Source: a virus. From it: a stretch of 36,859 nt of DNA. Each line of letters opens with the position of its first letter. The stretch's first letter is position 1. Below the pieces are notes generated by a model, which worked only from the letters and a program-made list of their open reading frames with translations, was not told the origin of the DNA and did not search any database. The DNA is taken from positions 1-36,859 of IMG/VR virus record IMGVR_UViG_3300049927_000144. One strand, given 5' to 3'. The position numbers and the translations under genes were made by a program. Positions 1 through 36,859 of this stretch are shown here, piece after piece.

Positions 1-41
1 CCATACCGTTTCTGGCTGTCGCCAATTATTTTTAAAGACAT
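1..41 (-). CDS. 5' end of an unidentified gene, cut by the window edge
   Basis: On the minus strand an ATG at 41-39 opens a frame reading MSLKIIGDSQKRYG that runs off the window without a stop. It starts 8 bp after the stop codon of the large terminase gene, which fits the tight spacing of the whole operon. Fourteen residues are too few to identify a product. It shows that the packaging block continues past the terminase. Confidence 0.55.
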   Translation of the reverse strand, partial: MSLKIIGDSQKRY

Positions 42-49
42 ATATGAAT

Positions 50-1555
50 TCAAAGGTTGGATGTAGACGATAATGAGTCACCACATGACTCTTTGTTCTT
101 CAAGCCATGGTACAGCCTGTAGTCGTGGGCATCAGTATAATGGGTAGAGTGCTCAGGTTTGATTGATGGATTGCTCTCGCTGCTTTTGTCCTTCTTACTA
201 TCCTTCATGCCCGTGCTCTCGAGTGCTATTCTAAAATCACTAAGCTTACTGTTGTACCTAATTACCGGCAATCGAGCGTCTTCTTCAGCATGCAGTTTGT
301 TAATGAACAGATGGCGATCTAGATGTTCAACGTGGCCTGTTGTTTTTCTTACAACGCGCCATCCCTTATCTCTTAGCCTGTCAGCAAACTGATCGAAGTA
401 GTTACGCTTCGCATTGGCCTGCTTGTTAGTGCCGGCACGATCACCATACTGATATACAACTCGGCACCTGTGCATGCGGTAGTAGTCAGCGAACTCATCT
501 GCCAGGTCGGTAAGTATCTTGGGGTTGTGTACATGCATTGCATTGATGAACCGTACTTCCTTATGATACTCCTGGTCAATAGTGATACAATTAAACACAC
601 CCCAATCGTGGCTAATGTTTAGTGGCTTATCCGGATTGTAATCATCAGATCCTTCATCCCATGATGCATCACGCACAGCAGCTGCCACTAAGTTGAGGCT
701 TTTCACGATGATAATATCACTGGCCTTTGGTGTGTACCAATGTTTCTTGCCTAGGACCGGATAAAATAAATTTCCCCAATTACTCACTTTCTCATTTAGC
801 AACATCACTCGCGCAGATGTCTCATTCATTTCTGCGAGCTGAGAAAGTATTGCCTGTTTTCCCAAAACTTCAACGTTCATCCAAATGCTGCCCAATTGAA
901 TTTTTGCGTTCGGCTCCCATCCAATAAAACCGTACATCTCAGGATTTGCTTTTGCTTTTGCATAAAAATCGAGGAGCCAGTCACCCTGTCCTCTGAATGG
1001 CATACTACTCGTAAAAGTTTGCCTCAAATGCAATTCACACTTTCGAAAAGATGGATGTGTTCCGCGCATTGTCGGAATTACGTAATTGTCATAATCCTCT
1101 TTATCGATCAGGTAACACTCATCGTTGTCGGCATCATCATAGGATCCTCCGGAGATCAGTGCTGGCCGGTCGAAACTTCCGAAGACAATCGATCTACCAT
1201 TCCAAAAAGTTACAACGTTTTCGTATCGATGCGGCCGGTGGTATGGTTTATCGAAATGTTTTAGCGGTGCTTTCCCAACCACATAGTGAATTCCTTCAAT
1301 GTATCCCATGTGTTGATCCCAGGCAGCTTTCATTGGGATCAAAGTTTTGCTGTAGATCATCGAGTAAGTCGGAGAAGTGAATAATCCGAGACTTCTCGGC
1401 ATCAGTTCGACTTTCCTGGCCTGCTTCAATCCGTTCGTAAAGCTTTTTGAAAATCCGCGAGCTGCGATGAGCACGTTATAGATTGCATTGTTGATTAAAT
1501 GCAAAGTAGCTACTGGATTAAGGTAGCGGTTTATCTTTTTGATTTTCTCTTTCAA
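50..1555 (-). CDS. terL: Terminase large subunit (packaging ATPase/nuclease)
   Basis: This 501-residue protein should be the DNA-packaging motor that docks on the portal, translocates DNA and cuts concatemers. Near residue 30 the segment VLIAARGFSKSF is a Walker A-like loop of terminase type. A candidate acidic Walker B stretch (YDDADNDECYLID) lies near residue 140. The C-terminal half looks like an RNase H-fold nuclease, with acidic residues in ISHDWGVF, YQYGDRAGT and YTDAHDYRLYHG. The length is normal for the family. It overlaps the upstream candidate small terminase by 4 nt. Here it lies after the tape measure instead of before the portal, which is unusual. The family is assigned from motifs, not from a database search. 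Confidence 0.88.
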   Translation of the reverse strand: MKEKIKKINRYLNPVATLHLINNAIYNVLIAARGFSKSFTNGLKQARKVELMPRSLGLFTSPTYSMIYSKTLIPMKAAWDQHMGYIEGIHYVVGKAPLKHFDKPYHRPHRYENVVTFWNGRSIVFGSFDRPALISGGSYDDADNDECYLIDKEDYDNYVIPTMRGTHPSFRKCELHLRQTFTSSMPFRGQGDWLLDFYAKAKANPEMYGFIGWEPNAKIQLGSIWMNVEVLGKQAILSQLAEMNETSARVMLLNEKVSNWGNLFYPVLGKKHWYTPKASDIIIVKSLNLVAAAVRDASWDEGSDDYNPDKPLNISHDWGVFNCITIDQEYHKEVRFINAMHVHNPKILTDLADEFADYYRMHRCRVVYQYGDRAGTNKQANAKRNYFDQFADRLRDKGWRVVRKTTGHVEHLDRHLFINKLHAEEDARLPVIRYNSKLSDFRIALESTGMKDSKKDKSSESNPSIKPEHSTHYTDAHDYRLYHGLKNKESCGDSLSSTSNL

Positions 1556-2130
1556 TCCGCCTCTGTGTAATCGACATCTTCAGCGATGTCAGCTCTCAAT
1601 CGCTCTGCTTCAGCTTCCAAGTCTTCCTTTTTCACCTGGATAATAATTTGAGTTGCCCGGAGCTTCTTCATCATATCCGGAAGGAGATCTTCTTTACCAT
1701 TTTCAAGTGCGTTGATTTTAGCATAGCCGTCCAAATACTTTTTGTGCATTTCGAGATCCCCCTGCTTCCATGCTTTGTCAGCTCCCTTCAGATAATTGTC
1801 TTCAGCGATTGCTCGCTTTGCTGCTTTCATGTCATCACGCGGATCGCTGAACAAATTCATTGCGTTGCGTACATCATCGTAGGCGGTCGATTGACCTACA
1901 TCGTAAAGTTTCATCAACAATGACGCAACAGCATTTCTTGTCCTATGTCTACACAATAACAGCCACGCTTTTTCCCACCTGGTCATGATTTTATTTTCAT
2001 CAGTTGTAAGCTCGATGCGGCTCTTGCTGTGCATGTATTTATAAATGCGATCGAACGTGGAGTCATTGGTCTTATTAGCTTCTCGTGGAGCTATCTCTTT
2101 GCTTTGTACCAGGGCGCTCTCTTCAGGCAT
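1552..2130 (-). CDS. terS: Probable terminase small subunit
   Basis: The 192-residue protein lies directly upstream of the large terminase and overlaps it by 4 nt, the standard place for the subunit that recognises phage DNA. Residues about 65-95 (ASLLMKLYDVGQSTAYDDV) read as a helix-turn-helix of the type terminase small subunits use for DNA binding. The rest is largely helical and charged, consistent with oligomerisation. The acidic end (DIAEDVDYTEAD) could contact the large subunit. The call rests on position and the helix-turn-helix; sequence similarity to characterised small subunits is not evident by eye. Confidence 0.65.
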   Translation of the reverse strand: MPEESALVQSKEIAPREANKTNDSTFDRIYKYMHSKSRIELTTDENKIMTRWEKAWLLLCRHRTRNAVASLLMKLYDVGQSTAYDDVRNAMNLFSDPRDDMKAAKRAIAEDNYLKGADKAWKQGDLEMHKKYLDGYAKINALENGKEDLLPDMMKKLRATQIIIQVKKEDLEAEAERLRADIAEDVDYTEAD

Positions 2131-2818
2131 TGCGTAACTGTTTACGTTTAAATTTCAAATCGTCCCTTTTCGCTTCTGCCATAGCCATTGTAGTTCTCCA
2201 GGTGTTTGTGCGATCTGAGTTCTTTGGTTTCTTAATTCCGCTATTTGCCTGCTCGAGCTTCTTTGACAGTTTGTGGATGAGATCATCAAGCCTCCGGATC
2301 TCCCAGGTGATTGCAGCCACGTCAACATTTTGTGAGGGCAATAATTCTGGTCCAGGTACCGGATCAGGCAGCTTGCCGTTTTGCCTTACATATTCAATGC
2401 GATCGTAAATCAACACGAGCTTGTCGGTGTAGTACTGGATCCTGGACCAATGTTCTTTTAGCTCAGCTGCAGGGATGTTCCCCTTCATGAATTCTTCCGC
2501 AGTTGCAGCTCCTTCCTTTTCTTTTACGCTTTGATAGATTTCATCTACCAGGTTGGCCGTCCGGGTGCTGAGTTTTTTACGGTCCACCATTAATGAATGC
2601 CTTTCGGCCTCGAGTTGCCCGATCAGTATATTATCCAGGAGATCGTTTGATTTGTCGAGCATCTGAAGATCTTCAGCATTGATGATCACTGTTCGTTCTG
2701 TCAGGCCTGCGTTTGAAGTCGTAGCTGTTGCAGTTTTTTTTCTGATCACCGGAATAGGGACCGGTTTTGCCTTACGCTCTGCTTCTGCAGCTAATGCCTT
2801 TCCAACATTCAACTTCAT
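2123..2818 (-). CDS. Hypothetical coiled-coil protein of the packaging block
   Basis: I do not recognise this 231-residue protein. It has a basic, alanine/proline-rich N-terminus followed by long charged helices (about residues 60-130 and 165-230) that should form coiled coils. There is no signal peptide or membrane segment. It is the first gene after the tape measure, overlaps the candidate small terminase by 8 nt, and is preceded by a hairpin and a copy of the CGTCCTA motif. Packaging accessory or head-completion roles are possible from position only. Confidence 0.6.
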   Translation of the reverse strand: MKLNVGKALAAEAERKAKPVPIPVIRKKTATATTSNAGLTERTVIINAEDLQMLDKSNDLLDNILIGQLEAERHSLMVDRKKLSTRTANLVDEIYQSVKEKEGAATAEEFMKGNIPAAELKEHWSRIQYYTDKLVLIYDRIEYVRQNGKLPDPVPGPELLPSQNVDVAAITWEIRRLDDLIHKLSKKLEQANSGIKKPKNSDRTNTWRTTMAMAEAKRDDLKFKRKQLRNA

Positions 2819-2826
2819 GAAAGCAA

Positions 2827-2851
2827 AAATGGCGACAACCCGTCGCCATTT
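2827..2851 (-). terminator. Hairpin between tape measure and packaging block
   Basis: A perfect 10-bp stem (AAATGGCGAC / GTCGCCATTT) with a 5-nt loop is followed on the minus strand by a short T-rich stretch. It lies just after the tape measure stop and ends about 8 nt before the next ATG. It could be a terminator or attenuator, or a 5'-UTR structure that controls translation of the 2818 gene. The U tract is short, so termination is not certain. Confidence 0.45.
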
Positions 2852-2864
2852 CTTAGGACGCGGG
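2852..2864 (-). promoter_or_regulatory. CGTCCTA motif, copy D (packaging block)
   Basis: The minus strand reads CCGCGTCCTAAG here, inside the 51-bp gap between the tape measure and the packaging genes. The motif ends 34 nt upstream of the ATG at 2818. The same core occurs in three other inter-block gaps (near 14691, 18475 and 25833). A phage-specific promoter or activator site is inferred from this placement. Confidence 0.45.
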
Positions 2865-2869
2865 TGACG

Positions 2870-5200
2870 CTAAGCGTTTGCTTCGGCTTTGATATCGTTT
2901 ATGGTCTTCAAAGTAGCCTCCGTTTCTGTCGCCACATTTATGACCTTGATGGTTTTGATCTTCTTGTCCATTTGGGCATCCATAAAGGCTGCGAGCTTGT
3001 TATAATCAATCAGGTCTGATCCGGATCGGTTATTGGCTGCATTGCTTGCCATTGGAGCCCTGCTCGCGTCACTATATGGATTCACAGGCCCTCCTGTCTC
3101 AAAGCTTATCCCTCCGCCAGCTACGTTCAATCTGCTGGCAATGGACCGAAGCATAGGATCTCTGTATACACCCTTGGTCATTATCAGTTCATCGCCTTCA
3201 GCGTTCACATTAATGCCGCCATCCGCATGGCTTGGTCCGCTCAGCACCATACCATATTGTGCCTTCTGGTATGCAGGCTGTTTTGGTAGTGGTGTATTTT
3301 TGATCTTGTTAACGTTGGATATGCCTGTGGCAAATGCCACAGCTGCAGCAATAGGTGCAAGGATAGGCCCTACAATTGGAATCTGGGCGGTGCTAGTATA
3401 GGCATTGATAGAACCTGAAATTGTCGCCATTATTGCCTGGGCCACCATCAATTCTTTTGCTGCCTCACTTCCCTGGTTCTGCATTGCTGCCAATTCACCG
3501 AACACATTTGCCAGAGTACTAGCTGTACTCGCTGTTGCTTGGGTAACCTGCTTAGCATGCTGCTCAGCAAATTTGGCATCCTGATCCAGGATCTTTTTAA
3601 ACTGATCTTGATATTCCTTGGTCTGTGTGCCGACCGACTGTTTGATGATAGCTAATTTTCTTTGCTCACTATCACGCACAGCTTTCTCGCTCAACGCAAC
3701 GTATTGCTGGTTGCTAATCTGACCAGCCAGGAACTTGTCATTGAGAATAGCTACCTCTGCAGTGAGCTTTGTTTCATTCTCAACATCCAGTTGCTTTCTT
3801 AAATTTTTCGCAGCTTCCTCAGCATATTTATCTTTCACCGCCTGAATCTGGCGTTGTGCAATATCCTCGAGTAATGCTCTTTGCTCAGTGATCTGTGATT
3901 CGCTACCAACAAGTGCATCGATCTTTCCTTTTGTCGCTGCAAGGATGGAATCAATTTCCTGCTTCTCACCTTTCTCCTGGTCGCTCGCACGAAGCTCGAG
4001 GATGTTCTGCCGGGCTTTCTCTTCATCCTCCAGTCGCTTCTTCTCTGCAGCTGCAGTCTTCTCATCGGCCTTTTCCTGTTTGCCCAGGATCTGCTCCCTA
4101 CGATTGGCAATTTTTTCTTCGAGCTCAATTCCCTGGCCCTGGATTTCTAAATATTTTAGTTCAGCATCCTTGCGTTTGTCGCGCATCTCGTCAGTGTCCT
4201 CTGTTACACCCTGCTGTTTTTTCTCAGCATCGATCTCCGCATTTACCGCCTTCAGATATTCAGCAGAAAGAGAGAGTTGTGCAGCATAACTTTTGCGTGT
4301 AATAGCATCGGCCTTGTCGAGAATAGCAATACGGTCCTCAAATGTTTTCCCAACGTTCTTCGCCTGCAGTAAAAGTTGATTGACAAGGTTCTCGTTTTTC
4401 TTCGCAGTGACTTCCATCGCTGCCTGCCTGTCCTCGATATCATCCATCACTTGCACGAAGTTGTATCCTTCTTTGGCAGCCTCTCCGATCTCATTACCCA
4501 GCGCAGCGAGTTTATCAGTAGCATTCGTTACACCGGTTCCCAACTGTATAAATCCATCCGTTACTTTCTTGAGATCAAAGTTTTTGATACCATCCCAGAT
4601 CACAACAAATGCCTTGAGCCTGTTCAGTAAATTATTTCCGATGAAGTCAACCAGGTCAATCAGCAGCTGCTTCGGATTTTGAAAAGCTGCGAAGAGCGCC
4701 TTGCCTATCTCCATTAATTTTCCGAACAGTACGTTTACTATGGCGCCGATCGCGCGCATAGAACCACCCAAAACATTTGCACCAACTTCTGTTTTGCTGA
4801 ACCACATTACCAGTGTTGTAACTGCCAGTACGAGCAACCCGATGCCGGTTGCTGCTATCGCTCCTTTCAAAAATCCAAAGCCAGAAGTAAGGCCACCTAC
4901 TCCACTGGTAGCTCCTTGCATCGCACTTCGGATCTGACTGAAGCCTGGTATCTGGTCAAGTATTCCTAAGAAAGATTGCTTAAGTGATCCACTGGCTTTG
5001 GTAGTAGCCTCGATCTGATCCTTGTTATCCTGCAAAAGTTTTTTGGCATCACCGAGTTTGGCCTGAGCATCTACCCATTCCTGTGTTCCGATCGCGGCTT
5101 TCTTCGCGGCCAGCGCGGCCTCATTATAATTTTTGGAAAGGGTTTGAGCGGTCTGGCCGGCCAGATCTCCATTCACAAGTTTGATTACGATCTCTGCCAT
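2870..5200 (-). CDS. Tail tape measure protein
   Basis: At 776 residues this protein has tape-measure architecture: a short N-terminal domain, a hydrophobic Gly/Ala-rich stretch (about residues 95-170, with GAIAATGIGLLVLAVTTLVMWF), long charged coiled coils (about 300-540) and a second hydrophobic segment (about 575-635). Such proteins set tail length and are ejected with the DNA. The C-terminal part contains YGMVLSGPSHADGGINV, a glycine-rich motif I have seen near the end of Bacteroidota tape measures. It sits 2 bp after a tail protein gene and ends the portal-tail block. At this length a tail of roughly 100 nm would be expected by the usual residue-to-length rule. Confidence 0.85.
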   Translation of the reverse strand: MAEIVIKLVNGDLAGQTAQTLSKNYNEAALAAKKAAIGTQEWVDAQAKLGDAKKLLQDNKDQIEATTKASGSLKQSFLGILDQIPGFSQIRSAMQGATSGVGGLTSGFGFLKGAIAATGIGLLVLAVTTLVMWFSKTEVGANVLGGSMRAIGAIVNVLFGKLMEIGKALFAAFQNPKQLLIDLVDFIGNNLLNRLKAFVVIWDGIKNFDLKKVTDGFIQLGTGVTNATDKLAALGNEIGEAAKEGYNFVQVMDDIEDRQAAMEVTAKKNENLVNQLLLQAKNVGKTFEDRIAILDKADAITRKSYAAQLSLSAEYLKAVNAEIDAEKKQQGVTEDTDEMRDKRKDAELKYLEIQGQGIELEEKIANRREQILGKQEKADEKTAAAEKKRLEDEEKARQNILELRASDQEKGEKQEIDSILAATKGKIDALVGSESQITEQRALLEDIAQRQIQAVKDKYAEEAAKNLRKQLDVENETKLTAEVAILNDKFLAGQISNQQYVALSEKAVRDSEQRKLAIIKQSVGTQTKEYQDQFKKILDQDAKFAEQHAKQVTQATASTASTLANVFGELAAMQNQGSEAAKELMVAQAIMATISGSINAYTSTAQIPIVGPILAPIAAAVAFATGISNVNKIKNTPLPKQPAYQKAQYGMVLSGPSHADGGINVNAEGDELIMTKGVYRDPMLRSIASRLNVAGGGISFETGGPVNPYSDASRAPMASNAANNRSGSDLIDYNKLAAFMDAQMDKKIKTIKVINVATETEATLKTINDIKAEANA

Positions 5201-5202
5201 GG

Positions 5203-5727
5203 TTATACTGCTTTATCTATGCCTGCCTGAATGTCTTCATCGATCGCTTGAGCGAATGAATTTAGTATCGCCTGATTCATTTCCTTTAGGACAGCGCTCA
5301 GGCTTCGCTTTCTCCAGGGCTTTGGTTTCCACTTGTCAAATTTTTGCTGGCTCTTCGCGATCGCCCAGGCAACACGAATCCGTTTCTTCTCCGGAGAGAG
5401 ATCCGGAGCTTCACCCGTCTTATAACCTGGTACTGGTCCAGTGAATTCTTTTGTATCAGCCCAGGCAATTAAATCTTTCACCGGTGGCAGCTTAGTCCAT
5501 TGCAGTTTGCGCTTGTCGAGCACATTCAATGAATCGCTGAAGCTGATAATTACCTGTGGAGATTTTTTGTTGTCTCCATCTATCACATCTACATGAAGGC
5601 TGGCCAGGCTCGCACCGGTGTTGCGATATTTTGGATCGCTCAGTATTTTGTTAAGACTCCGGCTGATCAAGTCCTTATATTGATGGGCGATCATATTGAG
5701 CTTGATTACGAGGTTGTCGCTGTACAT
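5203..5727 (-). CDS. Tail protein next to the tape measure, function unknown
   Basis: This 174-residue protein has no signal peptide or membrane segment. It has a helical N-terminus (IKLNMIAHQYKDLISRSLNKIL), a beta-rich middle (VDVIDGDNKKSPQVIISFSD) and a basic C-terminal region. It lies directly before the tape measure and shares one base with the preceding gene. Small minor-tail or tail-completion proteins of the HK97 gp10 type have comparable size and helix/strand layout, but no diagnostic motif is visible. Position argues for a virion assembly role. Confidence 0.6.
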   Translation of the reverse strand: MYSDNLVIKLNMIAHQYKDLISRSLNKILSDPKYRNTGASLASLHVDVIDGDNKKSPQVIISFSDSLNVLDKRKLQWTKLPPVKDLIAWADTKEFTGPVPGYKTGEAPDLSPEKKRIRVAWAIAKSQQKFDKWKPKPWRKRSLSAVLKEMNQAILNSFAQAIDEDIQAGIDKAV

Positions 5728-7547
5728 CAGAACATGGTGTAAAGTTCAACATTGCTTACGCTCAGTCCTGTGGCAGTTACTTCCACATCAATCTCCTTAA
5801 TCAAATAACGCTTTCTGTCGATTACCTGCTTCATTTCCCAATCGATCTTATTCAAATGTCTGACGCCATACCGCACCGGCAGCTTCACGCCTCGCCTCCG
5901 GATCTCGAAGTGCAACCAGTACTTCCAAAATTTTTCATATACTCCATTCACGCCGGCAAACTGTTCATTATAAGTAGTGGCATTAACACTGGCACCGTTG
6001 TATTCATAAACATCTCCTACCATTCCCTTGTCGTAGAAAACTCTCAGATTAAATTTCTCTAACTGTTTCTGCTGCGCTTTGAATCCGGTGATTAAATTTC
6101 CATCGAGGTAAAACTGAATATTATCAGAGGTGCCCATTCCGCTCAGCTGAGTCTCGTAGATTGTTTCTGCAACGCCCACTGTAAATTCATCAACCACGGA
6201 AATGAAATCTTTGTCATCCCTAGGAGCTCTGAGTGCAACTCCGGTTACACGATAGTCAGGCTTTCCTACTATTCGGCCTGCCAATGATGTGATATCGTTA
6301 TAGGTAAGCAACCGTTTTGCAATTGCTTCGCGCTTTACGATTCGCATTTTACCATTGACGAAATAAATACCGAGGTTATAGCGGTTCTGCAGCGCCTTCA
6401 AAAAGTCCAGTACCGTCAGATCAGGCACCAGTAAACTCACGTCAATAGTTCTGTTCCAAAAAAGGAATTGTTTGTTGCCGATGAAGTCCATCGGAGTATC
6501 AAGTGGTGTGGTATTCCAGATCAGCATGTTGTTCACATCCGCATTAACCCAGTCACCATCAATCTCCAGATTGAAGTACTCGAGGATCTTGTCGAGCACA
6601 TAACGCAACCGAATAAAGGGCTGCACGCTGTTCTTATTATCGATCAGGAAAGAAGAAAGAGCGAACACTCCTGTCGTTATCTTGTTTGTCACCAGGCCTG
6701 CAGCACCTTTTCCGTTTACAAAATTTCGCGACTTGATCGGTGGATCCTGAATGCCTTCATTGAATACAAAAGGGAAACGGATCTTATCATCTGGTGGAAC
6801 TCCGGACCAGTAAGGCGCAAGAAAATCTCTGAACTGATTATAATACGTGGTCATGTCAAACGCTTCATAAACCCACGCATTTGCATTCTCATCGGATGCT
6901 GTTACTGATAATTGAGAAACAGGATCTCCTGGATTGACAAACGGTTCGATCTTCAAAAACGGAGCGGCAATACCACCAGGTGTGAAGCCTGCAGCAACGT
7001 AAGTACATTTTGCTTTTGGCTCATTGGTGTCAACATTGATATCAGCGGTAAGGGTTGGTAGGTCAACTGATGAAAAACTATTGCCATTGATTTGAAGAGC
7101 AAAAGGAGCTACAACACCAACGCCTGGTTTTAGATAGACTGCTTTGCCTACAGGATTAGCACTAATGGTAATAGTCTCAGCAATCAGATCTCTTATCTTT
7201 TTTGTTTTGAAATCGGTGCTCACCGTGTTCAAACCAAAAAGGAAATTGCTAGTAATCTTGCCCTCCGGAGCATCGCTCACAACGAGCTTACCTTGCTGAA
7301 TCAAAATATCACGAATCAATAATTCAGAATCGAACTTTCTGGAGCCCATCAGGTTCTCCATTACATCAGGGTTGCTCAATACCCGGCTATTTTTAGGGCT
7401 CACGTTTTCACCTGGTAAGTCAAACGGAAATGAAAAACTACCAGGGCTTAAATTATCTTCATTGAAAAGCGGATTCATCAATGTCAAGCTCACCTTTGTG
7501 TCGGTTGCAACATCCAGAAATTCGTCACCTACCCTTATTCCAATCAT
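5727..7547 (-). CDS. Probable tail-tip/baseplate protein
   Basis: The 606-residue protein begins MIGIRVGDEFLDV and continues with LMNPLFNEDNLSPGSFSFPFDLP, an opening I associate with Bacteroidota phage proteins near the tail tip. Around residues 365-410 the stretch VLDFLKALQNRYNLGIYFVNGKMRIVKR resembles the hub domains of gp27-like baseplate proteins. It overlaps the preceding SprB-repeat tail protein by 4 nt and is followed by the small protein before the tape measure. A structural role at the tail tip is likely; the exact position in the tip is inferred. Confidence 0.6.
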   Translation of the reverse strand: MIGIRVGDEFLDVATDTKVSLTLMNPLFNEDNLSPGSFSFPFDLPGENVSPKNSRVLSNPDVMENLMGSRKFDSELLIRDILIQQGKLVVSDAPEGKITSNFLFGLNTVSTDFKTKKIRDLIAETITISANPVGKAVYLKPGVGVVAPFALQINGNSFSSVDLPTLTADINVDTNEPKAKCTYVAAGFTPGGIAAPFLKIEPFVNPGDPVSQLSVTASDENANAWVYEAFDMTTYYNQFRDFLAPYWSGVPPDDKIRFPFVFNEGIQDPPIKSRNFVNGKGAAGLVTNKITTGVFALSSFLIDNKNSVQPFIRLRYVLDKILEYFNLEIDGDWVNADVNNMLIWNTTPLDTPMDFIGNKQFLFWNRTIDVSLLVPDLTVLDFLKALQNRYNLGIYFVNGKMRIVKREAIAKRLLTYNDITSLAGRIVGKPDYRVTGVALRAPRDDKDFISVVDEFTVGVAETIYETQLSGMGTSDNIQFYLDGNLITGFKAQQKQLEKFNLRVFYDKGMVGDVYEYNGASVNATTYNEQFAGVNGVYEKFWKYWLHFEIRRRGVKLPVRYGVRHLNKIDWEMKQVIDRKRYLIKEIDVEVTATGLSVSNVELYTMF

Positions 7548-9976
7548 GGCGTATAGCTTTCTTCTATAAATGCATCCTTGGCCGTAAACCGGATAAAGCG
7601 ATCATAATTCTGGTCTTCATCTAATGAGTAGGTAGCAGCGCTCACCACTATGGGGTGAACATTACCATTGTCGATCTGGTAAACACGTTTGCTGATCAGT
7701 AAATCTTTTAAGTAATTCTGCCAGTCTTTCGTCAGATCATTGCCTGTACTAAAGCTGTGGGCATCTCTGAAGTTTGCATTGTTCACTTCGATCTCTCCAT
7801 CAGTAGCATTGTATCCTAAAGGCAAATATTTAACCACTTCATCTTTGATCACTTCGGTTTGATGGACAGCTACACCAGTGAATCTCATCACTTCAAATGC
7901 GCCCAGGGAATTCAAAAACATGAAGTAACGTTTCCTCGGATGACTGATGGGATCCAGCACATAACTCCTTACTTCACTTATAAGTGAATCATGCTGGTTA
8001 AGCAGGCTGATATCATAGGCTACAAGATTCTTTGTTGGATCAATAAGGATTGCGCCACTGTTCACCGGTCCTGCCGGCATTTGATAAAGCTGTCCATACG
8101 CTACTCCGGCCTTCGTAAATGTTATTGCAGTCTCATTCGTTTCGTCATCATAATACGCTTTCACCTGCAGCTTCAGCGTAGTAGTAGTTAATCCAAAAAT
8201 GAAATAGGTTAAAAAGTCAGGCTGTTGGCGGTCCACCAACTTCGTGAGCGGGGCCCAGCTGAAGAATTTCTTTGTGGTGTGTAATGTGCTAAAAAAGTTT
8301 TGCGTTGGAAATTTCTCTTTAGATATCCCTCCTAAAATAACCAGGTGAGGAAATGACGGAGTAAGTGCGCCGGGCACATCACTTGTTCCGGAGATCTGAC
8401 CTGTATAATGCTTAAAGAATTTGATCCGGTCAGTAAGCCTGATGATATCGTCTGTCATGTCAACTACTATTTTCAGCACATCACGAAAAGCTTCGCTCAC
8501 CTGGAAAGTAACCGTACCATCACTGAAGGGTGTGAGTGCTGTGATCATTTCGCTAACAAATACTCCAGACCCTGCAACTTCTTCCACGCGCACGTCATCG
8601 TATAGCTTGAAATTATCGATAGCATCCCAGCCGGCCGGAGCATTCATTGCAAGGGTAACAGGATTTCTGTTGTGCCATACTTTGTCAAACAAAACAGCCC
8701 CGGCTAAGATGGTAACATTCGTGGCCCTTGTTATTCCACCATTGTCTTTCACTACAATTGTATAAACACCTGGTGGCAGATCTGTGAAGATATTGGATCC
8801 TTGATAAGAAGCCCCTCCGTCATCGCTATAAGTGAAAGGTGCCACAGCTCCGGTGACAGTAATCGTTATGGATCCATCTTCAGCTCCTAAAATTGTCTCA
8901 TCATTTTTTGATGTGGTGAATGAGAAAGCATAATCGTATGCATTGACAGAAAAAACTTGTGTGCTATTGCAACCAATATGAGAAGTCTCGCGCACGACTA
9001 CCGTATAAATTGCTGGAGCAAGGCCTCCAAATACATTACCTGGTTGCCAAGTTGCTCCTCCATCATTACTGTATTCAAATGGACCCGTGCCACCTATTGT
9101 TGCCACCGTGATCGATCCATCATGAGCGCCTGGTACCGATTCGTTTGTTACAACTGTGCCGGCAGCATCGAGCACAAGCGTACATGAGTATGCAAAAGCA
9201 TTGACAGTAAATGTTTGTGTGCTGTTACATCCAATACGAGCAGCTTCACGGACCACGATATTATAAACTGCAGGAGCCAGGCCTGCAAATGCATTACCTG
9301 GTTGCCATGTTGCACCTCCATCTTTGCTGTATTCAAATGGGCCTGTGCCTCCGGTGATGGCCACCGTGATCGATCCATCATTTGCACCAGGTGCGGTTTC
9401 ATTAGTTACAACAGTGCCAGCAGCATTAAGCACAAGTGTGCACGGAGCAACTACATCTATGTATTCATAAATTTCAAACTCGTCTACAAATGTTACGCAA
9501 TTCGGAAACTGAGATCCATCGGCAAGCCCATCTCTCACGTTTACCTCATGGACTCCTGTACCAACCATGGTACATTCCACATATACTTCTAATTGCTTCC
9601 ACGCACCAGTAAAATCAGCGACCGGCTGATTCACACTATTTATAAAAGACAACCCTACAGTCTCATATTCTAAAAAGAATTCACTTAGTCCACTAGGGCT
9701 TAATGCAGCTGTCGTGAAAATTTTTGCTTTAATAAAATAACGCTTACCGATTTCCGGAGTCCATTTCGCTTTCGCATAAGAATTACAAGTGCCAAAGCCA
9801 TCGCCTTCATCATTCACCACACACTTGCAACTGTAGGAATCTTTCGAAGAATAAAGATTTGATCTGGATATTGAGAAAAGAAAACCACCACCAAATCCCC
9901 AGGTGCTAGGATCCGTTTCAAAGTTCCCTGCATTGCCCAGGGTGTTAAGATTGCCGCTTGTAATCAGTATCGCCAT
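7544..9976 (-). CDS. Large tail protein with CBM-like N-terminus and three SprB-like repeats
   Basis: The 810-residue protein appears modular. Residues 1-172 look like a jelly-roll carbohydrate-binding module, with GNFETDPSTWGFGGGF early and FVDEFEIYEY closing it. Residues about 179-260, 264-347 and 352-425 are three repeats of SprB type, each with a DGSITV core, GG-T-PF-YS-DGG, and a closing -YTIVV- strand. The first two are also very similar in DNA, implying recent duplication. The remaining 380 residues probably anchor it to the tail. It begins at a TGATG junction with the preceding gene. A role in surface or glycan contact is inferred. SprB repeats are known from the flavobacterial gliding adhesin. 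Confidence 0.7.
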   Translation of the reverse strand: MAILITSGNLNTLGNAGNFETDPSTWGFGGGFLFSISRSNLYSSKDSYSCKCVVNDEGDGFGTCNSYAKAKWTPEIGKRYFIKAKIFTTAALSPSGLSEFFLEYETVGLSFINSVNQPVADFTGAWKQLEVYVECTMVGTGVHEVNVRDGLADGSQFPNCVTFVDEFEIYEYIDVVAPCTLVLNAAGTVVTNETAPGANDGSITVAITGGTGPFEYSKDGGATWQPGNAFAGLAPAVYNIVVREAARIGCNSTQTFTVNAFAYSCTLVLDAAGTVVTNESVPGAHDGSITVATIGGTGPFEYSNDGGATWQPGNVFGGLAPAIYTVVVRETSHIGCNSTQVFSVNAYDYAFSFTTSKNDETILGAEDGSITITVTGAVAPFTYSDDGGASYQGSNIFTDLPPGVYTIVVKDNGGITRATNVTILAGAVLFDKVWHNRNPVTLAMNAPAGWDAIDNFKLYDDVRVEEVAGSGVFVSEMITALTPFSDGTVTFQVSEAFRDVLKIVVDMTDDIIRLTDRIKFFKHYTGQISGTSDVPGALTPSFPHLVILGGISKEKFPTQNFFSTLHTTKKFFSWAPLTKLVDRQQPDFLTYFIFGLTTTTLKLQVKAYYDDETNETAITFTKAGVAYGQLYQMPAGPVNSGAILIDPTKNLVAYDISLLNQHDSLISEVRSYVLDPISHPRKRYFMFLNSLGAFEVMRFTGVAVHQTEVIKDEVVKYLPLGYNATDGEIEVNNANFRDAHSFSTGNDLTKDWQNYLKDLLISKRVYQIDNGNVHPIVVSAATYSLDEDQNYDRFIRFTAKDAFIEESYTP
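8702..9442 (-). repeat. Three tandem SprB-like coding repeats
   Basis: Three units of roughly 220-250 bp lie head to tail inside the tail protein gene. Units one and two share long runs of DNA identity (for example around 9110-9120 and 9360-9380), while the third is recognisable mainly at protein level. This points to one recent and one older duplication and makes unit-number variation likely. Confidence 0.75.
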
Positions 9977-10488
9977 CAGCTATCCCTCCATTTGGCTGCG
10001 TTGTAAGCCAGGTTTGTGTTGTCAATAAATGTCATCTCCAATTCATAACCGAGCCAGGCCGTTGAGCCTATCTTCATGTACACCGGTGATGTTTTCCACG
10101 AACTGATAGTAGTAGCAATCATTGTCCAATTGCCGGCTACATTCAATCCTGTTTTGTCGCGCAATATTCTGGCAATGATTTCTTCCATGCGCGCTTCGCA
10201 TCTTTCGAACTGAGCATCTTCATCGGTAAACAATGCGCTGTCGCGAACTTCCAGATATGCAACTTTTGCTATTTTAGTTTTGTGCTGGTTGTCACTATAG
10301 GTATCGTTGTATTGGGCGCTTTCATAAGGCATGGCCCACAGATAATTTGCTGTTGCATCGCTCGCGTTGTCATTCTGCACATCTTTTTTCTCTCCCCATT
10401 TGTAACCAAGGATATCTACATGCTGAGCAGCGATGTCTGCAAAATAATTTTTATAGGCTAATAATCCTGTGAGCTTAAGCGTTGGCAT
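9976..10488 (-). CDS. Small tail/neck protein, function unknown
   Basis: This 170-residue protein has no recognised motif. It has no signal peptide or membrane segment, and has an internal helix (EDAQFERCEARMEEIIARILRD) flanked by strands, ending in YELEMTFIDNTN. It overlaps the preceding gene by 14 nt and joins the next through a TGATG junction, so it is translated with the tail genes. The size and position between connectors and tail proteins would suit a tail-terminator or neck component, but that is positional inference. Confidence 0.6.
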   Translation of the reverse strand: MPTLKLTGLLAYKNYFADIAAQHVDILGYKWGEKKDVQNDNASDATANYLWAMPYESAQYNDTYSDNQHKTKIAKVAYLEVRDSALFTDEDAQFERCEARMEEIIARILRDKTGLNVAGNWTMIATTISSWKTSPVYMKIGSTAWLGYELEMTFIDNTNLAYNAAKWRDS

Positions 10489-11221
10489 TTTGATTCTGTT
10501 TAGATAATAATTCTAAATGGTCCAGCACGTCATACATATTGGCTTTGCCAAGCTCATCAAATGAACCGAACACCAGCGTGCGCGCGGCAGAGTGTTTAAT
10601 CTCATGCCACATCCGGCCGCTCGGCACAGGATTTTGTGTTGTCTCCTCTTCCGATTTTGGTGGTAGTGGCAAAAGATTTTTGCAGCGCTTCACCACAAAA
10701 TCGCGCACATGCAGGTATGTGAAGAAGATCAATTCTATTTCGTGCTGCTTGATTGAGTACAGATGCTCTCTACTCTCTACTTTATCTTTATCAAATGACA
10801 AGTCTGTTCGATGCAGATAGAGTGTGATTGCAAGCCTCTTTAAAAATTTGGGATCTTCGGTGGCCAGGTAAGTCGTAAACTCATTGTCAGCATGGATGAA
10901 CTGATCAAATGAGCAAGTGGCCATCTTCTCTTCTGGTGCCCGCCAATTCTTTATCCTGGGAAAATCGTACCAGGGCTTTACCAAGAAGTGATATTTTAGC
11001 TGATTGTAGATATCTACTACCTGCTCTTCATTGACCCGATCAACCAGGCGCCGGCTTTTCCGGAGTTTGCGCATCACCGATATCAGAGTGAAACCATATT
11101 CCATGCTGCCTGATTTCATCTGCAGCAATTGTTGATGCAATGAAAACACGAAGGCCCGGGCCTTGTAGCTCAGCTGCTGCCAGTCGGTGTAAAAGAGATC
11201 GCTTACTTGATATGTTCTCAT
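10475..11221 (-). CDS. Conserved-looking phage protein of the connector/tail block, unknown
   Basis: The 248-residue protein is helical and rich in aromatic and charged residues, with a distinctive middle (MATCSFDQFIHADNEFTTYL) that looks familiar from Bacteroidota phage genomes but has no function I can name. It overlaps the upstream gene by 4 nt and the downstream gene by 14 nt. Position upstream of the tail proteins leaves tail-assembly or chaperone roles open. Confidence 0.55.
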   Translation of the reverse strand: MRTYQVSDLFYTDWQQLSYKARAFVFSLHQQLLQMKSGSMEYGFTLISVMRKLRKSRRLVDRVNEEQVVDIYNQLKYHFLVKPWYDFPRIKNWRAPEEKMATCSFDQFIHADNEFTTYLATEDPKFLKRLAITLYLHRTDLSFDKDKVESREHLYSIKQHEIELIFFTYLHVRDFVVKRCKNLLPLPPKSEEETTQNPVPSGRMWHEIKHSAARTLVFGSFDELGKANMYDVLDHLELLSKQNQNANA

Positions 11222-11709
11222 GCACTGATTACAGGTTCAATTTTCTTTGATGCCTCAATCTGCTGAAGCATTCTTTTAAACTCTGGCCGTTCCTGTTTAA
11301 AAACTTGTACACTCAAAATTTCAAGTACTTGCTCCAGTTCTGTTTCCTTGACTTTTGCCTTACAGAAATCAATCAATCCTTGCTTACCTTTTCTTTTAAA
11401 CAATCGGTGCATCGTAGCTTTATAATCGACTACAAGCATCTTCGGCACATTAAGCCAGTAACAACAAAATATATCTACTCGCTCACCATACCATTCTGTC
11501 ATTCCGCACATCAATAAATCTTTGCCCGTTATATGCACTCGTTCTCTTCCATATTGCGAAAAATCTCCTAGCTTCTTATCGATCGCTTCAATGAACTGAA
11601 TCACTTCAATTGGAACATTCAGATAATTATCTGAGCTCTTCAATTTAAACCTTTCAACTTCGCTCCTATCCACTACTTCCGGAAGCCGGTACTTCTCCAG
11701 TACGATCAT
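11218..11709 (-). CDS. Hypothetical protein of the connector block
   Basis: No domain is recognised in this 163-residue protein. It is mostly helical, has no export signal, and carries two cysteines in a central CGMTEWYGERVDIFCCYW region. It overlaps both neighbours by 4 nt (ATGA-type junctions), so expression is coupled to the connector protein upstream and the 248-residue protein downstream. A head-tail joining or tail-completion role is possible by position. Confidence 0.5.
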   Translation of the reverse strand: MIVLEKYRLPEVVDRSEVERFKLKSSDNYLNVPIEVIQFIEAIDKKLGDFSQYGRERVHITGKDLLMCGMTEWYGERVDIFCCYWLNVPKMLVVDYKATMHRLFKRKGKQGLIDFCKAKVKETELEQVLEILSVQVFKQERPEFKRMLQQIEASKKIEPVISA

Positions 11710-12929
11710 GCAATGAAATGTTTATTGCCTTCATGATTGTGTGGCTGGAAAGTAGGGCCTGGTTTCGGCTGCACGGTGTAGATGCCGCTCTGTTTGATTA
11801 GCGGATAATCTTCAATGTTATCCAGCATGAAGGCTCGCAGGCGCTGTTCATCGGCCAGATATCCGAAGTCCTTTTCATCCTTCAAGTGACAACGCAAATC
11901 GTCTTCATCATCATCGCTGGCCAGGAACCACCGGTCGCGCAGCTGGTTGAAGTCGCTATAAAGCCATAACCCGTCTGCAGAGATTGACACACTCAAAAAA
12001 GGCAGCTGCATGTACAGTGCTCTCTTGCACACGATTGGCTCGATCAATTCAATCAGTGACTTGTTCTCATCCGAAAGTGTATTACCTTTCAACTCATCCA
12101 CCAGCTCTGCATATTGTTCAGGACTTACCAGTTTCGGTAGAATCCTTTTTTCAACATCCTGAATTTTCGCGCGAAGTTTCAGGAACAATCTTCGACTGCT
12201 TCCGATATCAATATGCTTCGATGCGATCGCGGTGCCGTAGATGATGTAACCGCTGTTCCTGGTATTGGCCGGTGAGCTGAACCAGGTTGCATAAATGCCA
12301 GATGGAACCTCTATCCAGTTTGCATCTTCAGTAGTTAGCGGATCTGTTGGCGGTTGATTATTGATGTTGTCATCAATTTTCGTTTGCCAGTAACGGACCT
12401 TATCATCCGTATCAGGTTGAATGCAAAACTTTCCGTCACCGGTGCCATCGAGTTTAAAAGTTAATGTATCCGTCCAATCTGTTTCGGTAGGATTTGGTTT
12501 TGCATTCTGCTCTAAAAATTCAAGCAGTTTGTCGGCATGAAGATCTCCGTTCTTCAATGCACCTACCTGAAGCTTCTCCGTCTTCCGGTCCGATGCAGCA
12601 TCGCTGTCTTCACTGCGATGTACACGGATGCCAAGCTCTCCAAATGTTACACTGAGCTGATCGATTGCCAGCAGCTGGGCATAGTATGATTCGCATCGCT
12701 GAATGTAAGGCAACAATTTTTTGTTGTCATCACTCAATGCCACAGGACTAGAGCTCTGCACTGAGGCTTCATACAATGGTAAGAACTCATTATAAAATTC
12801 TTTTCCCAACAGGTCCAGCATATACAGCTGCTCTGCCTGGTCGATGAACGGCTGCAAGGTTTTAATCTTGGCATTGTCTTCTACCAGGATGTATTGCTTC
12901 AGCTCAGCTACAGTTGTTATCAGGCTCAT
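11706..12929 (-). CDS. Head-tail connector-like protein (DUF6712-like) with an inserted binding module
   Basis: The 407-residue protein begins MSLITTVAELKQYI with a helical domain (to about residue 145) and resumes similar helical sequence after residue 240, matching what I recall of the DUF6712 family found after portals in Bacteroidota phages. Between them, residues 151-209 form a Trp/Gly/Asp-rich module (DGTGDGKFCIQPDTDDKVRYW) that is about 59% identical to residues 44-102 of the fibre-associated protein at 24356-25186. The module resembles small CBM5/12-like carbohydrate-binding domains. It overlaps the portal gene by 4 nt. The connector role is inferred from position and family resemblance. 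Confidence 0.6.
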   Translation of the reverse strand: MSLITTVAELKQYILVEDNAKIKTLQPFIDQAEQLYMLDLLGKEFYNEFLPLYEASVQSSSPVALSDDNKKLLPYIQRCESYYAQLLAIDQLSVTFGELGIRVHRSEDSDAASDRKTEKLQVGALKNGDLHADKLLEFLEQNAKPNPTETDWTDTLTFKLDGTGDGKFCIQPDTDDKVRYWQTKIDDNINNQPPTDPLTTEDANWIEVPSGIYATWFSSPANTRNSGYIIYGTAIASKHIDIGSSRRLFLKLRAKIQDVEKRILPKLVSPEQYAELVDELKGNTLSDENKSLIELIEPIVCKRALYMQLPFLSVSISADGLWLYSDFNQLRDRWFLASDDDEDDLRCHLKDEKDFGYLADEQRLRAFMLDNIEDYPLIKQSGIYTVQPKPGPTFQPHNHEGNKHFIA

Positions 12930-14338
12930 ACGCTCATGGTGTTTGATTGTTGTTTATCGCTTGTTGGCGATTGTTCGTTCTGAACCGCATTGCCGCTCTT
13001 GTTCTGGTCCACACTCTGCAGCACGATATCGCGATAGCCCACATGAAGATCATCAGGCCATCCATTTCTCATTTTTATAAACTCCCAGGGCTCGAGTGTA
13101 ATCTCGCGCGGCCGTGTAGTCATCACCTGGATATAAAAATTAAATTGCTCTCGCAGATCGCTTCCACTTCCCTGGCCAAGACCGTTTGGCAGAATGGATC
13201 CTGCAATGCTTGGACTTAATCCTATACCACTGATCATGGCGATAGCTGCAGTGCCATACGCACGCAACCATTCTTCACTCTTCACATTATTTTCTAAAAC
13301 ATTAATCTTCCATCCTGGTGCTGGCTGCCCATCCTCGAGCAGGTTGATGAAAGAATAAAATGCTTTGTGTACATTTTTTTCACCCGCCAGCATCTGATCC
13401 ATTTTCTTGAATGTCTTCTCAATTAAATCCGTGATGGCTTGCTGGCGATCAGCATCCGTTTTGTATGCGGTGGAATCTTCAGGGCAGCGATCAAGAAAAT
13501 ATTTGTAAGGAATCTCAACATGATATTTGAGGTTCATCGAGTTATCTATATTGGCAAGTACCCACCGCGGGATCTTGCTGGCTATATAAAGCCATCGCGT
13601 AATGCCATGCCAGGCCGGATCATTGAAATAATCCTTGTCAATGCTTATAGAACTGTGGCAATAAATGCCTGATTTATTACTTGTATCGTCTATAATATCA
13701 ATAGCTGGGATTTCAGCATACTGCCAGTCTTTATCCGTTTGAATTGGCAATGGCCAGAAGCCTGAAAGGAAATAACTGTCTATTTCTCCTGTATCCGGAT
13801 TCCTTTTTTTCGGGCGAATATCTTTAGCTCGCTGCCATTTTATTTGAACTACCTTACCATCGTTACTAAATATATATTGCACGTAATACATATGCCACCA
13901 TTCATAGTCGGCAATGCATCCCTCCATGAACTTCTTCCACTTATTCTTCTTCATGAAGTCGAGAATCTCCTTAGGAACTTGTTTGTTAGGTACTATTGTA
14001 ATTTTCTCGTTACCTTCTTCATCAACATCCTGATTGTAAAACATCAATCCTTTTCCATAGTGAAAAGCCGCTTTCTTCTCTAGCAGGCCTGCCACCGGAT
14101 CGCTCTTCACAGCATTAATCAATCGCTGTGGGTAATTGTTATCATGTCCCCAATACGCCCAGGGTTTACCTGTGATACTTCCAACCTGAACCTGGCTATC
14201 GGGCTCTACTTCCTTCTTCGTGGTTTCGTAGATGCCACCACTTCGCTCACCAAACCAAAGGCTACTGCCTAAATATTTTATTGCGGAAGATTGATCTCCT
14301 GCCTTTTCTTTTTCTATCGTGCCGTTATCTGTCATCAA
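12926..14338 (-). CDS. Portal protein
   Basis: The 470-residue protein has the size and sequence features of a portal, the ring through which DNA enters and leaves the capsid. The N-terminal part includes WGHDNNYPQRLINAVKSDP followed by a wing-like alpha/beta region. The region near residue 395 (LPNGLGQGSGSDLREQFNFY) matches the portal stem and crown helices as I know them, followed by TTRPREITLEPWEFIK. The C-terminus is Gln/Ser-rich and probably disordered. It overlaps the small gene before it and the connector after it by 4 nt each. Confidence 0.82.
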   Translation of the reverse strand: MMTDNGTIEKEKAGDQSSAIKYLGSSLWFGERSGGIYETTKKEVEPDSQVQVGSITGKPWAYWGHDNNYPQRLINAVKSDPVAGLLEKKAAFHYGKGLMFYNQDVDEEGNEKITIVPNKQVPKEILDFMKKNKWKKFMEGCIADYEWWHMYYVQYIFSNDGKVVQIKWQRAKDIRPKKRNPDTGEIDSYFLSGFWPLPIQTDKDWQYAEIPAIDIIDDTSNKSGIYCHSSISIDKDYFNDPAWHGITRWLYIASKIPRWVLANIDNSMNLKYHVEIPYKYFLDRCPEDSTAYKTDADRQQAITDLIEKTFKKMDQMLAGEKNVHKAFYSFINLLEDGQPAPGWKINVLENNVKSEEWLRAYGTAAIAMISGIGLSPSIAGSILPNGLGQGSGSDLREQFNFYIQVMTTRPREITLEPWEFIKMRNGWPDDLHVGYRDIVLQSVDQNKSGNAVQNEQSPTSDKQQSNTMSV

Positions 14339-14658
14339 TGAAATACAGTTAGCCAGGGTGAATTTTTTTCTTTGAAGCTTGTGATCATCGTCACTTTTAC
14401 TGCGCGCGGTTCTTTGCGATCGATATCCTCCATCATCATAGTGCTGTTGCGTTTCAGATTGTAGCTGATACCACCTCGTGAAGGCAACGCTGAGCGCAAC
14501 TGGCGTCTTGGTTCCTTTGTTAGCTTTCGGGCCCGCATCGTGCGCAGCCTGCCGTCTGCAGTAATGAATCGGATGCCATATTCATTTACATCCATTGTTG
14601 CTTCATCCACAGTATTGTCGAAATGATGCAAAACGCGCTCAATGGATATCTGTGCCAT
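14335..14658 (-). CDS. Small basic protein translated with the portal, unknown
   Basis: This 107-residue basic protein carries the stretch PRRQLRSALPSRGGISYNL and then MMMEDIDRKEPRAVKVTMITSF, which looks strongly constrained. It has no signal peptide or membrane segment. It opens the portal-tail block: a hairpin terminator and a CGTCCTA motif lie just upstream, and its stop overlaps the portal start by 4 nt. The function is unknown. Confidence 0.55.
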   Translation of the reverse strand: MAQISIERVLHHFDNTVDEATMDVNEYGIRFITADGRLRTMRARKLTKEPRRQLRSALPSRGGISYNLKRNSTMMMEDIDRKEPRAVKVTMITSFKEKNSPWLTVFH

Positions 14659-14690
14659 ACTTCAAAGATGGCGCACACCTGAAGGTATTT

Positions 14691-14701
14691 TGTAGGACGG
14701 C
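14691..14701 (-). promoter_or_regulatory. CGTCCTA motif, copy C (portal-tail block)
   Basis: The minus strand reads GGCCGTCCTACA, ending 33 nt upstream of the ATG at 14658. It follows directly on a hairpin terminator, the arrangement expected for a promoter that starts a new transcript. No Bacteroidota -7/-33 consensus (TAnnTTTG / TTTG) is evident, so a phage-specific factor is inferred. Confidence 0.5.
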
Positions 14702-14710
14702 CTAACACGT

Positions 14711-14740
14711 AAAAATCCCCTCCATTTATGAAGGGGATTT
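14711..14740 (-). terminator. Rho-independent-type terminator after the capsid block
   Basis: On the minus strand the sequence forms a perfect 9-bp stem (AAATCCCCT / AGGGGATTT) with a 10-nt loop, followed by T residues that continue the 3' arm into a run of five. It lies about 30 bp after the stop of the 14771 gene and before the portal-tail block. Confidence 0.75.
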
Positions 14741-14770
14741 CAACAATCATCCTAAACCTAAACTAAGATC

Positions 14771-15328
14771 TTACACGCCTGGCAATAACAATGAAGCTAA
14801 TTGGCCACCATATTCGATCGGACCATGGGCACAACCAAACTTCCAGCTGAGCAATGCACCGTTTTGATCGGCACGCTTCTCGCCAGAACTTGCGTCACCA
14901 GTCTCAAAATAAGCAGGGATATCAGTAGACAATGCAGTAGTAGTAATGTCAGGTTGGTTTAGTCCAAGCGCAAACATTTTGCCATTGCGTGCCAGGCGAT
15001 AGATCAACACCGATGGTGTATTCTGGCATTGCCTGATCAAATCTTCCAGCTCATGGCCGAGCGCAGGGTGGCGACCGGATAAAACCGTTTCGCGACCTTT
15101 GCCATCACGAGGACCAACTGATTTGGTTTCCACTTTACCAGTTTCATCCGTGATGTAGATCTGTGCGAATTTCTTACCTGTTTTACATACAATGTCGGCA
15201 GCAGTTTTAAGGCTGGTGGCGGCAGTCAGGGCAGGCACAGTAAGAATATCCTCAGAGGCACAGATGTAGATTTTATCTACAAGCCCCGCGAGGTTATCCT
15301 GCCCTTGTGCGAATAGTAAGTCATTCAT
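14771..15328 (-). CDS. Tail-tube-like or head-associated protein
   Basis: The 185-residue protein starts MNDLLFAQGQDNLAGLVDKIYI and has a C-terminal half whose layout (a helix, then VLIYRLARNGKMFALGLNQP, then a GD-SSG---ADQNG loop and a final strand) parallels the protein at 25183-25800. Major tail tube proteins have this size and beta-sandwich pattern, so this may be the tube subunit, encoded right after the capsid genes. A capsid decoration protein is the main alternative. It is the last gene before the terminator at 14711-14740. Confidence 0.5.
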   Translation of the reverse strand: MNDLLFAQGQDNLAGLVDKIYICASEDILTVPALTAATSLKTAADIVCKTGKKFAQIYITDETGKVETKSVGPRDGKGRETVLSGRHPALGHELEDLIRQCQNTPSVLIYRLARNGKMFALGLNQPDITTTALSTDIPAYFETGDASSGEKRADQNGALLSWKFGCAHGPIEYGGQLASLLLPGV

Positions 15329-15332
15329 CGGG

Positions 15333-15740
15333 TTAGTCCTCCTTTCTTGCTATGATGCCGCTCTTACGTGCCACCAGGTGGCCGAGAATAGCCTGCGCAG
15401 CTTCAGCTACCTTCTTGTCTTTGCTTTCCGTTTCTGCCATCAGCTCGCGCACATCAATGATGCGGTTATCATCCCAATGGAACGTAGGGCAAGTAAATTG
15501 ATAGGTGCCACCTTCAATATCATGCTCTTCATCAGCATCTACATCGAAAGAAGGAAGCACATCTTTGGTGGCTTCTTTTACTTTTGCAGCAAGTTCAGTA
15601 TTGGATGATTGCAACGTTGCTGCTTTTTCGCCCAATGATGAAGCATAATTCATCAGGTCTTCCGGAGAGAGCTTCTGAAGCTCTTCGGGTGAAAGAACTA
15701 CCACTTTCGTGGTAGTTCCTTTTGTTTCTTTTTTACCCAT
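15333..15740 (-). CDS. Small head-block protein, unknown
   Basis: This 135-residue protein has a Lys/Thr-rich N-terminus, a charged helix (about residues 25-60), then a short domain with GGTYQFTCPTFHWDDNRIID and a helical end. It has no export signal. It lies 11 bp after the capsid gene and 4 bp before the tube-like gene. Head completion, capsid stabilisation or decoration are possible by position. I do not recognise the family. Confidence 0.5.
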   Translation of the reverse strand: MGKKETKGTTTKVVVLSPEELQKLSPEDLMNYASSLGEKAATLQSSNTELAAKVKEATKDVLPSFDVDADEEHDIEGGTYQFTCPTFHWDDNRIIDVRELMAETESKDKKVAEAAQAILGHLVARKSGIIARKED

Positions 15741-15751
15741 TGATATTCTGA

Positions 15752-16987
15752 TTAAGATTGGTCTCCTACTTTGATTGCCTGAGTATCCTGGATCTGGAAC
15801 CCGATGCGAGATTTAATACCTGCATTCAATTTCCAGAGTTCAGTATCTTTTACAGAAATGCCATTGGCATCGCTAGCCAGGTCCGTACCCATATACAAAT
15901 TCCAATGACGAGCTTCACCTGGCACAACAGGTCCAGCTATCAACCTGCGAGATGTACCTAACCAGGTTGCAGGCTTCACGATACACTTATTGTTTGTGTC
16001 AGGAAGAACAAGAAATCCATTGGCCGCAACATTGTCTTTCACTGCCTTGTACTTATCGCTCAAATCATCAAGCAACAATTCAAAATCAGTATAAGACTCA
16101 CTAATTATGATGCCCGCATTTTTGTACGGAGCAATGAATGACCTGTACAATTTCTTGTGCGCGGCAATCGATACGCCTGAAGAGCTGGTAATAGCTCCAG
16201 TTGCTACTGGTGCAATTTCGGATCCTGCAATTGCAGTCAAAATATAAGACTCAACACCAGGTGCAATTGCGCGAGCTGTTACATTCTGCCATTTTGCTGC
16301 AGTTGTATCAGGACTTTGGCCGGCCGTGGTAAGTGTTATACACAAATACCAATCCAAAACACCGTTCGGGTTATCAGTGGCCGTTGCAAATTTGATCATG
16401 TCACCGGGATTATAAACCGTGCCTGCATTGTAAGCTGCAGTTGCAGATCCATCAAACCCTTTGTAAGCAGTCTCATCATTCAGCTCGCGTTGGTAACCTT
16501 TGATTACCTGGTCCCACATGAAGGCTGCAAAAGGAATATCCTTTTTGCCTGCCGCTGATCCGGGTGAATTGATCCACGCGAAATAGGATGCCATGTAATC
16601 TTCAGGATCAATCTGCAATTCACGCTTACCTACTTTCACTTCAAGGAATCGGTCGGTGTATTTCAGATTTTTCACTTTGAATTCCTGAGTGCCACTATAA
16701 GGACGAGCCCCATTGCCAACTTTTAATTTTGGCATCGGAATCTTGTTCTTCACTCCAGGCATTACCATGATATCCTGTGCAATGTCAAGTCCATTGACAA
16801 GCGTGGAAATAAGTGCTGCCTGGTTGTTTGCAGCATAGGAAGTGATCGCGCTAAGATCTGCATCTGATAATGCCAGAACGATAGAGCGCGGTGTTGCCCA
16901 CTGCAGGAGCAATGGTGCTGGATTTGCTATAGCCACGCTCAGCGCGGTAAGCAAAAATAAAAACGATAGTGCAAGTAATTTTTTCAT
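15752..16987 (-). CDS. Major capsid protein candidate with signal-peptide-like N-terminus
   Basis: The 411-residue protein follows the S49 protease/scaffold gene by 2 bp, the usual place for an HK97-type major capsid protein. Its C-terminal part (residues about 300-411, with RRLIAGPVVPGEARHWNLYMG and a final LNAGIKSRIGFQI strand) fits such folds. Two features are odd. Residues 1-21 (MKKLLALSFLFLLTALSVAIA) form a textbook Sec signal peptide with an AIA|N cleavage site. Residues about 183-237 form a Trp/Tyr-rich insert (VYNPGDMIKF, LDWYLCITLTTAGQSPDTTA, KWQNV) that looks like a CBM5/12-type binding module. A maturation-cleaved delta domain could explain the N-terminus. Identity as capsid rests on context and fold pattern. 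Confidence 0.68.
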   Translation of the reverse strand: MKKLLALSFLFLLTALSVAIANPAPLLLQWATPRSIVLALSDADLSAITSYAANNQAALISTLVNGLDIAQDIMVMPGVKNKIPMPKLKVGNGARPYSGTQEFKVKNLKYTDRFLEVKVGKRELQIDPEDYMASYFAWINSPGSAAGKKDIPFAAFMWDQVIKGYQRELNDETAYKGFDGSATAAYNAGTVYNPGDMIKFATATDNPNGVLDWYLCITLTTAGQSPDTTAAKWQNVTARAIAPGVESYILTAIAGSEIAPVATGAITSSSGVSIAAHKKLYRSFIAPYKNAGIIISESYTDFELLLDDLSDKYKAVKDNVAANGFLVLPDTNNKCIVKPATWLGTSRRLIAGPVVPGEARHWNLYMGTDLASDANGISVKDTELWKLNAGIKSRIGFQIQDTQAIKVGDQS

Positions 16988-16989
16988 TG

Positions 16990-18390
16990 CTATTTGATTA
17001 ATTGATTGTCATGGTTTGCCTTGCGAATCTTGTCCGCTTCATCATCAGCTGAAGTGCGGTATTTCTTAGCTCCTTCTTCAGTCTTTTCTTTTCCGTCCGC
17101 ATTCACTTCAGCCTCTTTTGAAGCATCAGGAATTAAGGTGATTAAAGTGCCGGTTGGTTTTTTAGCTAACTCAGCTTTAAGCTTTGTTTCGCTTTCAGTG
17201 AGCGTGGCAATTTGTTTATCAGCTTCTGCTTTCGCAGTTGCCAATGATTGCTTCTCACCTTCGAGTGTTAGAATTCTGGCATCTAACGCAGCCTTTGAAT
17301 CTTCGGCCGCTTTAAGAGAAGCACGTAAGGCAGCAACTTCTTTTTCGCTTGCCTCCTTTGCCTGCTCTTCGGTTAGGCCTGCAGTCTTGTCATCGGACCA
17401 TCCGAGAAAAGACAGGAATTGTTTCCACATATTATTTTGATTTGCATTATTAGTGCCTTGTCCAGTTCCGGAAGAAAGTCCAGAATACTTTTGTTTGGCC
17501 ATCTCGGCCACTTTGTTCACTGCCGTTTGCAGTGTGCCCACTGAATCAATCAATCCAGCTGATTTCGATTTGTAGACGTCATACATCCTGCCTGCAAAAA
17601 TTCCTTCTGTGTCTGCTTTTAATGCATCACCGCGGCCAGCTTTAACAGTTGCAATAAATTGACTTGCCAGGTCATCGAGCTCTGCCTGCAATTGTGCTCT
17701 GCCTGCATCTGTGATGGGCTCAATAGAATTGATTTGAGCCTTCTCTGTACTTTGTGATGCGCGGAATATTTCAACCTTCGGAACCTCACCGGCATCCATC
17801 ATATTTTGATAGTTCGGCAATGCCATCAGCACACCGATACTTCCAAATTCTGTTGGATTGTTTTTGTTGCCAACAATCACACCAGCCTGGCTCGCGAGCC
17901 AAATTCCTGCACTGGCCACCATGCCATCGCCAAAAATGCCAACAGGCTTCGCACTATTTTTAATTGCTAGGCCAAATTCCGGAGTACCGTCAACGGTGCC
18001 ACCGGGAGTGTCCATGATCAAAACAATGCCATCAATGGATGATGAAGCGTTGGCGCGACTGAGCAGGCTTTGATAATCCTGCATGCCCATGGTGCACAAG
18101 TCACCGTATTTAGTCAATGGACCAATTACAGGAATGAGTGCAATATTTTTGCCGTTCGCTTTTGCGATCGGCAATTTAGATTGGTCATCAAATGAAATCT
18201 GAATTGTATCTGCACCCGGTCTGAGATCATCAGCAACGGATAAAAGCGATTGAATGGAAGGAAGGAAATCCTCAAAGTTTTTTTTCTTGCCCAAGTCATG
18301 GCCATTGCGCAATGCGTGATAGTACACATCGAAGTGCCTGGTCATATAACTCTCGGCAAGAGCCCACTTATGGTTTAAGAGGTCCTTCAC
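16990..18390 (-). CDS. Capsid maturation protease (S49/SppA family) fused to a scaffold-like tail
   Basis: The 466-residue protein starts at GTG (18390); an in-frame stop lies just upstream and no ATG start precedes it. Residues about 80-300 form a ClpP/SppA-fold S49 peptidase, with the structural motif DTPGGTVDG near 127 and the probable nucleophile Ser160 in GDGMVASAGIW. Residues about 335-425 form a long Ala/Lys/Glu coiled coil typical of a scaffolding domain, followed by an acidic/basic tail. Such fused proteases organise procapsid assembly and then cleave scaffold and capsid protein. It lies directly upstream of the capsid gene and heads the capsid block, with a CGTCCTA motif 85 nt before its start. 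Confidence 0.82.
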   Translation of the reverse strand: MKDLLNHKWALAESYMTRHFDVYYHALRNGHDLGKKKNFEDFLPSIQSLLSVADDLRPGADTIQISFDDQSKLPIAKANGKNIALIPVIGPLTKYGDLCTMGMQDYQSLLSRANASSSIDGIVLIMDTPGGTVDGTPEFGLAIKNSAKPVGIFGDGMVASAGIWLASQAGVIVGNKNNPTEFGSIGVLMALPNYQNMMDAGEVPKVEIFRASQSTEKAQINSIEPITDAGRAQLQAELDDLASQFIATVKAGRGDALKADTEGIFAGRMYDVYKSKSAGLIDSVGTLQTAVNKVAEMAKQKYSGLSSGTGQGTNNANQNNMWKQFLSFLGWSDDKTAGLTEEQAKEASEKEVAALRASLKAAEDSKAALDARILTLEGEKQSLATAKAEADKQIATLTESETKLKAELAKKPTGTLITLIPDASKEAEVNADGKEKTEEGAKKYRTSADDEADKIRKANHDNQLIK

Positions 18391-18491
18391 ATTAAGTAAT
18401 TAGAGCTTTCCCATTTCAATCAGTGCTTTGTTGCATTTAAGTGACTCAAAATTCGCTCTGATGCAGCGATATGCTTTAGGACGGGCCTGCC
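18391..18491. other. Gap before the capsid block
   Basis: This 101-bp gap separates the lysis cassette from the protease gene. It holds one CGTCCTA motif close to the lysis side. No other frame of useful length and no clear terminator is visible, so the protease transcript probably has an 80-nt leader or starts between the motif and the GTG. Confidence 0.5.
18475..18487 (-). promoter_or_regulatory. CGTCCTA motif, copy B (capsid block)
   Basis: The minus strand reads GCCCGTCCTAAAGCATA, closely matching copy A (CCGCGTCCTAAAGGATA). It ends 85 nt before the protease GTG, farther than the 33-34 nt seen at the other three copies. Confidence 0.42.
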
Positions 18492-18953
18492 TCAGAAGGG
18501 AATAGGGAGCTTGCCCTTAAGTTTCAGCCCCGCGTAAAGAGAAACCATAGCCACCACCACAATGAAAAACCACCGGCAGAATCTATCAAATTTGTTTGTG
18601 ACCTGTTGATATACCGTGCGGGTAATTTTTGTCTCCTTGAACTTGTACCTGGTAGTATCCTTTTGAAGAATGTCATAGGCTCGCTGTATCGAATCACATT
18701 CACACTTGCCGCTCAACTGGCCATGCTTATTGGTGATGATGATATCCGATCGCCCTACCTTCTTTTCGATCGTGAATGAAACTGTATCGTGAATGGTCTT
18801 GATCACAACTACGCTGTCACCAGGCACACGGATAGTGTCGCGATGGTGAACAATTTTTACAGCCAGGCTATCGCGGGTGGTTGTGGTTGCTGTGTTGATC
18901 ATCTTGGGTGAACAAGCAGTTGCGACCAGGAGAATGAACAAATATTTTTTCAT
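18492..18953 (-). CDS. Candidate unimolecular spanin (outer-membrane lipoprotein with C-terminal membrane anchor)
   Basis: The 153-residue protein has an N-terminal lipoprotein-type signal (MKKYLFILLVATACSPK) with Cys14 as the likely lipidated residue. The body (about 20-125) is Thr/Val/Asp-rich and periplasmic. A single hydrophobic segment follows near the C-terminus (WFFIVVVAMVSLYAGLKL, about 129-146). A lipid anchor at one end and an inner-membrane helix at the other is the layout of u-spanins, which fuse the two membranes in the last step of lysis. It ends the lysis cassette and joins the upstream membrane-protein gene through a TAATG junction. The lipobox is slightly non-canonical (Ala at -3). 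Confidence 0.6.
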   Translation of the reverse strand: MKKYLFILLVATACSPKMINTATTTTRDSLAVKIVHHRDTIRVPGDSVVVIKTIHDTVSFTIEKKVGRSDIIITNKHGQLSGKCECDSIQRAYDILQKDTTRYKFKETKITRTVYQQVTNKFDRFCRWFFIVVVAMVSLYAGLKLKGKLPIPF

Positions 18954-19333
18954 TAGTTGAAATAATCTGACAGAGAATTGAAACAGTATGACAACGTGAA
19001 CCCTGCGAATGCAATTGACTTCAGCCAGAAAGCAACGGCCTCTTTAGGTTTGCACAACCTATCCAACAATGATTTTGTGCCCAGGTGCTGAATGGGTAAG
19101 CCCCTTATTCCGTTTTCGCCTGAATCAAAGGTCCACCAGTAGGTGATGAAAAGACAAGGAATCATAAACCACAGCGGCCGGGGATCTCCCACATATCTTA
19201 AGAGCACAAATGCTATAGCCACACAGATCGCTGCATTAAGTGGATGCAATGGGCTTGATTTCTCCTTTTCAATTATTACCCAATTGGCCACAATCATCAA
19301 GGCGATAAAGATGAACCAGATAATTAGAATCAT
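18953..19333 (-). CDS. Membrane protein of the lysis cassette
   Basis: The 126-residue protein has an N-terminal hydrophobic helix (residues 2-20), two more in the middle (about 33-47 and 53-67) and a possible fourth near the end (FWLKSIAFAGFTLSYCF). It overlaps the DUF5675-like gene by 4 nt and shares a TAATG junction with the spanin candidate. It could be a holin, antiholin or other lysis helper; the sequence alone does not decide. Confidence 0.55.
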   Translation of the reverse strand: MILIIWFIFIALMIVANWVIIEKEKSSPLHPLNAAICVAIAFVLLRYVGDPRPLWFMIPCLFITYWWTFDSGENGIRGLPIQHLGTKSLLDRLCKPKEAVAFWLKSIAFAGFTLSYCFNSLSDYFN

Positions 19334-19827
19334 ACTCCCTTGGTTAAAAATTGTTCGTCTCTCGCTTCCAGCCAGGCCCGGCCGCCGCCATCAAGAAAAG
19401 GATAGCACTTATCATAAAACCTTTTCACGGCCTCGAGGCTTCGCGCTCCTTGGTTAGCAGGGTCAATTGTATTGTTGCCCATGGTATCATCCAGGCAAAG
19501 GCATCCTTCAGTATCCTTCTGGTCCACGCCGGTGTGAATTAATAAGCCCGTGAAATCTCTTACACCGGTGATCTCGATAGGAAACTTAAACCAATCACCA
19601 TACCTAGCACGATGGCGCAATGTCCAGTCATTTTCAAGCTTCAATATTTTCAATTCATAGCGGCCTGCCCAGAACCTTGTCTCGCCCATCACTTTCACAA
19701 GGCGCCCTTCATCCTCGATCGAATGAGAATGAAACAATAAACCACCAGGTGTCTTTTCAAAAAATAAACCCTGTGTGGATCCACCATTTTCCAGCACGTT
19801 CGAATATCGTTGTAGAAGGAATTCCAT
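19330..19827 (-). CDS. DUF5675-like protein, possible peptidoglycan-active lysis enzyme
   Basis: The 165-residue protein matches the DUF5675 pattern as I remember it: an early strand and helix, FWAGRYELKIL at about residue 53, then the hallmark FTGLLIHTGVDQKDTEGCLCL with conserved His and Cys near residues 97-112. That His/Cys arrangement resembles L,D-transpeptidase-type active sites, and the family often lies among phage lysis genes. It lacks an export signal, so it would need a holin for access to the wall. It sits between membrane-protein genes. An enzymatic role is inferred, not shown. Confidence 0.65.
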   Translation of the reverse strand: MEFLLQRYSNVLENGGSTQGLFFEKTPGGLLFHSHSIEDEGRLVKVMGETRFWAGRYELKILKLENDWTLRHRARYGDWFKFPIEITGVRDFTGLLIHTGVDQKDTEGCLCLDDTMGNNTIDPANQGARSLEAVKRFYDKCYPFLDGGGRAWLEARDEQFLTKGV

Positions 19828-19828
19828 A

Positions 19829-20278
19829 TTACGGTAGTTTCGCTTTTGCTTTTTTATTAGTCAGGAATCCGATCGCTTCAATTCCAAAAGCGCCGGCTAA
19901 GGATCCCATTACATAGATCTCACGTACTTGCACTCCGTAGAAAGCTTCCAATAATCCGAACAGCACATAAAGGCGTATGCACCAAAGCGTGGAGAAATGC
20001 TGTAGCAAATTGCCCAGGTCGCTGCTATTGAATTCCCCATCACTATCCTCAACACCTGCCTTCACCCATTTTCTAAAGTCCTTTGAAAAAAGTAGTCCGC
20101 ATTCGGGCAGGAACATCATGAAGATGAAAAAGCAAAATAGAATGTTCTTTGAGTTGATTTCACCGAAACTCAGATAAGAACAGATTATGGCGCATCCCTT
20201 TATTGCCAGTGTTCCAATGAAAAGGATGAAGGATTTAACCTGAGGTAGAAGCACTTGATGCATGTTATGCCCTGTCAT
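19829..20278 (-). CDS. Membrane protein, holin candidate
   Basis: This 149-residue protein has about four predicted membrane helices (around residues 17-37, 45-65, 97-113 and 120-138) separated by a soluble charged loop (KDFRKWVKAGVEDSDGEFN). It overlaps the neighbouring two-helix membrane protein by 4 nt and precedes the DUF5675-like gene, the place expected for a holin. The short basic C-terminus (NKKAKAKLP) is typical of holins. Confidence 0.55.
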   Translation of the reverse strand: MTGHNMHQVLLPQVKSFILFIGTLAIKGCAIICSYLSFGEINSKNILFCFFIFMMFLPECGLLFSKDFRKWVKAGVEDSDGEFNSSDLGNLLQHFSTLWCIRLYVLFGLLEAFYGVQVREIYVMGSLAGAFGIEAIGFLTNKKAKAKLP

Positions 20279-20556
20279 TTTGTTGAATCAATTTTCTTTC
20301 TGGTGAAAACATCGATGTAAGTGATCACTTTGTCTCTGGCAAAAAGCAGCATGAATCCAATTGCAAATACAACACCTAAAATCCATGGCGCAGGCGGTTG
20401 CACCTTCAATACCACAAACCATGGTATCATAAATGCGATCGCGCTTACACACATCAGCGCGCATCCAATTATTGTGGTGAGCAAATTTTTGGTGATATTC
20501 TCGATGTGAAAATATTTCTCTTCTCCTTTTTGATCATTGGGTGTGGGCGTATCCAT
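20275..20556 (-). CDS. Small two-helix membrane protein, holin candidate
   Basis: The 93-residue protein has a hydrophilic N-terminus, two hydrophobic helices (LTTIIGCALMCVSAIAFMIP at about 26-45 and WILGVVFAIGFMLLFA at about 58-73) and a charged C-terminus. Size and layout fit class II holins. It overlaps the four-helix protein by 4 nt, so the two could act as holin and antiholin. Confidence 0.55.
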   Translation of the reverse strand: MDTPTPNDQKGEEKYFHIENITKNLLTTIIGCALMCVSAIAFMIPWFVVLKVQPPAPWILGVVFAIGFMLLFARDKVITYIDVFTRKKIDSTK

Positions 20557-20557
20557 A

Positions 20558-20857
20558 CTATTTCTTTTTTGGTTTGAAGGTGATTAAGAATTTGTTTGGT
20601 GGAATGAACCTTAAACTATCCTGATGAAGGCTCACCCGGGCAGGATCAATGTTGTTGGAGGAAAGGTATTTCCCCAGGAACGTCAAGTACTCCTGGTTAT
20701 GCTTCTGCACCTCGTGCATGATATTCTCATGCTCTGTGACCTGTGATTTCTCATAGGCAGAAAGCTGAACAGAAACTGTATCAGGTTTCTTCGCTGGCGA
20801 TTGAGCGATAGCAAATGATCTAATTGCCAGGAACAAAATGGTTACGATTGCTTTCAT
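20558..20857 (-). CDS. Secreted small protein, unknown
   Basis: The 99-residue protein has a signal peptide (MKAIVTILFLAIRSFAIA|Q) and a helical mature part of about 80 residues with many charged residues and a basic KPKKK end. It should be exported to the periplasm. It shares a TAATG junction with the preceding exported protein and lies 1 bp before the two-helix membrane protein. A periplasmic lysis helper or superinfection function is possible. Confidence 0.5.
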   Translation of the reverse strand: MKAIVTILFLAIRSFAIAQSPAKKPDTVSVQLSAYEKSQVTEHENIMHEVQKHNQEYLTFLGKYLSSNNIDPARVSLHQDSLRFIPPNKFLITFKPKKK

Positions 20858-21273
20858 TATTGCACGTTTACTTGTGTGGTGATTGCCTGGGCTGCCTGGG
20901 CTGCGGAAATTGCTTTTTGCTGACCGTAGTCATTGATGATTTTATTGACAAGGAAGCCTTTTAGGAAAGCAAGTTTCGCGGCATTGTCATTCGCGGCACC
21001 GGTGTATCCCCAAATGACGCAAAGATTGTCGCGAATATCAGCAAGCGTTGCTGCACCGCTATCGGTGATCGTGATCGTTATTGTAGCAGCAGCAGGAAGT
21101 GGGGGCAATATGGTATTCAATTCACTTGCACTGAAAGAGCTGTCAGCCTTCACAAATAATGATTTGAACTTAACCGATGTTGTGTTAACAGCAATCGAAT
21201 ATGGATCAAAAGAATTGCTTTGCGCTATCAATCCGATGGGCAAAAGCAGGAGCAGAAAAATTAATTTTTTCAT
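20857..21273 (-). CDS. Secreted small protein following the fibre, unknown
   Basis: I start it at ATG 21273 (138 residues), because a signal peptide begins exactly there (MKKLIFLLLLLPIGLIA|QSNSF); the longer frame would bury it. The mature part has VNTTSVKFKSLFVKADSSF, a Pro/Ala-rich linker and a helical end (NDYGQQKAISAAQAAQAITTQ). It begins 17 bp after the fibre gene and joins the next exported protein gene at TAATG. The product is not recognised. Confidence 0.5.
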   Translation of the reverse strand: MKKLIFLLLLLPIGLIAQSNSFDPYSIAVNTTSVKFKSLFVKADSSFSASELNTILPPLPAAATITITITDSGAATLADIRDNLCVIWGYTGAANDNAAKLAFLKGFLVNKIINDYGQQKAISAAQAAQAITTQVNVQ

Positions 21274-21290
21274 TAGTTTGAGTTTTAAGA

Positions 21291-24200
21291 TTATCGTATT
21301 AGCCAAAATGATCCGTCATTGATTATTGCATTCGAAGAGCCCGCCGCTATCGTTACCGAAGTAACAGAGGCACCGGCTGCATAGAGATTATCCGATCCAG
21401 CACGTTGAAGTGTTAAGTTGCCTGACCCGCGATTGTAAACCACGTATCTCAATCTAGTATTGCCACTGATAGCTGGTAAAGTCCATGTAGTAGTAGTGCC
21501 AGTGAATACCCAAACGGTAGCTGTTTTATCAAGCGTTAAGGTTCCGGCTGAACTTGTTGATACGCCCTCAGCGGAACTTCCATTTACATCCCAGGTGGCA
21601 ATTAAATTTGCCGATGCAGAACCGATGCCTCCAAAGCTGCCAGTATTCTCATAGATAAAATTTCTAACATTGAAAGATCCGGTCGCTGTATGATTTGCTT
21701 TATACCAGACAGCTGCAATCGTTCCGGGTTGAGTTGATGTTATGTTATAGGTTGGCGTGTAATTAGCTGATACGTAATTATTTTGAGATTTGGCATCTGT
21801 GAATGAGCTCACATCATAATATTGCGAGATAAAGTTATTGGTAAAGTCAACCGATGCAACCGTGATCGATGCCGTTCCACCCGTGACCACTCCACTCAAA
21901 ACGTCTCCAGTAGTATAGTTTAATCCACGGCCCGCCGATGTGCTTGGGACAGCCGCGGTGACAACTCCACCAGCAACAGTAATAATGTACAAAGCTCCTG
22001 TACCTGTTCCTCCAGTCAATGATATGTTATTGTAAGTGCCGTTGGTAGCAGACCCAGATACGGTGACCGTATTAATTACTCCTACTGTGGTAACGGTAGG
22101 ATTTGTCTCAAATGCGAATTGAGTATTTCCAGTTGAAGAAAAACTGCCATACCCTTTTGCCAAGTTTATTGATCCTGCAAAAGAAGCTCCTCCTCCAAAA
22201 ACAGAATTTCCACCAGTTACGGTGAAGGTGGCATTATTGACAGTAAAACTTGAACCAAATGAAGTGGATGTATTTCGCAACAGAGCTATGGACGATCCAG
22301 ATGAGGAAATAAAAGTTCCGGTTTGATCCTGAATCGCAATTCCATAAGTACTTGGGGAAGCCGATAAATAACTTACTGATATACCACCCAGTGTTTGTGT
22401 CCCAGCAGCGTTTTGAAAATCAATATACTTTTTTCCCATACCTGGATTATCTGGGAGCCTGTGATAAATCCTCAATGCTGACGCATTAGCTCCAAAGGTG
22501 TTAACAGTCGTTAAAATTGTTACGCTTATCGTCCCAGAACCGCCAAATAAACTTCCATTGAAATTGAGAGTCTCGCCTTGATTATAACCACTTCCTGCGG
22601 TCGTTTTAGTTATCGATGTTAAGGATGTTGCGGTAGCAACAACAATTGTAAATAAGGCACCTGTTCCTGTTCCTGACGTAGATGATGCGGCTACGCTTGT
22701 ATATGTTCCAGGAGTCATCCCCGCCAATGAAATACCATTATTCACATTCCCATTACCATTTTGAACGGTAGCAATTCCACTTGTGGTCTTAGGAGTATAA
22801 TCAATAGTAAATCCCACCGCATCAATTGATGTGGAATTGGCCGTTATCGTTGAATTAAAATCATAAATTCCAAAGGCATCAGATGCTGTTGATCTTGATA
22901 TACCTGTCGCGGTGCTCACCCAGCTATATTGATTATTTGCCGTAGCTGTCCATGATGGCGTCGTAAAATTGAAAGTAGAATTGCCTGCGATCGCCAGCGC
23001 ATCGGTTGTTGAATTATTCGTCAAGAAATGAATGGCTTTGTTTGCCTTCGTACCAAACACAAGATCGTCATCACTTGCATAAAGATAAACGGCATTCGCC
23101 AGGTTAAGCGATCCTGATCCTGTAAATCCGGATGAGTTCATGCCGAAATCGCCATAATGCGTAGTGGCAGTAGCTATATCATTATTCAGAATCAAATCAA
23201 TACTCGCGGCAGCTCCTGCGTTCGTATTTTGTAAATCGAATTGTACAAATGAATTGACAGACTTTTGAAGGCTGAATAAAATATCAGTATCCGAAAATCC
23301 AAGTGTTCCAAGTGTTGGTGTGCCGGTGAATGCCGGGCTACCGGCGAAAACATCTGCACCTGTGCCAGTCTCATCCGTCAATGCGGCTGCTTCGTTCGCG
23401 CTCGATGGCGTGGCCAGGAATGTTGCAACATTTGTTCCCAGGCCTGTGATGGATCCAACAGCGGGAGTTAAAGTCTGTTCTGAAATAGCAGTGATCAACC
23501 CTTTACCATTAACAGTGGTTGTCACACTTTTTGTTGCGCTTCCAAAAGTTCCAACGTTGCTATTCACCGTGGCCAGCGTGCCGGCAGCTGTCACGTTTCC
23601 GGTTCCATCAAATGATGGGCTGGTGAAGGCGAGATCTCCTGAGATCGAAAGCGTTCGGCCTGTGGTCCAGGCTGCAGCTGTCCCCGTTGTATTTTGATTG
23701 AAGGTTGGAACAGAAACAGTCAGCGTTGATGCATCTTGTTTTGTGAAAGTGAAAGTGGATGCTGAAAACCCTAAACTGGTACCAGATCTATTGTAAGCAG
23801 TATTCCAATTCGATGAAGACAAAATATTTGCATCCGAAATGGATCCGGCGAGCATTGCGTTGGTCACCTTACCGGCTCCAATGGCTGTCGTTATTGCGGT
23901 CGTACCACTTCCGCTTACATCTCCGGAAAGCGTTATGGTTTGGTTGCCGGTGATATAAGTTGATGCATCAAATGTCCAGGCGCTCCCTGAGTATTTTAAA
24001 AATCCCGGCGTAAGTGATGGCAAGGATTTTGTCTGCAGACCCGTAACGGTTAAACTTCCTGCGCTTGATAAAGAAGCATCACCACTCAATGGCACAGGTG
24101 TTGCCACGCTTGATCCATTACCAACATAAATATATCCAGGAGATAGTGGCGGCAATGTGCTGCCCGTACCAAAATGTTTTATCACCCCATTTTCAACGAA

Positions 24201-24356
24201 GCTGAATTTATGTGCGATTGTGCTATACCACATCCTGCCGCTTGTGGAAGTAGTATCGGACGCGCCAGCGTTTTGGAATTGCTGATATTTAACGGTTTGA
24301 GCAAATGAAGAGGAAGCGATCGCCAAAGCAAAAAATAAAATCGATATCTGTTTCAT
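21291..24356 (-). CDS. Long tail-fibre-like protein with a signal peptide
   Basis: I start it at ATG 24356 (1021 residues): this gives a clean signal peptide (MKQISILFFALAIASSSFA|Q) and a TGATG junction with the gene before. The body is Gly/Ser/Thr-rich beta repeat typical of fibres, with an early GDVSGSGTTAITTAIGAGKV segment. Two further modules of the GSGYNQGETL / GLNYTTGDVL type appear around residues 545-620 and 775-835. The C-terminus (TWTLPAISGNTRLRYVVYNR and then SNAIINDGSFWLIR) looks like a fibre tip domain without a chaperone. An export signal on a fibre is unexpected; an exported adhesin is the alternative. Confidence 0.68.
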   Translation of the reverse strand: MKQISILFFALAIASSSFAQTVKYQQFQNAGASDTTSTSGRMWYSTIAHKFSFVENGVIKHFGTGSTLPPLSPGYIYVGNGSSVATPVPLSGDASLSSAGSLTVTGLQTKSLPSLTPGFLKYSGSAWTFDASTYITGNQTITLSGDVSGSGTTAITTAIGAGKVTNAMLAGSISDANILSSSNWNTAYNRSGTSLGFSASTFTFTKQDASTLTVSVPTFNQNTTGTAAAWTTGRTLSISGDLAFTSPSFDGTGNVTAAGTLATVNSNVGTFGSATKSVTTTVNGKGLITAISEQTLTPAVGSITGLGTNVATFLATPSSANEAAALTDETGTGADVFAGSPAFTGTPTLGTLGFSDTDILFSLQKSVNSFVQFDLQNTNAGAAASIDLILNNDIATATTHYGDFGMNSSGFTGSGSLNLANAVYLYASDDDLVFGTKANKAIHFLTNNSTTDALAIAGNSTFNFTTPSWTATANNQYSWVSTATGISRSTASDAFGIYDFNSTITANSTSIDAVGFTIDYTPKTTSGIATVQNGNGNVNNGISLAGMTPGTYTSVAASSTSGTGTGALFTIVVATATSLTSITKTTAGSGYNQGETLNFNGSLFGGSGTISVTILTTVNTFGANASALRIYHRLPDNPGMGKKYIDFQNAAGTQTLGGISVSYLSASPSTYGIAIQDQTGTFISSSGSSIALLRNTSTSFGSSFTVNNATFTVTGGNSVFGGGASFAGSINLAKGYGSFSSTGNTQFAFETNPTVTTVGVINTVTVSGSATNGTYNNISLTGGTGTGALYIITVAGGVVTAAVPSTSAGRGLNYTTGDVLSGVVTGGTASITVASVDFTNNFISQYYDVSSFTDAKSQNNYVSANYTPTYNITSTQPGTIAAVWYKANHTATGSFNVRNFIYENTGSFGGIGSASANLIATWDVNGSSAEGVSTSSAGTLTLDKTATVWVFTGTTTTWTLPAISGNTRLRYVVYNRGSGNLTLQRAGSDNLYAAGASVTSVTIAAGSSNAIINDGSFWLIR

Positions 24357-25186
24357 CAGAAAGGTCCGTTTATTTTCATTAGCCAATTTGTTCCGTTCCA
24401 TGTTGCTATCGCTTCGTAGTCTCCTACATCCGGAGGTGTCCATTTTTTTGTACCTGAATTCCAGTCGCCACTAATTTTTTCCATCTTAAATGCATCGGTG
24501 CTAAAATCCTGATCAGCTGCTGCAGAGATGGAAAACAGTATTGTTATCTTTTGGCCTAGTGTTTTGTTTTCGAGTGTCCAGGTCTTGGCTACTCCAATTG
24601 CTGCACTGGCCACGAAAATTGCTTCTTTGTTATGCTTCAAGTCTAGGACGAGGGGTGCAGCTGATGTATCCAAAACATTACCGACAGGTCCACCTATCTT
24701 TTCCCAAGTGCCGGCAGCGAGCTCTGCAAAAAAATCTGTACTATGAAACGGCCTGGTTGCTGCTGTGAGCTTGAATAAATCCATGCCTGTGCCATCGCCA
24801 TTCACATCGTAGTAAACTATTACCAAGCCAACACCAAAGAATCCTACGGCCCATTCTTTCACCGCAGATCCGGATGAAGGACTTACTTCCTTCCATTGCG
24901 TATTCTCATCAACCAGCGGATCGTTGGGCGGTGCGTGATTGATGTTGCCATCAATTTTGGTAATCCAGAAACGAAGCTTTCCATTCGTATCCGGATAAAG
25001 ACAAAAGGCACCAGCTCCGGTACCGTCGGTATTGAATGTGAGTAATGCGGTCCAGGCCGGTATGCCATCGGTGATGGCTTGCGTGATAAAATCAACGATC
25101 GCATCGAGCACATTGTATTCCTGGGCGATCGTGCGAAGGCGTTGCAGCTGGTCGCGGAAGTAGTTTTTTAATTCCAGTGGGCTCAT
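24356..25186 (-). CDS. Fibre-associated protein with carbohydrate-binding-like modules
   Basis: The 276-residue protein starts with a helix, then has a module at residues 44-102 (DGTGAGAFCLYPDTNGKLRFW) that is about 59% identical to the insert in the connector protein at 11706-12929. A second module of similar style follows at about 112-166 (VIVYYDVNGDGTGMDLFKL, then GTWEKIGG). The last 100 residues resemble a fibre tip (TWTLENKTLGQKITILF and then YEAIATWNGTNWLMKINGPF), the same kind of ending as the neighbouring fibre. Receptor or glycan binding is the natural inference. It overlaps the gene before it by 4 nt. Confidence 0.6.
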   Translation of the reverse strand: MSPLELKNYFRDQLQRLRTIAQEYNVLDAIVDFITQAITDGIPAWTALLTFNTDGTGAGAFCLYPDTNGKLRFWITKIDGNINHAPPNDPLVDENTQWKEVSPSSGSAVKEWAVGFFGVGLVIVYYDVNGDGTGMDLFKLTAATRPFHSTDFFAELAAGTWEKIGGPVGNVLDTSAAPLVLDLKHNKEAIFVASAAIGVAKTWTLENKTLGQKITILFSISAAADQDFSTDAFKMEKISGDWNSGTKKWTPPDVGDYEAIATWNGTNWLMKINGPF

Positions 25187-25800
25187 GATGTGATGAAATA
25201 ATCGTTGAAGGAATAATCACTATCGATGTTCAATGTTTCGCCTGGCGCAAGGCTGGCGATCACCGCTCCGTTGAACCGGACAATGGAAGGAGCTGGGCCC
25301 ACAGGTGGTACACCTCCGGTGCCTGAGTAATAGAAAATATTATCCGGACCGGTATAGTAGAACTGGCAGGTATGCGCGTTTTTGTCGCCAATATCTGCAC
25401 CGCTATCATGATTGGCGCTGAAACGAACAGGTTGCTCAAGTAATCCAAATATTTTTTGGCGACCGTTTTCTGTGTACAGCACGATAAACTCATCATTTTC
25501 CATGAGCCTGAACATGTCGCGGAGATCTCTCCGGTCCTTTGGCACAGAAAAGATGAGTGTATTTTTCTTGGTGGATCCCTCGGTGGTTATTGTGCTCGGG
25601 CTCTGCATGCGCGGTGTGCTTAGCGTTACATCCCAAGTGACAAAGGCGCCACCTTCATTAAAGGTGATGTCTCCAAAAATTTCGCCACCAACGGGCGCAG
25701 GAATTGCAGTGATATCGGCCTTGCGGCAGACTTTCAATTGAACGAGGCCACCGGTATTATCTTCCTGACTTAGACGCTTGATTGCCTTGAGGTATCCCAC
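25183..25800 (-). CDS. Tail-tube-like protein at the start of the late region
   Basis: The 205-residue protein begins at GTG 25800. Its central part shows a helix (RRDLRDMFRLMEND), a strand pair (FIVLYTENGRQKIFGLLEQP) and an SGADIGDKNAHTCQFYY loop-strand that parallels the 14771-15328 protein. The last 45 residues are a Pro/Gly linker and a short beta element (PSIVRFNGAVIASLAPGETL). Tube-like folds of this kind also occur in fibre-attachment proteins, so it may join the following fibre proteins to the tail. It is the first gene after the repeat-rich 25801-25959 gap. Confidence 0.5.
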   Translation of the reverse strand: MGYLKAIKRLSQEDNTGGLVQLKVCRKADITAIPAPVGGEIFGDITFNEGGAFVTWDVTLSTPRMQSPSTITTEGSTKKNTLIFSVPKDRRDLRDMFRLMENDEFIVLYTENGRQKIFGLLEQPVRFSANHDSGADIGDKNAHTCQFYYTGPDNIFYYSGTGGVPPVGPAPSIVRFNGAVIASLAPGETLNIDSDYSFNDYFITS

Positions 25801-25832
25801 GCTGTAAAAGTGCGGAGAGACAAGGGCTATCC

Positions 25833-25845
25833 TTTAGGACGCGGA
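25833..25845 (-). promoter_or_regulatory. CGTCCTA motif, copy A (fibre-lysis block)
   Basis: The minus strand reads CCGCGTCCTAAAGGATA, ending 33 nt before the GTG at 25800, the same spacing as copy C. Two weaker relatives (TGTCCTAAT and TGTCCTTTT) occur upstream in the same gap. Confidence 0.5.
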
Positions 25846-25873
25846 TCTACTGGTTGTGCTGAGCGGAATATTC

Positions 25874-25892
25874 AATGATGATAATCATCATT
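25874..25892. promoter_or_regulatory. 19-bp palindrome, operator candidate
   Basis: AATGATGAT and ATCATCATT are perfect inverted arms around one central base, and the symmetry extends outward with one bulge (TTC...GAA). It lies about 30 bp upstream of the CGTCCTA motif. The size suits a dimeric repressor or activator site; a transcript hairpin would be weak because it is AT-rich. Confidence 0.45.
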
Positions 25893-25913
25893 TGAAAGCA
25901 TGAAACTACAAAA

Positions 25914-25956
25914 AGGACATCCTTCGGGTAAAATTAGGACAGGTTTCGGGTAAAAT
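25914..25956. repeat. Two 21-bp direct repeats offset by 22 bp
   Basis: The units at 25914-25934 and 25936-25956 share AGGACA and the 12-bp core TTCGGGTAAAAT and differ at three bases between them. The 22-bp period places the copies on the same face of the DNA, as expected for cooperative protein binding. They lie just downstream of the 25960 gene. Confidence 0.55.
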
Positions 25957-25959
25957 CTT

Positions 25960-26448
25960 CTATTTCTTACTTTGCGATCGCTGCCAGGCCTTGTATGCAT
26001 TATCTATGTTGTACTCGGTGCCGTCCGGATCGAGCTTGTAATGTTCCAGGAAAGACTTGCATGCTTTGTGTGCCGGCATGCCCACTTTGTATTGCGATCG
26101 CACCCAGGTGAATAGGTGCTCTTTGAATAGCCGGTTCATCTCACTGTTCACGCGCATGAGTTTATATTCCCTGGGCGAGAGCTCCATCTGTTCTTTATTC
26201 AGTTTGATGGTAACTTTCTCTGTGAGCTTGTCTTTGAAGTAGTCATCATCATTGCTGAAGTTTCTGTTCTTCCACGCGCGGTTGTCGATCAGGCAAAGTG
26301 TGACCAGGGATCCGAGTGTATTCCACTCTTCAATTTTGAAAACTCCGTTCTGATGCGGAAATGTTTTTAGCATAAATTTCTTCACGTGAGGAAATACATC
26401 GATGGTGTACTGCTGTCGGATTTTTTGTTTGGTTGTTGTGGCTGTCAT
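25960..26448 (-). CDS. Hypothetical protein before the late region, possible regulator
   Basis: The 162-residue basic protein is helical, with no export signal. It has MTATTTKQKIRQQYTIDVFPHVKKFM at the start and a C-terminal ACKSFLEHYKLDPDGTEYNIDNAYKAWQRS region that could be a DNA-binding helical domain. It is the last gene before the repeat-rich late control region, a common place for a late activator, but no definite helix-turn-helix can be assigned. Confidence 0.45.
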   Translation of the reverse strand: MTATTTKQKIRQQYTIDVFPHVKKFMLKTFPHQNGVFKIEEWNTLGSLVTLCLIDNRAWKNRNFSNDDDYFKDKLTEKVTIKLNKEQMELSPREYKLMRVNSEMNRLFKEHLFTWVRSQYKVGMPAHKACKSFLEHYKLDPDGTEYNIDNAYKAWQRSQSKK

Positions 26449-26463
26449 TGGTAGTTTAAAAAA

Positions 26464-26817
26464 TTAAATTTCTTCCAGTCTTCTTCTTCCTGATCGCTGA
26501 GCTCTCATTGTGCGCGTTATCCTGGTTCTTCTCATCTCGAGGTCATCACCATTGACCTGCATCCATGCAAATGCAATCGCAAAGAAAATACACGTGAGTC
26601 TGCGGTTCGCTTCCACCAAGCCTTCCTTAATTCTGAACTCCTGTATACGCTGGACCAGGCGCTGGATGTTCTTCTCCAGGAGAGTTGCATACTCATCTTG
26701 CTTGATCAGTTTCTGCTCCTTGAGCCTGCGCAAGCCTTCATGCGTAGTGTGTAAGCCATCGATGATGTGATCGTGCAGCATGCTATTGCTCTGACTGCTG
26801 TACATTTTCGGCTTCAT
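26464..26817 (-). CDS. Small basic helical protein downstream of the reverse transcriptase
   Basis: The 117-residue protein consists of several predicted helices and ends in an Arg-rich stretch (EMRRTRITRTMRAQRSGRRRL). It belongs to the same tightly overlapping run as the reverse transcriptase (one gene between, 4-nt overlap). Size, helical content and positive charge are those of Avd-type accessory proteins of diversity-generating retroelements, but I see no Avd sequence signature and its position (second gene after the RT) is not the usual one. Treat as hypothetical. Confidence 0.45.
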   Translation of the reverse strand: MKPKMYSSQSNSMLHDHIIDGLHTTHEGLRRLKEQKLIKQDEYATLLEKNIQRLVQRIQEFRIKEGLVEANRRLTCIFFAIAFAWMQVNGDDLEMRRTRITRTMRAQRSGRRRLEEI

Positions 26818-27110
26818 GTGAATTCGTAATAATCGTTATCGCCCTTGATGGTAGTTATGAATGGGAACTTGTCTACAGTTACACGTTTGATTTGACTAAT
26901 CAGAATAGTCGATCCGGTAAACACAACGCGCTTCTCTTCTCCCTTTTCAATTTGCAGGTAAAGGCATTCTGTTCCTTCTTTAATCTTTGATGGCTCAATT
27001 TTGAAATCAAGCACCTTGATCTGAATGTTAATAATCTTCTTCACCGGTATTTTATCGCCGATGAATGTCTTTGCTTCTGGCTTAATGTCGAAGTCGCTAA
27101 AATTATGCAT
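26814..27110 (-). CDS. Small beta-rich protein overlapping the reverse transcriptase gene
   Basis: The 98-residue protein appears to form a small beta-barrel-like domain: alternating strands KIINIQIKVLDFKIE, CLYLQIEKGEEKRVVFTGS, then FPFITTIKGDNDYYEFT. Its ATG lies 8 nt inside the end of the RT gene, implying translational coupling. A nucleic-acid-binding OB-like fold would fit. I know no named family. Confidence 0.5.
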   Translation of the reverse strand: MHNFSDFDIKPEAKTFIGDKIPVKKIINIQIKVLDFKIEPSKIKEGTECLYLQIEKGEEKRVVFTGSTILISQIKRVTVDKFPFITTIKGDNDYYEFT

Positions 27111-28053
27111 GGAGTAGTTTTTTGGTTAAGTGTTTTGCGTTGCAATGGCCGAGCCAACCGCGATACGAAGCTTTGGAAGGATGAGCAGGGTTACGGCTGA
27201 GCTTACGCGCGAAGCTTTGCTTTATTGATTTGCGTATCCTGATGTGTGAATGCCTGAAGACATAGCCAACAAAATCTATCCCTCTGGAATCCACAGGGAA
27301 TACCTGGTGATTATCTTTAACTTCCAGCTTCAGTTCTTCCAGATAGATTTTGATGTCAGCCAGTAGCTCGTGAAGCTTGCCCTTGTCTGAATGCAGAATA
27401 ACGATGTCATCTGCATAGCGATAGTAGTATTTTTCCATCTTCTCTTCCTTGATCCAGTGATCAAAATAAGTGAGATAGAAATTAGCCAGGTATTGGCTCA
27501 GGTAATTGCCGATAGGTAACCCGGGTGCACTGTCGATGATTTCATCAAGCAACCAAAGCAAATCATTGTCTTTGAATTTTCTGCGAAGTAATCCCTTGAG
27601 CATATTATGATCTATGCTCGGGTAAAATTTCTTTATATCCAGCTTCAGGCAATATTGCGTGCCGTGAATGTCATTTAATTCATGTTTGAGATTTTGAAGC
27701 AGGCTGTGAATGCCGCGCTTCTTAATGCAGCTGTAAGTGTCTGCTGTGAATGATTTCACAAAAATAGGTTCGAGCACATTCATGATCGCGTGATGCGCAA
27801 TGCGATCTGGAAAATAAGGAAGCCTGTAAACAATGCGTTCTTTCGGTTCGCGAATGGTGAAAATGTCGTAGGTAGATGTTCTATATGTTTTGCTCATTAG
27901 CATATCCTGGAGCACAAGCAAATTGCTTTCTTTATTGCGGTTGTGAAGCATCACACCGTATTGATTTGCTTTTCCCTTCTGCCCTTTCACATCGGCATCC
28001 TGAAGGTTTTTTAAGCTTGTAATTTTATCGTAGATGTTAGTTATTCTTTTCAT
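27103..28053 (-). CDS. Diversity-generating retroelement reverse transcriptase
   Basis: The 316-residue protein is a compact reverse transcriptase that copies the template-repeat RNA into cDNA with errors at adenines. The catalytic aspartates are in LKLDIKKFYPSI (Asp139) and YADD (213-216). The motif LPIGNYLSQ at 179-187 has the IGxxxSQ form diagnostic for DGR enzymes, where group II intron RTs have QGxxxSP. There is no maturase or endonuclease domain and the length is normal for DGR RTs. The template repeat lies 114 bp upstream and three target genes precede that. TR/VR adenine-only mismatches confirm past activity. Confidence 0.95.
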   Translation of the reverse strand: MKRITNIYDKITSLKNLQDADVKGQKGKANQYGVMLHNRNKESNLLVLQDMLMSKTYRTSTYDIFTIREPKERIVYRLPYFPDRIAHHAIMNVLEPIFVKSFTADTYSCIKKRGIHSLLQNLKHELNDIHGTQYCLKLDIKKFYPSIDHNMLKGLLRRKFKDNDLLWLLDEIIDSAPGLPIGNYLSQYLANFYLTYFDHWIKEEKMEKYYYRYADDIVILHSDKGKLHELLADIKIYLEELKLEVKDNHQVFPVDSRGIDFVGYVFRHSHIRIRKSIKQSFARKLSRNPAHPSKASYRGWLGHCNAKHLTKKLLHA

Positions 28054-28080
28054 AGCCTTTGCTTTTCATAAGTCGCCTTC

Positions 28081-28098
28081 TCCCGATAGCTATCGGGA
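28081..28098. promoter_or_regulatory. 18-bp perfect palindrome between TR and RT
   Basis: TCCCGATAGCTATCGGGA is perfectly self-complementary and lies between the template repeat and the RT start, inside the predicted TR-RT transcript. It could form a hairpin or cruciform, act as an operator, or mark a processing point. No T run follows on the minus strand, so it is not a standard terminator. Confidence 0.5.
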
Positions 28099-28166
28099 TA
28101 CCAACGCCTTAAGGTTTAATCCGTTATTTTTTGCCAAGAGGCATGGTCTGCGATAGTGTTTCTTTA

Positions 28167-28241
28167 GCATAGGTGAGAGCTGACATTCGAATTCGAGTTC
28201 CAGTTATCGTAGTCGTTATACCGAAAGCCGTGAGAACCGCC
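28167..28241 (-). repeat. DGR template repeat (TR)
   Basis: The 75-nt TR, read on the minus strand, carries the AAC/AAT codon run typical of DGRs: in the frame of the targets it would read GGSHGFRYNDYDNWNSNSNV, then SSHLC and a stop codon. It has 18 sense-strand adenines; 17 of them differ in at least one of the three VRs, and none of the 57 other positions does. Homology ends sharply at both sides. Confidence 0.96.
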
Positions 28242-28267
28242 CAACCACCGCACAACCTTTTTTTATT

Positions 28268-28663
28268 TTAAAGCGCGTATTCGTTCCAGAGTTTTACATA
28301 GGTCTTGTTATCGGCTGAGAGCGCCTTCATTACTTCATAACTTATAAAGCAAAGGCGAGAGCCGACAAGCGAAGACGAGCTCCAGCGACCGTAGGCGCGA
28401 TACCGAAAGCCGCGAGAACCGCCATCATAGTACCAACGAGCTTCATACTTTACTTGGTTGCTCTTTTTATGATTGGCTTTCCATGGCTTTCCTCCATTAG
28501 CAATTTGATTTGTGGCTGCCACCATGATGCATATCTTGGTGTGTGCTCGCATTGCCTTGCGATCCTTGGCGGGTAGATGCTCGAAGGATGGAATAACTTT
28601 TTTTGAATCGAGCTTTTTCAATTTGCAAGCAGATTCGAACGTGAGTTTTTTTATCTCTTCCAT
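28268..28663 (-). CDS. DGR target protein 1 (nearest the TR)
   Basis: I start this at ATG 28663 (131 residues, MEEIKKLTFESACKL), 5 bp after the preceding stop; a longer frame to 28729 would overlap the previous gene. Residues about 81-105 are the variable region, reading GGSRGFRYRAYGRWSSSSL then VGSRLC. About 26 residues follow (FISYEVMKALSADNKTYVKLW). Upstream lies a weak version (KPWKANHKKSNQVKY) of the NGDWxPDxxNxxQxK element seen in target 3. There is no signal peptide or membrane helix. It is the most diverged from the TR (15 adenine sites). The target fold is expected to be a small ligand-binding scaffold. Confidence 0.85.
   Translation of the reverse strand: MEEIKKLTFESACKLKKLDSKKVIPSFEHLPAKDRKAMRAHTKICIMVAATNQIANGGKPWKANHKKSNQVKYEARWYYDGGSRGFRYRAYGRWSSSSLVGSRLCFISYEVMKALSADNKTYVKLWNEYAL
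28349..28423 (-). repeat. Variable repeat 1 (VR1)
   Basis: Aligned without gaps to the TR, 15 of 75 positions differ and all are adenines in the sense strand of the TR. Changed codons include AAC to CGC, AAC to AGC and AAT to CTT. Confidence 0.95.
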
Positions 28664-28668
28664 GGGCT

Positions 28669-29073
28669 TTATTTCTTTATGATGAGCATGAAGTTTTTGA
28701 ATACTTGAGGATGTTGATTGGCCAGCCATTCGCCCTGGTCAGAATCAAAAAAGCAAAGGCGAGAGCCGACATCCGAATTCGAGCCCCAGCAAACGTAGTC
28801 GCCATACCGAAAGCCGCGAGAACCGCCCATTTCAAACCAGTTGAAATATTTCCACTGCTTTGGATTGTTCCAATCAGGCTCTCTCTTTTCATTCACAGCG
28901 CGGACAAGAACCACGACCGTCTGATAATTCAAAAGGTGATCTGTGGGATCGTCCAAAATAGTGAGAATTTTTTTGTACCTAATCACCTCATCATCCTGAT
29001 CACCGAGGTAGGCCAGCGCTGATTCAATCGTGCCTGCGCGTCGCATTAGTTTTGTAATTTCTGTCGTTTCCAT
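28669..29073 (-). CDS. DGR target protein 2
   Basis: I start this at ATG 29073 (134 residues, METTEITKLMRRAGTIE), 7 bp after the stop of target 3; the longer frame to 29139 would run back over that gene. A helical N-terminal part leads into EPDWNNPKQWKYFNWFEM, then the variable region GGSRGFRYGDYVCWGSNSD, VGSRLC and 28 C-terminal residues. Outside the VR it has little identity with targets 1 and 3 apart from the DWxN---Q-KY and SRLC elements. No export signal is present. Confidence 0.85.
   Translation of the reverse strand: METTEITKLMRRAGTIESALAYLGDQDDEVIRYKKILTILDDPTDHLLNYQTVVVLVRAVNEKREPDWNNPKQWKYFNWFEMGGSRGFRYGDYVCWGSNSDVGSRLCFFDSDQGEWLANQHPQVFKNFMLIIKK
28753..28827 (-). repeat. Variable repeat 2 (VR2)
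   Basis: Twelve of 75 positions differ from the TR, all at sense-strand adenines. Codons for Asn, Asp and Ser in the TR have become Gly, Val and Cys among others. Confidence 0.95.
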
Positions 29074-29080
29074 GTTTAGA

Positions 29081-29533
29081 TTATTTAATAATTGAAGCTT
29101 TAAACCATTTCGTGAATTTTGTTCCGGCATGAATAGCAAGCCTTTCCTCTTTCAAGCAAAGGCGAGAGCCGACATTCGAATGCGAGTACCAGTCATCGTA
29201 GTCGCTACACCGAAAGCCGCGAGAACCGCCCGTGAACCAGGGCCGCCACTTGGTCTGATTTGCATTGTCAAAATCAGGCACCCAATCTCCATTGAGTGAG
29301 TTGTGCAATAGTTCCAAAAAACGGTCGGCACGTTCATAAACTCTGAGCCCTTCACACCATTTATTGAAGGTGTCTAATGTGTAGCCATTATCGGCAAGCA
29401 CATCATCATCCGTAAGGATGCGCGATAAAACATCTTTTGGCTTTTCCTTCAATAAGGCTTCGCCAGATTTAATGTCGAAGCTTTCAACTTCGAACCCATT
29501 GGGAATTGGGATTTTGATTTTTATAGTTTCCAT
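29081..29533 (-). CDS. DGR target protein 3
   Basis: The 150-residue protein (METIKIKIPIPNGFEVESFD) has the fullest version of a layout I recall from many small uncharacterised Bacteroidota phage proteins: a beta-rich start, a helical middle, NGDWVPDFDNANQTKW, an aromatic strand, then SRLCLKEERLAIHAGTKF and a helix to the end. Here the variable region GGSRGFRCSDYDDWYSHSN lies between the aromatic strand and VGSRLC. Its ATG touches the stop of the upstream gene (TAAATG). It is closest to the TR (9 adenine differences). Function unknown; binding to a variable partner is inferred. Confidence 0.85.
   Translation of the reverse strand: METIKIKIPIPNGFEVESFDIKSGEALLKEKPKDVLSRILTDDDVLADNGYTLDTFNKWCEGLRVYERADRFLELLHNSLNGDWVPDFDNANQTKWRPWFTGGSRGFRCSDYDDWYSHSNVGSRLCLKEERLAIHAGTKFTKWFKASIIK
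29156..29230 (-). repeat. Variable repeat 3 (VR3)
   Basis: Nine of 75 positions differ from the TR, all at sense-strand adenines. It has the fewest changes of the three VRs, which fits the most recent transfer or the weakest selection for change. Confidence 0.95.
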
Positions 29534-29845
29534 TTATTTGTAGTTTAAGTGTTGTTGCTTATTCAATTCTCTTTTTATTGATCGCTCAGTCATTGGATTT
29601 TCGATATCATTTTTCACGCGGTGAGTGAAACTGAGCATATACTGATCAAAAACATCTTCTTCCACTTCCTCCATTTCTTTGATAGATTCATCAAATCTGA
29701 CTTTGTCCGGGAAGGTAATAGTGTGTAGCACCAAAGGAAGTTTTTCTGTTGCTATATCGGGCAGCTGTATTTCCGTGCACTTCACATCACTGGTCCGCAT
29801 GATACAGCGGCCTTCCTTGCGGTAGTATTTTTTCGCGTAGCTCAT
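29534..29845 (-). CDS. Hypothetical protein upstream of the DGR targets
   Basis: The 103-residue protein has a basic N-terminus with two cysteines (CIMRTSDVKC), an acidic middle (ESIKEMEEVEEDVFDQYM) and a basic end. It overlaps the zinc-finger gene by 4 nt and abuts the first DGR target, so it belongs to the same transcript. The product is not recognised. Confidence 0.5.
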   Translation of the reverse strand: MSYAKKYYRKEGRCIMRTSDVKCTEIQLPDIATEKLPLVLHTITFPDKVRFDESIKEMEEVEEDVFDQYMLSFTHRVKNDIENPMTERSIKRELNKQQHLNYK

Positions 29846-30069
29846 TGCTTCAAAAAATTTAGGTTCAACTGCGGAGTGAAATTGATCACCGGCATTTCGC
29901 TATAGGTGAGCTCACCAAGCCTCAAAAATTTGGCTTTGTAATGCATGCGCTTGCATGTCCAGCAGACCAGCTCATTGGTGTCCGCATCGCGGAAACCGGA
30001 CCATTTGCCGTTCTTATCAGTGCCTGGATCGGTGTGGCAGTAGGTGCATTTTATGGTTTCGGTCATCAT
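29842..30069 (-). CDS. Small zinc-finger protein
   Basis: The 75-residue protein holds two Cys pairs, CTYC and CWTC, about 27 residues apart, the pattern of a zinc ribbon, with a short mature C-terminal segment ending in NFTPQLNLNFLKQ. It is the first gene after the GTAAC repeat region and probably starts the transcript leading into the DGR. DNA or RNA binding is likely; no specific family is assigned. Confidence 0.55.
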   Translation of the reverse strand: MMTETIKCTYCHTDPGTDKNGKWSGFRDADTNELVCWTCKRMHYKAKFLRLGELTYSEMPVINFTPQLNLNFLKQ

Positions 30070-30249
30070 TTTTGCCTCTAATGGATTTTAAAAAACGCGT
30101 AACGTAACGAACATTTGTAACAACTTACCAGAGTAAAGTAACTAGTGTAACATTTGTAGATACACTCACTCGCTAAATCTTCGTTTCTATCATTATTTTT
30201 CATTTGTTACAATTGTTACAGATGTTACACTGTTTTGTTTAAAATATTT
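30070..30249. other. Repeat-rich gap after the primase-helicase: candidate origin or operator
   Basis: This 180-bp AT-rich region has no gene. It contains five GTAAC (30099, 30104, 30117, 30138, 30147) and three GTTAC (30206, 30215, 30224) elements. The last three form tandem 9-bp units: TTGTTACAA, TTGTTACAG, ATGTTACAC at 30204-30230. AGTGTAACAT (30144-30153) and ATGTTACACT (30222-30231) are a perfect 10-bp inverted pair. The position next to the replicative helicase suggests iterons. Confidence 0.55.
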
Positions 30250-32790
30250 TCAAAAAGGCAGATCGTCAGTGTTGCCACCGCTGCTATTCTCGTCAGTCGA
30301 TTCATTTTTTCCGGTCTTCGAGAGATCCGTAACAGTTGTAAATGGCTTGTTAAATTCATCCATCTGTGATGGTGCAAGCCAATCATCAGCAACGAACTTA
30401 TAAGGCCTGGCCATTTCTTCTTTGTAGGCTATCATGCTGCCACTCACCTGCATCATCACATCTTGCGGAAGGTTGAACCCCATGGGAATTTTGATGCGCT
30501 GTGGCACGTCTAATGTCATCTTCTTGCGCTCCAGGTATCCCTTCAATTCAATTGCATCAATTTTGTACTTGCTATTCTTCGGATCATTGAACACTTCAGT
30601 AAGATATTTCTGTGAGAATCGAAGCACCGGCAGCTTGTACAGCATGAACTGCTCCTGTATCCAATCTTCAAATACGCGGTCCACACGATTCTTCGTTGTT
30701 TCCACGATGATCTTCATCTGATCGGTAATGAAATCCTCCGGAGCGAACCACAAGCGGTCCACGCGCTGATGGAACACCGGCCGATTGAAAAGAAAGTGAA
30801 GCCAGGCTTCTGCTTCAATTTTCATTTTTGCCTCGAGGTCGGGATCCTTCTTCTCTTTAGGGATCACTGGCACACGCACCACGAACCACCGGCTCTCTCC
30901 TTCATCGATCTTCATCAGTCGATCGGCATCGTTGCTGCAGATGATGATCTTGCCGTAGTAGTTGATCTTGCGCACGTTCATGCCTTTGTGCTCGAGGTAA
31001 ATACTGTCGGATGTAACCAGCTGCTTCAGGCGTTCTTTCTCTGCTTTCTTGTCTACTTCGAGAAATCCTTCATCGATACTAATAATATATTTCGTGGCGT
31101 AGTGGCCGTTGAACTTCATCTGAAATTGCGCGTTGCCAAGTATGCACATGTTATCTCCGAAGATCATCTGCAGCCACTTCAGGAAGGTGGACTTTCCAGT
31201 GCCATTCTCGGGGCTCACTAGGCACGGTACCGGCAGCATTTGTTTCGGATGCTTCAGCATGACGGTGAGATAATCGAGTGCTACTGTGAACTGATCACCA
31301 CGGAAGGCATCTTCTCTTTCAAACATTCCTTGGTCATCCAAAATGATATTTCCCTGGCCACCGAACAGGTGCTTTAAAAATCCTGCTGTGCTCTTGATGC
31401 TGCCGGCTTTCGGTTGCCACTTTAGCGGCCGGCATACGTTATAGCATCCGTGAATGGATTGCTGGTAAGATCCGTTCCAGCTGGGCTCATTGCAAAAATC
31501 ATCGTAGCGAATAATCGTTTCAATGAAGTCGGGAAACTTTTTTCCGTAGTCGCGCTGGATCTCGCTGATCTTCCAGGGCACGATCTCTTCTTCCATTTCA
31601 CCATGCTTATTTTTCTTGCTGATAAGCTTCACCCAATCCGGACCCACGCGCATGAACTTTTCAGCATCCTCATGCTTTACAAAAACAGCTTCTCTTTTCT
31701 CGCTGTCGTAGATGTAGCGCCTTCGCTTGAATTTAAACTCGCGATTGCCGATAAAATCCGCATATGTTTTATAAAACTCTTGCTCATCAGTTAGGCCAAG
31801 CAGCTTGAAGACACGGCCCTGGATATCTTTGCTGATATCGTTGATCATGAAGCAATCGAAGAATACCCTGGCGCTGTTCAGATTGTGAAGATCTGCAACG
31901 ATATCCAATGTCTTCTCCGGATACTTTACCAGCAGATCATCGAGGCCCTTTGCATCGTTCATAAACTTGATGCGTTGGTGCATGAAGTACACCAGCTCAA
32001 GATCCACCAGCTCGTTGTCGATCAGGTGCTGCAGACTTTCGCGAAAGGCTTTAATGGATCCGTAAAAACTGTAGGCACGCTTGGCCAGGTCCTTGCCCTC
32101 GGCCCACTTAAGGCTGAGTAAATCTGCATCCACCAGGAAGACTATCTTCTGCACCTGGCAGGTGATCAGCAGCTCTTCGATATCTTCATGCAGCCGGCCT
32201 TTGATATCTCCATTGTAGAAACCATGGATACTTGGCAGGCCCACGATATCAACCCCACACAATGAAGCTTTGATGGATTTAATTTCTCCTTCCACCAGGA
32301 AGAGTGTGTGCAGCTGGCCAGGATTATTTTCTGCAGGAGCTTTGCCTTCTTTAGGCAATCTCTTCCCATCTACAACTTCAAATTGATCGTGCCATTCTTT
32401 TGCAAGCTTGAATTTTTCAATGATGGCTTTCGGGAAGAAAGGGAATTGCGGGCTTCCCGGATCCTGCTTGTATTTCATATCGCCTTTAGGCTCTCTCAGG
32501 CGCTTGCGAATAAAATCGCGACTCTGTTTTGAGTCCTCGCTTTTCCATCGGTAAGGCTGGCCATGCAGATTGAAATAACGGATTGCAATGTTTCCTTCCT
32601 GATCGGCATCGAGGATCTTGTAGTTGCGCGATTCCTGCTTTTCGGTAGTGACTATTTTGCCATCCTTAGTGTCATCGCTTCGGCTGGTCCAGGTGCGATG
32701 GAAAGTATTTTGTTTCTCATCAATGCCCAGCTCTGCCAGGCGCTGGGTTACGTAGGTGTAATCTATTGTGGTTGTAGAAGTAGGGAGCAC
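30250..32790 (-). CDS. Primase-helicase (TOPRIM + SF3 helicase) with SSB-type C-terminal tip
   Basis: The 846-residue protein combines priming and unwinding for phage DNA replication. A TOPRIM-like domain is indicated by LFLVEGEIKSIKAS (Glu167) and VFLVDADLLS (Asp221, Asp223). A superfamily 3 helicase domain, in the manner of D5/DUF5906 proteins, has Walker A SPENGTGKST (526-535), Walker B IISIDEG (Asp573-Glu574) and a motif C Asn620 in IIICSND. A conserved second catalytic primase module is not obvious. The end is acidic and disordered and closes with DDLPF, the tip used by bacterial SSBs to recruit partners. It lies 20 bp after a zinc-ribbon gene. Confidence 0.85.
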   Translation of the reverse strand: MLPTSTTTIDYTYVTQRLAELGIDEKQNTFHRTWTSRSDDTKDGKIVTTEKQESRNYKILDADQEGNIAIRYFNLHGQPYRWKSEDSKQSRDFIRKRLREPKGDMKYKQDPGSPQFPFFPKAIIEKFKLAKEWHDQFEVVDGKRLPKEGKAPAENNPGQLHTLFLVEGEIKSIKASLCGVDIVGLPSIHGFYNGDIKGRLHEDIEELLITCQVQKIVFLVDADLLSLKWAEGKDLAKRAYSFYGSIKAFRESLQHLIDNELVDLELVYFMHQRIKFMNDAKGLDDLLVKYPEKTLDIVADLHNLNSARVFFDCFMINDISKDIQGRVFKLLGLTDEQEFYKTYADFIGNREFKFKRRRYIYDSEKREAVFVKHEDAEKFMRVGPDWVKLISKKNKHGEMEEEIVPWKISEIQRDYGKKFPDFIETIIRYDDFCNEPSWNGSYQQSIHGCYNVCRPLKWQPKAGSIKSTAGFLKHLFGGQGNIILDDQGMFEREDAFRGDQFTVALDYLTVMLKHPKQMLPVPCLVSPENGTGKSTFLKWLQMIFGDNMCILGNAQFQMKFNGHYATKYIISIDEGFLEVDKKAEKERLKQLVTSDSIYLEHKGMNVRKINYYGKIIICSNDADRLMKIDEGESRWFVVRVPVIPKEKKDPDLEAKMKIEAEAWLHFLFNRPVFHQRVDRLWFAPEDFITDQMKIIVETTKNRVDRVFEDWIQEQFMLYKLPVLRFSQKYLTEVFNDPKNSKYKIDAIELKGYLERKKMTLDVPQRIKIPMGFNLPQDVMMQVSGSMIAYKEEMARPYKFVADDWLAPSQMDEFNKPFTTVTDLSKTGKNESTDENSSGGNTDDLPF

Positions 32791-32810
32791 AGGTTAAAAA
32801 ATTAGTTCGC

Positions 32811-33020
32811 TTAAAATATTCGTGGATCCTTCCGCACGCCAGATTTTATTGCACATCCGAAATCTTCGCATGCATCAGGAAGATCACATTCATCGCACGG
32901 TTGGAAATCTGAATCATCATCGGCCATCATGATGTTATAACAACTCAAACAATATCCTACGTCAATCGCATTTTTACCGTGTAATGGGTTACCACAAGTC
33001 CTGCATGCGGGACCTTTCAT
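32811..33020 (-). CDS. Small Cys-rich zinc-ribbon protein
   Basis: I choose ATG 33020, which overlaps the stop of the OB-fold-like gene in an ATGA junction, giving 69 residues (MKGPACRTCGNPLHGK); ATG 33032 (MAKGMKG) is an equal alternative. Four cysteines in two CxxC pairs (CRTC, CLSC) form a zinc ribbon, and CDECDLPDACEDFGC adds a second Cys cluster. It sits between the candidate ssDNA-binding protein and the primase-helicase, so a replication accessory role is likely. Confidence 0.55.
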   Translation of the reverse strand: MKGPACRTCGNPLHGKNAIDVGYCLSCYNIMMADDDSDFQPCDECDLPDACEDFGCAIKSGVRKDPRIF

Positions 33021-33331
33021 GCCTTTTGCCATTCGGCCAGTTTCAACTTGTTGTTGTAAGCAAACTCTTGCGATCCGGTAGGCATCCATCGCTCACCGTT
33101 CAGGTAAACGATAGCTTTCTTTTTCTCCTTCATGTTGCGCGCATCCAGAAAGCGGCTATCAGTTTGGCTGTTGCTCCATATCTCGATGCGAAAGAATTGT
33201 TCTTTGCGCTTTACATCGCCAAACTCATCTTTGGCTTCTGGTATCGATAAAATAACATATTGCTGAAAGCCTTTGCTCAGCGGCTTGATGCCACCTATAT
33301 TATTGATCAGCCCTACGATTTCTATTTTCAT
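33017..33331 (-). CDS. Candidate ssDNA-binding protein (DUF3127-like OB fold)
   Basis: The 104-residue protein begins with MKIEIVGLINNIGGIKPLSKGFQ and continues with FFRIEIWSNS and KKKAIVYLNGERWM, the strand order of a small OB fold. The pattern resembles the Bacteroidota DUF3127 family. It has no acidic C-terminal tip of the kind SSBs use to contact partners; the primase-helicase two genes on carries such a tip instead. It overlaps the zinc-ribbon gene by 4 nt. Confidence 0.55.
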   Translation of the reverse strand: MKIEIVGLINNIGGIKPLSKGFQQYVILSIPEAKDEFGDVKRKEQFFRIEIWSNSQTDSRFLDARNMKEKKKAIVYLNGERWMPTGSQEFAYNNKLKLAEWQKA

Positions 33332-33334
33332 GGT

Positions 33335-33646
33335 TTATTGGTTAAGGGGTGCTGTTTCGTTTTCCTTAGGTTCTTCATGCTCCACAGGTCCGATGAGTTT
33401 CTCGGCCTCACAGATAACTTGCTCTCGCCGGGTTGTAAGGTGAGTTTGAATGATTACCAGAATTCGGTTGATGAGTTCTGTTGGCAAATCGATCACATAC
33501 GGCTTGCCTTCTTTTTCAAATGCTATTCCGGTGATCGAATTAATGATATCGCGCTGGTGCAATATATTCTTCAGGTCATCTTCTACCTGATCCTTGGCCG
33601 CACTGAGTGCTTTGATGGCTTCAAATTTTTCGTCTATGGTTTTCAT
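33335..33646 (-). CDS. Hypothetical protein of the replication block
   Basis: The 103-residue protein is helical with an acidic tail (GPVEHEEPKENETAPLNQ). It has a short beta element (GIAFEKEGKPYVIDLP) between two helices. There is no export signal. It overlaps its upstream neighbour by 4 nt and is 3 bp from the OB-fold-like gene. Function unknown. Confidence 0.5.
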   Translation of the reverse strand: MKTIDEKFEAIKALSAAKDQVEDDLKNILHQRDIINSITGIAFEKEGKPYVIDLPTELINRILVIIQTHLTTRREQVICEAEKLIGPVEHEEPKENETAPLNQ

Positions 33647-33900
33647 TTGAGTTGTTTTTGGTCTTTAGGAGTTGCTTTATCTAGTGGAATGAATGAATTT
33701 TCGGGAGCCTTACCTGTCACCCGGAGATAATCCGTTTCTGCCTTTGCGCTGGCAACGATAACGGTCGAGACTTCTGACAATGAATGAGCCCTTTTAAGTT
33801 CGCGCTCCAATGCCAATGGATTCTTCATTTCATCATCATCACTTAATCGCTCTAATTGGGCGAATAAGTGATTGCGTAAATCCTCAATCTTGTTTTGCAT
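33643..33900 (-). CDS. Small helical phage protein associated with the HNH gene
   Basis: The 85-residue protein starts MQNKIEDLRNHLFAQLERL and continues with a helix ending VIVASAKAETDYLRVTG. I know similar short proteins with this opening from Gram-negative phages, usually of unknown function. It overlaps the HNH gene by 17 nt and the next gene by 4 nt. Confidence 0.55.
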   Translation of the reverse strand: MQNKIEDLRNHLFAQLERLSDDDEMKNPLALERELKRAHSLSEVSTVIVASAKAETDYLRVTGKAPENSFIPLDKATPKDQKQLK

Positions 33901-34627
33901 AGTTTTTGATTTTGCGTTTGACTTTTGCCACCAATAAAATTGTACTGCGCAATTCCGGAGAGAATCTCGCGATCGTGTTGCGCTCCATGTGCTGTTGTGC
34001 AGTTTCTAAGAACAGATTAGAAGGTTCGCAGTTTAAAGTGTCGCGATCTTTAAAACCAACCAACATGCCATCCGGTATGGGCCCAATAAATTTTTCGTAG
34101 TTATATCTGTGAAGTTGCTGCCAATCATTCACACTCAACCGAATCCATTTATAAGGAATAGGATTTCCTTTACATGGATTTTTCGTGATGATATCACCAT
34201 CGTTCATTGTGTTGTGAGGGACATTGCCTTTCGGAAACCAAGTTTTGCGCATAGCTTCAGAAAGAAACTCCACCGGTATTTTCTTCCCTTTGTAGAAAGG
34301 TATATTCCCTGTTTTGAGCTTGGTGTCTCGACCATTGGTTATACCTCTGTTTTTCATTGCTGCTACCACAACATTGACGGGCAGATTAAAATGGGCAGCT
34401 ATCTCTATTCTGGATTTACCTTGTGCAATTTGCTTTAACTCTTCTATTTCGGTTTCACTCCATATTTTCTTTCCCAAATCGCGCTTAATTTTCATTTGCG
34501 CGATCTGCCAACTAATAGAAGATTCACTTCGGCCGAGAGCCAAACCGATTTGTTTATTGGTGAGATTTAAATTTTCACGAATGAATTTTTTATCAACCTC
34601 TGTGAACCTCTCGAATGGCTTACCCAT
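33884..34627 (-). CDS. HNH endonuclease with N-terminal helix-turn-helix segments
   Basis: The 247-residue protein has two helix-turn-helix-like regions: residues about 20-46 (LTNKQIGLALGRSESSISW) and 55-95 (WSETEIEELKQIAQGKSRIEIAAHF). The C-terminal half holds an HNH_3-type nuclease: LHRYNYEKFIGPIPDGMLVG with His173, then KDRDTLNCEPSNLFL with Asp194/196, Asn199 and Asn204. Free-standing phage HNH proteins of this build act as homing endonucleases or as nicking enzymes. Its neighbours overlap on both sides, so it is part of the operon and not a simple insertion. Confidence 0.75.
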   Translation of the reverse strand: MGKPFERFTEVDKKFIRENLNLTNKQIGLALGRSESSISWQIAQMKIKRDLGKKIWSETEIEELKQIAQGKSRIEIAAHFNLPVNVVVAAMKNRGITNGRDTKLKTGNIPFYKGKKIPVEFLSEAMRKTWFPKGNVPHNTMNDGDIITKNPCKGNPIPYKWIRLSVNDWQQLHRYNYEKFIGPIPDGMLVGFKDRDTLNCEPSNLFLETAQQHMERNTIARFSPELRSTILLVAKVKRKIKNYAKQD

Positions 34628-35318
34628 TTGCCACCTCCATTTCTTTTACTTCCTCGGGCCGTCCGGTGGTAGAGATAACTTTAAAAGTGATGACCCACAC
34701 CCAAGGATTTGAATCCCAGGAATTTTTGCCATTGATGTTGTGCCAAAGGCTTTGATATGATCCTTTAGCTAAAAGGCATTCAACACCATCTTCTGCTCGC
34801 AGTCCTTTTACTTTGAAATAGTTTTTGAAAGTGCCATCTTCATACTCCACCACTCCTTCAGCAATCGAATCTTCTTCGCTGATATCTTGTAGGCGCTTGA
34901 CATGAATTTCTTTTATCTGTAGCCAAATGCGTGCGGCCGCTTTGAGCATGAATATGGAAGGCTTCCACTTCCATCCCATTGTTTTTAAAATTTCCTCATG
35001 ACCAACAATCGCCTTGTATAAAAATTCTTCATTGTCATTGGCATCTACCGTGAACATTCTGCAATAAGTTTCGCGCACCCAAAGGAGATCACCTGGTTGG
35101 CCGTACCGATTTTTTGTTTCTCTTGTATTGCCATCGCTTATCCAAAACATTTGTTCACCATTCGATCTATACATGTTCAATGACGGGCAAATAGATTTTG
35201 CATTATTCATCCAACTGTCGGTTGGTTGTGGATTAATTATTCGCCTGGTCTGAGTTTTCCTGCCTGCAATAATTGCGTTCACCATTTCGGTGCTGAATAA
35301 TATCGGGCGCTCTTTCAT
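34620..35318 (-). CDS. ASCH-like phage protein
   Basis: The 232-residue protein begins MKERPILFSTEMVNAIIAGRKTQTRR, the hallmark start of a phage family with an ASCH (PUA-like) fold, followed by YGQPGDLLWVRETYC and the RIWLQIKEIHVKRLQDISEEDSIAEG segment typical of the same family. It closes with WDSNPWVWVITFKVI. ASCH proteins are thought to bind RNA or modified bases. It overlaps the HNH gene by 8 nt and the preceding gene by 4 nt. The biochemical role is not established from sequence. Confidence 0.75.
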   Translation of the reverse strand: MKERPILFSTEMVNAIIAGRKTQTRRIINPQPTDSWMNNAKSICPSLNMYRSNGEQMFWISDGNTRETKNRYGQPGDLLWVRETYCRMFTVDANDNEEFLYKAIVGHEEILKTMGWKWKPSIFMLKAAARIWLQIKEIHVKRLQDISEEDSIAEGVVEYEDGTFKNYFKVKGLRAEDGVECLLAKGSYQSLWHNINGKNSWDSNPWVWVITFKVISTTGRPEEVKEMEVANG

Positions 35319-35572
35319 GCGAATAAGTTTAGTTGGTTGTCGGTGGCTAAGGGCTGAGCTTCACCACGTGCCCCGTTCTTTGCTCTGTTATAGCCCATGT
35401 TTTCGAAGGGTTTGTTTAATATTTTTATCGCGTCCTCCAGCTGTGGTATTCGCTCCCTGGCCATGCGCACTCCTTCTTTTATTTTGATATCGGCAGAGGC
35501 AATGCCTTCGTAGCCGAGCCACTTGTACTCGTTCTCCAGGTGTTTCTTCAATATTTTGACCGGGTAGTGCAT
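35315..35572 (-). CDS. Hypothetical small protein
   Basis: The 85-residue protein has a helical middle (YPVKILKKHLENEYKWLG, KIKEGVRMARERIPQLEDAIKIL) and a disordered end (GARGEAQPLATDNQLNLFA). The final QLNLFA resembles a sliding-clamp-binding peptide (QLxLF), so a contact with the host beta clamp is possible. It overlaps the ASCH-like gene by 4 nt. Confidence 0.5.
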   Translation of the reverse strand: MHYPVKILKKHLENEYKWLGYEGIASADIKIKEGVRMARERIPQLEDAIKILNKPFENMGYNRAKNGARGEAQPLATDNQLNLFA

Positions 35573-35716
35573 TCATAGCAAATGTTTATTGGCGAGTAAA
35601 AAAAACAATCCCAGGAAAAGCATAGCGGCAATGATCAGCCCTGCAGCCATCACTACTGTGGCAAATGCAATTGCATTATGCTTGAGTGTAAGCCGAAGAA
35701 TGTAGAAGCGTGTCAT
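35573..35716 (-). CDS. Small membrane protein (47 aa)
   Basis: The ATG at 35716 overlaps the stop of the upstream gene in an ATGA junction, so I take the short form, 47 residues, not the longer frame to 35797. It has a basic start (MTRFYILRLTLKH) and one long hydrophobic helix (AFATVVMAAGLIIAAMLFLG). It would insert in the inner membrane; function unknown. Confidence 0.5.
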   Translation of the reverse strand: MTRFYILRLTLKHNAIAFATVVMAAGLIIAAMLFLGLFFLLANKHLL

Positions 35717-36114
35717 ATTCGCTCGAAGTGTTGAAGTATGGTGTGCTGCTTTATGATGAACCGGCACACGTAGATGCTGCCGATGAAAGCGCGGCAACTG
35801 AACAATGGTCCTTTATAGTCGACCTCGTCGCAGATCTGCAAGCGAAGGCCTCGAATTACGTTATGCCGGTATTGCATACCCGCTTTGATATCGCGTGCAG
35901 GCTCGGTGAGGCCCTTGCGAATTTCATCCACGCACCATTTGTGTGTGCTCGGGATGCGGTTCATAATTTCTCGCATGATGTGGTCGTTATCAATTTGCAT
36001 ATCCTCTAGTGATATCTCGTAAGAAAGATTCCTGCGCGCCCGTGCCATGTGCCGGCAGCTGTTGGCGTAGATATCGAGTAGGGCCTCATCAGAGACTTCG
36101 TTGATGCGGATCAT
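35713..36114 (-). CDS. Hypothetical early protein
   Basis: The 133-residue protein is mostly helical with a positively charged middle and several cysteines (SCRHMARARRNLSYE, LFSCRAFIG). It has no clear membrane segment and overlaps both neighbours by 4 nt. I do not recognise the family. Confidence 0.45.
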   Translation of the reverse strand: MIRINEVSDEALLDIYANSCRHMARARRNLSYEISLEDMQIDNDHIMREIMNRIPSTHKWCVDEIRKGLTEPARDIKAGMQYRHNVIRGLRLQICDEVDYKGPLFSCRAFIGSIYVCRFIIKQHTILQHFERI

Positions 36115-36326
36115 ATGTGCTGCATGCTTATAACCTTACCAGGGCGCCAGTAGCCTGTAAAAACATTGCACTGATAATCATGTTGTGCTTCGTACCAGGC
36201 GCGATCGTATAGAAGCTCTTGCTCAGTCTTTTCAAAATGCCAACCGTTATAAATCTTGCGCAACATCCACTCGATGTTCCGAAGTACGCGGCTTGCCGCG
36301 CGTTTGCGTTTGAATGCATATGTCAT
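36111..36326 (-). CDS. Hypothetical small basic protein
   Basis: The 71-residue protein has a strongly basic N-terminus (MTYAFKRKRAASRVLRNIEWMLRKI) and aromatic residues in the second half (YDRAWYEAQHDYQ). Nucleic-acid contact is possible. It overlaps the next gene by 4 nt and lies 2 bp after the 106-residue gene. Confidence 0.45.
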   Translation of the reverse strand: MTYAFKRKRAASRVLRNIEWMLRKIYNGWHFEKTEQELLYDRAWYEAQHDYQCNVFTGYWRPGKVISMQHI

Positions 36327-36328
36327 GG

Positions 36329-36649
36329 TTAAGCGATGTTGAAGGGATGAGGATTCGCTATCACAAAACTTTCGGGAAAACGAATGCTAGTTGCTCGGAT
36401 ATGTTCCGCCTGGTCCTGAATGATTTCTTCTTCCAGGAAGAGCTCTTCTTTGGGTGCTGCAATCAAAACGGTTTCAACACGAGAATATAATTCAGAAAAA
36501 TTATCAATCATTCTGTTGCGCTCAGCTTCATCTGACGGAAAGCCATGTGCACATTCTATACCTCGTTCATTGTAAGCAATCACCATACAATGATCAGCTT
36601 CTTTAGATTCGATGATCCTCGTCATCGAATTGGATAAATTTTTTTCCAT
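36329..36649 (-). CDS. Hypothetical early protein
   Basis: The 106-residue acidic protein (MEKNLSNSMTRIIESKEADH) has a helical central part and ends in FPESFVIANPHPFNIA. No motif, signal or membrane helix is seen. It is 4 bp after the Cys-rich protein gene at the window edge. Confidence 0.45.
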   Translation of the reverse strand: MEKNLSNSMTRIIESKEADHCMVIAYNERGIECAHGFPSDEAERNRMIDNFSELYSRVETVLIAAPKEELFLEEEIIQDQAEHIRATSIRFPESFVIANPHPFNIA

Positions 36650-36653
36650 GGAT

Positions 36654-36857
36654 TTAGAGTTTTGAAGGTTGATTCAAGTATTCTTCCTGGCAGATCTCTT
36701 TGCAATGGCATAAGTGCTTGCCGCATTTGCCAAGGCCGGTGTCGAAGTTTGCGCGAGGCTTGGTATAAACTTCACGGCCTACATTTTTAAGCCTACGCAT
36801 GCTCTCAGCTATCTCCGGATCTGAGGGATTGCCAAAGAGAATCACCCGGCTCTCCAT
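36654..36857 (-). CDS. Small Cys-rich protein, possibly cut by the window edge
   Basis: The frame ends with GLGKCGKHLCHCKEICQEEYL, a Cys/His cluster (C-x4-C-x-C-x3-C) that probably binds zinc. The ATG at 36857 (67 residues) lies only two bases from the window end, so a longer protein starting outside is possible. Function unknown. Confidence 0.45.
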   Translation of the reverse strand: MESRVILFGNPSDPEIAESMRRLKNVGREVYTKPRANFDTGLGKCGKHLCHCKEICQEEYLNQPSKL

Positions 36858-36859
36858 CT

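Follow-up and report, generated by a model that had tools for sequence, protein, structure and literature searches.

The virus record IMGVR_UViG_3300049927_000144, analysed here over its entire length of 36,859 bases (the window), carries a diversity-generating retroelement (DGR) belonging to a group in which template (TR) adenines that precede a guanine are, judging from the sequences compared, apparently read as guanine almost deterministically by the reverse transcriptase (RT) or an RT-RNA complex. Accounts of DGR mutagenesis usually treat the changes at adenines as random. In this RT clade the next base largely sets the outcome, AG giving G and AC almost never giving C. The explanation that we regard as highly probable is that of an active, Avd-less DGR that copies most TR adenines with random errors and AG as GG.

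Layout of the element and identity of its RT

The window contains genes for a portal, a head protease, a tape measure and a primase and is therefore that of a tailed phage. A search for terminal repeats of 10-399 bases gave none, so it may be fragmentary. The TR, three variable regions (VRs), their target genes and the RT all lie on the minus strand. The RT gene (27103-28053) encodes 316 aa and was identified from the ORF, phrog_1423, PDB 8ub7 and trees. As originally noted, it carries the motifs PIGNYLSQ and YADD. It matches the phrog_1423 reverse transcriptase at 1.8e-116 and its closest solved structure is PDB 8ub7 (8e-42), which from its length and name we take to be the BPP-1 RT (bRT); a group II intron RT matches at 5e-16. 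In trees it sits among DGR RTs, with group II introns, used as outgroup, far outside, which is the placement that had been anticipated. The group II intron model TIGR04416 gave 116 of 300 bits, below its cut-off, and the motif is IGNYLSQ and not QGxxxSP. Retron RTs were compared through profile and structure matches, and the one retron model family used (NF038233) also remained below cut-off, with 67.6 of 235 bits. Motifs, grouping with DGR RTs and the adenine-only TR-VR mismatches described below together bear out the identification as a phage-borne DGR.

Relatives of the RT are found in IMG/VR contigs, at no more than 82% identity, and in Bacteroidota genomes including Cyclobacteriaceae, Chitinophagaceae and Flavobacterium. 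The element is an additional member of the Avd-less, SRLC-type 'lineage 3' DGRs of Bacteroidota phages and prophages, and the SRLC motif occurs at the IMH as VGSRLC in all three targets. None of the ten proteins around the RT matched Avd, and the region 26464-26817 has no similarity to BPP-1 Avd. Two small ORFs follow the RT on the minus strand (26464-27110), of 117 and 98 aa, the latter being phrog_19665; both were rejected as Avd candidates, since neither matches the Avd family.

The spacer between TR and RT contains an RNA (28058-28148) that scores 42.7 bits against the covariance model of Rfam RF03020 (RT-17), above the gathering threshold of 40.4, and is strongly conserved across 90 relatives. 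While RT-17 is given in Rfam only as an RNA, in these DGRs it is located between TR and RT. The loop of the second RT-17 hairpin (28079-28107) holds a palindrome, CCCGATAGCTATCGGG, absent from most relatives. In five relatives (L002, L005, L006, L013 and L048) the gap between TR and RT is about 300-520 bases, against about 100 usually.

Upstream of the TR lie three target genes: the proximal target gene 1 (28268-28663, 131 aa) and target gene 2 (28669-29073, 134 aa), whose starts were refined from alignment with relatives, and the distal target gene 3 (29081-29533, 150 aa), defined by its ORF, by homology to the targets of relatives (57% to that of L013) and by phrog_11581. They contain VR1 (28349-28423), VR2 (28753-28827) and VR3 (29156-29230), respectively. 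In target 3 the VR is internal, with 26 residues beyond its arginine. Targets of the lineage likewise fall in phrog_11581 and are small paralogues, mostly of 120-160 aa, with an internal VR usually followed by 25-29 residues. A Pfam search of 56 target homologues gave no matches, nor did tblastn of target 2 against GenBank phages. An AF2 model of a target, examined for a C-type lectin fold, reached a pLDDT of 85, dropping under 50 within part of the VR, and Foldseek returned for it no match at E < 0.001 and none in the PDB.

Three targets beside one TR had been considered an uncommon arrangement, a view that does not survive comparison with relatives, in which tandem targets are usual. Upstream sequence of more than 2.5 kb was at hand for 86 anchored elements, of which 61 contain two VRs, 11 three (the window counted) and 14 one, and a scan for TR-VR pairs showed that most relatives have VR genes arranged in tandem upstream of a single TR. 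Of 948 DGRs in a published survey, 28.6% had multiple VRs (PMC6642488). Multi-target DGRs of Treponema, Stenotrophomonas and gut phages (PMC10743442, PMC6642488) also have one TR and several VRs, whereas here the targets are small paralogues that follow one another in tandem on the upstream side of the TR. One relative (L099, 450-529) has an extra VR about 3.4 kb upstream of its TR, distant from the tandem pair.

Adenine-restricted transfer and the IMH box

The TR (28167-28241) is conserved in relatives and has 18 adenines, with a single AG site (A60, window 28181). Gap-free comparison on the minus strand of 28241-28167 with 28423-28349, 28827-28753 and 29230-29156 gave 15, 12 and 9 mismatches for VR1, VR2 and VR3, and the original claim that these are confined to adenines holds for all 36, the 57 other positions having none. 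With mismatches placed at random, the chance of this would be 4e-13, 7e-10 and 4e-7, respectively. A search for an additional VR within the window found none. At positions 60, 67 and 71, and also at 10 and 25, all three VRs share the same base; A60 is G in each, while A67 and A71 sit inside the IMH*/IMH box and the change at position 71 (CTA to CTT) is silent. Protein selection as the sole cause of the constant changes at A60, A67 and A71 was rejected for the silent sites. Positions 60, 67 and 71 are lineage-wide constants, and the informative mismatch counts are therefore 12, 9 and 6. The notion that the three VRs record independent rounds of diversification is supported only in part, since three mismatches per VR are constitutive, owing to the context rule at A60 and to the IMH box at A67 and A71.

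The extent of transfer was delineated in 115 elements with 216 TR-VR pairs, taking TR A67 as offset 0. In the non-A columns from about -64 to -2, TR and VRs of the same element agree in about 95-100%. Many of these bases vary from one element to another, which indicates that the VRs receive this tract from the TR. Between offsets 0 and +7 the VR is nearly constant (GCCTTTGC, the IMH in all VRs of the window) and the TR departs from it by one to five bases in 115/115 elements, and by exactly two in 84; in the window the corresponding IMH* box of the TR (28167-28174) reads ACCTATGC. Since the differing base and its place vary among elements, it seems to be the TR/VR difference itself that is kept. 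In BPP-1, mismatches between IMH and IMH* set the direction of transfer (PMC3240598), and by analogy the box from offset 0 to +7, with A67 and A71, fits the BPP-1 IMH and IMH*. A search 3' of the VRs for a hairpin or inverted repeat of the BPP-1 type found none at VR1 or VR2, and at VR3 a single 9-nt pair (29140-29163) that overlaps the VR3 IMH and its 3' flank.

VRs that share an identical TR differ in 735 of 1197 comparisons of adenines outside AG, in 7 of 171 of AG sites and in none of non-A positions; these comparisons reuse some loci and are not independent. Relatives with the same TR thus vary only at TR adenines, the very restriction for which a check in related genomes had been proposed. 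This upholds activity for the lineage; for the element of the window itself, also predicted to have been active, activity is inferred.

The AG rule and its distribution among RTs

Adenines followed by guanine were compared in about 170 relatives, with AG to GG counted in 294 TR-VR pairs. In this RT clade a TR 'AG' corresponds to a VR 'GG' in about 92-96% of cases. By codon position, G was counted in 470/492 (96%) at position 1, 155/161 (96%) at position 3 and 79% at position 2. At the main codon positions, 22-58% of VRs retain an adenine that precedes A, C or T, and the others show varied changes. The same picture emerges by TR cluster: of 74 clusters with AG, 58 are all G and none is under 50%, whereas other adenines average 0.27 G and 0.38 kept. 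At fourfold-silent AG sites G was found in 116/119, with a mean of 0.986 G over 40 TR clusters; the majority of these silent sites are found close to the tract's 5' edge, and in the 26 interior pairs with a mutated adenine further 5', all 26 have G. Exceptions to the rule mostly concern a central CAGAA or GAGAA codon, carrying A or T. A second context effect concerns C: AC becomes C in only 2% in this lineage and, in the TR-VR pairs of L002-L207, C replaces the second A of AAC in 3% of cases and that of AAT in 21% (p 4e-23). Both codons specify Asn, so this bias is not protein selection either.

In the maximum-likelihood tree all clear followers of the rule fall in a single clade (41 rows, support 100/99), which spans Bacteroidota phages and prophages, crAss-like phages, a Psychrobacillus phage and a methanogen virus. 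FastTree, run with the RT of the window included, grouped it with L136 and L002 inside this clade (support 0.989). The rule held over the whole aligned stretch in the crAss-like phages cr55_1 (7/7), cr60_1 (8/8) and cr130_1 (8/8), and also in the methanogen virus vir525 (4/4) and in Perkons (2/3). AG to G was absent from hankyphage-like (0/7), Magia (0/10), SC_8 (0/12) and Closwp03 (0/2) elements, and BPP-1-like VRs at AG are 42% G and 50% kept; of these, the BPP-1-like, Magia and SC_8 elements fall outside the clade. In the Magia and SC_8 elements L315 and L319, AG adenines are mostly unaltered (0/22 to G). A rule common to all DGRs was rejected on the evidence of the BPP-1-like, Magia and SC_8 elements, and RT lineages seem to handle AG in opposite ways. 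Within the follower clade, Closwp03 and long-branched hankyphages are exceptions, both lacking the rule. Followers have the RT motif GNY[LTV]SQ, BPP-1 and Magia G[NS]L[TS]SQ, and hankyphage GLRSSQ; Closwp03 has GNYTSQ and yet lacks the rule. As a correlation on one tree, drawn from sequence data, the AG rule belongs to one RT clade.

Explanations of the rule and comparison with other DGRs

Could AG be fixed merely by purifying selection for Gly or Arg in a lectin-like scaffold, with the RT mutating AG at random? AG sites are mostly AGC or AGT codons that become Gly, and the rule is not followed at the central CAG codon, in which an Arg may do damage. VRs have already passed selection, which reinforces whatever bias exists where the change at AG is not silent (Ser to Gly). 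Selection of this kind would, however, predict random outcomes at silent AG sites, where G was almost invariably seen, in the interior as well. Furthermore, TRs tolerate a silent-site A only if the next base is G (26%, compared with 0-2% for A, C or T), a preference not seen in BPP-1-like TRs. Were nothing but selection at work, G should also be favoured in the TR itself, yet 85% of TRs keep A at offset -7. We consider this explanation very unlikely. That AG sites lie outside the transferred tract, the VRs retaining an ancestral G, would agree with the position of many of them near either TR end and with the 3' box (offset 0 to +7), which truly is outside. Yet the non-A bases flanking AG, which differ between elements, are identical in the TR and VRs of one element in 99-100% (216 pairs), requiring transfer, and interior silent sites with mutated adenines further 5' are G without exception, which makes this possibility extremely remote.

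If a separate enzyme edited A to I at the AG sites of the TR RNA before the RT copied it, the same A-to-G outcome would be expected. However, the rule tracks the RT clade over Bacteroidota, a Psychrobacillus phage and a methanogen virus, and across such distant hosts the RT fits better than a host enzyme, so that editing appears highly improbable. Finally, the anatomy and the adenine-only mismatches are those of known DGRs, and the element might be an ordinary three-target DGR and no more. This we hold to be improbable, since the AG rule and its limitation to a clade are strong and no earlier report of the rule was found in the literature searched.

In the explanation favoured here, that of an Avd-less DGR reading AG as GG, we infer the RT (and not RNA editing) as the cause of the AG outcome, as well as how the genes are transcribed together and what the targets do. 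An operon of target 3, target 2, target 1, TR, RT-17 RNA and RT would be transcribed from the minus strand; the RT would sit on the RT-17 spacer RNA and copy the TR RNA, most adenines with random errors and an adenine before G as G, possibly by putting C opposite A once G has just been copied. The cDNA, in which the IMH* box of the TR would not be copied, would then take the place of the VR, upstream of the IMH box, in any one of the targets. By comparison with the DGRs of other phages, these three may be proteins of surface or receptor-binding type. Copying A before G as G leaves a TR/VR difference at AG sites without added diversity. One doubtful but testable idea is that reading AG as GG is an evolved device, whereby, through AG sites at either end of the TR, cDNA matches the VRs and not the TR and, with the IMH* mismatches, template overwriting is blocked; if this were true, programmed miscoding would distinguish template from target. 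In practical terms, the rule means that scaffold codons can hold adenines without being scrambled, that survey counts of 'diversified' sites are inflated, and that TRs engineered for such RTs could introduce fixed edits alongside random ones. The contrast between GNY[LT]SQ and G[NS]L[TS]SQ RTs could serve to locate the residues that shape the error spectrum.

The element shares with BPP-1 an A-specific transfer from TR to VR, a related RT (8e-42) and a 3' IMH*/IMH difference, direction-setting in BPP-1. BPP-1 differs in having Avd, one target, a VR located at the end of its gene and the motif IGSLTSQ, and probably also in the hairpin that follows its VR. In BPP-1-like VRs AG is not read as GG, a contrast that rests on natural BPP-1-like VRs. 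The strongest context effect reported for BPP-1 in E. coli is AC raising A-to-C (PMC12875486), whereas in the lineage of the window the effect of AC is reversed.

The RT of crAssphage LMMB has been placed in DGR lineage 3 (PMC7290462), and in our tree it belongs to the same RT clade as that of the window. Lineage 3 was associated with CLec3-type VRs by Wu et al. 2018, as cited in PMC7290462. Lineage 3 and LMMB have, like the window, the target-TR-RT order, no avd found, SRLC/A at the IMH and an IGNYLSQ RT. LMMB, however, has one large tail-collar target, where the window has three small tandem targets of 131-150 aa.
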